DNA from: Dysidea avara
Lineage: Eukaryota; Porifera; Demospongiae; Dictyoceratida; Dysideidae
Assembly (NCBI RefSeq): GCF_963678975.1
Contig: NC_089276.1
Coordinates: 26,741,555-26,805,554 of the forward strand
DNA: 64,000 bases
Reading direction: 5' to 3'
This document shows positions 1-64,000 of the stretch, in pieces. The translations under genes were made by a program, and so were the position numbers. The notes under the pieces were generated by a model. The model was given only the letters and a program-made list of their open reading frames with translations, did no database searches and had not been told where the DNA came from. Each line of letters begins with the position of its first letter. The stretch's first letter is position 1.

Positions 1-2
1 AT

Positions 3-2237
3 CTGAGACGTGTGACAAAATGGATGTGTGACAAAATTCCATCAATTTCAGTTGGATTAATGATCTGTGATAACTGTAGAAAGCAGCTTTACAAGGTACC
101 TTATCCTAGTACACAATTAGAATATCAGGTCTCTGATTATGATTCCACTGAACCTGAATGTGACTTGCCAGAGCCACTAGAACTTTCATCCATCAATCAG
201 TGTTTAGAAGAGATTGGAGAAACTCCCATTGTAAAGGAAAAACTTAGCCAGCAAAAATATCCAAAGCATAAGCTTCAAAAGATCAGTGCTTCTATTAAAA
301 GAACGGTATTTAAGGACAGAGAGGTTAGATACTCTGATGATGAAAGTGAAATAATTGGTCAGTTGAAGGATGAGTTTCACTCAACCAACCAGCGAAGCAA
401 AAAGATGCAAATTCTTACGGTACTTCCAAAGAGTTGGACTATTCAGCAGATCCACACTGAATTTGGAGCTACATATTACATGGCCAGAAAAGCAAAACAC
501 CTTGTTAAAGAATCAGGAATTCTGGCTACCCCCAATCCTAAGTTAGGCCACCACATTGACCACCAAACTGCATTACAGGTTTTCCAGTTTTACGAAAGTG
601 ATGAAATTAGTAGATTAATGCCTGGCAAAAAGGATTTTGTTTCTGTGAAGCAAGGCGAACAAAGAGTTCAAGAACAAAAGCGATTAATTTTGAGCAATCT
701 AAAAGAATTATACCGACTCTTCAAAGACAACTTCCCTACTGAAAAAGTAGGTTTCTCTAAATTTGCAGAACTTAGGCCCAAACACTGTGTTCTGGCTGGA
801 GCAAGTGGGACACACTCTGTTTGTGTTTGCACTATTCATCAAAATGTGAAGTTAATGATAAATGGTGCAAGTTTACGTGGTCTCTCTAAAGATAGTGAGA
901 TACTGTTGGATACATATCACAGTTGCTTGGCCCAAATCATATGTAACCCGGCATTACCTAGATGCTACTTGGGTTGCTGCCAGTATTGTCCTGGTATCAG
1001 CAAGCTTAAGAACCATCTCCAGATACTCCTAGAAGAAAACATGATTGATGAGATTGTATACAAGCAGTGGGTATCAGTTGACAGGTCTACCCTTGAATCG
1101 ATTTGCAATTCATCTGATGATTTTGTGGAATCATTTTGTGAAAAGCTTAATCTATTACTCTCTCATTCATTTATTGCAACACAGCAGGCTGTATTCTATA
1201 AAGATTGTAAATCTTGTATGAAAACTGGAGAAGTGCTTGTCACCGTTGATTTTGCTGAAAACTATGCTTTTGTTCTTCAGGATGCAGCTCAAGGGTTCCA
1301 TTGGAACAATGCTCAAGCTACTGTTCATCCATTTGTCGTATACTATACTAATTCAGACAAATTATGCCATCTCAGCTATGTAGTCATATCTGATTGTATG
1401 CACCATGACACTGTAGCATTCCACCTCTTTCAGAAAAGCTTTATTACATTTTTGATGGCAAAACTTCCCTCTTCTCTCAAAAAGGTGACCTACTTTTCTG
1501 ACGGTGCAGCTGCTCAATACAAAAACCGCAAGAATTTTATTAATTTATGCCATCATGAAATAGACTTTGGAATACCAGCTGAGTGGCACTTCTTTGCAAC
1601 ATCACATGGTAAAGGTGCTTGTGATGGAGTTGGTGGAACAGTGAAAAGACTGGCAGCAAAAGCTAGTTTGCAAAGACCCTATGACCAGCAGATAATGACA
1701 CCTCGTCAATTATATGACTGGGCTTCTGAAAACATAAAGGCAACTTTCTTTGGATATTGCACAACAGAAGAGTATGAAACAGAACTGGTTGCTCTACGAC
1801 AAAGATTTGAGCAAACTCGAACAATTCCTGGCACACGAAAAATGCATTCATTTATTCCACAGTCCACAGACACGGTTGAAACAAGGCAATATTCCACATC
1901 AACTGAATTTAAAGTTCAGAAAGTGACTGCAGGTGATGCTGTCTTATCTTTAGATCAAATACGAGGGTTTGTTACTTGTGTCTATGATCAGAAATGGTGG
2001 TTGGCTTGTGTGCTTGAGACTGACACAGAAGACCTAGAAGTTAAAGTAAGTTTTCTTCACCCTAATGGACCAGCACACTCTTTCAGGTATCCTTGCATAC
2101 CAGACATTCTTCGGGTAACTACCAGTGATGTTCTGACTATAGTTGATCCTAGGACAACCACAGGCAGAGTTTACACAATCACACAAAAGGAAAGCAAAAC
2201 TGCTTCGGAGAAGTTACAGAGAATAATTTTAACCTAA
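3..2237 (+). CDS. Uncharacterised RNase H-like / transposase-like protein, 5' end outside window
   Basis: One open frame of about 745 codons with no intron; it is open to the window edge, so the true start is probably upstream (the first in-frame ATG is at 24). It ends in TAA at 2235-2237. The N-terminus shows the tail of a Cys pair (CDNCRKQLYKVP), probably the last half of a zinc finger. Counting from base 12, residues about 409-440 (VTVDFAENYAF) give D413 and E416, residues 494-505 contain SDGAAAQYKN (D497), and residues 530-545 contain SHGKGACDGVGGTVKR (D538). This Asp spacing between hydrophobic strands suggests an RNase H-like catalytic core, as in DDE/D transposases. I know relatives as uncharacterised proteins in many invertebrate genomes, without a defined function. 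Catalysis and superfamily are inference. The long intact frame suggests a recent or selected copy; terminal repeats could not be found because the 5' side is missing. Confidence 0.8.
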   Translation: MRRVTKWMCDKIPSISVGLMICDNCRKQLYKVPYPSTQLEYQVSDYDSTEPECDLPEPLELSSINQCLEEIGETPIVKEKLSQQKYPKHKLQKISASIKRTVFKDREVRYSDDESEIIGQLKDEFHSTNQRSKKMQILTVLPKSWTIQQIHTEFGATYYMARKAKHLVKESGILATPNPKLGHHIDHQTALQVFQFYESDEISRLMPGKKDFVSVKQGEQRVQEQKRLILSNLKELYRLFKDNFPTEKVGFSKFAELRPKHCVLAGASGTHSVCVCTIHQNVKLMINGASLRGLSKDSEILLDTYHSCLAQIICNPALPRCYLGCCQYCPGISKLKNHLQILLEENMIDEIVYKQWVSVDRSTLESICNSSDDFVESFCEKLNLLLSHSFIATQQAVFYKDCKSCMKTGEVLVTVDFAENYAFVLQDAAQGFHWNNAQATVHPFVVYYTNSDKLCHLSYVVISDCMHHDTVAFHLFQKSFITFLMAKLPSSLKKVTYFSDGAAAQYKNRKNFINLCHHEIDFGIPAEWHFFATSHGKGACDGVGGTVKRLAAKASLQRPYDQQIMTPRQLYDWASENIKATFFGYCTTEEYETELVALRQRFEQTRTIPGTRKMHSFIPQSTDTVETRQYSTSTEFKVQKVTAGDAVLSLDQIRGFVTCVYDQKWWLACVLETDTEDLEVKVSFLHPNGPAHSFRYPCIPDILRVTTSDVLTIVDPRTTTGRVYTITQKESKTASEKLQRIILT

Positions 2238-3330
2238 GAAAATACATTGTACGTACTTTTTGCTTAATCAGCACAATATTTTGTAAATAATATACAGTAT
2301 TATGGAAGCTTTGTAATTTGACATAGCATAACAAAATGACTCATATTAACGTTGACCCTGGGACTCAAACAAGAAATATACTGCATTAGAGAATTATCCT
2401 AAAACATACGTAAGTACTCAATGTATGGTCTTTCTATACAGGTGGTCACTATTAAAGGTCATACTTTACCTAGATACCTCCACTGCATAAAAACAAATCT
2501 GTGGTCTTGTTAGATCTGAGTATTGGTGGTATAAGTCTCCATACAGCAGTTATAGGCTACAAAATTCCACTACATACCCCAACATATTTAATTATAACTC
2601 TTGAGTCCCTCATGGTCCCACAACCAAAATTTCATCAAACATGGACCATGACCTAATTGTTATCTCAGAAAAAATTCAAAGAATTTTAAGCACCATTTTT
2701 TGAAATATTGAATATTAAAGTTTCAAACAAAGCACCACTTAACCTTAATTAATTAGATATCCCATAATTGTTTGATAATTTTAAAGATCGGTCAATATTC
2801 TTTCATTTGTGAAAAATTTGCTTAAAAATAATAATGTAGTAAAGGGTTATAGCCAATTTTGTAACTCAAAGCAGATTGATTCTTTATGAAATATTCAAAA
2901 TATTTGTTGTCATAATTCAGAAACTATGCAGTGTATGGGGCTAAATTTTTTTACAGGTGGTAAGCACGACAGGTACTATGATCACACCAAGTTTCGTTGA
3001 AATCCGAGAGGTGATCCAAAATTCTGTGTTGATTTGACACGGAATGACCCATAGGTCAGTTCAGTACCTAAAGTTTACCAAATACTTGATATATTATGTA
3101 GCACTCAGACTACTAGCATTTGACAATCTGCAAAATTAAATCTTCATCAGCATCTGGGGGCTGTGCTCCCACACCCTTCCATCTACCTTCCCCTTTGAAT
3201 AATCCTGGGCATGCCCATTAGAGCTACTTAGAACTTTGTCATGTTCAATTTCATCATTAAAATGCCACTCTGACTAATGCACATGGCATTTTTCTATTCT
3301 CAACACATTGTTTAGAGCAGTGTAGCTAGT
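2238..3330. other. AT-rich non-coding stretch
   Basis: No splice-bounded exon, long frame or clear repeat was recognised here. It probably holds the 3' flank of the upstream ORF and old repeat sequence. Confidence 0.5.
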
Positions 3331-3510
3331 TATAGGGTTGATGTCAGTAGAGATTAGATTAGATTATCAATTTTTGTCAAAAGATATGGATACACAGAAG
3401 GCTATAGCCTGCAAACATGCTCCTCACACACATAAAGACAACATATATACACACAGGACAAGTAACCACACAGTTGCAAAATACAAAACAGTCAAAAATA
3501 CAATTAAATG

Positions 3511-3780
3511 TTACAATAAAAGAAAGCAATGAAGAGCAGACCTAAGTGCAGTCTGATTTGACAGCTGTAAAATGTGAATGGGAATAGTGTTCCAAAGAAA
3601 AGGAGTGTTAACAAAGAAAGAGTATCGATATGGATTAATAGTCGAGGATGGAATTGATAGCGTCAGTGAATGCGATCTAGTGACAGTAGAAGAAAATTGA
3701 AAATGTCTTGAAAATGGAAAAGAGAGGTAAGACACTAACATACTAGTCTCGTGTGAAGCTCCCTCTACAATCTATGCGTC
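3511..3780 (-). pseudogene. 3' tail of a LINE-type reverse transcriptase ORF (fragment)
   Basis: The minus strand encodes the motif string typical of the C-terminal end of LINE ORF2 proteins: ETSMLVSYL, then RSHSLT, then YRYSFFVNTPFLWNTIPIHI. The family's usual form is 'SVTSML..L...TR.H......Y..SFFPRTI..WN.LP..I'. The segment between the first two blocks is shorter than in intact elements and the frame is closed upstream by a stop near 3771, so this is a decayed, 5'-truncated copy. It lies back to back with the plus-strand retroelement fragment at 3.8 kb. The LINE clade (CR1/L2-like or similar) is not resolved. Confidence 0.6.
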
Positions 3781-3789
3781 AGCTGTCCG

Positions 3790-4340
3790 AATGGAGCCTT
3801 CTCCACCATCCGCCACCCGAGATTTGACTGTAGAATTAATGTCAGAGGTTTGTCATGATGTATCTACTGAACCCCCCCTTCAACCCTTGAGTGGTGAATC
3901 TCTCTCCCTATGTACAGCTAACCAAGATGTTGGTGCTTGCTTGGACATCAAGGCTTCTGGCTTCTGGGGTTCTTGGTTTGAACCTACTTTTTTGATGTTA
4001 GAATATTTAACCCTAATGCCCCTTCAAACCGTTGTAATCCCTATTGCCAGCATGAAACTTCGAAGCGCCATCAGTATGAGGAGAGAGTGCGAGAGGTGGA
4101 ACACAGTAATTTAAGTCTTCTTGTTTTTTCAACTTCTGGAGGCATGGGTGCCTCCACCACTGTGGCTTACAAGCGCCTGGTCTTCCATCATGTAAGTGGA
4201 AATCACTCTACTGTAGGGTGATGAGCTGGCTTCACTGCCATCTTGGCTTCTCCTTATTGCACTCTGCCATCATGTGCATAAGGGGTTCTTGCTCCTCCTC
4301 TGGTCATCCCTTTAAGGGTCATGTTCCAGCATCAGTTGAC
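3790..4340 (+). pseudogene. C-terminal part of a cnidarian/sponge-type retroelement ORF, frameshifted
   Basis: The first frame (from 3791) reads RDLTVELMSEVCHDV, TEPPLQPLSGE and CLDIKASGFWG. After a shift in the T-run near 3988, a second frame reads FFDVRIFNPNAPSNRC, REVEH, STSGGMG and AYKRL. A third frame after about 4225 reads SWLHCHLGFSLL and SAIMCIRGS. I recognise these blocks as the C-terminal region of a retroelement protein common in sponge and coral genomes, whose pre-RT region is also present in this window at 63.3-64 kb. The conserved Asp pair (LDI..., FDVR) could belong to a PD-(D/E)XK-like nuclease fold; that is inference. At least two frameshifts make this copy inactive. The polypyrimidine-rich sequence to about 4480 may be its 3' UTR. 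Confidence 0.6.
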
Positions 4341-4399
4341 CTAGCACTGGGGGAGGGGTGTCTTGGGGCCGTTTAAACCCATTTCCTTTTTTTCTTTTC

Positions 4400-5640
4400 T
4401 ATTCTGTGTTCTGTAGGTTCTAGCTCTGTAGGTGTAGGGATAGGCTAAACCTTTTTTTTTTTTTTCATAGAACATCTTAGCATAGAGTAGATTTAAAAAA
4501 ATGTAAAGAGTGGTGTCCGAACTAGATACATAGTTAGCTACTATTGTAATTATCATTGTAATTGTATGTGTATAATAATTTTTTTTCTCTTTTTGTACCT
4601 TGCCATGCCCACAGTAGTGCTCTAGACAGCCTACTCTGTGGTCGCATGCAGTCCGAGGTTACACATGCTTCGATCTTTCTTTTTCATTCCTGTACATATT
4701 TTCTCATGTAATGATGGCTCTCTCTCTATGCGTGTGTAGCCAGACCCTTTTCTTTCTTTGGTGTAGGGACGGGGAAAAAAGGCTGCCTTTTCTTTCCCGA
4801 GAAAGAAAAGGCTCTGGCTATACGTGATACGTGAAACTGGCTATTTAAACTAACACATACGTACTTTCAAACAGATTTAGTTAGTGACATGCACTTCATA
4901 CCTAATGCCCAGTCCGTCGTGTCCATAAACTCCACGCAGATCGCTACAAATCTAGAGGTAAAATCAGAAAGTCTTGCAGAAATTGAGGCAAGCGGCTGTA
5001 GCGCACGTGAGTGCACGTGCATCATGGTGCGCGTCCTTTGGATGGACTCTGAGGTACTCTCTAACGTCCTATGCAATCCAGGGACGATGGCGATGCTCGC
5101 GTAACATTAAATGAAGACGCTGCACTCCTCCCCAGTCTACAGTTGAAGTGAAGGATGGGACACAAGTTGACAAGCCCACGTAAACAGCCGAGAAGCAGCA
5201 GGCGGGCAATAATGTGCGTGAAAGCACTGAGAGCTAATGAATAAGAGGTACAGAACATTTGATTTGATTTTTAAGCCAATCGCAATGTTCTTTGGCTCTT
5301 TTAACGTGCAAGCCGAGGGGGTGGTGGTGGGGAAGGGAGGGTGGTGTACTCTGTGCAGGTGGATCTGTGACCACAGTCAAACACGAGTAAACGGAAGTGT
5401 TGACTCTAAGTCACAGGTCAAGGTAGCTAACTGATATTAGTAGAAACTATGCATGTGTGCACTCATGAACTTCATTTATAGCTAGCCATACTTTCTTTGA
5501 TTGTCACTTCAAAGATGTAAATATTGCTAGCTATTTTCAAAAAAAAAATTTTTTTGTTTGTTATTTCCAAATTTTTAACCTTTCGAAAATTTCCCACTAT
5601 ACGGTAGTATTATTAAGAGATTTATGTGTCTTCTGTTGTA
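4400..5640. other. Non-coding stretch upstream of the VCP pseudogene
   Basis: Contains T-rich runs and a short inverted repeat near 4745-4820 (CCTTTTCTTTC paired with GAAAGAAAAGG). No VCP N-domain exon could be found, so the pseudogene appears to begin at the first AAA module. Confidence 0.45.
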
Positions 5641-6660
5641 GATGATTGAGTTACCATTGTAGCATCCACAACTATTCAAAGCTATTGGAGTCAAGGTATG
5701 TGTAATTTCAACTTGAAAGTGGATCATACATCAGTCACAATTTTTACAGCCACCTAGGAGAGTTTTATTGTATGGCCCACCAGGAGGTGGATAGCTAGGT
5801 ATGTAAGTTATTAAGAATATATCACTGTTAAACTGTCTGTCTAATTGTTGCAACTGTGTATATGTGGTTATGTGTAACCTGCTATGTTGTTCTGATACTG
5901 ATTGACATACAGAACTGTTTCTGGCTCCTATTCTCTTGATAAATGTGACCCACTGAGGAAAAGCCTGACTGGTTTACATTTTCCTTGAACTTCATTTTAT
6001 GATTTCCTTATTGTTTACAGGGAAAAACCAATGGACTGTTAAAGTTTCAGCCTTATCTGGTAAGTACTTTTGGAGTTATAGTGATAGACAACTAGATCAG
6101 AAAAGCAAAACAATCGATTTGTCACAGACACTCGTTTAAGCAATCATAAGTTTTGAATGCGATGGGCTATGGAATTGGGACTTGTGTCATTCAATTCACC
6201 ATGAACTGGGGCATTCAATAAGGTGTAGTTTTTGGCCTAAATACACCCATGCTATTAAGCAAGAAGGCTGTTCAAGCTGACAAACGGCGACAATTAAGTT
6301 TTTTTTACCGCAACGTAAACAAACACACGTAACTCATGTTTGCTTCATGGTACAGAAACGAAGATATTCTTTTTCTCCATGAAGGGGCAAATCCAGTAAT
6401 ATAGTGGATATTTCAATTTGAGTCTTCCTTCACTGTGTTATGAAGCGATTAAAACATTTATGTAGCACACGTTTTTTACCCAATGTATTTCAGTAGCAAA
6501 TATATCAAAACCAGAATTATACAAACCAGTCAGGTTTTCACTCAGCAGATCACAAATTGTAAGGCTGTACATGGGAGTATTATGATACAATACGATAGTA
6601 CTGTATAGTAGGGGTTGGTAAGAAATCATATGGTTTCGTGGATTTTGCACTTTAAAAAAT

Positions 6661-6725
6661 GGCCTTGCAATAAGTTACCCAAAATCACACATTTTTAATA
6701 GTCTGCCTTAGAGTATTCATTCTAC
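6661..6725 (+). repeat. Short dispersed repeat, copy 1 of 2 in this intron series
   Basis: Shares GTTACCC, TCACACATTTT and AATAGTCTGCC.TAGAGTATTCA with 9185-9232. Both copies lie in the VCP-pseudogene introns in the same orientation, so they are copies of one interspersed repeat or an internal duplication. Confidence 0.6.
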
Positions 6726-6742
6726 TAAACCTATACCTGTTA

Positions 6743-6760
6743 TTGTGTGTGTGCATGTGT

Positions 6761-6841
<81 letters not shown>
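6743..6841. repeat. (GT)n microsatellite
   Basis: About 80 bases of near-pure GT dinucleotide inside a VCP-pseudogene intron, preceded by an imperfect GTGCATGTGTACGTG stretch. Short frames across it are artefacts. Confidence 0.95.
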
Positions 6842-6842
<1 letters not shown>

Positions 6843-7254
6843 ATCGGCCTGGTAATTGGTTCCTGGTTCAATTCTGGGTTACATCAAATGTATTATTGTT
6901 GTTTCCTTGAGCAAGAAACTTTACTCACATTGATCTAGTCTACCCAGCTGTTTAAGTGGTGGCCTGATGTCAACTGGGGAAGTAGCCCACCAAGCTGTAA
7001 CATCAGTGGGTACCTGGTATTAACTGGGGAAACTAATGCCAATTGTCCATGTCTTGCACAGCCGGTGAAGGTCCAGGCAAGACTTCAGGTGCCCACACCT
7101 TCACCTGTGGGACATGGTACAGCCTCCTGCGGGTTTCTAGTCCTGCCCCAGGAGCAATTGTCTGCACTGACTCCTAGCACTTGAGTAGCACACACGTGTC
7201 CCGTGGTGGTTAACTGGGTAGGCGTGACCATGCTAACGTGGCAGCTAAAGGTGC

Positions 7255-7264
7255 TGTGTGTGTG

Positions 7265-7338
<74 letters not shown>
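7255..7338. repeat. (TG)n microsatellite
   Basis: Near-pure TG run of about 75 bases, in the intron just upstream of the Walker B pseudo-exon (7532). It joins an apparent frame to the exon but is not coding. Confidence 0.95.
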
Positions 7339-7339
<1 letters not shown>

Positions 7340-7655
7340 CTCCATGCTTACCCCGGCATGCTCTCACCAACAGCACTGCAGGTATAACGTGGAGAGACAG
7401 AAAAGTGGCCATTTCTCGCTTTATAGTCAGACTTTTGTTTAATGTCTGGTTATATTTAAATGGCCTACATTCTGTGTTGTACACATGGAGTATCATTGTT
7501 TGTCATCTTTACTTGTGTCATTTTATTGTAGCCTTTGAGGAAGCAGAGAAGAATGCTCCTGCTATTATCTTCATTGATGAAATAGATGCTATTGCTCCCA
7601 AGATAGATAAGGTATTTGTGACCTTCTGTTACTCTGTGTTTATTACCAATTGTAA

Positions 7656-7814
<159 letters not shown>

Positions 7815-8555
7815 TAAAACATCAATTTTGATTATATGTATGTGGTACTGCTGGCAAAAAAGCCTGGGTAGTATTTTGGGACTTCTGTGTCTGGCCTTTT
7901 ACTTTTTAAACATAAGTATAAGACCGGTAAACCCACTTGTATTACATCTTAGAAAGAGTGGTACCATACTGTACATATCGTAATAATTTGGTGTCTGAAT
8001 AATGTTCAACCAGTTATCAAAACCAAAGTAGCCATTTCTAGCTGTGTTGTAGCCATTTTAAAGCTTTACAAACAAAGAACAACATGAAAAGTGCCTCTAC
8101 AATCAATCTAGTCAGGAAATTACAGACAATTCTCATTGTAATACAAGAGTCAGCACAAGAATTCATTGCACTCCCATAAATGAACACCACAATGATGGAA
8201 GAAGAAATGAAACATAAAGGTGGACCATGATGGATGCACAGTAGCTGCTGTGGTTGGTGAAAAGGCACATGCTGGCCGTAGTGAAGAAGTCAACCCCGTA
8301 GTGTCAAGTTATACTTTGCTGAAAGCACCAGTCAGAATAAATAATTAAAATCCTGCTTTGCAAGAAAGTGCTAATCTTTATCCCGACTATACAGTGCAAC
8401 CATACTACGTATATGATGTTATTTGACTTTTGACGACGAGCATCCAATCTAATAGTATTACTTGTAGAAAAGCTGGAACAAAAAAGGCAGCAAAGAAGCA
8501 TGACACCCTCCCTGGCTTTGGTGTGAATAAGTAAATGTGTTTTCCCAGTAATTAA

Positions 8556-8720
<165 letters not shown>

Positions 8721-8746
8721 TAGTGTATTTTACATGTGTGTTCTAA

Positions 8747-8990
<244 letters not shown>

Positions 8991-10261
8991 TAATGATAGA
9001 AGTGTTGTGTTACACACAGATAAGTGAGAAGATGGATCTCATTGATCTTGAGGATGACACTATATTATTGATGCTGAAGTGATGGACCCCTTGGCAGTAA
9101 CAATGAGAAACTTTTAGGGTATGTCAATGTCATTGAGTATGGTAGTGGTTAATATTACGGATCCACCCTCCCATGAGGATTAATGGTTACCCAAATTCAC
9201 ACATTTTAATAGTCTGCCCTAGAGTATTCACTAAAACTGCAACTGATGTAGTAGGAATCAACCGAATAATACGTACAGTACGTATCTTGTGCTGCTCAAG
9301 TTTAGCAGATTAAGAATTTAAACCACTATCCTCTCTCTTACTACATGCCGTACCATTACCTATCTGCTATATAGGAGGTCTCTGATCATTTCAGAGAACC
9401 TCTCCAGAGGTCTCTGTGATTTTAAAGACCTTGTTATCTCCCAAAGAGCAAAGGATTCCCATTTTCTAAGCAAAGATTTCATCTATCTGCTGCTGGTGTA
9501 TCCAGTCTTGACACTTAACTTACTAGTATGTGTTTACTTTTTATGGTATTACCATATATGTTCATGTACATGTGGGACCAAATATGTACCTATATGGCTT
9601 CAATAATTGGGTGGCTGTTTTAATGAGATGTACAGTGTTTGGGACCAACATGACATGTAATGGTATGGTAGTCTTGTTAATGAGGTAGCCACTAAGTAAT
9701 GTTGTCTACAGTTACAGTTCAGTACACTTGGGAGTGAGTGTGATTTTCTTATGAGGATACAATGAAGACATAGTGCATAAAGTTAGATGTCACTTTCAAC
9801 ACTGTAAAAACTTTAGTAATTTTCTATGAACAAATTTTGTTCCTTGAAGAAGTTTATTGTTTGATGTTTATTGTTTTTTGTGAATCTCTATCGTATTTAT
9901 AGTTGTCAACAAGCCTATTGTACAAGTTATCAAATAATAGGTTTTTCTTCCAAATAGTGATATAGTGGTACCCTCTTATAGGACACCCCTGAATCATGGA
10001 CAACCTCAGCTGTTGACACTATACTCACATTGCTCCAGTCTACCAGTTGTATTTGTGAGAGCCTGAGGTGGTCCAAAGAAGCAAATGACAATTTACTTAA
10101 AGTACTAAGTCCAGGTGGACTGATGGGTGTTCACAATGTCATTGATCCACGAGGTTAGTACAATCCTCCTATGGACCAACCCCCACAATGATTTACCTGT
10201 ATTAGTTTGAGTACCTGCACAGTATTCCAGCTGGTTAGTGTGATCATAAAGTGACATCTAT

Positions 10262-10331
10262 CAGTTTTACTTTGTGTGCTTGAGCCTGTTGAATACTTTG
10301 TGTGCTTGAGCCTGTTGAATACTTTGTGTGC
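10262..10331 (+). repeat. Tandem duplication, 26-27 bp unit
   Basis: The unit ACTTTGTGTGCTTGAGCCTG plus TTGAAT is repeated twice and followed by a partial third copy, inside the VCP-pseudogene region. Confidence 0.85.
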
Positions 10332-11076
10332 TAGTGTGTATTGTATGTACAATATACTTGTGTCATGTAAACACACAGGTGTCCTATGGTCCTCCCTGAT
10401 GTGGTATGACTCTACTTACTAAAATAAGTCCAACTTCATCTCAATAAAGGTTAGCTACTGTTTGTATTTGTAAGGTGAAGGAGTGGACATTTTGTTGTGT
10501 AGGGTCCTTAACTGTTGACCGTGTGGTTTGGAGAATCTGAAGTTTTCAACAAGGTATATTTAACACACGCACACACGCACACACATAAACACTGAATTTA
10601 ACACTAAAAGACACATGTTTATGAGATATGAGAGTGTCAAAACAGGCAGTAATGATTTAGCCAAACTGAGCTTTTGGAAATAGCCAATAGTGGTGTTTGA
10701 ACACATACCTGTTACCGGAGGTATGGTTAGTATGTACATCTTGGACTTGGCTCATTTTATCTAGTGCATAAACGAATGTCTATTTTATGCTTCGAAGGTT
10801 TGAATGCACCATTCGAAGGTTTGATGAATATTTTATGATGCTATAGCTACATATTATGTAGGTGGCATAATTTTGAGTGTATTGTAGCTTAATCCAGTTT
10901 TTGTTTTGGCTCCAGGCTCCCTTTGGCAAATGGAATTTCTCACGTTGACACTATTATTCGTCTGTTTAACAAGATACAGCAGCTGGAGAAACACAGAGCT
11001 GCTGCTAAACAAAGCAGCAGCTATTCCCAAGCAGCTATTCCTGACCTGCTGCTAACACAAAGCTGCTGCTATTCCC

Positions 11077-11110
11077 GAGTTGTGTACTACCTTACAGTAG
11101 TACACAACTC
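11077..11110. repeat. Perfect 14-bp hairpin
   Basis: GAGTTGTGTACTAC and its exact reverse complement GTAGTACACAACTC are separated by six bases (CTTACA). It is preceded by a cluster of GCTGCTGCT/AGCAGCAGC stem sequences (10980-11070). The 122-codon frame over it (10923-11291) matches nothing I recognise. Confidence 0.85.
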
Positions 11111-11894
11111 TGGAATATTCTTCCTCTACAGCTTGTCCCAACTGTACTTCTCAATTAGTGGTGGGCATGGCCACTCATGGTGCGAGCTAATTGACTTGTC
11201 AGACACCTGGTACAACCACCTTCCATTACTTTCTAAGCATAACTGCCCACAGCAAAATTATTCATGGCATGATGAGCACTTGGATTCTTAAGGTCTTTTG
11301 CTCACTAATATGACCAGGTTGTGCATGCGCAAAATTCGAACTTCGCTTATGTCATTTGAATAATTTACCCTTCGAACCATTGAATGAATGCAGTACATTC
11401 GTTTATGCACTAATTTTGTGTATGTGAGCGTGTGTGTGCATATGTTTGTTTGTGTGTGTGTGCATGCGTACGTGCAGGCATGCATATGTATGTGTGTGTG
11501 TGTGATGAAGTAATTTATCTCATTTTACAGACCTGATATTTTTGATCCAGGCCTGACCAGTTGATGTACATTTCTGATTCTCTACTTGATGAATCTGTAA
11601 GTGTATTGTGTAGTGTTGTATTGTAAGAGACACACCTTGTCCAGTCACGTAACAAGCAATTGGATTGTGTTAAACCCCTTATGTAAATGTCCATGTAGTT
11701 TTAAGTTATAATAACCTCAATTATAAAACTGGTGTACACCCACAGCAGCAGACACCTCACCACTTACTTGTATTGACCCTCAACTAACACGTTAACACAC
11801 AGTAACACAATAAATATCCAAAAAGTAACCTACAATACATACACATCTGTGTATGTGGACAATGTAATGTTTAAACTATACTGACCACTTGTAG

Positions 11895-12050
<156 letters not shown>

Positions 12051-12280
12051 TAGGTGGTCCCACACTGTGAGGTATAATGTGTCGTCTGTTGTTTATTTAG
12101 TTTCCCTCTTCAACCACCACAGGATGATGATGGAGATGACTTGTATAGTAACTACACTACTACGTACATCTATTACTCTGTATTTGTGTCAAGAATATGT
12201 GTGTGATTTTTAAATTGACATTATCATGTTTGACACACTAGATTATGTACCGCGATAGATTACTCTAACACAAGTCAGCA

Positions 12281-12322
12281 TGACGTATATATTACGTCAA
12301 GTATATTACGTCACGTATATTG
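12281..12322 (+). repeat. Short tandem GTATATTACGTCA units
   Basis: About three copies of a 13-base unit containing TTACGTCA lie immediately downstream of the VCP-pseudogene end. Confidence 0.7.
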
Positions 12323-12399
12323 TAAAGATCGATTGTGGCTTTTCTTGATTGTTTCACAGTTCGCTTCGAAACTTGATCTCTGACTAAGCAGTGGTTTTT

Positions 12400-12812
12400 C
12401 ATGGCAACTCCGAGTGGGGTTGGGAAATCAGATGAAGGAATATCAGGTGAGCCACTCATAATCAACGTCGATCGTACCATAGCTATGCCGTGCGATCTGA
12501 GAACTGATGGATAGTTGTATTTCACTATATTGTAGATTAATATGCTGTACATTGTCTGCTAATGGTCTTAACAGTCCTCCTGCCATAAAGCTATAACTCA
12601 CTTTGTACGTCCACTGAGATTGAAAAACACCTTATTAGCCTTATATAGATCACAAGCTATGGTGTTGATGGCAACACAAGTGCTTGTTTCTCATCCACCA
12701 AATTCGGTGTTTTGAATTTAGTTACTGGACAGGCAGCTTATGCTGATTTGTCCAGCATGTATGTGCAGAGTGGAGGCCATTACTCATCTGAACTTGTTAA
12801 TCTATGTGTTAG
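12400..12812 (+). CDS. Possible exons of an unidentified gene (weak)
   Basis: An ATG frame reading MATPSGVGKSDEGIS ends at a good donor (GTGAGC near 12448). A second block, about 12651-12812, reads GVDGNTSACFSSTKFG and YADLSSMYVQSGGHYSSEL and ends near a GTAAGT-like donor. The two blocks do not join in a consistent phase with the splice sites I can see, so they may be parts of different genes or fortuitous. No family is recognised. Confidence 0.22.
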
Positions 12813-12984
12813 TAAGTAATTACTATATGTGTATAATATTGTTTTGTTTTTGTACCTGTTTGTGCTGTATATGAGCTTTAACTCTGTTAAGGAAGAACAG
12901 CTCATTGTGATTACTGTACCAATTGCAAGAGGATAATAACAATAAAATCAATTTTGAAAAGCATGTTCCAATTCTCGTATCTAC

Positions 12985-13060
12985 TGCAACAGGGTGTTAT
13001 GAACCATACACGTATGGGGCAGATCACTTGTCCCGTACACGTATGGGTAACCCATATGCA
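12985..13060. repeat. Cluster of CCCATACACGTATGGG-like palindromes, copy 1
   Basis: CCATACACGTATGGG, CCCGTACACGTATGGG and GGGTAACCCATATG follow each other within 75 bases. The same near-palindromic motif is repeated at 14535-14690. Confidence 0.65.
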
Positions 13061-13179
13061 TTTAAGACAGTTTTCTCCTCTATTTATCTGGGCTTGATGG
13101 GCTGCCATCCCCAGCCACATATTGGCATAAGATTAAAGATGGCACATGCTTACCACTGCATAAGGTAACTACACACGTA

Positions 13180-13440
13180 CAAGAGGGATTCATTCCACTT
13201 CTCAGTCCGTTTGTCAGTCAGACTAACTACAAAACTAGGACTGCACCATGCTGTCAACCCAGTCAGAAATGTCATTAAAGTTTTACTCAAGGATTTTGTT
13301 GGTACAAAGCCACTCATTTGTGGAATGCCTTGCCAGCCGACATTAAAGAACTTTACTCTTTTAGAGACTTTCGAAACTATACGAAAAGCCATTTCTTATC
13401 ATCTATGCAAGTCAGTGTTTTTAGTGTGTGTGATTTAATG
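13180..13440 (+). pseudogene. LINE reverse-transcriptase tail fragment
   Basis: The plus strand reads HLWNALPADIKELYSFRDFR from about 13315. This fits the 'WN.LP.DI......F...' block at the C-terminal end of LINE ORF2 proteins. The upstream sequence is frameshifted and no RT palm motif remains, so it is a decayed 3' fragment. Confidence 0.5.
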
Positions 13441-13696
13441 TTTGTTATGGTCTTGCTTTGTATTTACGTATGCACATACAGTATGTTTAGTTTGTTGTTG
13501 TATCACTCCAACAAGGCCAGAGAACAGCATTGTGCCGATTGTTGCATATGAGTATTATAAAATAATAAATCAAATCGATTAAAGCTACTGCATGACCCTT
13601 CTCAGGGGCGGCTCTGAAGGGGAGGGGGTTCTGAGGGTTCCAGAAACTGGTCAAGCATTGATTATGTTTTGCATTCATTTGCAGTGGTCAGGTCAG

Positions 13697-14194
13697 GTAC
13701 TCTAAAAGAGCAGCCAATCACTCTAATAGAACAGTCACATTGTGAATCTTTTAAAATTTTAAGTAGCTATTTAATTTACTTGCACCAATGCAATAAAAGT
13801 CTAAAATCTTACCTCAGGGTATTCAAAACCTGGGTTCCTTCCCTCTAGACTCCTCATGTCTGTTTTATGTCTGAAACTTCACAGTGCTCCACTCGTTTCT
13901 TCTTGGCCTGCTCCTACTGTGTCAGCCGAAACAACCAATTTCATATGCAACATTTGGGCCATGGAAACTAGATTTAGGGTATAAATTTACTGAAATAGCT
14001 ATTTGAACAAGTGTGAAATTTTCACTAGCTATTATGACATAAGTCATAACCCATGTTTTATCCATGATATTTGAATTTCTTAGCGATACGTTGTTAAAAA
14101 CATCAATGGATACTAAAAATACAAGGGTGAGAGTTGTACTAAGCTGTATCCTGACTGCTCTATTAGAGTGACTGTTCTATTATAGTATCTTGAT
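13697..14194. mobile_element. MITE with terminal motif-pair inverted repeats
   Basis: The left end reads TACTCTAAAAGAGCAGCC, then CTCTAATAGAACAGTCAC. The right end is the inverted form, TGACTGCTCTATTAGAG, then TGACTGTTCTATTATAGTA. The ends are therefore inverted repeats of about 40 bases, each holding two copies of one 18-base motif. The interior has no ORF. No clear target duplication was found. Confidence 0.55.
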
Positions 14195-14534
14195 CATTTT
14201 CTATAAAATCAAAAGTGAAGTGTTGTTGGGGGTTCAATAGCTATAATGGATGCTAGTTAAATGTTTAATTGAAGACATAATTTATTATATAGCTATAATA
14301 CTGTATTTCCATGATAAATTGCTAACACAGCTCTCTACTAGAATTGCTATAGCTACTCAACTAAGTTTGAAAGGGGGATTCTATCAAAACTAAAGAAACC
14401 TATCTAGATCCATCACTGAAACTGTCAGGACTTGAGTAACTTTGTAGCTAGCTAGTTGGGTAACTACATGCATGGTTTAAAATGTATTTTTATCATCTCC
14501 TTGGATGAAGGATTTAGCCAATAGACTGATTTAA

Positions 14535-14690
14535 GCTTGTGACCCATACACATATGGGTGCCCTGTATGCGTATACATGGGTATCCCATACACTTATAGA
14601 TTACCCCATGTGTATATAGAAGGCCCGTATAGGTGTATGCGTATGGGAGCTCTTATAAGCGTATGGGACAAATACGCATATGGGTTGCAA
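14535..14690. repeat. Cluster of CCCATACACATATGGG-like palindromes, copy 2
   Basis: At least seven variants of CCCATAC(A/G)C.TATGGG or its half (GTATGGG, CCCATAC) are spaced 15-30 bases apart, including CCCATACACATATGGG and TATCCCATACACTTATAG. The spacing is irregular, unlike a classic tandem repeat. Confidence 0.7.
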
Positions 14691-14699
14691 CAAGGGTAA

Positions 14700-15790
14700 A
14701 ACTACCTGTGTATCTGTTATATCAAGTGTTGCAGTGGGCAAGGATGACAAGTTTGTCTGTGTTTTTCCACTAGAAATTACTGGCAGTGGTCAAATAGTCG
14801 AACATTGAAAGTTACACACTAAGCATGCAACAATCTTTAACCATTGAGTCAATGCTCTTCAGGGTCTGTGGGCATGCCACCAGAAGTTCTAAGGTGGTAT
14901 TTTAGACTAGATGTTGAGAAATTGTAACTCGCTAGTCATTATAGTTTTTAAGATATGCTCCTTGGCTCATGGTAAACACCTCATATAAGCACTGCCTCCC
15001 ATGTTCGACTTTCAGTGCCTAACTGGTAAAGCAGATAACAGAAACAGAAATATAAAACATGACTGGTTACTTGCTCTAGTGGAGTATCTTGATCTATTAT
15101 TGCAAGAATTGTTGAATAAAAGGTAAGGGGGCATGCTTCCCCTCCCCACAACTATAACTAAAGAAATTGTTCAAAACTTGTGAAATAGCTAATAGCACTC
15201 ACCTCTTTACAAAAACTACCTCTATGGTAAGACCACCTCTATGATAAGACCACCTCATTATAGTGACCACATTATTAATTTTAGATTTCAAATGTGCTTC
15301 ATGACCATTTTGGCTAGCTGTGGTGTATTTTATGAATTTGTGTACAAGGTCATCTATCAAGATCATATTTTCGTCTCATTTTACTTTAGTGTAACCTGAT
15401 TGATCAAGATACCTAGATTAACAAAAATATGATTTAGTATTAATGCGATGTCAACTCAAAAGTAGCTACACCATATAGCTATAATATTGCTGGGCCAAAC
15501 TTTGTGTACTTATGAACAAGGTTAGCTAGATATATGGCTACCGCTACTTTATTTTATAGTGTTATATAGCCAGATTGGTTTTCTTATCATTAGGTAGAGG
15601 AATGCACAAGATGTCTACTGTTTCCAATACAAGACCACAAAATGAAATAGTGGTAGCTGTATAGCTAGTTAACCTTGTTAATAAGGCCACTTCATTATAC
15701 AAACCTTGACCCCAAAAAGTGATGTTCAGATATAACCACATGTGCTTAATTAACAAGCATGTGCTTAATAAGCAGAGTCCATGGTATACA
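14700..15790. other. Non-coding stretch
   Basis: Only short direct repeats are seen (ACCTCTATGGTAAGACC and ACCTCTATGATAAGACC at 15219-15255). No exon or long frame recognised. Confidence 0.5.
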
Positions 15791-15800
15791 GTATGTGTAT

Positions 15801-16095
15801 AGCTATACAATAACAGCCAAGCTATGAAAAAAAGTGCGGCCCTTAAGAAAGCCAGGGTGAAAAAAGATGTAAAATCAAAGGTGGCGGCCAAGAAATGACT
15901 GCGATGGTAGATTAATGGAAAAATTTTAATAGCAACAATTCAGGTGAATTTGTGTTTCCTTCTCTTAAATTCACCCGAATTGTCGTTATTAAAATTTCAT
16001 TAACCTACCATCACAGTTTCCACCTTTGATTTCACATCTTTTATCACCCTGGCTTTCTTGGGGGCCACATTCAAAGCTTGGCTGTTTTTGTATAG
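15801..16095. mobile_element. Foldback MITE, 'AACAGCCAAGCT' family
   Basis: Two arms of about 140 bases are inverted: AACAGCCAAGCT, then GAAAGCCAGGGTGAAAAAAG, AAGGTGGCGGCCAAGAAATG and ATGGTAG on the left, against CTACCATCACAG, GATTTCACATCTTTTATC, CACCCTGGCTTTC and AGCTTGGCTGTT on the right. The loop is about 40 bases. Copies are recognised at 27540, 29930, 44660, 58094, 60640 and 63240. No coding capacity. Confidence 0.85.
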
Positions 16096-16249
16096 ATATC
16101 ATCCAAACAGGCCAGCTTTGGAGTCTTTTACTAATCTTTTTCTTTACTGCAGAAAGTAGAAAGACATCAAAGATTCTCTGGATATTTTTATACTGATGCA
16201 GATATTAATATTGTATAAAAATTATCACATGTCCTGTCTCCTAGATGGA

Positions 16250-16960
16250 CTATATAGCTTGTAGCAGAAATCTCTACAAGGTAACTTATTTGTAACCGAA
16301 CTCGCTACAAAGTGACTTTTAATGTACGTGGACTCTCCTCAGAATGACTTGTTGTAGCTGAACTAACTACAAGGTGACTTGAATGCTTCACAGGATGCTT
16401 GTTTGTAGCTGAACTCTCTACAGGTGGGGACTTGTTTGTAGCGCAATGCTCTGCTGGGTGGTTTTTTTTGTAACTTTCCACAAGGTTTGTTTGTAGCTGA
16501 AATCTATACAGGGTGACTAGTTTGTAACTGCATGAACACTCTGCTGGTACTGGGTGTCTTTTTGTAGCTGATCTCTCTATACAGCTGCAGTGACCTGTTT
16601 ATTATCTACAGGGTGGTTGTTTGTAGCTGAACTCTCTACAGGGTGACTTTTTGTAGCTCTACAGGTGACTTGTTTGTGACTGAACTATCCACAAGTTATT
16701 TATAGGTCACAGGGTGATTTTTTTACAGGGTGATTTTTTTACAGGGTGATTTTTTTACAGGGTGATTTGTTTGTAGCTGAATTCTCTTCCAGTTGATTTG
16801 TTTGTACTAGGGCTTGCTACAGGATGACTGTTCGTAGTTGAACTCTTTACAGGGTGATTTGTTTGTAGCTGAACTCTCCACACAGTGACTTGTTTGTAGC
16901 TGAATGCTCTACTGGGTAACCGCTTTAGCTGAACTCTACGTTTGTGGCTGACCTCCCCAC
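16250..16960 (+). repeat. 31-bp minisatellite, left part
   Basis: About 20 diverged copies of a unit with the core CTGAACTCTCTACAGG followed by GTGACTTGTTTGTAG. The array stops abruptly at 16960, where the MULE begins, and resumes at 23328 in the same orientation and register, so 16250-16960 and 23328-24180 were one array. Confidence 0.9.
16952..16960 (+). repeat. 9-bp target-site duplication, left copy
   Basis: CCTCCCCAC directly precedes the left TIR, and the identical nine bases follow the right TIR at 23328-23336. Removing the element and one copy restores a normal minisatellite unit (GTGGCTGACCTCCCCACAGG), matching other units in the array such as the one near 23405. MULEs typically make 8-11 bp duplications, most often 9. 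Confidence 0.93.
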
Positions 16961-17002
16961 GCAAATTTTTTTTTGTATGAGGTTTTGTAACTTTAATATT
17001 TT
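16961..17002 (+). repeat. MULE left terminal inverted repeat
   Basis: Starts GCAAATTTTTTTTTGTATGA and continues to ACTTTAATATTTTC. It aligns over about 35 bases with the reverse complement of the right end, with substitutions at a few positions. Confidence 0.88.
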
Positions 17003-17377
17003 CATTTAATGGTTTTACATAAAGTGAACGGACATCAATTACTCAACCCTGCACGCCACGCACCATCGAACATAATCATTTTGGTTGCACTGTAGACTAT
17101 ACAGCTAGACTCTGTACGTAGTTATGCTTATTTAGTCAGCGCGTTCACCTTAAGTCATTGAAGGACCCTCCTAGTAATGAACACTATTTTCTAAGACATG
17201 CATGCAATTAGCTAGCTAGCTATTCATTGTGTCCCTTGTTCCAAAGTGTCCCAGTGGTTCAAATATAATTGCATGCATTTAAAAAGACACATTGTACATA
17301 TCTGACTACTATAGCCGTACTGAAATTCCACAAGACTAACAAGAGTGCAAAAAGTTGGCCACACTGATACAATGAGT
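17003..17377. other. MULE 3' untranslated side
   Basis: No frame. It includes a run of GCTAGCTAGCTA near 17211. It lies between the left TIR and the transposase stop and would be the 3' flank of the transposase. Confidence 0.5.
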
Positions 17378-20321
17378 TCACCATTTTCCAGCATTTTGAA
17401 GGCCCTTTGAAACATTGACAGAAAAGTTATGAGGGCGTTTACCCTTGGGATCTCTTCTTGTTGGCATGTTGTAGCGATTAGTGTCATTTTCTTTTCCTCC
17501 GGTACAATTCAATTTTAGCGGTCTCCCTGATGCAACCGTTCCTTTACCCCTAGGTATCCCCTTTCGACGGCGACCTGCAGCAGTTGCCTGCACTGGGATT
17601 CTATACTCTCTTCTTAACAAACCAGGTTGAACAGTCAACTTTTCCCCCGGAGACCATGCAAATTGATGCAAGGCAGAAGCAAGCTTCGCAGTGGTACTAC
17701 TTGCACACATATCTTGATATCTCTTTACAAACTTTTCTATTCCTGAGACCATGTTATAATCTTGATCGTTTTGTTGCAGGTGTTTTGTCATGTCTTCCAT
17801 TACAACTTTTAGCTGTGACAATGTTTCAGAATTCTGGTCAACGCTTGCATCTTCTTCAATTTGCATCTCTTCACTGATTTCATACGTGCCATCCTCAACA
17901 ACAATTGGGATCACAGCACTGTCAATCTCAGGGAATTGTCTTTTACTATCACAAATAGTTTTTTCATCAGATGCCTGCGACACAGCTGCACACATTGACA
18001 AGTCAGCCTCTGCCTTATCTCCTAATGCTATATATGCCATCAGCTTCCTAGATTCAGGGTGCATGGAAGGAATAAAATTTATACTTGACTTACGAAAATT
18101 GATAGCAACTGCTGCCTGATGACTGCATGGAGACCCATCACTTCCTAGAACACATGTGCAGAACCCCACAGACATATCCACTGTATACACATCACCATTA
18201 TCCCTTGAGCTTACAACCTTAAACTGATCATTGTTGTCCGTAGTGTATAGGTTTTCCAGCTTAATTTTGCTTGCATTGATACCTTTGAACTTCATAGATA
18301 CATAGTGATCAAACCTGCAATGAGCTATGCTGAGCAGCTTCCTCTGATAGTAAAGTTCTAAAGCATCTGTCACAAAGTGAAACATTTGAATGAGATTGTA
18401 GGTGTTGACACAACTAAATATCAATTCTTTGAGAATTTTCATGCCAGCTTCTGAATAATTGTTGGTGTGATTACCACAAACTGGCAAAGAAACACGAAAG
18501 CAAAGAGCCCACTGGTGTCTCTTGGTCCAGAGAGCTTTCACATAATTGCAAAAGTGGGGGTACTTGGATGCTGTAGTGTGCTTTAACAAATCACTGTAGC
18601 TCTCATTTAGTAATAGCTCAGATTTGCTATACAAAAGCTTTTTTAGCAAATTAATTAATATAACCACATCCATCGTCTCTGCAAGAAGTGGAATGAGCAA
18701 AGCAAAGTAACAATGTTGAAGAAGGCCATACTGACTGCAAAGCAGCTTGTTCTGCTGCACTATCATCTGTAAGTATGACTTTAGGACCAACACTTGTACC
18801 ACTGTTGTAAAATGCATCATGCAGCCACACCTTTTTTAAATCTGATAAAGCTGAACATAATATAGATTCCTTTTCATCTGATGTCAATACAATTCCTAAA
18901 AGAATGGATCCTCCTGCGTGATTAGTTGAAAAAAGAAAGACAGATGTATTGAAGCGATCAAGGCAGGAAGTTGAATCACAGTACATGACTTCTGCTGCTT
19001 GTGGGAGGTTTTGATGAGCTCTTGCCATCATTGGAGTACAAATAGTAACAATCATTGGCTGAATAGCACATTTACGTCTTTTTGGAGGCTTGCCAGAATC
19101 ACTGCAATCACTAGTTTCTCTATCATCAGAGGATTCTCCTTTATCACTGGACTTCATGCTGTCAAAAAACTGTAAAGTTGCTTTCCCACCTATTGAATTA
19201 TATTTTTCATTATATAATCTTATTTCTTCTTTGAGTTTTTCAAACATTGATTTTCCATTCTGTAGTCCCAGTTCTGATTTTCTCCATGTATCAAACAACC
19301 TGCTTACATCTTGAGGATTAGGATTGACTGATCTATCTGCTAGTGTGGCCTGTGTTGAATCTGGATCTCCCAGCAGCTGTGATTTGCGATAGTGTCTTGC
19401 AGTAGCAGCTGAATGGCCCAGAGCAAACAGTGTGAAGTATGCATCCTTTGTTTCTTGGGATACTGATTTAAAGCTCAAGGTATGAAAGCATCTGATCGGA
19501 TGGTTATGCTGAAACAGAAGTTTGACATACAAAGGATGGCTACGCTGTAAGGAAGTAGCCTTGTTGTTTGTTGCAAATAATGTAACAGAGAGTCTTGAAG
19601 GACAATTTGTTTTTTTGTTCCGTAAGGTACTAACCATAGTTGGTTTTTTAGGCTTCTTGCTTTTAGCACTTAGCTGCTTTGCTGTAAGCTGTTTTCGATA
19701 ATGGTGGCAATGCATGTCCAGCTTATACAACACTCTCTTTTTAAAGATGGATTGTATGTGCAGGTCTTGCGATATGTGCATTGGCTTGACTGAAAAAAAA
19801 GCTGTAATCCAATCATTAAATTCTTCTTTGGAACACAAGTTAACTCTAAATTCTACATTGAAACACTCCTTAGATTCACCAGAAAATGCTTCCTGTGTCA
19901 AATCTTCATACTTCTCGATGACATAAGTGTATGACATATTTGTACTTGTAGATTTTGGTGGACGAATTGCCTTTAACTCATTATTTAAGTCATCCCATGT
20001 AATAATACAATTAAAACTATCCTCAAATGCAGTTTTGTCAACTAGTTCCATCTTGGGTTCTGTATCAATTGATTTCCTGCTTTCATAAAGTTGTAAAAGC
20101 TCAACTGGTTGCACCTCAGGTTCTGTAACAAAGGATTTATTGCCGTCATTGAGTGCTAAGATATTGACTGGTTGCACCTTTGGTTTCATAAACATTTTAC
20201 CACTACTGCAAAAAGGATCCTTCTCTTTTAGTGGCACACAATGATCCTTCTCTCCTAGTTGCACAGAGTCACTTAGTAGTGTGTCACGAGTTAACAATAA
20301 CTTTTGTGTTAGCCAGCTCAT
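17378..20321 (-). pseudogene. MULE transposase with WRKY/GCM1-like and SWIM zinc fingers, frameshifted
   Basis: The N-terminal frame (20321 to 18651) has, at about residues 195-300, spaced Cys and a HNHPI block typical of WRKY-GCM1-like DNA-binding fingers. It then has the MULE catalytic core: CDST (D449) and LTDDSAAEQAAL (D519/520), running into LLLCFAH. The family motif 'FH.LQ.RW.WL' follows in a second frame (FHFLQRRWMWLY), and the protein resumes in a third frame at about 18660 with NLLKKLLYSKS. The C-terminal part holds a SWIM finger (FCTCVLGSDGSPCSHQ, about residue 221 of that frame) and a basic tail (GRRRKGIPRGKG, KRPHNFSVNV). The two indels lie about 40 bases apart near 18660-18700, so the copy is inactive unless they are sequence errors. 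The ATG at 20321 has an in-frame stop two codons upstream and lies inside the last protease exon; the Met codons at residues 43 and 45 are alternatives. Confidence 0.88.
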
Positions 20322-23174
20322 TTGCTATTCTCTGACGAATTCTAGGCATTTCCACCTATAGTGAAGATAAATAATATTACAGTCAGTGATATAAACACCA
20401 GATAAGATAGGACATAGAATTAAAGCACCACTAAATTAAAATACTACTGCAGGTGACCGCAAAGTATGCATAGTACAGCCCTTCCATAAAGATGTGCACC
20501 TGAAACATGATAAATCGGATACTTTTGTGCATGATCCTGAATATTAATGTATGATAGGACTGAGACAAATCGTAACAACTTTATTTCCTGAATGTCCAAA
20601 CAAAACAAATTATTATGACATGGATATGCTATCTATGGTTGCACTTTAATTAGCATATACTAATATTCATACAACTACAAAGCTTGTAGCAATAGCTATG
20701 GTGAAGGATCTGTAAAAAGGAATAAGGGAATATGAGAGCGCTTAAATTATCTGTATGATTTCATACCACTATACAAACACCATATTTTAGCTGTGGCATA
20801 GTTCATACATAGCCTTATCATAAAAGCTGCTCTCGAATAAGAGCCACTGCTTGTATTTAAATATGCTGATTGAATTGTTTGTAATACATGCACATTCAAT
20901 ACTGAAACCAGGAATATATTTAAGTCAGCTATCTGATTAAAACAGCACTTTTATGAGAGTAACTTAGTGTATAAAAGTATTTAAGGAATCAGGTCAGTTA
21001 TTGGAGAGTCCATATAAATGCCCTGGCCTTAGTGCCACACAAGCCCATGGTAGTCTCCTTGAAAAACAACCGCCTTTGCATAGTATCCGGTTAGTTTTCC
21101 TAGCTGAAAATTAAAATAACCATGGCTATTAAACATGGCAAATATTCAATATGTGTACATCATACAGCATATGTACTCTAGCTATTATTACATTGTACAT
21201 GTACCTGTGTAAAAGTCATTGGATAGTCCAGTAAGAGGCATCGGGCATACTGTATAATATGATACGAAACAACATTACTGTGTCAATGTCTTAATAACAG
21301 TAAATCCCTTACTTCTAACAGAAATACTCCACAGTCATACTGATTGTTCTGCTGTGGTATACCCTAATAGCATAAAAATGTATTATACATTTTCTACCAA
21401 TATTACGCACACATTTAATCTTACACTCATAGTTTTGCATTGCCAAAGGTCCTTTGAAACAAGTTGCCGTTCATGAAAAAACATCCTAATTTTACAAAGC
21501 ATAGCTCAATCACTAATTAAAGCATTTCACATACTTTAAAGATTCAAAACAACAAGTTTGTTCAGTATTCAACGAATCATAGTATATCATCTTATTGGTT
21601 AGTTCTATTCTCTAATTAATAATTAAATACTTTAGCAAACATGCCATACTATGATTACTAACCATCATTGTCCCGTGGCTGTCATTTGAAAAAATAGCAA
21701 GCAAATAATCACTCTCCAAAAAGTTTACCTTAAACTTAGCAAAAAAAAAAACAACATAATAAAGTACAAAATTATATCAGTATACGTACCTTTGAGTACC
21801 AATTCTGCACACCAGAGTAGCCTGTCTCTAGTAGCTTCTTTGTAAAGAAACAATTAAGAATAGTTAAACGTTGGGCACGACTCTGATGAAAAGCAGCTTT
21901 TCACAATTATGCTAACATTGTTACTAATTACCAAACCTTCTGAACATGATCTTCTAAAAGCCTTAGGTAGTCTGATATTACCTATAAAAACAGATGTATA
22001 AAAAATAGTACAACACTATGTAAGATATCATGAAGTATAGTTTCATGTTTACAATATGCAATCTCTAAATATCTGCAAATCTGAAAATGCTCGTGTGAAA
22101 AGCTTTCAAGACTTATGTACTTGAAACACCTCACAAATTAAATTTTCGCTATAGTGTAAGCAATCAATTGCTAATCAACTCAATCATTGGAAAATATATT
22201 GAATGCATGTTGTACTATAGTACTGTCCAGAGGTAACGTTACACTTGCAAGCAGTTGACACTCGTGTAGCCCATTGTCGACCTGTGTATTTCTTTGGCAT
22301 GTGTGTGCTAATAACTCACCACATGTAGCCACAACACTCAAGTTCCCTCGGGTGGTTGCTCCAGTAACTGCGTGCCTTCACATGTGATGATTTTCAGTTT
22401 TGTGTCATGTCAAGTCAGGGCCTGGATTTGAGCACTTGTGAGGTATTGTAACGTTACCTCTGGGCAGCACTGTATATAAAACAGTGGGATTTAATGCAAT
22501 GAAGAAGTGTCGCAGTTTGTTAAGTGTAATAATAACCAGGGTAAATATTTGACAAGCAAAACCCTTGAACCCAGTTGCAAGTGTTTTAACCAGCACTGTG
22601 AAAGTGATTCACATACATGCAATGTACATAATGACTTAGCTGTGAAGTGCTAACATTAATTGTACCTTATGTGAGAGCCACTGGTTTCCAGCAAGACAGC
22701 TGTAATATTCATCACCATGTTCTACAGTCAGCTCATAGTCTGTACAATCCATATCAGTGAGGTCAATCACAGTTGACTCCCCTAGAAATGCAGTAAATCC
22801 AATTGTTCAATTATATCGGTGAATGGAAGACATTATTGGGACAAGCCTACATCTATACATAATACTGTAACCCACTGTAAAAAAATGGTATGATTTTATT
22901 AATTAGAGTTGTTAATGCATTGTGGCATATTTTGAGTTGTAATATACAATTAAATCAGTGCATGTGTGCTCTATCAGTAAACAATTCAAGCAAGACGGAC
23001 TAACAAGACGAGCCTTTATACAAAGGCTCCATCAAGTCACCCCAACAAATGCACACTTAATTGGCCCAATTCAATTGCTTCTAACCACGATACTGACAAA
23101 TACTAAAACGTACTGTAAATAAAATCACACTTCTCACCTGTAGCAGTATCACTATGGCCCTCGCTGCTTTCCAT
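20284..23174 (-). CDS. Ulp1/SENP-like C48 cysteine protease carried by the MULE (10 exons)
   Basis: Exons (minus strand): 23174-23138, 22781-22666, 21981-21937, 21837-21790, 21728-21663, 21590-21535, 21485-21425, 21363-21313, 21249-21205, 20355-20284. Every intron is GT-AG and every phase joins, giving 198 residues from ATG to TGA. Family landmarks: CLAGNQWLSHKVISDYL (usual 'WLND.II..YL') at about 42-58; catalytic H100 in NDSHGTMM; D109 in IYYDSL; oxyanion Gln Q148 and nucleophile C154 in PQQNNQYDCGVFLLE; and the end-of-domain EMPRIRQRIANEL. C48 enzymes cleave SUMO/NEDD8-type isopeptides; the length is close to SENP8. Oddity: the Trp that normally follows the catalytic His is Gly (GGG, one base from TGG), which may weaken activity. 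The final exon overlaps the start of the transposase frame by about 38 bases. I assembled the exons by eye from splice sites; no transcript supports them here. Confidence 0.82.
22220..22472. mobile_element. TA-flanked MITE in protease intron 2
   Basis: Inverted ends: AGTACTGTCCAGAGGTAACG, TTAC on the left; GTAACGTTACCTCTGGGCAG, CACTG on the right. TA lies on both sides. Size and TA target suggest a Tc1/mariner or pogo-type non-autonomous element inserted after the MULE gene formed. No ORF. Confidence 0.65.
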
Positions 23175-23287
23175 TTTCTATTCCTTGGCACCCCACAACG
23201 CCAGGCAACGACCCACAATAACGCATCAAACAGATTACGTATTTAAGTAGGCTTCCGGAAATTCCAGTTTATGTAGCTACTGGTGTA

Positions 23288-23327
23288 CAAAGTTAAAGTG
23301 GCCAAACCTCGTACAAAAAAAATTCGC
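23288..23327 (-). repeat. MULE right terminal inverted repeat
   Basis: Reads AAAGTTAAAGTGGCCAAACC, TCGTACAAAAAAAATTCGC up to the duplicated CCTCCCCAC. It is the inverse of the left TIR. Confidence 0.88.
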
Positions 23328-24180
23328 CCTCCCCACAGGGTGACTTGTTTGTAGCTGAACACTCTACTGGATAACTTTTTAGCTGAACTTTACAGGTGGC
23401 TTGTTTGTGGCTGACCTCCCCACAGGATGACTTGTTTGTAGCTGAACTCTCTACAGGGTAACTTTTGTGGGTGAGCCTTCCACAGAGTAATTGTTTGTAG
23501 TTGATATCTCTACAGGGTGACTTGTTTGCAGCTGAACTCTACTTTTAAAGCTGAACTCTACAGGTGATTTGTTTGTAGCTGAACTCTCTAGAGGGTGACT
23601 TGTTTAGCTGAACACTTAACTGGGTAACATTTTAGCTGAACTCTACAAGTGACTTGTTTGTGGCTGACCTCCCCACAGAGTAAATTGTTTGTAGCTGAAC
23701 TCTCTACAGGGTGACTTGTTTGTAGTTGAACTCTCCAGTTTGTGGGTGAACTCTCTACAGGGTGACTTGTTTGTAGTTGATCTCTCCACAGGGTATAGTT
23801 TATTTATAGCTGAACTCTCCACAGGGCGGTTTGTTTGCGACTTGTTTGTGATTTGTTTGTACCTGAACTCTCTACAAGGTGACTTGTTTGTAGCTGAACA
23901 CTCTACTGGGTAACTTTGTAGCTGACCTCCCCACAGGGTGACTTGAACTCTCTACAGGGTAACTTGTTTGTAGCTGAACTCTCCACAGGATAGTTTGTTT
24001 GCAGCTGAACTCTCTTCAGGGTGACTTGTTTGTGATTTGTTTGTAGCTGAACTCTCTACTGGGTGACTTGCTCATAGTTGAACTCTCTACATGGTGATTT
24101 GACTGTAGCTGAACGTTCTAATAGAGTGACTTATTATGTAGCTGAATATTCTATTAGGGTGACTGCACTATTAGAGTATC
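23328..24180 (+). repeat. 31-bp minisatellite, right part
   Basis: Begins with the second copy of CCTCCCCAC and continues the same unit and orientation as 16250-16960. At its right end (24105-24180) units grade into TGAACGTTCTAATAGAGTGAC and ATTCTATTAGGGTGACTGC, which links the minisatellite unit to the dispersed CTCTAATAGAACAGTCAC motif. Confidence 0.9.
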
Positions 24181-24447
24181 TCAATTGTGCACTTGTTACA
24201 CCTAGTTGACTTTCGTCTTGACTTTTGTAGTGCAAATCAGTGGTTTTTAAACTGATTCCTTGTAAACTACTGAAAGATTGTTCTAAAATAATTAATCTAC
24301 CTCTCTACCTGTTTTCAGCTGATTCCATTAGCTAGTTTGCCTGGTAGGCATGGCAAGTAATACGTTTTATATTAACAAAACTCGATTGTGCGTTTTTAGT
24401 ATTAGTATTATGTAATATAAAAAAATTTACAAATCAGCAATTGTAAA

Positions 24448-24580
24448 TTAATAGGCCTTTGGCCTTTCATTGTGTCCATATCCAGATTCTGTCCAAAACT
24501 GATCAAGTTTGTTCTTGAATTCACTGATTGACTGAACATTAATCACAGATGGGGGTAAACTGTTCCATTTTACACAAAAT
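24448..24580 (-). pseudogene. LINE reverse-transcriptase tail
   Basis: The minus strand reads VKWNSLPPSVINVQSISEFK then NKLDQFW, and stops at 24448. This is the standard end of LINE ORF2 proteins ('WNSLP..VV.A.....FK..LD.FW'). The upstream sequence is interrupted by a stop before the preceding frame (24593-24787), so it is a 3' fragment. Confidence 0.65.
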
Positions 24581-24589
24581 TTCATCTAC

Positions 24590-25480
24590 ATTCTATTTCA
24601 AACCACAGGACAACAGTTCAGCTGGTATAAAGCAAGTAACACCTACTTTACTTTTGTAGTGCTTGATTCTGTCTGCCTGGCTATTATTGCAAAGCACACT
24701 TGTCCCTTGAGCAGGATTGGACAGACCCTCAGGTTTTGAGATCACAATCTCAGGAACAGCACACTGCCTAGCCATAGGATTCAGCATTAAACATCAGGTG
24801 GAATTTTGAAATAGGTCATGGACCCATAGGTGCGGCCCTCTCTGGTTGCATGTCCTGCATTTGCATGAGTATGGCTTTATGGTCCATATTTTTTTTATTA
24901 TGACTGGCTGTTTCATTAATAAACCACAGTGGTGAATCATGGTTCATTGCTGCTGTTAGACAAAGAATTTTATTTTGAGGGTGAAACTAACACAACATTC
25001 CCTCAATGTAGGAGGCCACTTAAGAAGGCAGTCAAGGTCGGTATCACAAAAGTTGCTGCTCCTAAATGCCTAATTTAGCTGCAAAAAGGCCATATATTTA
25101 TTATATTCTGGCAATATACTTCATGCTTTTACCAGCCATTATGCCTCAAGTAATTGGTATATTCCCAAATTCTATGCCAACTGTAAATTGCTGTTTCAGG
25201 TGTCGGTTTGTTGAAAGTCTTAATAATAAGGTCACTTTGTTTAATTGTTGCATTAATAAGGTTTTAGTAATATACGACATACAAAAAGTAATCTACTTTG
25301 TAAACTTAATAGTGCCCATGCAGGTATGCAGTTCTAGATAAACAATTAAACAATTAAATAAACCACTATGATCAAGTTGTTAAATAATTTGCTGTGTTTA
25401 AACACATATTTTGTGTTTTCACTTTACCAGGTTCTTTGTTCTTAAATTTAATCATACACTACTTCACAAACTTGTTACAG
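24590..25480. other. Mostly non-coding stretch before the Death-domain exon
   Basis: A minus frame of 64 codons (24593-24787) may be an older piece of the LINE. The rest shows no exon I can support. Confidence 0.4.
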
Positions 25481-25765
25481 GTAGCTCAAGACCAACCCTT
25501 AAGAAACTACAAAAAGCTAGAGTGATTGCTGCTGCTAGTTCCAGATGGTATCAACTGGGAATAGAGCTACTAGATGATGATCAGGTGACACAGTTGAGAA
25601 TTATCAAGGAAAACAATGATGATGTAGCAGCTCGTTGTTCTGAAATGCTCAGCTACTGGATGCAGACTCATCCCAATGCCACTTGGTATCAGTTAGTGGC
25701 AGCAATGAAGACACCAGGTGTTGAACTGAATGAATTAGCTGCAACTGTGGAAAAAAGTTACACTG
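25481..25765 (+). CDS. Death-domain exon of an unidentified gene
   Basis: A 285-base exon between a TTACAG acceptor and a GTAAAT donor, with phase 1 at both ends. It encodes about 95 residues with the Death-domain pattern: KARVIAAASSRWYQLGIELL (helix 1 to helix 2 with W and LG), QVTQLRIIKEN, CSEMLSYWMQTHPNATWYQL (helices 4-5 with the conserved W) and LNELAATVE. Death domains mediate homotypic assembly in innate-immune and apoptotic signalling and are strongly expanded in sponges. The symmetric phase 1-1 layout fits a shuffled module. Neighbouring exons were not found with confidence; a stretch at 25874-25922 after TTTCAG could be a next exon. The frame is free of stops. Confidence 0.75.
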
Positions 25766-26019
25766 GTAAATGGAGCATAATTACAAATTATTTGCATATA
25801 ATACTGTCTACACCAATGACAGTACAGAAAATAAGTACCGGTATTAGAGTTACACAATCAATACATTTCAGATGGTGTACATTGCATGGAATTGTACTGG
25901 TTTTTGCTGTTGTGCCACTTTAGGACTTCTCTAGTAGAGCACACATTTTTTCTGACACAACGCATATCAGGGCTAGGTGATATACCAGTATTGTTAGTAT
26001 ACTGTGATCAAGACACATG

Positions 26020-26890
26020 GTAGTATGTCATGTGGCCAAGAAAGCAGCCCGTCACACCATGAGTATATTGACAGGAAGAAAACAGCTTTTTCATGCATGG
26101 ATAGCTCCATGGTTCTTTCTCCAAAGCACACATTATAGCTGTCCACCAGGTCACACAGCAAATTTGATAAAATTCTCACCAGCCATTTGTAAATATAGGC
26201 ATTCAAAGTTTCAATTTAATATATTTCAGTGTATTTTCTTCTAAAGCCATCAAGGGCTTCATTTATTTTTGCACACTTTGCAAAAATTGTTATAAAATGC
26301 AGATGTGTAAATCAGTTGCCTCAATCTTTGGCACAGCTGAGGAGCATATTCATGTACCAAGTTTACTGCGAATCTGATACAAGGAGTTATGAGCATAATC
26401 ATGTATAAAAGATCAAACTTCTGTCACGGCTACAGCGTAAATGAGTATAAGAATAATTTGAAAATTGGGGTGTCCATAAGCTGAACATTGTAGCATTGCC
26501 TTTTGATACAGTGGTTTGAAAAACAATAGAGTCGCAAAGTTATAAAGCAAAAACCAAAGAAGTGTAAAATTGCCGGATCGAAATACTTTAATAGAGCAGT
26601 CACTGCAGGGTAAAAACGGTTCACAAAAGTATAATGTAGAAAATAACTGACCAGAGTTCCAACCATGGAGGGACCTCCATACCTAACACTCGCATCCTTA
26701 ACCACTGAACCACTGCTATCTTGGCTGATCACCTCACTTAATTTCTGCTTTATAAAATTCTGGGGCTTATAAATAGCTAAACGTTTGTAATTTCATAGAT
26801 CCCTGCCAATGGAAGTTCTAAATTGTTTTGTAACATTCTATGTACGTTCTATTAGAAGTCATCAAAAATGTATACTCTATTAGAGTATTA
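26020..26890. repeat. Composite interspersed repeat, copy A (includes tRNA-like head, reversed)
   Basis: Shares GGCCAAGAAAGC, ATATTGACAGGAAG, TATAGCTGTCCACCAG and CAGCCATTTGTAA with 59280-59500. Its later part shares AGCAAAAACCAA, TAATAGAGCAGTCACTGCAG and a reversed tRNA-like promoter (AACCACTGAACCACTGCTAT) with 60300-60640 and 61740-62075. It ends in paired TTCTATTAGAAGTCATCAAA and ACTCTATTAGAGTA. Apparent ORFs on both strands here recur with the repeat and are probably not genes. Confidence 0.6.
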
Positions 26891-27539
26891 CAATAATATT
26901 TGAAGTACAGGAAAGCATGCAGTACAATACATTTATAAGCATGTCTTCAATTACCATCATTGTGTCTGTATAGAAAATAAGAAAAACAAACTGTAAAGTC
27001 AGTCATAGGGGTATATATAGTACAAAGAGAAGCAAGGGCGTCAGAGTAGGTGTGACCAGTGAGGCCAGAGCCTCACTTTTTGACTAAAATTTTTAAAAAA
27101 ACTTTTAAACTTGTTGAAGCCAAAACTAAAAGTATTTACCATGTAATACTTGGCATTTATTTCATGGCAACAATGACAGAAACAACACTTATTATCTAAC
27201 CTGTCTTTACTCAAAACAGCTTCATGTCAACTTCATCTGTATTAAGCTCCTCTAAAAATAAATTTCCATTATACTAGCTTTGGCATTGTTTCCCTTTGTA
27301 GCTGTTTTGAAAATGTATTGATCACAGTTAAAAGTATCATATGGAGGTGCTTTTTGGTCAGTCTCCAGTTTTATTATTGAATACCTGTCAGGTGCTTTGC
27401 ATACAGTACTACAGCCAAAGAGTGCTTCCATAATTATAGCATCTCAAAATGTGCAATTTTTATATTTTTATCTGGAAGCATGCCCCCAGACTGAGCCTTA
27501 CCACTTTCACTTTTACTCCCCTGAAGAGAAGTAAAATCC

Positions 27540-28150
27540 ACACAAAAACAGCCAAGCTGTGAAAAAATGGTGTGACTTTAAAAAGCCTGGGTGAAAAAGT
27601 TGTGAAATCAAAGGTGGCGGCCAAGAAATCGCTGCAATCCAAGTGCAATGTTAAATTTATTAGCATTAACATCATTGTAGCCATTTCTTGGCCACCATCT
27701 TCGATTTCACAACCAGGGCTGCCCAGAGAAATTAAGGGACCCAGGGCAAAGAGATAAAGTGGGGCCCCGGGGAAAGGAGGGTTCCATTCTGGATCACAAC
27801 TTCAGCCTAGCTGTAAGTCAAAGACCAAAAAAAAAAGGTCATTATATGCCAACAATGACAATAGCTGCCCCTCACCAACTATGATATTGCCTTATTTATA
27901 ACTACATCATAGCTTGCTACACTGCTCCTCTGAAGAATAGGGTGACTGCTGTATTAGAGTATCTAGATATTGACTGCTCTATTAGAGTATATTGATCTTT
28001 TAAACTGATTTAAAGGTCCCTTGATGGGGCCACTTTCAGGCTGGAGCCCGGGGCAAAATGCCCCAGTTGTCCTCCCTGTGGGCAGACCTGTTCACAGTTT
28101 TTTTCATCTAGACTTCACCATTTTTTCATAGCTTGGCTGTTTTTGTGTTG
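27540..28150. mobile_element. Foldback MITE ('AACAGCCAAGCT' family), interrupted
   Basis: The left arm starts AAAACAGCCAAGCTGTGAAA (27545) and continues with AAGGTGGCGGCCAAGAAATC. The inverted arm starts with GCCATTTCTTGGCCACC (27680) but is broken after GATTTCACAACCAGGG. The matching end, CATAGCTTGGCTGTTTTTGT, is at about 28126. Roughly 370 bases of GGGGCCC-rich sequence with two CTATTAGAGTAT motifs separate the pieces, suggesting an insertion. Confidence 0.65.
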
Positions 28151-28615
28151 ATATTAACGTCACACCGGTTTTGATACCGCTTGTGTTTTTCTAATACCGC
28201 CATACCATCTGGGCAGTATGGCCTGATGGTATGGGCATGTTCTATCCCATATTTAGAGGGTAACCAGACATGTGACAATGTTTGTAGGCAGGTGCTGATG
28301 TAGCTAGCTAACCAAACTAAGTAAACAAGTTTGTTTGTGATAATTTGTACCTGTGGCTGAGCTACTAATTGGTATTGAGTGCTTTTATTTAGGTAAATGG
28401 CTGTTACTTTAATACCAATGGCTTTCACATTAATACTGTGATATTTAGTGATATTTTTACAGAAGGTATACCATTTGCCATTTTTAAACGGAAGGTATAC
28501 CAATTCTCATTTTTCAATACTGCTCTAATGCACACAGAATGCTCTAGACTTTCCATGGATAGATATATTTTGGTACAATAAACTAGAACTGTTATTTATA
28601 ATAAAACCAAGTGAG
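28150..28615. other. Non-coding stretch
   Basis: Contains near-palindromic ATACCGC...CATACCATCTGGGCAGTATG...GATGGTATGGG (28185-28240) and repeated GGTATACCATTTGCC/GGTATACCAATTCTC. No gene recognised. Confidence 0.4.
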
Positions 28616-28621
28616 ATGAGC

Positions 28622-28765
28622 AACTGACAGTGGTAGAATGGTAAAGGGTTTGGGAGTACTGATGTGGAGGTCTCTGGTTTGAATCTGACCATTAATTTTT
28701 ATGACTTTTTCATGCTTGTTATTTTTTTTACTTTGCAGTAGCTGTTCTATTAGAGTATCTTGCTT
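28622..28765 (+). repeat. tRNA-headed SINE-like element
   Basis: An A box-like GTGGTAGAATGGTAAAGG and a B box-like TGGTTTGAATCTG are 40-45 bases apart, as in tRNA-derived SINEs. About 50 bases later comes GCTGTTCTATTAGAGTATC. Reversed copies with the same order are at 26640, 60460 and 61870. Confidence 0.55.
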
Positions 28766-28769
28766 GCGC

Positions 28770-30960
28770 TTGTTTTACATGTATGGCTTTCCCTTTATAT
28801 CTCCTTAGCTAATACTTTTAAATAACAAAATTTACATGCTACAATGGTTAGCCTATCCGCATACCGATTCTCAAGCTGCTTCCGTCAGTAGCTTACCCTG
28901 GCAAAATTTGCACTTGCAAAGTGCAATTATGGATGATTGCTTGTAACTTTGCTCCACTTCAGTGAATTGGTACACAAATTGGAAGATAAATGCACTACGA
29001 TGTGCTCTTTACACCCTCCAAATTTAAAAATAATTCTATAAGGCTTGCTTGAGTTATGGCAATTTTAGTAAGTGTTGCCAATGGTATAAGAAGAATATGA
29101 AGAAAATTAGATGAACTTTGAAGGCATACATTTCAACAAACACTAGCTCAAATATGGAATGGAAGATGTCCCACCCCAAGAGAGTTTTAACAATATAATT
29201 GACCATACCTGTTTACTAGTTACTGAGGTACGAAAGTGCTACTTGCATATTCTTGGTTTCTGTAAAACACACACACTTATCTGTTATGCGCATGAATGCA
29301 TTGGATTTCCTTGGCCACATGAAACACTGTTGTGTGTCCTAATTATAGCTTTGATTTACATCATGGATATTCACAATAAAATTTAACTTTATTGTTGTAA
29401 GATTAAACAACCTTAGTATGGGTGAATATATGCTATATCTGTACCTTGGTGAATTCCCCCAGATAAGTTTTGATTTCATAGCATGGTGAACTTGTGACAT
29501 ATCATTGACTAAAACAGGTGCCTGTAATTTGGTTTTTGTACATATGGTCACTGTGCAAATTGATTAATTTGCTCTTCTGTTGTCTACTGCTACCAAAAGC
29601 ATTTGCCAGATAAGGCTGAAACTTTAATGGAATTTCAGTTAACAGCCCAGTGATTTGTTCCTCTGGATAACAAAAAGTCATGAAGTGAAGTTTGAGAAAA
29701 ACGCACACTAGCTAGTCAGGCTTTTGCTCAGAGGATCACACACTGTCTGTCCATCTTTCCTTAGTCTCACACATGCTACTTAATACACAATACTTTACTT
29801 GAATGTACAAGTGTAAAGGAGTCACATATACATATGTGCACAAATAGATCTCAATACAAAATAGTTAATTTACTGCAATAAGGGGTGTGGCCTCCACAAT
29901 AGCTAGTGTGTAATCAAATGTGCAATGATGGTTGATATTAACACAATTTCAGCCATATCTTGGCTGCCATCTTTGATTTTCATAATTTTAACTTTGAAAT
30001 TTTTAGGGCACACCTCTTTTCACCACTTGGTTGTTTTGGTATATGTGGTATCACTTTTTGTATGCATCCGGGCTTGAATTTACCTGTTTTGTTTTCTTTT
30101 CTATAGGAATAACAAAGTGGGATAGAAGATAAAATGTTGTACTGATATTGCTCACACTTTATTTAATCTCAACTGGTTCTATTAGCATGACTGCTCTGGG
30201 TGACTGTTCTATCAGAGTATCTTGATGGTGCATACACAGTTAGGCCTTTGTGCATTATAACTCTGTAGCTGTTACCTTACAACCACAAATGTTTCAAGTT
30301 ATGATGGATAGACTATCCCATTCAGTAGTTTGCTGATATTAGCTGTATGCCCTGTAATGAATGGTCATTGTTTTACAAATCTTGATGGTGCTGGCTATGG
30401 TACAACTCAGCTCCATGGTAACATTTGTCCACATCTAAAACATGATCGAAACACAAACAAAATGCAAGCAAGACATGAGCGAGTTGTGTGCATATCGAAG
30501 GTCAAGTCATGTCTTCTTGCAATTTGTACTGTGACTAAACTTGTATTGCAACACGTACGTAGATTCTGTGTAACTATACAGCATAATTTTATACGGATGC
30601 GTAAAATGCACACAGAACACGGCAAAATGAGGGGAAAACGCATCTACGGTATGAGCGAATGTTACCTTGGAGCTGAGCTGTACCATACTTGCACTTCATC
30701 TTTTCATTATAGTTCCATGTTTGTTATTTGTTAGTTTGATTTCTAGAGGACCACACAAAGTTTAAGATTTGATGGTTAACCTTTCCATGTACTAATTTCC
30801 AGCTTCTTTCCTGCAAAAACTTACAATAAGTTTTAGTCTGCATGAATAACTGTGTTACTATTTACCATATTCAAAATGTACTTGGTGCCAATGATCTGCC
30901 TTTGAACTCTCCTTACGTGCACTGGCAATTGGATAACGAGTTTGTATTTTATGGCCGCTT
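28770..30960. other. Repeat-rich region without recognisable gene
   Basis: Holds a diverged partial copy of the 26-kb repeat near 29220-29345, a half foldback MITE at about 29930-30050 (CTTGGCTGCCATCTTTGATT) and one TGACTGTTCTATCAGAGTAT motif (30200). The 134-codon frame at 30330-30734 matches no family and has no splice or promoter support. Confidence 0.4.
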
Positions 30961-30965
30961 GTATA

Positions 30966-31389
30966 TAGGCTTGAGCCAACTATGCTTTGAAAATAGCCTA
31001 TTATGCTTTTGAGCAGTGCTAAAAAATTCAACTTATTATGCTCAAAATCAAGATTATGCTTGAGAGTTGACTGTTTTATTAGAGTATATCTGCATTTCCT
31101 GACTGCTGTATTAGAGTAAGTGACTGCTCTATTAGAGTATCTCAATCTTATTACCATAAAGTGTGAATAATCATTCAAGGAATAGTAAAACTAATAGTAC
31201 ATCAAGGTTTTTTGATATGAAATGCAGTAATAATGTGCAGTGTATTCATGTTGGGCAGTATTTTTGGCACGCACATTGCGCATTTTAATTAAAGTTCTCA
31301 AAAATCGTTCTATTATGCTGGCATAATGCTTGATGCTTTTGCCAGCCTATTATGCTCAAAATTATGCCGGCATAATCGGCGCAAGCCTA
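30966..31389 (-). mobile_element. hAT-type MITE, copy 1
   Basis: A 424-bp element with inverted ends TAGGCTTGAGCCAACTATGC and, reversed, TAGGCTTGCGCCGATTATGC, flanked by near-identical 8-base duplications CTTGTATA (30958-30965) and CTTGGATA (31390-31397). The interior carries many TTATGCT repeats and three CTATTAGAGTA motifs. The family is shared with 46123-46563. hAT elements make 8-bp duplications; no ORF remains. Confidence 0.8.
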
Positions 31390-31397
31390 CTTGGATA

Positions 31398-32750
31398 TAC
31401 AAGTGTGCATGAAGCTGTAGAAAAATTTGTCAATTATTGAAGGCTTGTATCTTGAGATTGGCTGGAAAGATTGTGGTATGCAGACTGCTGAAGATGAAGG
31501 AATTTCTGAAGTCACATCACTTCATTTTGTGAAGTTGTGCTAGGTATATAATAGCTATGCCATTGCCATGAGGAGTTTGCCTGATACATATGCACAAACC
31601 AGAGGGCTGCAGGCCCAGGTATGTATCAGCCAAAACTTAAGTGGCCATGGTGTAAGCAATATATACCACTCAGGCATGCTCACCTAATAGATAAAAAGAC
31701 AAACCTACATTCACCACATTAGTTAGTTTTATGCAAAGGTATCTAAACATTGATCATGGGTTTAAAGTGTTGATAGTACTCACAAACGTTACTCTTGCAC
31801 TATATATACAGCCTGTATACAATGCTTTTCTAAACAAGTGATCATAGATTAATAATGCTATTTCTAGGCTAAGGCACTAAGGGAAGTGCTTAAGCACATC
31901 TGAACCATCTTGTCTGAAATGTGCTGTGTGGAAAAACGAACCCCACATCACAAAAGTGATTAATCTGTGATGCCTTAGTACAGTATGAATGCTAAGTCAC
32001 ACAAATGCTTTCTCCTTCAAGACAACAGTTAGCCTAACCAGGGGGTTTCTCACTTTTGACTCATGCACAAGATTTCAAAATCATAGTGATTTCACCATTT
32101 CAGTCATGATTTCCATGATTTCATAATGATGGGATCCCATGCAGTCTGTAACTTTCCTAACAGTGGTAACTAACTGGACTGAACTATTTGAAAATTGAGA
32201 AACTTTAGTATAAGGTACATATATAATGGGTGTCATCTGTGTATATAAGACTGATCATGTTGACCTCATGCTCTAAAGTTTACCATAGTATCAGATAGCT
32301 GGCGAATAGAAAAACTCTAACAATATTTTCTAAGCTGGTCATGTCATGCACTTTGATTACACATTGTGTGGTAGCTGGCTGAAATTGTGCCAGGCTGACA
32401 CTATTGCCAATGAGCCATTATTCATGGTCTAAAATGATGTCTTGAATAATATTACTTGTGAGAGGGGCAATTTATTAAAGCCATGCATGCATTGGTATTG
32501 CTGAGAGGTATATCATGTACAGGTCTCATGTTGTCCTATGAACAACATGCTTGTTGTGTAACTCGTGTATATAATCACACTTGTAATCATGATCCATTGT
32601 GTACAATAACTACAGTTTGACCAAGTGATACAACAAAATAATGTATTAACTACGTACGTGATAAGTTATAGCTAAATCATACGTAATAGTTAGCTCGATA
32701 AGCAATGTTTCTGTAATCAAATTTCTCAGTGTGACTTTACACACACAAGA
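31398..32750. other. Non-coding stretch
   Basis: No exon, LINE block or inverted repeat was recognised. It is the 3' flank of the PHD-finger gene remnant that ends at 32752 on the minus strand. Confidence 0.5.
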
Positions 32751-32751
32751 T

Positions 32752-34430
32752 TTACGTACAATACCACTCCTCGGAATTTAGTCCTGGTACTGCAGAGTCA
32801 ATGCATTCTTCATGAAACCAATTTTTACATCCATCACAGCAATCCATCTTCCCTACATCTGTTCAACAACAGTAACAGTAAACTTTACATGTCTCTTCCT
32901 TTGTATTGGTTTTCTTTCTTGTTTGTATCAGAGATTGCATTATTTAGGAATACTCTGTAAATGAGATTGCATATCGTCTTGATGGAAGATTTTAGTGGTA
33001 AGGTATTTTCCTAATATTAGGTGTGCCCTGGTAACCATTGCATATAGTGCACAGTCTACTGATCCAGTTTGTTTGGGCAGGTTCATAAATTTTATTTTAA
33101 AGAAGTACAGAGCAACTGAGCTAGAATGTCAAGTATGTCAGCAAAAACAGAGGAATAAGCAGAATTATAGCAGTGAACTTCTGTTACACACAAGACACAA
33201 CCCAACAAGAAGGCATGTACACAATTCGCAATCCTTTCCCGGTAGCTAAATCATTGGCTTCTTTCTTTGCAACAATCTACTTTGCCACCTTTTTATTGTG
33301 ATATTCTGGAAAGCATTTACATGTAAATCACATAGTTCATTGCCTGAGGGTCAACTCTTGTTCTTATATAATTTTGCACATTGTCCGACAGCAACTGGCC
33401 AAGGACTCGTGTCCTCATCTGTAGTGATGGGATCCACTTTAGATCCAGTTACTGATGTACTATGTATAATAGATTGTAGGTTGTGGATTACTGACAATGG
33501 TTGAGAGAAGTTAGATAAATTCTTTCTCTTTGATTATGAGACCTTCAAACTCATTTGGAATACTTGTGATAGCAGGTGTCACTGATTCTAATGCTAAATG
33601 ATTTGTCCATTTTATGCATGCACAGTTAAATGTACACAAATAACAATCAGTTGAAATTACATTGATGTAACCAGCTAAAACAAATTTCTGTATACCATGT
33701 GCACATCACACCAACCACCTTTTTCAATCTATTGGAAATTGTGAACATTGTTTTGCTGTATGCCTAACTGATTTATGCTTCTCTAAATCATAAGCAAAGC
33801 TTAAGACTTTACCAATCTTCCATGCTGTCTGTTCTAAAGACCTGTTAAATGGATAATATGATTGATGGTTATTGACAGTACCATTTGGCAGTAAACACAA
33901 AAAAATAATCAGTTTAGTCTGATCTGTTGTAGATCACAGCCTGGCTAGTAGAACAGAGTCCCTCAGTCAAAGCTATCCTTTACTATTCTCTGCAACAACA
34001 AAACATCTTTTTCTCAAAGTACTATATCACACTACACTCTTACCACTGAACTATTGTATTAGTCTATCTGATTTCTCTCCAGAAGGTCCTTTTATTGTAC
34101 TTGTTGACCCATTACATATTGACATCAATCTAGAATATTGTTAGGTCATTTTATAAGGTTTCAGTTGTTCATCAAATATGCAGTTCTCTGTTTAATGTTA
34201 TTCTTTTCTTCGCCATCATTTCAAAATGCAAATATTTCCAACAGAAATAGTTTCACTAACTGCAGGGTCAACCTATTTAGCATTTTGTACAATACACGTG
34301 GTTTTGGTGCTGGAAACTGCATATGGTTACTTAACTCTGACCCGAAATAGGCAATCTGGAGATTCTCATTTTCCCCCTTGGAGCAACCAAATAACGGTGG
34401 TTTTTCTTACATACACTGTTTTGTCCCTAT
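32752..34430 (-). pseudogene. Decayed transposon-like gene ending in a PHD finger
   Basis: The last exon (32858-32752, after a CAACAG acceptor) reads GKMDCCDGCKNWFHEECID and SEEWYCT*, the second half of a PHD zinc finger (C..C....W.H..C...W.C), a histone-tail reader fold. Upstream on the same strand are coding-like blocks in shifting frames: VRKTTVIWLLQ (about 34400), EQTAWKIGKVLSFAYDLEKH (about 33830), KFVLAGYINVISTDC, SVTPAITSIPNEFEGLIIK (about 33580) and PITTDEDTSPWPVAVGQCAK (about 33430). Stops and at least two frameshifts separate them. I recognise the block order from uncharacterised, probably transposon-derived sponge proteins. The first Cys pair of the PHD finger was not located. Confidence 0.5.
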
Positions 34431-34599
34431 ACTGAATGTGAACAAAGACACTTTTCGTCATGTTTACTTGAAGGGTGTGTGGTCAGTAACTGAAACCAGG
34501 TGTTTAGTAAGGGCTAGCCTACATGCTGTAGCAGGCATCATTGACTGAAAAATGACGTAACAGGCCTTGTAAGCTACCAGGAATGGCATATCTGCTTGA

Positions 34600-34960
34600 G
34601 CTGAAATGGGGTATATCCAACAAAAATTGTGACTGGATCTGGGAAAACCGGGCTAACCACCCATGTCAGCAGATTTGATTTTTCACCAAGAACACAAAGT
34701 TACATGAATAAACTATCAAATTTTACAGTCAAAATCAGCTACATGCAAGTGGTCTGCTTTTGTTGGCTGCTTTTCCCAAGCCCAGTGGCAATCTGTACGT
34801 ACACAGTGTGGGGCTTTAATGGAGCCTGGGGATGGCTGTATGTGGCTGTACAGTTCTGTGGTGTTAAATAAAGACCTGTGCTGTCAATTCTAGCCAGTTT
34901 TGATACCAAATGGCCCATAACTTGGCCAAATTCATCCCTACAGCTTCCTCTTCAATGTTT
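34600..34960 (+). repeat. Interspersed repeat, plus copy
   Basis: Shares GTGACTGGATCTGG, GCTTTTCCCAAGCCCA, GATGGCTGTATGTGGCTGTA and AATAAAGACCTGTGCTG with the inverted copy at 55600-55910. The 80-codon frame over it recurs with the repeat and is not a gene. Confidence 0.65.
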
Positions 34961-35039
34961 TAAACAGCCTCTTACCCTCCTTCTGGGCCCCGGTCACCCA
35001 CCCCTTTTGGAACTTGCCAATACAGTTGACCTCAGTGTA

Positions 35040-35300
35040 AAATGGCAGGAAACTTAACTTATGGCTACTTATACAGTGGAAGCTCTTGAAGGTAAGGAAT
35101 TGGTGTAAAACATATGAAAATTTGGTACACATAGCTTCAACCATTGGTGAGCTGCAATACACTAAATGCTGACTTTTTGATACTTTTAAATAGACAATAA
35201 GACCAGTTCTAGTTAGGTTAGGTAATCCTAAGGCTGCAGCACATGTTGCTGTCAGACCTTCAGTGCTGGTCACTGTAAAGTGCTAATAATAATAATAAGA
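35040..35300 (+). repeat. LINE 3' end with (TAA)n tail
   Basis: GTCAGACCTTCAGTGCTGG followed by AGTGC(TAA)5 resembles non-LTR 3' ends that terminate in a microsatellite. Reversed relatives of the CTGAAGGTCTG block are at 44375-44415 and 47428-47470. Confidence 0.5.
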
Positions 35301-35360
35301 CTGGTTTTCCCACAATTAAGAGCAGCCGTAAGGCTTTGTGTACAGAATTTGTGTATGATA

Positions 35361-35598
35361 ACACAAAAGACAAACTATAAACAGCTAAGAAGATACTTCT
35401 GTGTATAAGCTTGATTCAAAGTGGTTAACATTCCCGGGGGGGTTTTGATTACTCCGCGTAATCAAAAAGTTACATGAACACGAAAGACAAGCTATAAAAC
35501 AGCTAAGAAGATACTTCTGTGTATAAGCTTGATTCAAAGTGGTTAACATTCCCGGGGGGGGGGGTTTGATTACGTCGCGTAATCAAAAAGTTACATGA
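35361..35598. repeat. 118-bp tandem duplication beside the BEL/Pao pol
   Basis: Two copies (35361-35478 and 35479-35598) share AGCTAAGAAGATACTTCTGT, AAGTGGTTAACATTCCCGGG and a G-run of different length. Each ends in a short dyad, GATTACGTCGCGTAATC in the second copy. It lies just past the 3' end of pol and may be part of the LTR or polypurine region. Confidence 0.75.
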
Positions 35599-35621
35599 AC
35601 ATAAAAGATAATTACAACCAG

Positions 35622-38600
35622 TCAAACATCTGCTTCTAACGGTATCAAATGCTGTATTGGACGCCTTAGATTGATGACTTTCTCCTTGCTTAGTACCTGA
35701 ATCTTTGCTGATCTAACCTTTCCATCTCTTCCATCTCGTCCTTCTAGTGTTTCAGTCACCTTAGCTAATTTCCACAAACACTTGGCTGTTCCATCTTCTT
35801 TTAGTATCACAATATCTCCAACTTGTATCCTCCTAGCATTGTCATTAGGTGTCTTGATTGCTCTTTGTTCTTGTAAGCTTAACAGATAATCTTTCTGCCA
35901 TTGTCGAGTAAAACTGCTCAGCACACGAAATTGATGTTTCGCTCGTTTAGTCAGTGTTTTGTTAGTACTTGAAACCTCAAATTGACATCCACTGGGTGTA
36001 GTAGCTAACCTTCGTCCATAGACTAAACTAGCTGGGGTTAGAGCATAGGACACACCTTCCTCATCATCCTGCACGTAGGTCAAGGGTCTATTGTTCAGTA
36101 TTGCCTCAATTTCTGCAACAGTTGTCACCAACTCATCAAACTTTAAAGTGGATTTCCCACGACCTTCCTCAAGCAACGTTTCACACTTCTAACTATCCTC
36201 TCCCAAAATCCCCCCACCAGGGGGCCTTCTCTGCAATAAACATCCATCGGATCTGTTTGTTTGTCAGGTGTTGATGGACTTCTTCTGATCGTACCACCTT
36301 CATCACTTCCTTAGCACAATGCTTAAACGTTTTTGCATTATCTGACATAACAAGTGATGGTACTCCTCTCCTGCTACAAAAACGTCTGAAAGCTAACAAG
36401 AAAGTGGTAGATGTCATGCCATCAGTAACCTCTAAATGCAATGCTCGAGTGGAGGCACACGTAAATAAACAAATGTATGTCTTACTACTCTGTGTCCCTG
36501 CACCACTCCGAACATACAAAGGCCCAGCAAAATCTACCCCTGTATTGTTGAAGGGTGGGTCTTCACTTACTCGCTCAGTTGGAAGATCAGGTATCTGTGG
36601 TCCAGAGTATGGTCTACCTTCATAACGTCTGCATACATTACATCGTCTTATAATCTTCTTTACAGCTTCACGGCCTCTGAAAATCCAGTAATGTTCACGC
36701 AAGGAAGCCAATGTCTCTGAGACACCATCGTGATGCACTAATTTGTGACTCTCTCTAATTAACAGCTCAGTTAAGTAGTGTTCTGTTGGTAACAATACTG
36801 GGTACTTCATAGTTTCTGGTAGGTTTGCATTACCTAAGTGTCCTTTACAATGGATAAATTTCTGATCACTTAAAAACAATTGGAACTGCCTCTTGTAGGT
36901 AACTGTCTTACCCTTCTGTAACTGTTTGTGCTCTTCTGGGAAGGAGTTCTTCTGTATTGATCTGATCCATAGGTTCTCAGCCTCTCTCAATTCCTCACCA
37001 TTCAAATCTTTTGATACTTCTGTTCTGTTTTTAAATTTCAACAAGTTGACAAATTTCAACACAGTTCCCATCACTCTTAACAGTTTAAGCTTAGAATTGT
37101 ACCTTTTCAGGTCAAATATGGCTTCAAGATTTAAAACTACATCTCTGTCTTCTGCAACTGATACCATCGAGTGTACTATGACTGGTGAGTTCTTCACTAA
37201 TTCTGCACTAGCCGCTGTACATTCATATTGTGTGGGGTGATCAGGCCACTTGTCAGGATCTTGTTTCAAAAATTTTGGACCATTCCACCATAGCTCATTG
37301 GATATCAGCTCACTAGCTGTACACGATCTGGATGGTATGTCTGCTGGATTCTCCAATCCTGGGCAAAATCTCCAACTCTCTCCCGTAAACTGGCGTATCT
37401 CTGCTACTCGAATCTGTATGTACTGCTTCCAATGGCGGCAGTTTTTGATCCAACGCAGCACTGTCATTGAGTCTGTCCAACAGTATACTTGTGGCCTTAT
37501 AGGCAGAGACTTCAAGATAGTATTGACTAAACGAGAAAGTATAGTAGCTCCCAACAATTCTAGCCTAGGTATGGTTTGCCCTTTTATAGGTGCAACACGG
37601 GTTTTTGATGCCATCACACATGTACTCACCGTTCCATCATTATAAGCAGATCTCAAATAAACAACTGCTGCATAGGCCTTTTCTGAGGCATCACTAAATC
37701 CATGAATTTCCAATGTGGCAGGCGTCAGCTCTCTGATGTGATAATATCTTGGGACGCTTATCTGTGACATCACGTCTAGGTCATTTGTAAACTGCTTCCA
37801 TATAGTTAATGATGGTTCAGTCAACGTTTGGTCCCAATCCACCTTGTCCTTACACAAAATCTGGAACAGAATCTTGGCTGCAATGATAATTGGACTAAAG
37901 AGTCCTAATGGATCAAACAATTTAGAGGATGTCTTCAAGACTGACCGCTTAGTAGGTGGTAGTGACTTGGAAAACATCATGACATCTTTAAAACTGAAGT
38001 GGAAGTCATCTTTTTTTGTATCCCAGGTAAGACCAAGTATCTTAACACCTTCAACTTCACTTGGAATTGTGGTATTATCTGTGGGATTATTTTTTTGCTG
38101 TAAGGACTCTGAATTGGTTCTCCACTTGCGGAGGTTAAATCCTCCACTTGCCATGAGTTATCTGGCCTTCTCATATGTATGGATTCCTTGTTCTTCATTT
38201 TGTACACCACAAATGAGATCATTTACATAAAATGACTGTGACAGTAATTCTGCCATCTCTGGTTCCTTAAGCAGAAAACGGGTCAAGTGGTATTGAATTG
38301 TTTCTGTCAAAATTGCTGGACTAGGTGTTAAACCAAATACTAGTCGACAAAATCGGTATTGTATTACCTCGGGCCTTGGCTTCGAAATGTCATCAATCCA
38401 CAAAAATCTCAGAGCATCACGATCCTTTGGGTCTATGACAATTTGATGGAATGCTTTTTCTATGTCAGCAGTAAGACCAATTGGGTGACTTCGAAGGTTC
38501 AAGAGTAAATTAAATATGTGCGGTATTCCATTTGGTCCTTTCTCTAAGCAGTCATTTAATGAAAGTGATGTTTTGTTGGCTTTGGCTGATGCATCAAAGA

Positions 38601-39114
38601 CAATTCTCAATTTGGTGGTCTCTCTGTCAGTCTTTATAACAGCATGGTGAGGTAAAAAATAACAGCCATCTTGGTGCGTTTTGCTAGGGATATGCTCTAT
38701 AACACCATTCTGTACCTGCATCTTGAAAGTTGTGTCATACTGTTGAAAAAGAGATTTATCCTTTTGTAACTTGCTTCTTAACTGATTAAGTCTAGCCATG
38801 GATATTTCATAACCATTGCCTTGAGGTCTGAAATCTGTTTTCCAAGGAAGAGTGACCTGGTATCTGCCCAGGATCCAATCGTATTTCAAATCAACAAACA
38901 AAGAACTCATGGAAGCCGTCTGGGTTTCTTCAGCTATACCGATTGACTCGGTCTCCCAGAAACGGTGCAAGTCATCACTCAAATCTTGGTCACTACACTG
39001 TTCACTGAGTGAACCAACTCCTTTTATTACCAAATTAGACACTGCATAATTCACTTCTTTGTTGCCTGCATTGACTGGTCCAGATAGAAGCCATTCCTTA
39101 GCAATGCATAGCAA
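35622..39114 (-). pseudogene. BEL/Pao LTR-retrotransposon pol, damaged
   Basis: On the minus strand, 39114-38158 and 38154-36193 are one frame split by a TAA at 38158-38160. Order: linker DLHRFWETESIGI; RT with TKLRIVFDASAK, GLTADIEKAFHQI and the active-site box YVNDL, where the family has YVDD (second Asp lost); RNase H (GFSDASEKAYAAVVYL, PRLELLGATILSRL, WTDSMTVLRWI); an HHCC finger (HKLVHHDG...CNVC); integrase (GVDFAGPL, MSDNAKTF, APWWG). A base missing in the G-run near 36200 and a second shift separate the integrase core from its C-terminal part (36176-35622: LKFDELVTTVAEIEAILNNR, VGDIVILKED). Gag, protease and a 5' LTR are not present, so the copy is 5'-truncated and inactive. Confidence 0.92.
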
Positions 39115-39900
39115 CGTAATTGATGAATTACAAAATAATTGGTGAATTATGAATACTTTAATGTTAATGTGCTGTGTGTATTGTTACAAAACAAGGTGAG
39201 AAATAAAATAAAAATCGTGATGTGTGTTAATATATTAATAATTAAATTCAAGGGATAGTATTTACTGGGCACCTGGTATTAGACCTGATCTACAGGGGGA
39301 AAGTAGGGCACAGCATGTATAAAGTAGAATTTCAGGGGTTTGGGGGTACAACCCTCAGGAGCTGCAGGATTTTTTCCGATTTGAAGGCTTGAAAACAGCC
39401 TAAAATTTATGCTAAACACATGAAAATAACAATGCCAACCTATACTGCAACTTTCCCCCAAGATTTTTCAAAATTTAATTTTAAGCAGGGGGAGCCATGG
39501 ACCCCCTTAAAATCGCCTATGGCATCTGGTTTTTAGAAGTAGCACAACACAGTTCATGGTTAGTTATGCTGGCTTTTTTATTATGTGCAGTAGTAGCATT
39601 AGCAATGACATCGAACAGTGGCAATGAATTGCTTGGTATTTGTTTTGAATGCTATATATTTTAAACCTATTTAATCTATTTTAACCTACCATCAGTTTTG
39701 AATGCTATTGTCAATAATACCATTGCTCTTCAGAACAGCATTTAATATTATTCATTGCATTTGTAAATGTTTGTAAATGTTTGTAGTGACAAAATTGTTA
39801 CCCAAGGAATATTGAGGACTTAAAACTATTCATTCTCACCAGTGCCTCATGAAAAAGTGTTATACCATGCTTTCCTTAATTCATGTTTTAGCTACCAATT
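39115..39900. other. Non-coding stretch
   Basis: No gag- or protease-like frame for the adjacent pol. Short tandem AAATGTTTGT units at 39767-39786. Otherwise nothing recognised. Confidence 0.5.
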
Positions 39901-40680
39901 TTTTTGTCTAGGCAACTGTTGATGCTGTGCATTACCTATAGACATATATAAATGTTCGCAAAGCCTCTGGTATTCCCAACAGCAATTCCAACACAGAATC
40001 ACTGGTAATGTGTAAAGCAGCATCACAATTCTGACAATCCTTATGATCAATATCCTTCTCTCTCATACCATACTAATCTTAGCCATAACTTGTTTGAATT
40101 AGGTATGGATTGTGAATACCAGCAAGAAAAGAACCCAATGGTAACACAGTGAATGTACTTATAAGCCTAGCATTTATTTTGACAACAAACTGAGCCAAGT
40201 GCACAACATCTTGAACATTAGCAATGCCATTTGTTGCCTTAACATCGATCTATGTATTGGTAAATTTGTTCAAGTTAACTGAATCTGGTAGACTGTTATT
40301 ACAAACAATATGAGATGATAAGTGTAGAGGTGCACCAGTATCGATGTTGGTACCGATATCGGTATCGGTGAAAAGTTGACTTTTTAGCAGATATGAACAG
40401 ATATTACACATAAGTACTATAATTGTCCATTATATGTGACAGGATTTGTGAAAAGATACCTTTTCCACACATTTTACATACCAGCAAACAAGACAATGTA
40501 ATACTTGACTCCTTAACTGACTAACTTGCTTTCACTAACAAAATGCAGCCAGATACTGTAACTACACTCATGGAAATTTTCAGCCAATTATATGCTATGA
40601 TCAAAAAGTTATGAAGCTTCAAAATTCAAAAAATGGGTCAAATTTTGTGTGTGAAATTTGCCATTCAGAAAATGTATGTA

Positions 40681-41060
40681 ATAAGGAGTTTGATTTTAAT
40701 AGTTCCTTCGTTATTGGGAGTTGCTTTTATTACATTGGTGGAAAGGAAGCTATTAGGTGTATTACAGTGATGACAGGGACCAAATATAGTAGGTTTGTGG
40801 GGAGTGTTTCAACCGTTTGCAGATGGGTTAAAGTTTATTTGACAAGAACGACAATACCTAGTTTTGCTTATGGGGGAGTATTTTTATGTGTTTCTGTTTT
40901 TTCCTTGGCGGTAGCTTTTGTTCCTTGGGGGGTGATTCCGTTTCCAAGTGTATATAGCAATTTAAATTTGGGAATATTATTTGTTTTGGCGGCCTCATCT
41001 ATTAGTGTATATTCAGTTATGGTTTCTGGGTGGGTGAGCAATTCGAAGTATTCAGTAGAT
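40681..41060 (+). pseudogene. Nuclear copy of mitochondrial nad1 (NUMT) inside the hAT-like element
   Basis: Frame 1 (40681-40845) reads [25 protein letters not shown], two TGA codons, QGPNIV and [16 protein letters not shown]. Frame 2 (about 40850-41060) reads [47 protein letters not shown] and [10 protein letters not shown]. These are conserved blocks of NADH dehydrogenase subunit 1, the membrane H-subunit of complex I. The two TGAs fall where the family has Arg-Arg/Lys (QRRKGPN), fitting CGA to TGA transitions in nuclear DNA; a third TGA is at 40840. One indel separates the frames. The strand is T/G-rich, as in mitochondrial genes. The donor mitochondrial lineage was not determined. Confidence 0.82.
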
Positions 41061-41111
41061 TTGGTGGTAAAGAGACTTTTTCGCAAATCCGGTCACACAT
41101 GTTCTATGGTT

Positions 41112-41190
41112 GACTTGGTAGCATAATGGTTAAAGCAAGTTGTAAAGGTTTTTATGATGGCCAGGGTTCAAACCCTGAGTAGGTTACACT
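41112..41190 (+). repeat. tRNA-like (SINE-type) promoter block
   Basis: TGGTAGCATAATGGTTAAAG resembles an A box and CAGGGTTCAAACCCTG forms a T-arm stem with a B box. The acceptor ends do not pair, so it is not a functional tRNA gene but a tRNA-derived fragment within the element. Confidence 0.5.
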
Positions 41191-42029
41191 TTTTTCTTTT
41201 TACACAACTTTTTATTACTACTTTCCACAATTCTTTATTCCTTTAGTGACCGCATTTTAAGCTTTTTGCCACATCTTTTTTACGTTTACTGTAGTGTCCA
41301 CATTGAAAACCTTTTATCCTCAGATATCGGTATCGGAATCGGTAATTATAATTTTTTAGCCAATATATCGGTAATTGGTATATTGGAAAATTCCATATCA
41401 GTGCACCTCTAGATAAAACTGCATTGTCTTAAAGACTGGAGAATCTCCATCTGTTCAACAATGGTGTTTCTTTTAGCACATTTTGACAAAATATTATTAT
41501 CTCTGTACCACAAGATTATATGTGTACTTGTCATGTTGGTTAGGTTCTGATAACAAAGAAGCCATATATACAAAAGGATAATTGGAAACTTGAGAACCTG
41601 CAAAACATAGCTGCATTTGATCTGTTGATCAAAAGATATAGCCAAGAATGTATCTGTTATTGTTTTGTGCAAGGTAATACAAAAACATCCATTGTATTTA
41701 TTCTGGGATCACACTGTACTTTCTGTACTACTCTAGTTGCATTTCCCCCAATAGCGATATAACCTTAGCACCCTCAATATGCTTTACAAGCATGTTAAAT
41801 CTGAATTTTACCTTCAGTTAGGCTATAGTCTCTTTACGCATCATTCTTTGTACAGTACTCAATGATGGAAGGGATTCAGGTAAATTCTGATGCAGGAAAT
41901 TGTATGCCAATGGCCCCAAGAAAATATACTGGGATAAAGATAATAATATAATAATATTGTATCTCCTTCCATGAGGTGAGATCTCGGAATTATTTATGGC
42001 ATTAGAAGTCAACCTCTTCAGCATGGCAC

Positions 42030-43023
42030 TAAAATTTATTCATTTTAGATTGAAGACTATCTTGGTCTTGTGAAATAATACATGTAATTTGCTCTGGTGC
42101 ATCAACTGTAATTTGAATTACACGGTCTACAGTATCAGGTCAAAAAGACTGGTTAGGGTCAAAAACTGAGATAAGTGGTTATAGACTGTTTTAGACAAAT
42201 CAGCACTACTAGTTTCCCTTCCTGCATGTGGGAGGGGCTAACTAAAAAATGAAGAAAACTAAAAATTTTACATCTGAGTAGAGTAGGGTTGGGTGATATT
42301 CAATTTGCAATGTGATTATTGCATGAGCTATTTAATGTAACAAGTAGAAGGAAAAATTCCTAATTTTTCTTTCTATTTGTTTGTTTAACAAATTGACCAG
42401 CGCATACTGCATTAAAAGAAGAATTGCAGAAAACAAAGAAGAATAGCCATTTCATCTCTCGGTAATAGATAGTGGGGGAACATGTTTAGTTTGTAATAAC
42501 TAGATTGATTGCAGAGGTGCCTCTTGTATTGTTCTTCATTTGTAATATTGTATAACAGGTGGAACAAAACTGAAAGTGAAGTGGAATGACAATATCGCCT
42601 TCTAGTAGTTGATAGTCAGTGCACGTGCTAAGTCACTCAATTGCTTAAAAGTATGTCTGGCCAGTACCATTCTTTCCTTTGATGTGGTATCCATTGGTTC
42701 ACCAGTTGTATGTGTACATAGATGACCTGTCTTGTTTCATTGTTATTTCTATGAATCCTACTCAAATATAAAAATTTCCTTACACTTGTCCCTACTATAC
42801 AGTACTACCATCTGTACATAGGTAACAACATTAATTGTGTGTAAATTGTGCATCCATTGTGTACACTACTTGCTTGTACCAAAGACAATCAGAAAATATC
42901 TAATAACCACCATTGTATATGTGAATATGACCTAAAATTTAGAACTCCCACAATCCAGTCAAGCGTTTTAACTACAGTACCTAACTTGTAAAATTCATTG
43001 AGTTGTCACTGTCTAATTTTCAG
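42030..43023. other. Non-coding stretch upstream of two exons
   Basis: No further exon of the following gene could be supported. T-rich and A-rich runs only. Confidence 0.4.
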
Positions 43024-43294
43024 ATCAACCAACAAGACAAGCAGAGTTATTGCCTTCTTCTCAGTCAGCTGATCTGGCTATACAAAATGGAGAAGAAAAA
43101 GTGACACTCACCCTTACCAAAAAGCAGTATGATGAATTTATGAAAGAACAAAGTATGTGTATGTTAAGTGTATCATTTGTGATCATCTCAGCCAAAACCT
43201 ACATAGTTCACACAATTCCCTAATTTCTTTTTATTCTCTTGGTATAGTGTCCAAGGAATCGGTTACCAAAGTTCCAGCCTCTTATGATGAGTAG
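43024..43294 (+). CDS. Last two exons of an unidentified gene
   Basis: Exon 43024-43152 follows TTTTCAG and ends at GTATGT; exon 43248-43294 follows GGTATAG and ends in TAG. Phases agree (1 to 1). The frame reads AELLPSSQSADLAIQ, EKVTLTLTKKQYDEFMKEQ, then MSKESVTKVPASYDE and the stop. An AATAAA lies at 43361-43366. The piece is hydrophilic and has no domain I recognise. Upstream exons were not found, so it may be the end of a gene with a long intron or a transposon gene. Confidence 0.5.
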
Positions 43295-43328
43295 TTTTGG
43301 AACCATAGTGCTAGACAGTATATGTATA

Positions 43329-43430
43329 CATTAAAGCATTGTCGCAAGTGCTATATGAAAAATAAAGCATGAGTTGCACGGCTGAGTGTTTGATTTTTCA
43401 TATAGCACAAGCAAGGTAATGCTTTAAATG
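43329..43430. repeat. Hairpin with about 30-bp arms
   Basis: TTAAAGCATTGTCGCAAGTG, CTATATGAAAAAT is followed by the inverse ATTTTTCATATAGCACAAGC, AAGGTAATGCTTTAA. It lies at the presumed polyadenylation region of the upstream exons, so it could also form in the transcript. Confidence 0.8.
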
Positions 43431-43496
43431 ATTTATGGAACTTTCCAGTCATGTAGCTTCACCATACACTAGTAGTCAGGGTTGTGAGCCTTTAAA

Positions 43497-43680
43497 AAGG
43501 CCTTTTTGTGCACTTTTGGATAAAGTATGAAACTTGGCAAAAAGTTTGTGTGTATGACAAAGATTATTTTTTGATAGGGAGCCACCTCAGATTTGACCTT
43601 TGGTGACCTTTAAAGGCAATTTAATGTTCAAAAACTGTCAGTTTTGTCTCTATTTCATGTTTGTATGATCCAAAATCTAC
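43497..43680 (+). repeat. Dispersed repeat, forward copy
   Basis: Shares TTTGTGCACTTTTGGATAAA, GATAGGGAGCCACCTCAGAT and TGACCTTTGGTGACCTTTA with the inverted copy at 48985-49150. Confidence 0.75.
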
Positions 43681-43845
43681 AAACTTGGTGTCAAATTGAA
43701 ACATTTGCCCTAAAGAATAAGTTGGTTTTTACAGAAAGTCTATAGCTTATTTTGTTCTAAAGTTACAATGATTTTGGGGGCAAAATATGCAACATATTCC
43801 AAATTAAATAAGAAATCATAATTTTGAGGTAAAGGTGCTGGAAGG

Positions 43846-44197
43846 AATTTTACACTTGTGTAGGAAGCATGATTCCTACATGTGTAGAGCTTTATTGAGA
43901 ATTTTTGCAGAATTTTGTAGGAAATATCCCCACACTGTTGAATTTTGTAAGAAAGATTCCTACACATGGCACAAAATGTAAGACATCTTCTTGCAGTGTA
44001 GGAATAACTCCTACAAGTGTAGGAATAATTCCAAGTGTAGGAATTGTTCTTACAAATGTAGGAATTATTCCTACACAATATGTCATGTATAAGAATCTTT
44101 CTTACAATATTCAACAGTGTGGGAATATTTCCTACAAAATTTCTTAACATTGCCCTACACGTGTAAGAACCATGCTTCTTACACAAGGGTAAAATTT
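43846..44197. mobile_element. Foldback element built of GTAGGAAT/ATTCCTAC motifs
   Basis: Two arms of about 140 bases pair: TTTTACACTTGTGTAGGAAG, CATGATTCCTAC, GTAGGAAATATCCCCACACT and GTAAGAAAGATTCC on the left; the inverse on the right (GGAATATTTCCTACAAAAT, CATGCTTCTTACACAAGG). The centre is a run of TGTAGGAATAA/TTCCTACA palindromes. No ORF. Confidence 0.8.
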
Positions 44198-44369
44198 GGT
44201 ACATCTCAGAAAATTTGCTGTGTTTTGAGGAAAATTTGCCACATCTTAAAGTTCTGGTTTCTTATTTAGTTTGGAACATGTCATGCCACTATTGTCTCCC
44301 ACCACGCACAATTTTGAAATATGTACAGAAAGAAAGTTTACTTTTTCAATATTTTTATTTTTTAAATTA

Positions 44370-44415
44370 AGGCTTTACAGCACAAGTGCTGAAGGTCTGT
44401 AGGACACCCGGTCCT
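44370..44415 (-). repeat. LINE 3' end-like block
   Basis: GCACAAGTGCTGAAGGTCTG, TAGGACACC is the inverse relative of the block at 35240 and nearly identical to 47430-47462. It is followed by no coding sequence. Confidence 0.4.
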
Positions 44416-44574
44416 ACAGTCTGTTGAAATTTGTTGTGTTTGAAAAGGTGGAGAAAGGAGAAACAATTCACGACTGGAATGACCTAGGCAGCTGCAGCCT
44501 CAAACCTGCGGCCATCCAATTAATGCTCAAATGCTTACAGGAGTCTGCCAGGCAGCCAGGATGTTCAATTTCAT

Positions 44575-44830
44575 CTATATATATATATATATATATCTAA
44601 ATCAAACTACTAGGAGGAGGCAACGCAAATTCGCATGAATCGTCATAACTAAAATTTTTGCTACTAACCTACTATCACAGCCATTTCTTGGCCGCCACCT
44701 TGGATTTCACATCTTTTTTCATCCTGGCCTTTTTGGGGGCCGCACTCTTTTAAACTCTCTACAAGGTGATTTGTTTGCAGCTAAACTCTCTACAGGATGG
44801 TTTTTTTGTAGCTGAACTCTCTACAGCAGG
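44575..44830. mobile_element. Half foldback MITE plus minisatellite units
   Basis: After a (TA)10 run, ACCTACTATCACAGCCATTT, CTTGGCCGCCACCTTGGATT and GGGGGCCGCACTC form one arm of the 15.8/58.1-kb MITE family. Two to three units of the 31-bp minisatellite (GTAGCTGAACTCTCTACAG) follow directly. Confidence 0.7.
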
Positions 44831-45649
44831 GGCGGCGGAACTGGGTAGGCAGGGTAGGCAAATGCCTACCCAACTTTACTGGTAAGGATACTGAGAAGCT
44901 GCAAACTGAATGGTGGAAAGGCCCCAGGCCAGCACTATAGTAATTTTTTTTAGTAATTATAAGCACGGGTGCAATGGCCATCATAGCTATATTCCATGTC
45001 AATCGAGTTAGCTAACTACGTATAACCATTTACTGAACACTGAAACTACTATAAAGCTAATTGTAACGCCCAAAAAAATATCATCTAATAGAATGGCTGT
45101 ACCTCGGGTTGTACTGACTTCATAGCCGGGAGTGTATCTCAAGTCTCATGATCAACCTCGTGATCTACACTAATAACTGTGTGCACAACCAGGTGCTATT
45201 AAAAGTTATCTTTATTAATTCAATGAGTGTACAATGTACTATTTTGAGCTTTGTTAACAGTAGATCTAACTCTGCTGTTTCTATTCCGTCATCAAATCAA
45301 AGTGAAGAGACGCAGCTTCAGAGTTCTGTGAGTTCTGAAGTTTCATATCCCTGAGTACATCCCCCTGCAAGGCACGTGTGTGTGTGACACCCGCGTCGGT
45401 GGCGAAGATTTCCAGCTCAGAATTCTCAAGCCAAAGTTCTGTGGCAGTCTTAGAATCCTCAAGCAAACAGGTTGTAGACAATGACTTGACCAGCTTGTCA
45501 AATCAAAGTTCTGTGGAACACTTAGAATCCTCAAACAAACAGGATGTAAAGCGAGACGTAGAATTGACCAGTAGAGCAAATCCTGATTTCTCAAGTGAAG
45601 AATGGAATGTTACTGTAGACCAGAGACAATTATAATTTTTTTCAAATAC

Positions 45650-45955
45650 CAATGAAAATGTCAGGCAACCTAAAGCATTACCTGACATTGATATGCTACT
45701 GTTTTACACAATTCGTCATAATAGGGAAATCCTTACGATACATTGATAGAATAGAGTGACTCAACCTATAATAATAATAATAAAATCATTGTTGTCTAAT
45801 TGATTGACAATATTGACAATGTTTCACTATAAAAATTCTAAACTTCCTTCTATTTTGATCTGACATTTTGTCAGGCAGGGTCCATTATGGTTGGCCATGC
45901 ATGATATTTGCCTGACAAATGGCCTATGTCAGGCAGTAATAATTGACTCTGCTGT
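45650..45955. repeat. Probable small insertion with TGTCAGGCA repeats
   Basis: Four copies of TGTCAGGCA or its inverse, including a hairpin AATGTCAGG...CCTGACATT (45657-45690), separate the Ser-rich part from the YHPPRTYKF block of the hAT ORF. Precise ends were not found. Confidence 0.4.
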
Positions 45956-46122
45956 AGACTCAGCTGATGAGCGAAGTTCTGTGGCAGCCAGCTTTCCAAT
46001 TTTACCCCGAGTTTTCAGGCCAAAGTAGCAACACTGTCACAGATCTTCCAGAGAAGTATCATCCACCTAGGACATATAAATTTCCTAAATGCAAATTTGG
46101 AACTACTGTTGTGACTGAACGA

Positions 46123-46563
46123 TAGGTACCAGCCGATTATGCCGGCATAAATAAAAGCATAATAGGTGACCGAAAGCATCAAGCATAATGCTAACATAAT
46201 AAGGACGATATTTGAAAATTTAATTAAAATGCGCAATACGTGCACCTGAATTAAAGAAAGCAAATATTCATTGCCAACAGTATTATTAGTGCATTTCATG
46301 GTTAAAAACATGTAATATAACTTATTAAACCGTTTCTTTGTTGGTTATTCACACTTTGCAGAAATAAGATCGAGATACTCTAATAGAGCAGTCACTCATT
46401 CTAATGCAGCAGTCAGGAAAGGCTGATATACTCTAATAAAACAGTCAGTTCTAGAGCATAATCTTGATTTTGAAAGCATAAATTTGAGCATAATAGGCTT
46501 AATTTTTGAGCAATGCTCAAAAGCATGATAGGTAAAATTTTGGGCATAATAGGCTGGAGCCTA
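46123..46563 (+). mobile_element. hAT-type MITE, copy 2, inserted in the TTF-hAT ORF
   Basis: A 441-bp element related to 30966-31389 (TTATGCCGGCATAA, AAAGCATCAAGCATAATGC, TAATTAAAATGCGCAA, CTCTAATAGAGCAGTCAC). It is flanked by CTGAACGA (46115-46122) and CTAAACGA (46564-46571), an 8-bp duplication with one change. Removing it rejoins the host frame as VVTER-SFQSSW with no shift. Confidence 0.85.
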
Positions 46564-46969
46564 CTAAACGATCTTTCCAATCGTCTTGGTGTGACAAGTA
46601 CAAATGGCTACACTACGATAAAGTTCAAGATAGGGCATTTTGTTATTTGTGCATGAAGGCTGAAAAAGAAGGTAAATTTCGAAGCAGCCACAGAAGAGAA
46701 CCAACTTTTATCACTAGTGGCTTTACTAATAGGAAAGAAGCTAACAAATGTTTCAGCAAACACCAATGTAGCGCTTGCCATAGAGAAGCTGTTGTATCCC
46801 TTTGTTTGCTGCCTGCACAAATTTTAGGTCATGTAGATGATTTAATGGGCAGTGATATCAAGCAGCAAAAAGTAACTAATAGAAAAATGCTCATAAAAAT
46901 ATTAGAAGATGTTAGGTATTTAGCACGTCAAGGGTTGCCATTCTGTGGGCATGATGGTAGCAATGGAAA

Positions 46970-47345
46970 TACTGAGATGCGCCTTTATACTCCCCCCCTT
47001 CTGTGTGCCAAATTTCAAGGCAATCGGATAAGAAGTTCGTGTTTTATAGCAGTTTTTGTAAGTGTGCGAAAAGAGGAAGAAAAATAAGAAGGAAAAAAAA
47101 GAAGAAACTAAGCCAATTTTTGAAGTTGCATATCTCGGGAACGTCTAAAGCGATTTTGCTCAAATTTGGAATGTTGAGTGCTGAAGTTGGAGGGCGTGTC
47201 CACAGCAAAATCGTCTTGTTTCATCAAGGCAGCACAGAGCTACGGAGGTGCGAAAATTGTGTTTTCATTCTTCCTGTCAATATACTCACGGGTGTTGTGC
47301 GCCGGCTTCTTGGGCTGCACGACACACTACCATGTGTCTTGATAT
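46970..47345 (+). repeat. Interspersed repeat (reverse relative of the 26/59/61-kb family)
   Basis: Contains TGTGTGCCAAATTTCAAGGC, GAAGTTGCATATCTCGGG and CTTCCTGTCAATATACTCAC followed by TGGGCTGCACGACACAC, the reverse of the GTGTG-GGCCAAGAAAGC...ATTGACAGGAAG block. Frames across it recur with the repeat. Confidence 0.6.
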
Positions 47346-47427
47346 ATATCCATAGGAACTCTAGAGAGTGACTTACATGTATTATCTCAAAGTACCCCAG
47401 GTGGAACCAAATGAACATTAGTGTATT

Positions 47428-47470
47428 TATAACAGCACAAGTGCTGAAGGTCTGTGGGACACCTGGTCCT
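47428..47470 (-). repeat. LINE 3' end-like block, second copy
   Basis: ACAGCACAAGTGCTGAAGGT, CTGTGGGACACCTGGTCCTA nearly repeats 44384-44420. Confidence 0.4.
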
Positions 47471-47479
47471 ACACCCTGT

Positions 47480-48980
47480 TTAAAGTTGTTACATAAAGTG
47501 TACTTATTCTGTATAACAATTTGACATGTTAAAATAGGCATGATACTTAGGGATAGATCAATTGACTGCCATGGGTTACATGGCCATGCAGGTCATTATT
47601 CTGAATGGCAGGTTTATGTACGAGGTACAATTTGTGTAAATTTTGCAAATTCTTGACCCACTAAACTTTAGCTGCATGCTTTTGTATGAATTCACACATT
47701 TCGACTAAGCTTTCTGGATTCTACTTTTATTGAATCGTCATAGTGAAGATAATTGCTTGTGTTTTGTAGACCAAAGTTTGCATTTGCAGAAATTTCTGCT
47801 GTAGGCTATTTAGATCTTATATGAACTCGCAAATATCTAGTATCACTAATGTTTAGTATCTATACTGAAGAATATTTGAAACCACCCTATACAATAGCAA
47901 ATCAGTATATTAGTGCATATCATACTATAATTATTCTTATTATATTTTTAAAGCTATTACTGTGAAACCTCTCTAATTCAACACCTGTATCTAATCCAGA
48001 ATATCTCTGTAATCTGATACTGTTTGCTGCACCAATAAAATAAGACTTTGTTTGATATTGCTTGATAATCCAACATCCCCACACAGGTTTTTGAACAAAG
48101 TAATGGGTGATATGGTAACTGATACATAATAGGAAAATTGTACACCGGCAACTAAACTAAATAAAATTGATTTATTGCTCATACATACCATATATAGGTA
48201 CTGGTCATGGTGTAGGTTTTAAAACCAAAACATTAATTTTGTCCAAAATTAAAGTATATGTAGTCCGTAGTGTGACTATTTATGTTGTATATTTTAAAAT
48301 AAATTGTCTGGAATGTAGTAACTTAGTACTTTTCTTAATTCTTATTTGCACAGTTTACTGTCACATCAATAGGGGTGATCAATATGTGCAGATATTATAA
48401 TGTTGTTTGGCTATAGTGGTGTTTATACTACTATTGTAAATAAATAAACTACCAATTCCTTTACTGTCTTGTTGCACCAGGTTAGTAAGCACTGCTTAAT
48501 GCTAGTTATACACATAGAATGGGGCATTGTTACAGGGTGACAACTAAACATTTACTGCATGCTTAAGTGTAGCTACTGGCTATTGTATATTCCATAGACA
48601 TTAGCACCATTTTAGCCAAGTGTTCTATCTTAAGTATGCAGTGTGTTTTAATGTACAATGTACATTCTATGTCTTGAAATTAACTTTTATAGAAATGTGG
48701 TCTCTTAACACAGGTGGTCTCTATATGACAGGTTCCACCTTACAATTGTAAATGATATCACATTACTAACTCAGCATCTAATAATAATGTTGGAAATACA
48801 AAATTGCACTATGTATATGTACCATACTGCATGGTGTGCGTGGGTGGGAGAAAATAGGGCTACTTTTTGCTCTTATATATAACTTTGCAATAGTAAAAGC
48901 TATGGACTTTCTTTAAATTTTAGTGTACTCTTCAGAGCAAGAGCATTAATTTGATATCAAGTTTGTGAATTTTGAACCAT
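47480..48980. other. AT-rich non-coding stretch
   Basis: No exon, repeat end or long frame recognised. Confidence 0.45.
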
Positions 48981-48984
48981 TTAT

Positions 48985-49155
48985 AGGTGAGATAGATGAA
49001 AAACTGACCATTTTAAGCATTAAATTGGATGTAAAGGTCACCAAAGGTCAAATCTGAGGTGGCTCCCTATCAAAAAATAACCTTTATGATACATACAAAC
49101 AATGTGGCAAGTTTCATGCTTTTATCCAAAAGTGCACAAAAAAAGGTCTTAGCAC
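48985..49155 (-). repeat. Dispersed repeat, inverted copy
   Basis: TAAAGGTCACCAAAGGTCAA, TCTGAGGTGGCTCCCTATC and TTTTATCCAAAAGTGCAC are the inverse of 43497-43680. Confidence 0.75.
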
Positions 49156-49599
49156 CCTAACTATAGGACTCGTAATTAACATGTGTTGCACAAATTATTA
49201 GCAGCCTGAATGCACACAAAATAGTTTAACAAAGTAACTCATGTGTATATAGTTCACCATAGTTTGGCATGACAGACGTTCACCACATATTCTGGCAGGT
49301 TTGGGTCACAACCCACAATCAATTATATTGTGACACATGGCGAAGTGTTTGCATGATATTTCCATGACTTGTCCATTTACATTAACAAACGTAACAGCCA
49401 CATTACCTTCTCCCACCCATCATCGAAGCATTTAGGTATGTCTATAAAAGCAGTCCAGTAGTGGAACTCATATTGGCTGGGGTGATTGATCACTCAGCAT
49501 GGCAAGGGGTATCTATCTGCCTTCACCAGCTTGGGTGATTAGTCATACTGGTGCGAGCGTTGGGGGCTATCAGCCTGCACTAGAGCACATGGGTAACTG

Positions 49600-49765
49600 T
49601 GCTTTATTGCTCACAAAGAGTGCTTTATTGCACTGCAGAGTGCTTTATTGCACTGCAAAGAGTGCTTTATTGCACTGCAAAGAGTGCTTTATTGCACGCT
49701 TTATTGCAATAAAGCACTATTTGCCCTAAAGTGTACTTTAAGAAATGTAAAGTACACTTTTCCCT
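49600..49765. repeat. 22-23 bp tandem array with terminal hairpins
   Basis: Five copies of GAGTGCTTTATTGCACTGCA(AA) are followed by the palindrome GCTTTATTGCAATAAAGC and a hairpin AAAGTGTACTTTAAGAAATG, TAAAGTACACTTT. Confidence 0.85.
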
Positions 49766-49769
49766 TGAT

Positions 49770-50390
49770 CTAGCCCACGCAAAGTTCTATAAACTACCAT
49801 GCATGGGAGGAAAGCAAAAAGCAATTCCATAAAGTCACACATAACACAACTATTAGCACTTTGATAGACCACAATTCTGTATCAGGTAGTTATAAAACTG
49901 CCAGGCCTATTTGCAGGCTAACAGCCTGCTTTGAGTGATTTCTCATTCTGGCCAGTATAACCAATCAACCAAGCCAATAGCTTGTACTGCACTGGCTGAC
50001 CAGTCAACCCAACCAGCAAGAGTAGAACCACTGGATTTAATTACTTCGATGGTGGTTGCTTGTGGTCAACAGCAGTGAATGCACTTACTACATTCTGTTC
50101 ATATAAATGGACAAGTCCTAATATCACAAAAATATGCTTAAGTACCACAATCAAAAACTTTTAGTATTTGAGAAGACAGACTATAGACTCATCCCTCGCT
50201 CATCCTAGGCACAACACAAGTGCAATGTCTATTCTACTGATAAGACTCTGTAATTGCTCCACGTATCTTGAGTGTACCTCAAGTACTCGCCTTCACATCA
50301 TGCTATATTTGTCCCTCGCCCACTCTTTTACAAGCTATATTTAATGTATTGCACTCATGGCAGTGCTTTCATTCTCACACACATATATAT
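49770..50390. other. Non-coding stretch
   Basis: No gene seen. Short inverted pieces (AGCCTGC, GCCAGTATAACC) echo 49490-49580. Confidence 0.4.
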
Positions 50391-50393
50391 ATA

Positions 50394-50600
50394 CAGTGGA
50401 AATTAAGTTATCTGAACCCTTTGGGACCAGGGGTGGTCCATAAGTCTGAAAAGTCCATATGTGACCGGATTTCACATAAAATTTTCAGTATAATCAACTA
50501 CCCTAATAGAACAGTCACTACTTTAATAGAACAGTAATTTCTGTAGTTCGGTTAACCGAGAATCTGGATAAGTGGGGTCCGGATAACTGAGGTTCCACTG
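50394..50600. mobile_element. pogo/Tigger-type MITE
   Basis: A 207-bp element with ends CAGTGGAAATTAAGTTATCT and, reversed, CAGTGGAACCTCAGTTATCC, inserted at TA (50392-50393 and 50601-50602). The CAGTGGAACCTC start is typical of Tigger/pogo elements. Its centre holds CCCTAATAGAACAGTCAC and TTTAATAGAACAGTAA. Confidence 0.85.
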
Positions 50601-50602
50601 TA

Positions 50603-51340
50603 CCACTTTAGCGTGGGTGTTCAAAGGCACCACTCTGAGTCTTGCCCAGTCAATATCTTTCTATTGCACTGGCAATATTATGAGAACATGGCTTTGATGT
50701 CCAACCAGCAGCTGGCATGGCTACTTCAGACTAGTGTGCCAGCTGGCAACACTTTCAAAAACAAATTATCAGTAGTTCATCTAGATTGCTGTGCCTGGTC
50801 GATTAATAAGCATGCTAGCTGTTTTGATCGGCAATAAATAGAATTATCATACCATTTCTATCACCTCCATGAACACACCCACTCATTATACAATTATCTC
50901 TTCATTCAACATGAATTCTATTCCCAGTGAGTGCAGTCTTAGGCCTTGTAGTTTTCTTAAACATTATTTATTATTTATCTATTTATTTCATTATTTATGA
51001 TGTAATCTTGACCGCATTTCTTATTAGTCTTAGTACTTGGTTGTATAATTATTACTAGGCCCGGGGCACATACAACCAAGTACAACCACCAATGGGACAG
51101 TCTACAAATGGGGCATGTAGAAACAGTACATGACCAGCACAGTATGTGTGGGTGGAATAGATGCATATGCATACACAGTACATGTAGTAAACATAAGTGA
51201 TATATGCAATTACAATCGTGAGGGCCTGCTACTATTATGTTGTCTTGATTACCCAACCGTGGAAGGTCACATCATGCATTGTCACCACCCCTCCTACACG
51301 ATTCTCACAAGTTGAGGTGCAAGTGCATGCATGCTCTCAT
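50603..51340. other. Non-coding stretch
   Basis: Nothing recognised beyond short TTATTTAT runs at 50965-51000. Confidence 0.4.
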
Positions 51341-51344
51341 ATCT

Positions 51345-51610
51345 ATCATACAGTACGATAGTAACTGTATAGTAGGGACCACAAAGCAGTAGGCATGGCC
51401 CACTAAATAATATCACCCAAAAATCAGCCTCGGTTTTCCCTGACAACGATGAGGCAGTATTGGTGAGGTAAAACTAAGCCCAAACAAGCTTTCAGATTGA
51501 CCCGAAACGCTTTCAACAAGTTGTTACGGAATTTTTTAAAAATTTTATTCGACGGAATTTTCTACTGACTGAGTAAGTAAGTAAGTAACTGACTGATGCC
51601 TTCAGACAAG
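51345..51610 (+). repeat. 'ACTGTATAGTAGGG' interspersed repeat, copy 2
   Basis: Shares TACAGTACGATAGTAACTGT, ATAGTAGGGACC, GGCATGGCCCAC and later ACGGAATTTT...TCTACTGACTGA with 52690-52950. The start also matches 6579-6625 (ACAATACGATAGTACTGTAT). Confidence 0.65.
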
Positions 51611-51839
51611 CGTAACTCGATAATGGCTAAAGCTACGGGCTTGATTTTTTCACCGTTCGACGTTGCTTCGGCCCGACTGTCCCATTGCCTTTTGGCATAC
51701 CGCAGTACGTACAATGCATTCTTCATGGACTTACCAGTGTCTTCCTTTGTGTCCCATTCATCTTTGCTGACAGGGAAAGGTGTCGATTTGGCGTGAGCAC
51801 ATGATGGCTTCCCTTCGAAACAGAAATCGTCCGTATTTT

Positions 51840-52140
51840 TCATAGTGGCTATTCTGATTGCAAAGGCGCTTTTCAAGCAGTTCTTGATTTGTATTGCTAT
51901 GTAACGGGTTGAACATAGCCGACAGCAAAGCATAAATAGATACTTCACTTTTCAGACGATAATTAATAAAATTGGGGCGCGGCACCATTTCTTTTGGTAT
52001 GCGTAGATTGTAGAGGAAAAGTTCTTGATTCGTATTGTTGTGTAACGAGTTGAACATAGCTGACAATGAAGCGTAATGGATACTTCACTTTTCAGACGAT
52101 TGGAGCGCGGCGCCATTTCAGATGCGGTATGCGTGGGTTC
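51840..52140. repeat. Internal direct repeat of about 130 bp
   Basis: GTTCTTGATT(T/C)GTATTG, TGTAACG(G/A)GTTGAACATAGC, TACTTCACTTTTCAGACGAT and GGCGCCATTTC/GGCACCATTTC recur at about 51880-51990 and 52020-52115. No gene seen. Confidence 0.7.
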
Positions 52141-52179
52141 ACCAGTCATAATAATATTATTTACAAAAAAAGTTAACAA

Positions 52180-52468
52180 ACAAGTACACGAAAAAATTTG
52201 GAATTTTCAACTAGAGTAGGGACAATCGCTAAAAAGTACTGAAACAAGTTTGAGTAGTCCATATTAAATCACAGTAAAACAATAAGAAGTGTCGTATTCC
52301 TACTGTGCATTTCCGTTATGGTATCTTGAGCACAGTAGGGATATAACACTTCTTATTGTTTTACTGTGATTTAATATCATGGACTACTCAAACTTGTTTC
52401 AGTACTTTTTATCGATGTGCTATGGTCCCTACTCTAGTTGAAAATTCCAAATTTTTTCGTGCACTTGT
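52180..52468. mobile_element. Foldback MITE, 'CACGAAAAAATTTGG' family
   Basis: Arms of about 120 bases: CAAGTACACGAAAAAATTTG, TTCAACTAGAGTAGGGAC, AGTACTGAAACAAG and TAAAACAATAAGAAGTGTC pair with their inverse on the right. The loop around 52310-52330 is short. A diverged one-arm copy is at 53938-54110. Confidence 0.85.
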
Positions 52469-52689
52469 GGTATTGAATCTCACGTCTGCAAGCAATGAAA
52501 CTTAAAAATCCATTGAACTTTAGCATCTCTACAAAATTCATGTCACATGATTCTCTTCATGTTAAATGAGGATGAATCAGAGTACTGGATTAAGACATCA
52601 CTGCTGAAGTTGCCAAGAGCAGACCTTAATGATAAAAGAAGCAGGGTATTTCAACTGTCTGTCACTGGAAACTGTTATCTGAGTTATAA

Positions 52690-52960
52690 TACAGTATGGT
52701 AGTACTGTATAGTAGGGGCGACGAAGGTGTGGGCATGGTCCACAAAAATAAATCTAGCCAAAATCATCTTCACAAATCCTTCACGGCCACTTGACAGTAT
52801 TGGTTAGGTGTAATTAAACCCAAACATGTCTTCAGAATGACCCAAAGCATTTTTGACGAGGTGCCACGAAATTTAAAAAAAAAATTTTTTTTTGGCAAAT
52901 TTTCTACTGCCTCACTGCCTGCCTGATGTGTTCAGTCAAGCATAGCGGAAAGCTGGCTAC
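52690..52960 (+). repeat. 'ACTGTATAGTAGGG' interspersed repeat, copy 3
   Basis: Same order as 51345-51610: AGTACTGTATAGTAGGG, GGGCATGGTCCAC, an AAATTTAAAAAAAAAATTTT palindrome, and TCTACTGCCTCACTGCCTGC. Confidence 0.65.
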
Positions 52961-53393
52961 AGCTACAGCCCTACTTCTTTGGTGGAAATACTTCAAATTT
53001 CATGGAGATAAAACTTTTAGTATTTTAAATATCCTACAATGTATGCGCTACAGTAACTGTCTTACTGATTTTCCTTTGATCCTTCTTTATCGTGGCCATT
53101 GTTCATCAGTAGGGCTTCCATAATCATACAGTACATGCTAATATATTAGAATACATGTGTTATCGCACCAAATTTTTAGAATGCGTTGGTGATTTCGACG
53201 TTTGGTTTATATAAAGGACCTATCGTACGTTGACAAAAAAATACACGCATAAGACATCTTGTTTAGTATTAGTGTGTTTGTTGTTAGCAAAGTTAAGTGG
53301 CTAGGTTTAATTGCTTGCATTTCTAAATGCATTTCTTTGCTGTGACTAACAATCTTCGCTATTCCACTTGCTAAACCATTTTAGTAAATAATC

Positions 53394-53905
53394 ATGGGTG
53401 TAACAATACAATTGAAGTGTTTTATTGTCATTATTGCTTTGAGTGTTTTTTCTGAGGTAATATTCAGAGTGATAATGCCTTCAAAGGAAGTGGCACAGAG
53501 AAATAGAAGGAAAAGTAAAAATAAGGCCTATTATGAAGCTCAAAAAGATGACATACTCTCAAATAAAAAGGAAAACTACAGCAGTGAAGACAGATCACAG
53601 CGCCATCTTGATGAATATTACAAGCATGTGAGAGATTCACGTATGAAATCTGCTGAAAGCACCAAAGTATCATATGACAAGATGTGGAGAGATCTCGTAA
53701 AAATAGAGCTAGAGCATGCTACCATAAAGATTTGAAAAATTCCAGGAAGATGCAGCTGTACGTTCTAAAACATGCTACCATAAGGATTTGGAAAAATCCC
53801 CGGAAAGACACAGCTGAATGCTCTAAAACATGCTACCATAAAATTTGGAAAAAAATCCCAGGAAGATGCAGCTGTGCGTTCTAAAACATGCTACCATAAA
53901 GATGA
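53394..53905 (+). pseudogene. Lys-rich tandem-repeat ORF, frameshifted
   Basis: The frame from 53394 begins with a hydrophobic stretch (CFIVIIALSVFSEVIFRVI), then a basic part MPSKEVAQRNRRKSKNKAYY, EAQKDDILSNKKENY. From about 53700 three units of 58-60 bases (CATGCTACCATAAAGATTTG, then GATGCAGCTGTGCGTTCTAA) would each encode a CYHKDLEKSQEDAAVRSKT-like repeat, but indels shift the frame between units. Similar Lys/Tyr/Asp repeat tracts occur at the N-termini of uncharacterised, probably transposon-encoded sponge proteins; function unknown. Confidence 0.5.
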
Positions 53906-53937
53906 GGTTTAAGTTATAATCATGTTCCATAAAAAAC

Positions 53938-54110
53938 AAATAACAAGTATATTACAAAAAAATTTAGAAATTTACAACTAGAGTAAGGGTGACAGAAGAT
54001 TGATAAAAAGCACTGAAACAAGCTGGATCGGAGTAGTACGTAATGTCCAAATACTGTAAAAACAATAAGAAGTGAATATCCCTACTGTAATTCACAGTAC
54101 CAGAACCAGA
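53938..54110. repeat. One-arm copy of the 52.2-kb foldback MITE
   Basis: ACAAAAAAATTTAGAAATTT, ACAACTAGAGTAAGGG, AGCACTGAAACAAG, AACAATAAGAAGTG and CCCTACTGTAATTCACAGTA match one arm. Confidence 0.7.
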
Positions 54111-55590
54111 AAATAATGGATATGCCACCATGAAAATTACAATTCCATTGTGTGGTAGCATTGTAGACTGTAACTATATATAGCCACAATAATATAGTTT
54201 ACAGTAGGAGGTAAATATACAGCAGCAAGCACAACCACACAGCAATTATCAGCCTAAGGGCACATTTTGTGCATGTTATGCTTATTATCTCTATCAGATT
54301 ATATGGGATGTAAATACAGCAGTGTTCATATAGTTTCCATCTCAAAGTATCTCACTCCTGGTACTGAAAGGCTTCAGGTTGAGAGCTAAGCATTATCACA
54401 CAAACTTAGCATTCTCCACACAATGGCCTGCCAGACCCAGTGCCGGTACATCAATGGTGTGGCAATAGCATAATGATGTGTAACACTACATACGGGAGAT
54501 GCACTTCATACTATAGAACAGTATGTAACAATGTATTACTGGCACTGAACACTGGAGATGGAAATAATTCAGCTAACACAGAGGGTGCCCACTGGTACTT
54601 GGCATGGTGACTTGGAACTCACTGTGGCACAAGAATAACTAAGCATAATGACAAGGCAAACACTATATTAGCATTTCTAGTTTTGCATCACATGTAAAGT
54701 ATTTACATGTATGAGTGGACTTCGAAGTTTTCCCTGATGGCCAGACACCATTGATGAAAAAAAGTGCATAGAATGTAATAGACAAATAGTGCATTATGCA
54801 TTACAAACCCATTGTGTAAGCAGAAAACATTTGTCTACCTTTTTAAAATTAGTTTGTACCTATAGAAGCTCAGGTCAGTGTAATTAGATCATGGTAGAGC
54901 TGAGACCACTTAACCTTTTCCAGCATACACTATTATGTTTATGACATGTACTGGCTGGCAACACATCACCTCCTGAAAATTAATTTTAAGCTCATAACAA
55001 CAGTCACAGGTGGAGCAGTGGGATACTACATTTCTCTGTTACAAGTAGTGTCAAGGTACAAACGACCACTTCTTAAGGTCTAAATAAGCTAGACTTCAGA
55101 TCAGTGAGACTGCTTGGGGTCTTCGTGATTTAATAACCTGTAGCAGCGTCTTCACTTAGCTCAGGCATCACAACACAGGTCCTTCAAGAACATAGATCCC
55201 TGTGGTCTGAAATCTAATTATTACATATTAGAGACATTAGCAGTCACAAATCAACAATCAAAAACTATGGACTTTATGTGTTTCAAGCAATTTAGGATTC
55301 CATATTTACTGATATAACTGTAACTGATACTACCAAATGATCGTGAAAGTATTTCTATGGATGTTAATAAGATAGTGTTTTTTGTATTGTCACTCTTTAC
55401 ATCACTGTATGATTAGCAACAAAATTTAAACTTAGTACATGTAATCTATGCTTCCTGTGCTACAAAGTGGTACTACAATCTGAGGTTAAGAACTGCTAAT
55501 CTGCTTGTTATAAATTATAAAATTTACTGACAATCATGCAGTGACATATTAATTTGCACGTCTAAAATACAGAGCAATTTCCAGTGCTTA
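54111..55590. other. Non-coding stretch
   Basis: No exon or repeat end recognised. Confidence 0.45.
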
Positions 55591-55599
55591 AAATATGTG

Positions 55600-55910
55600 G
55601 GGAAACCAGTCTTATTACCTATTTAAAAGTATTGAGAAATGTCAAGTTTGTTTTACAGCACAGGTCTTTATTCAATGCCATGGTGCTGTACAGCCACATA
55701 CAGCCATCCCCAGGTTGGCCAGAGGCCCCACACCACATGTACGGATCGCTATTGGTTTTGGGGAAAGCAGCTAGTAAAAGTAGTCAACTGAAGTCTTTTT
55801 AATTGTGAAATTAGATAGTTTACTCATGTAGCACTGTGTTCTTCATGAAAAATATCTGCTGACATGGGAAATAAAACCAGTTTTTTCCAGATCCAGTCAC
55901 ATACAACTGT
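55600..55910 (-). repeat. Interspersed repeat, inverted copy of 34600-34960
   Basis: CAGCACAGGTCTTTATT, CAGCCACATACAGCCATCCC, CCAGTTTTTTCCAGATCC and CAGTCAC mirror the plus copy. Confidence 0.65.
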
Positions 55911-55914
55911 GTCA

Positions 55915-56445
55915 TGTCAGATGACATGATCCACCCAATAATACAAAGCTGTAAACTTGCTGCTGTGGCTGTTCTAAGTGGCTAGCACTACTTCTGCACA
56001 TGTTTCATAGCTGAAATTGTAAAGTCATATAGGAGTATCTGGCTATAAATCTGTAGTTGTACGTGACCCAGTCTGGGAAAACCATCTTATCGCCTATTTA
56101 AAAGCATTGAGGATCCTGGGACCTGTGGATGGTAATCAGTTTGCAGTGAATGGTTAAGGTGGCACTGAACTGATTAAGTCCAACCGCACAAAGCAATTTG
56201 TTTCAACCCACGCGCGTTAAGCTATTTTAGGGTGGCCCAAAACTTTGCTAGTGTACAATTTAATCTACGCCTAAAAGGCTGATGTGATAGCCTGTGATGC
56301 TTAGTTTAGCGTACAAAGATTCATGAAATAACATGCCTTTGTTAAGGTTTCCAATGTAAAAATTCAACATATTCAACACAATTTGCTAACTGCTGTTGCA
56401 TGCTGGACTAACTCTCACTTGAATACAGCTGCAGTGGTGATAAAT
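55915..56445. other. Non-coding stretch
   Basis: Nothing recognised; it leads into the minisatellite. Confidence 0.4.
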
Positions 56446-56449
56446 TCCA

Positions 56450-57910
56450 TTGCAGAAGCTACGTTGTAGAGAGTTCAGCTACAAAGAAAGCACCATGTAG
56501 AGAGTTCAGCTGCAAACAAATCGAATTGTAGAGAGTTTAGCTACCAAGAAATCACCCTGTAGAGAGTTCAGCTAGAAACAAGTTATCCTGTAAAGAGATC
56601 AGCTAGAAGAGGTTACCTTGTAGAGTGTTCAGCTATGAACAAACCATCATGTAGAAAGTTCAGCTGCAAACGAATCACCCTACAGAGAGTTCAGCTACGA
56701 GAAGATCACCCTATAGAGAGTTCAGCTAGAAGAAGTCACCTTGTAGAGAATTCAGCTGCAAAGGAACCACCATGTAGATAGTTCAGCTGTAAACAAATCA
56801 TCCTGTAGAGAGTTCAGCTATGAACAGATCACCCGGTAGAGTTCAGCTAGAAACAAGTCACCCTGCAGAGAGATCAGCTAGAAACAAGTCATCCTGTAGA
56901 GAGACCAGCTAGGACAAATCACTTTGTATGTAGAAAGTTCAGCTACAAAAAAAAATCACCCTGTAGAGGGGTCAGCTACAAACAAATCTCCCTGTAGAGA
57001 GATCAGCTAGAAGAAGTTACCTTGTGGAGAGTTCAGCTACAAAGAAACCATCATGTAGAGAGTTCAGCTGCAAACAAATCACCTGTAGAGAGTTCAGCTA
57101 CAAACAAATATCTCTGTAGAGAGATCAGCTAGAAGAAATTACCTTGTAGAGAGTTCAGCTACAAAGAAACCATCATGTAGAGAGTTCAGCTGCAAACAGA
57201 TCACCTGTAGAGAGTTCAGCTACAAACAAATCTCCCTGTAGAAAGGTCAGCTAGAAGAAGTCACCTTGTAGAGAGTTCAGCTACAAAGAACCATCATGTA
57301 GAGAGTTCAGCTGCAAACAAATCACCTGTAGAGAGTTCAGCTACAAACAAATCTCTCTGTAGAGAGATCAGCTAGAAGAAGTTACCTTGTAGAGAGTTCA
57401 GCTACAAAGAAACCATCATGTAGAGAGTTCAGCTGCAAACAAATCACCTGTAGAGAGTTCAGCTACAAACAAATCTCCCTGTAGAAAGGTCAGCTAGAAG
57501 CAGTCACCTTGTAGAGAGTTCAGCTACAAAGAACCATCATGTAGAGAGTTCAGCTGCAAACAAATCACCTGTATAGAGTTCAGCTACAAACAAATCTCCC
57601 TGTAGAGAGATCAGCTAGAAGAAGTTTCCTTGTAGAGAGTTCAGCTACAAACAAATCACCCTGTAGAAAGATCAGTTAGAAGAAGTTACCTTGTAGAGAG
57701 TTCAGCTACAAAGAAACCATTCTATAAAGAGCTCAGCTGCAAACAAATCACCTGCACAGAATTCAGCTACAAACAAATCACCCTGTAGAGAAATCAGCTA
57801 GAAGAAGTTACCTTGTAGATTGTTCAGCTACAAACAATTCACCCTGTAGAGAGAGCAGCAAGAAGAAGTCACTTTGTAGAGTGTTCAGTTACAAAGAAAC
57901 CACCATGGAG
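56450..57910 (-). repeat. 31-bp minisatellite, long array with 122-bp higher-order units
   Basis: About 46 units of the inverse of the 16/23-kb minisatellite (core AGAGAGTTCAGCTACAAA, CAAATCACCCTG). Between about 57017 and 57650 a block of four diverged monomers recurs at 121-122 base steps (TTACCTTGT/TCACCTTGT at 57017, 57139, 57261, 57382 and 57504), that is, a higher-order repeat. Confidence 0.92.
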
Positions 57911-58093
57911 AGTTCTGTAATAAATATATGTATTAGATATATAATTTGTACATTTACTGATAAAATCAGAAATATTTAAAGTACATCTGCTTCATCTTTT
58001 CTTCTTCCTGTGGTAAAGAAAAAAAGACAGGTTTAGGAAGTCCCAAAGCCGGCCTATGGCTGGCTGTGGGGTATACAAATACAAAAAGAAGTG

Positions 58094-58426
58094 AAATCTA
58101 ACCCAAAACAGCCAAGCTGTAAAAAAAGTGTGCGGCCCTCAAAAAGGCTATGGTGAAAAAAGATATGAAATCCAAGGTGGCGGCCAAGAAATGGCTGTGA
58201 TGGTAGGTTAATGGTAAAAATTTTAATAACGGCAATTTAGGTGAATTTTTTGCCAAGACCAAGCGGCACAAAAATTCACCTGAATTGTCGTTATTAAAAT
58301 TTTTACCATTAACCTACCATCACAGCCATTTCTTGGCTGCCACCTTGGATTTCACATCTTTTTTCACCATAGCCTTTTTGAGGGCCGCACACTTTTTTTA
58401 CAGCTTGGCTGTTTTGGGTTAGATTT
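58094..58426. mobile_element. Foldback MITE, best-preserved copy of the 'AACAGCCAAGCT' family
   Basis: Nearly perfect arms of about 150 bases: AAATCTAACCCAAAACAGCC, AAGCTGT, GTGTGCGGCCCTCAAAAAGG and AAGGTGGCGGCCAAGAAATG, against the inverse ending in GGCTGTTTTGGGTTAGATTT. The loop is about 30 bases (TGCCAAGACCAAGCGG). High arm identity suggests recent formation or gene conversion. Confidence 0.92.
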
Positions 58427-58429
58427 TAA

Positions 58430-59280
58430 GTATCAAGAGTTCTGACGTGGAACTATACTGTGTACAGCAGCTGCCTTCATTGATTCTAAGCCAGCACCCT
58501 TAAAATATCATAAAATGATCATCTGTGTTTCTTGCCTTGTCACTATTGAATTTTTGAGCTCATGGAATGACAGCCGAGGTGCCTAGTTTCCCTGCAGCAC
58601 AAAACTATGCAGCTATCTTTCTGGTAGTATCTGGATGATCTTGAGCAGAAAGCATTCCTCTTTCCTCTTTAAGTTCAACTACCATGCAGTCAAATGTTTG
58701 AGCAAACTCTCTTATCACATTATATCATTTTTGAATAATGCTTAATCACGTGATTGTATACTTAGGTATATCAATATCACTCCATCACAGACTATACTGT
58801 TCCAGACAAACCAATATAGTCTGCATTCAAAATCCGGCTCTTGTAGTTGTATAGCTATATAATTAGTATGTAGCTATATATATGGGGTTTTTGTAGTACA
58901 ATGAATTTCCTGTACCCATAGTACAGAGGTAGATGATTTCAAATAATTTGGGAATATTTAGTTGTAAATTATGCATATCTGAGCATCTAATTTCCTGAGA
59001 GGGCATGCCCCCAGATCCCTCTGGGCTTTGCACTTCACAGAGTGTGCTTCTCACTTCATGAAGCATACTTCACACACTGTGCAGTGACTCTCCTCACTAT
59101 AAATATTAAAACGCATCAACATTATTCAGCTGTCAAAGTAAGTAGGATACAATGGCCTGACTAACTCAATTTTCCTTCCTCCAGCCCTGTTCTCTTATTT
59201 ATACTTGTGCACGTGTAGCAATGGTTCCTACATCGTCAATTGAATAATATGGCAGACATGCTGGAGAATATCAACACACA
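58430..59280. other. Non-coding stretch
   Basis: No gene recognised; small dyad CACTTCATGAAGCATACTTC near 59050. Confidence 0.4.
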
Positions 59281-60640
59281 ATAGCGTGTAATGCGGCCAA
59301 GAAAGCTGGCATGTCATGACGTATGTACAGTATATTGACAGGAAGGAAATGCGATTTTCATGCCTGCATAGTCGCATGGTCCCTTCTCACCATTTTCCTA
59401 CTATAGCTGTCCACCAGATAGGCTAGGCCACATAGCAAATCTGATTAACTTCACTCCAGCCATTTGTAAGATATGAGTGGCTAAAGTTTCAATTTCTTTC
59501 TTTGTTTTTTCTTCTTAAGGGGTCTATAGGGGTCTAGGATTATTTTTCGCACAATTCGCAAAACTTATAAAACGCAAAAGTATAATTTCATTTTCTTGAA
59601 ATTTAGTACAGATAAAGAGCACAATATAAAGGGAAATTCACATACTAATTTTGCAAGGAATCTGATAGGTGTCCGCAGTGCTATGAATGTTTAAAAAAGA
59701 TCAAACTTTTGTCACAACTACAGGATAAACCCTTATAGGAATACCCTATAGTGGGTTTTCCTTGTGGACAAATTTACTTGCGAAAATAAAATCATGTGAC
59801 ACTTAATCTGGCGAGGTGACAAATTCGCAACATTAAATTCTTCACACAAATTTATTACTCGTTGTAATAAGTGTTAGCGTACGAGATGGAAAGCAATGAA
59901 ATTTTGTCATGTTAGCCATGTTTCTTTGTATCTATGCTTGTATACACGATGAATTGATGCAGGTGCCTGAAGTTCGCCAGGAAACGGGTAGGGCAGCCAT
60001 GTTCAGTGATGTTTGGTGAAGAAACACGTATTGTATAGGGGGATGAGCAACTGATCGTGCTGTAATAAACGTAATGAACGATCAGCAAACTGTTATGTAC
60101 ATAAACGAGCACCCGGTTTGTTGTTCAACACAACAATGTTACAGGTGCTAAAAACCTCACGATAAACAAAATTCCACGTGATAAAATATGTTGCAAATTT
60201 TAATATTGTGAAGTGCCCAAACCGCAAGATTAAAGTCCTCACAATAAAAACCTGCTATACGGTACTTTGAAATTTGGTATGTACATAGGCTAGCCATTGT
60301 ATTGGTGTCTTTTGGTGATTAGAAAAACAAAGTAGTAGCAGCTACAGAGTTACAAAGCAAAAATCAAACAAATATAATTTGAGGGGCCAAGATACTCTAA
60401 AGAACAGTCACCATGAGATAAAAAGTGCATGAAAATGTTGGAAAAAACTTACCAGAGTTCTAACCAGAGACCTCTATACTGAATACCCAAATCCTTTACC
60501 ACTAAACCATTGCTATCACTACTGAATCACTTATCACCTCACTAATTATCTACGTTATAAATAGCTAAAATCTACTTAATAAAGTTATAATTTCATAGAT
60601 CTACCAATGCATTCTATGTGCATTCTCTCACAGATGTTCA
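59280..60640. repeat. Composite interspersed repeat, copy B
   Basis: Starts GCGGCCAAGAAAGCTGG, ATATTGACAGGAAG and TATAGCTGTCCACCAG, and later has ACAAAGCAAAAATCAAAC, GATACTCTAAAGAACAGTCA and a reversed tRNA-like head (AGTTCTAACCAGAGACCTCT, TACCACTAAACCATTGCTAT). A segment of about 500 bases in the middle (59740-60260) is not shared and may be an insertion. Confidence 0.6.
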
Positions 60641-60845
60641 ACCATTTCTTGTCTGCCACCTTTGATTTGACAATTTTTTCATACAGGCTATTGAAGGCAA
60701 CTCCTCTTTTCACAGTTAGTAATTAGCATTAACATAATTGCAGCCATTTCTTAGCTGCCACCTTTGATTTCAGAACTTTTCTCAGCCAGGCTATTAAATA
60801 CCACACCCTTTTTCACAGCTTCGCTGTATTCATGCAGATAATTTA
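60640..60845. repeat. Fragments of the 'AACAGCCAAGCT' MITE family
   Basis: Two direct fragments each read CCATTTCTT(G/A)..TGCCACCTTTGATTT (60650 and 60750), the second ending in TTTTTCACAGCTTCGCTGT. Confidence 0.6.
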
Positions 60846-60849
60846 CTAG

Positions 60850-61310
60850 CTATATAGCAATTAATTAAGCAAAAATGTTCCACAATTACAAGGAGAGCAC
60901 TGGTTGTCACTTATCTGATATAGGAGAGCAACTATATGGCATCTACATAAGATAGAAAAGTCAAGAGATGCTTTGGAGACAGACAAACTTCTGCTAAGAC
61001 ACTTGTTTCACATTTAAGATCACTGAAAAAGTGATGATTGTCATAAAATACTAGCCTGAGGCAGATTTACATTTTTTCATATCACTGTATTATCAGGCAG
61101 CATGTATCTTAAGATGTGCACTGGCTCATTATCTTGATCTCTCCTTCATTCTCACAATCAACCAATTTTCCTTGATAGCACTGATGACGATCTATGTAAC
61201 TGTCTCTTAGATGTTAGTAAAGTGGCTTCCTCCATATAGTGTATAATTCTGATTGTGATTATGGCTAAAACTTTTATTCAGCACTTTATATCACACAGCA
61301 TAATAGTACC
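60850..61310. other. Non-coding stretch
   Basis: Nothing recognised. Confidence 0.4.
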
Positions 61311-61314
61311 ATAC

Positions 61315-62076
61315 CAAGACAAACAGTAGTATGTTGTGCGGCCAAGAAAGCCAGTGTGCCACAACTAAACACGTTTTCACACATACAGTATGTAGCTCCG
61401 TGCTCCCTTCTCAAATTGGAATTATTTTATACTGCAAATGCCCTCCACCTTCAGCACCCTACATACCAAATTTAAGTGCAAGATTGCCTAATGCAACATG
61501 AAATATAAGCCTTCAAAATCTGGTTTAATTTCTTCATGTTTTTATTTTTCTTCATTTAGGACACTCGGGGGGGGGGCTTAGATTTTTTCTATTCACACAT
61601 TCTATAAAAACCATTATAAAATGTAAATACGGACCTCGATCGAGCTTTGGTTTACTTTAAGAACGTGTTGCGGCACAATCACATACCAAGTTTAGTGCAA
61701 AGTCATAGATGATTATTTGCATTAAAAAAGGTAGTTTAAAAGAAATTTCATTGAAAACTATAGAATTACAAGGCAAAAACCAAACAACTGTAAATCGTGG
61801 GGTAAAATTACTCTAATAGAACAGTCACCGCAGGGTAAAAAGGTGCATAAAAAAGAAAGTTGCTGACTTGGATTCAAACCAGGGATCTCCACACTGAACA
61901 CCCAAATCATTAACCACTGAGCCATGTCAGATCACCTAACTTAATAAATGAAAACTCTAGCTAAAATCTACTCACTAGTAAAAAGTTCATAATTTCGTAG
62001 ATCTACCAATGGAATATCTAGAACATTCTATGTGTGTTCTATTAGAAATCCTCAAAAAATGTGCGTTCTATTAGAG
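61315..62076. repeat. Composite interspersed repeat, copy C
   Basis: Starts GTGCGGCCAAGAAAGCCAG, then TACCAAGTTTAGTGCAAAGT, AAGGCAAAAACCAAACAACT, ACTCTAATAGAACAGTCACC, a reversed tRNA-like head (GGATTCAAACCAGGGATCTC, AACCACTGAGCCATG), and ends in TTCTATTAGAAATCCTCAAA, TTCTATTAGAGTA. It is the clearest copy of the tRNA-headed module: the B box reads GGTTTGAATCC on the minus strand. Confidence 0.65.
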
Positions 62077-62078
62077 TA

Positions 62079-62522
62079 CCATAGACTCCGGTTATTAGGT
62101 GCACATGGTTATTAAGCGCATATTGCCTGTTAAGCGCATATGGTAGACTTGTGCTAGACACCTGTTTGTTAAGTGCATATGGTTGAAATCGCCTCTGCCA
62201 CCTCGTACTACATAGAATTGTTGTCAGAATGAATCAGACATGTCACAGCACACTCGATGCCTCGCCAGGCCCGTGTCTAGCAGATACCGCCGTCTGTAAT
62301 AACGCTAGCTGTAGCTGCTACCTGACTTCTAAGGATTTCCGCTTCCACGACTGAAGCAAACTATTAACTGGTTTGAAAACTGTAGTGGGCACAACTAATT
62401 CCCTCCTAGCAGAAATTCCTTACCGTAGTTTATAAGCGCATGGGCTTAACAAGCATAGTAAATTTCACAAATAATTCCTCCGAAAATTATAAGCGCATGC
62501 GCCTAATAACCAGAGTCTACGG
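62079..62522. mobile_element. TA-flanked MITE with GCGCATA subterminal repeats
   Basis: Inverted ends CCATAGACTCCGGTTATTAG and, reversed, CCGTAGACTCTGGTTATTAG; TA on both sides (62077-62078, 62523-62524). (T)TAAGCGCATA or its inverse recurs at least four times inside the ends. Probably a Tc1/mariner-type non-autonomous element. Confidence 0.8.
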
Positions 62523-62524
62523 TA

Positions 62525-63235
62525 TTGCAAAAGTAATCAAATAAACTCTGCAATACAGTACTATTACAACTTCTCTAGTATTCCATCGAATCAAAGCCGA
62601 TGATCATTTTGGTACTGATCTCGGCGGGGGTATTACACTACTATTAAGACCTACTCGTACCAATTGTCATCATCATAATCATCATCATAAGTGCTATGCT
62701 GATAAAACTTGTGACAACAGGCTGCAAATTGTGGATTTGCTTTGTAAGAATTGAGCAACTGCAACTTATCACATTTTGCATGAAAAATTGAGATACTCTA
62801 ATAGAACAGTTACTGATTGACAAATACTATACTTAATCAACTTGGAAGGAATTTACTTTGTTACAAAACACTGTTGCAAATAAATACAGGCATTTGTATT
62901 ACAACTTTATATAGCCATGAACAAGCAAGCATAAAATTATATCGAAACCTCTGACTCTGCATCACTTTTGCAACCACTTTATTGCAATTAGATAATTGGT
63001 TTGTGTATTGTAATTCTCTTTTTTTTCTCCTAAGCATACCAGCAGGACTGACTGCTCAGTATCAGTATAATTAGTGTTGGATCAGTAGGTATTTTTCTGT
63101 ATTGGTACAGCACTAGTTTGATCATATCATCTTCATTGCATCTGTAGATAAGAAAAACAATGATTTGTGTGAAAACATACCTAAAAGCTGTTTATGGTTG
63201 GCTTTGGGTATATATTTAAACTACAAAAAGAAGTG
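62525..63235. other. Non-coding stretch
   Basis: A short CAT/TCA microsatellite (62668-62690) and one ACTCTAATAGAACAGTTAC motif (62792). No gene. Confidence 0.4.
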
Positions 63236-63290
63236 AAATCCACGCAAAAACAGCAAAGCTGTTTAAAAAGGGTGCAACCTTCAAAAAGCT
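63236..63290. repeat. End fragment of the 'AACAGCCAAGCT' MITE family
   Basis: CGCAAAAACAGCAAAGCTGT, AAAAAGGGTGCAACCTTCAA; it abuts the retroelement fragment at 63291 and may have truncated it. Confidence 0.6.
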
Positions 63291-64000
63291 GACCCATGAC
63301 GGAGTAGAGCATCTCTCCAATGTGCAGACTGATAACCACCAGGACCAGCTCCATCCTGTATACTACTAGCAATAAACTGGACATGAGCTGCAGTAATCTC
63401 TGAGTCTACAAAATAAGGTAAATCATCATAGTTGGGAATCAGGGTGTTGAGTTGTCACAACCAAATCATTTGGGTCCAGCGAACCTCCACCAGCTCTTCA
63501 GTTATCCATCGTACTGCGGCCCTGACTTTCCCTTGTAACATCAACTTAGTAAACACTTTAACTAAATGGTTATTACTGTTCTTAGCACAAGAGCGGAAGG
63601 AGTTACAGAGGGACCTGTCATAACGCTGAGCCTCCTGAAGTAGCACATCAAACTGTCCTTCTTGCCACATAGTCAAATGGTGGTCCAACAATCTCTGGAC
63701 GTCACAGCCCTTACTAATTGATCTGTCATGTTGCAGTAGAATGGAACTAAATACTATATAGGACACGCTCTGATGGATAAGTTCCATTACAAAAGTAATT
63801 TAACTCCTCAGACAACTGATCTACGTAGCGTTGTCTAACAGCATCCCCAGGCAAGGAATAGTGCAACCCTCTATGCCAAATAATGGTAACCCATCTCTTA
63901 CACCATGGAGAAAGTCTTTCACCACCATCAGAATGAACTAGAGGAACTCCATAAACTTTTATAAACAGATCATTGATGTATGAAGGAAGTGAAGAGGTAG
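63291..64000 (-). pseudogene. Pre-RT region of a cnidarian/sponge-type retroelement ORF, damaged
   Basis: The minus strand enters from the window edge with KRWVTIIWHRGLHYSLPGDA and YPSERVLYSI*, shifts frame to GCDVQRLLDHHLTMWQEGQF, DVLLQEAQR and KLMLQGKVRAAVRWI (63787-63455), then shifts again to VDSEITAAHVQFIASSIQDG, AGPGGYQSAHWRDALLRHGS at 63291. These blocks precede the RT palm in a retroelement protein common in sponges and corals; the palm itself is missing, cut at the MITE end. The C-terminal region of the same protein type is at 3790-4340 on the other strand. Confidence 0.65.

Follow-up and report, generated by a model that had tools for sequence, protein, structure and literature searches.

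Ulp1-like proteases occur in transposons of the Mutator, Ginger and CACTA kinds (PMC2836005, PMC2528002), and the roles given to them in the account of the Ginger elements are proposals only (PMC2836005). Plant Mutator-like elements (MULEs) described with an Ulp1 domain include Kaonashi/KIU, the VANC-Ulp1 elements and elements of grapevine, melon and rice (PMC13317346, PMC2528002); in some of the grapevine families Ulp1 is oriented as the transposase (PMC2528002), and the Ulp1-bearing VANC genes have been linked with a loss of DNA methylation and with evasion of silencing; what Ulp1 itself does in plant MULEs is called unknown in the same source (PMC13317346). Outside plants, Ulp1 domains are mentioned in hydra and lancelet Mutator elements, with Repbase Reports of 2008 and 2009 as the sources cited (PMC2836005), and the remark of the first-pass annotation that it knew of no described animal MULE lineage with such a gene is answered by this mention. 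A survey of MULEs whose main text contains neither "protease" nor "ulp" lists in a table a hydra element with an OTU gene (PMC6446971). A further group, Ginger1, consists of animal DNA transposons in which the transposase carries an Ulp1 or OTU domain and the gene in some cases has introns (PMC2836005).

Here we describe a MULE from the sponge Dysidea avara, located within a window of 64,000 nucleotides, the whole stretch of DNA that was analyzed, which carries a C48 protease of the SENP kind apparently joined to its own transposase (Table 1). With the elements of hydra and lancelet it has in common an animal host and an Ulp1/C48 domain, and the wording "Mutator TPases" in a figure legend may refer to fusions of this type (PMC2836005). 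The Ulp1 domain is likewise common to it and the plant MULEs listed above (PMC13317346, PMC2528002). However, whereas Kaonashi is without terminal inverted repeats (TIRs) and encodes Ulp1 in a different, oppositely oriented gene, the present element has TIRs and bears the protease on the same strand as the transposase, in an apparent N-terminal fusion whose best junction leads into the transposase, which sets it apart from the Kaonashi/KIU VANDAL elements (PMC13317346, PMC2528002). Ginger1 resembles it in being an animal transposon with a protease-bearing transposase and introns, but differs in its Gypsy-integrase-like transposase, its 4-bp CCGG-type target duplication and the C-terminal position of Ulp1 (PMC2836005), the element studied here having a MULE domain and a 9-bp duplication. 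A literature search, with most subscription papers and Repbase Reports outside its reach, returned no report of an animal MULE transposase with a SENP joined to its N-terminus. What seems new is the fused, intron-rich, N-terminal SENP and its trace in distant relatives; if the hydra or lancelet elements are the same, the present one is only another member.

Table 1. Coordinates of features in and around the Mutator-like element (positions within the window)
Feature	Positions	Strand	Basis or remark
Mutator-like element	16961-23327		TIRs and target duplication
Left target-site duplication CCTCCCCAC	16952-16960		joined flanks restore tandem array
Right target-site duplication CCTCCCCAC	23328-23336		joined flanks restore tandem array
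Left terminal inverted repeat	16961-16996		inverted-repeat listing and end alignment
Right terminal inverted repeat	23292-23327		inverted-repeat listing and end alignment
Exon 1, inferred start codon at 23174	23138-23174	-	
Exon 2, with VIDLTDMD (22747-22770) and first C48 residues	22666-22781	-	
Nested inverted-repeat insert, 259 bp, within intron 2	22216-22474		28-nt arms, 89%
Exon 3	21937-21981	-	
Exon 4	21790-21882	-	
Exon 5, catalytic His then Gly (Trp in SENP5, SENP1)	21663-21728	-	SENP alignment
Exon 6, catalytic Asp in YYDSLN	21535-21611	-	SENP alignment
Exon 7	21425-21485	-	
Exon 8, Gln and catalytic Cys in IPQQNNQYDCG	21313-21363	-	SENP alignment
Exon 9, ending ..YPMTFTQ in phase 0	21205-21249	-	
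Exon 10 (putative), SENP C-terminal motif EMPRIRQRIANEL (20352-20314) into MULE transposase	17381-20355	-	frame broken
CDSTSCLDRFN	18948-18980	-	
LTDDSAAEQ	18747-18773	-	
HTNNYSEAG	18443-18469	-	
SWIM-like CxC..CxH	18119-18160	-	under cut-off in window copy

Boundaries of the element and its insertion site

The TIRs reach both outer ends of the element (GCAAAT.. and GCGAAT.., read inwards) and share a core of 30 nt at 87% identity (16967-16996 and 23293-23322), and an exact copy of the 9-bp target duplication lies on each flank. The flanks are themselves part of a tandem array with a unit of ~31 bp, so that a chance repeat had to be ruled out; hence the element and one duplicate were deleted, the flanks joined and the resulting site aligned to other units of the array. 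Against 23855-23920 the joined site aligns without gaps across the junction (66 bp, 88%), and against 23378-23466 it does so with a single gap (89 columns, 84%). As the joined flanks align continuously across the junction, the insertion is real, and 16961-23327 is a genuine inserted element. The TIRs and the exact 9-bp duplication reported in the first-pass annotation are thus both upheld, removal of the insertion restoring a continuous array. The TIRs agree with assignment to the MULEs, in which such repeats are usual but not universal, and the duplication fits the range of 8-11 bp given for these elements, with 9 bp as the typical length (PMC6446971). The array of ~31 bp units occurs at three sites in the window, at about 16.6-24.1 kb, 44751-44826 and 56465-57912, the MULE lying inside the first.

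The protease, the transposase and the probable junction between them

Nine exons between 23174 and 21205 are bounded by GT-AG introns throughout and join in phase into 197 residues. They were selected with the protease family in mind, and two further checks were added, namely an unspliced tblastn search and a comparison with a related open reading frame from another contig (P0001, considered below). The nine exons alone match the Pfam C48 profile with an E-value of 9.9e-20 (71.7 bits), reaching 2e-20 with a trial tail and 81.0 bits with the fused exon 10, against a curated cut-off of 20.7. His, Asp, Gln and Cys all align to SENP5 and SENP1, and we take them to be the catalytic residues of a SENP-type protease. 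The C48 assignment of the first-pass annotation and its order of these four residues are accordingly confirmed. Exon 2 further contains VIDLTDMD, which we assume to resemble a SUMO-interacting motif. Among solved structures SENP5 ranks first, SENP1, SENP2 and SENP3 come next, and yeast Ulp1 trails by a wide margin; identity to SENP5 (PDB 9gnn) extends to 61 of 166 aligned residues, and the catalytic domain of SENP5, like those of SENP1, 2 and 3, aligns up to the C-terminal motif. Judged by its sequence the protease is a C48 enzyme of the SENP1/2/3/5 kind. It differs from SENP5 in its apparent fusion to a transposase and in having Gly for the Trp that follows the catalytic His, and in light of this replacement the protease of the window copy may be dead. 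The unspliced search with SENP5 against the window, which is independent of the choice of exons, recovered two segments that lie in the expected order and frame (E 4.9e-5 and 0.002), and a third at 20352-20314 that is in order but whose E-value of 0.90 is level with chance matches elsewhere in the window.

The C48 match of the nine exons stops at position 190 of the 217 in the profile, and an exon 10 beginning at 20355 carries it to position 208. The acceptor at 20355 yields, in phase 0, VEMPRIRQRIANEL, aligned to EDMPRVRKRIYKEL of SENP5, and then the transposase; the SENP5 score is 104.6 bits with this exon (E 5.6e-29) as against 85.6 with the trial tail (3.6e-23). When all 277 AGs between 21204 and 17400 were read in phase 0 from exon 9, this acceptor gained 42 score units against SENP5, compared with 12 for the next best and a mean of 1.3 for the others, and 23 units against SENP1, compared with 11 for the next best. 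Since it both restores the missing SENP C-terminus and leads into the transposase, one fused gene is the better reading, and the protease most likely forms the N-terminal portion of this transposase gene instead of a separate gene upstream of it. Of the ten GT-AG exons of the first-pass annotation, nine hold in phase, and the tenth, in which the protease would end on its own, gives way to the far better fitting exon from 20355.

A different arrangement, with two genes in one element, would have a stand-alone SENP ending in 21103-21029 and a transposase starting from its own Met near 20349. It can appeal to the open terminal exon with a usable acceptor at 21103-21029 and to the open reading frames of five relatives that open with a Met at the motif. 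However, this terminal exon, possible as a protease end, adds 2.3 bits to the C48 match (71.7 to 74.0) where the fused exon adds 9.3, and was rejected; moreover, a stand-alone transposase would have no reason to open with the C-terminus of a SENP in five relatives. We consider the two-gene arrangement unlikely, and it is possible that fused and separate forms are used side by side. From the observed boundaries of the element, domains, splice phases and best-fitting junction we instead favor, with good though not complete confidence, a single main gene on the minus strand, predicted to have ten exons and nine introns and to encode a SENP protease followed by a linker and then by a MULE DDE transposase that bears a SWIM-like finger.

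The transposase part comprises the minus-strand open reading frames 20324-18651 and 18835-17378, which belong to one protein. Its Pfam MULE domain (E 4.6e-8) scores 33.8 bits over a cut-off of 27.6, in agreement with the MULE transposase of the first-pass annotation; among the relatives the same domain scores 39.7 in P0029, 30.8 in P0030 and 32.3 in P0012, and falls below the cut-off in P0006 (15.5) and P0028 (25.4). The motifs CDSTSCLDRFN, LTDDSAAEQ and HTNNYSEAG presumably contain, respectively, the expected first catalytic Asp, second catalytic Asp and catalytic Glu. A SWIM or other zinc finger is common in MULEs; in the window copy the SWIM match is below the cut-off (16.4 versus 19.6), and in the five relatives scanned it is above it in P0030, P0006 and P0028, at it in P0012 and below it in P0029. 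For WRKY-GCM1, named beside SWIM in the first-pass annotation, no profile match was found up to an E-value of 1 in the window copy and the scanned relatives, and a profile of the transposase family returned only five weak matches among solved structures, the best being epiregulin (E 0.044). Compared with P0029, the window copy shifts frame around 20303-20314, close to the junction, over a local stretch at about 19790-19735, around 18705-18693 and again around 18670-18658, with some nine residues absent at the last of these sites; the first-pass annotation does not mention these breaks. On account of these frame breaks the window copy is probably inactive, unless they are assembly errors.

Relatives and the age of the proposed fusion

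Searches of a protein collection recovered 27 relatives with the first transposase open reading frame and two more with the fused query of 1190 residues (4806 candidates, 2 hits, neither with C48), while the protease query gave a single hit, P0001, from 52 candidates. P0029, a cluster of 37 member sequences, is 93% identical to the fused query over 83% of that query, its 1003 residues running uninterrupted from the motif to the end of the transposase. In five of the 29 transposase relatives (P0002, P0006, P0019, P0029 and P0030; 67%, 42%, 37%, 93% and 44% identical to the query that found them) the Met of the SENP5-tail motif is residue 1, and in these five the best match to the SENP5 tail was equaled by none of 50 shuffles, which is true of none of the other 25 of the 30 proteins. 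P0010 also has its SENP5-tail match at residue 1, but 25 of 50 shuffles equal it. With the SENP1 tail as a control the signal is weaker: of 50 shuffles none equals P0019, 2 equal P0002 and 6 equal each of P0006 and P0030, and the best match of P0029 lies elsewhere. In the remaining 24 of the 29 the motif does not stand at the start, and some of these have N-termini of equal or greater length (P0010, P0023, P0025); P0025 was considered as a fused relative and rejected, its long N-terminus being repetitive and without a C48 match.

The simplest account of the five N-termini that start at a SENP C-terminus is that, if the intron just before the motif is shared, unspliced gene prediction started at the Met following it; alternatively, a stand-alone transposase could truly start at this Met. 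Both domains together were seen in none of the 30 related proteins, by precomputed Pfam assignments and by direct scans of 11 of them, an absence that is to be read with the introns in mind, as these would break unspliced gene predictions. P0001 contains the equivalents of protease exons 7-9 with introns at the same positions as in the window copy. Its exons are identical at 40 of 52 residues (11/20, 16/17 and 13/15), and its introns show 4 and 5 identities, some of them from the splice signals themselves. The protease exons thus show signs of constraint at the level of sequence. At the DNA level no relatives were found in scans of viral and genome contig collections or by phage tblastn, and when seven relatives were compared with the window by tblastn, along with the transposase and the protease, every match fell within this element (E up to 1e-3).

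Three relatives that are only 37-44% identical begin at the protease C-terminus, and consequently the joining predates their split. Between a fresh capture and an old association, both of which the first-pass annotation had entertained, the old association fits better on this account. If a single MULE copy had picked up a host SENP recently and by accident, in the manner of a Pack-MULE and without function, this would explain the many introns, which a host gene taken over as DNA would bring along, and the broken state of the window copy, and a Pack-MULE has been described in fly populations (PMC8277862). Yet the SENP C-terminal motif heads these same three divergent transposases, the exons of P0001 are conserved while its introns are not, the element carries a transposase of its own, which a Pack-MULE does not, and the paper on fly populations found none in the animal reference genomes that it covered (PMC8277862); we regard such a capture as improbable. 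It is more improbable still that the protease is a host gene or a later nested insertion merely caught between inverted repeats, for although a nested inverted-repeat insert does sit in intron 2, the TIRs and target duplication enclose both parts exactly, exon 10 joins protease and transposase, and none of the 25 listed inverted-repeat pairs encloses all nine protease exons without the transposase (a 14-nt pair, 20867-20880 and 22979-22992, encloses exons 2-9). The insert in intron 2 is probably a short nested transposon that lies outside the gene proper, and the window holds no second copy of it.

A possible role in transposition, and other features of the window

SENPs remove SUMO, silent chromatin is promoted by SUMO, and MULE transposases cut and join DNA at their own TIRs. 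If the gene is fused as we propose, a fused mRNA would be made from it, and the protease would be predicted to remove SUMO in intact copies. The transposase part would then recruit the protease to the ends or the chromatin of its own element, and SUMO would be stripped there from silencing factors or the transposition complex, the outcome being either escape from SUMO-dependent silencing or completion of transposition and upkeep of the complex. We put forward this recruitment and local removal of SUMO, taking both outcomes together, as the likeliest mechanism, if still a tentative one. On the side of silencing, Argonaute-directed silencing in C. elegans is promoted by SUMO and needs SUMOylation of a histone deacetylase (PMC8131101); on the side of transposition, the Ginger paper proposes that Ulp1 helps to activate DNA repair while transposition proceeds or once it is over (PMC2836005). 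A bolder version, which we think rather doubtful, is that these elements represent an old animal MULE lineage in which a single SENP-transposase polypeptide, kept over deep divergence, would undo SUMO-dependent small-RNA silencing at its own insertion sites, as an animal counterpart of plant VANC-Ulp1 that is built into the transposase. That the protease would form part of the transposase, and that distant relatives keep a trace of it, suggests a function where transposition takes place. The fused protein offers a concrete candidate for testing what the Ulp1-like proteases of transposons do, and links this question to work on the SUMO dependence of silencing in animals (PMC8131101).

Elsewhere in the window, an open frame of 744 residues at 3-2234 on the plus strand has only a weak match, below the cut-off, to a deaminase family (PF14424, 0.004). 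Pieces of a BEL/Pao-type retroelement lie on the minus strand at 35625-39183, with Peptidase_A17 (1.8e-50), DUF5641, an integrase zinc-binding domain and a match to reverse transcriptase that narrowly misses its cut-off. These pieces, a Death-domain open reading frame and the SENP type of the protease fit an animal host. The plus-strand open reading frame 40539-41123 matches NADH dehydrogenase (PF00146, 1.8e-15) and is possibly a nuclear copy of mitochondrial DNA, and another on the same strand, 25402-25920, matches the Death domain (3.7e-5).
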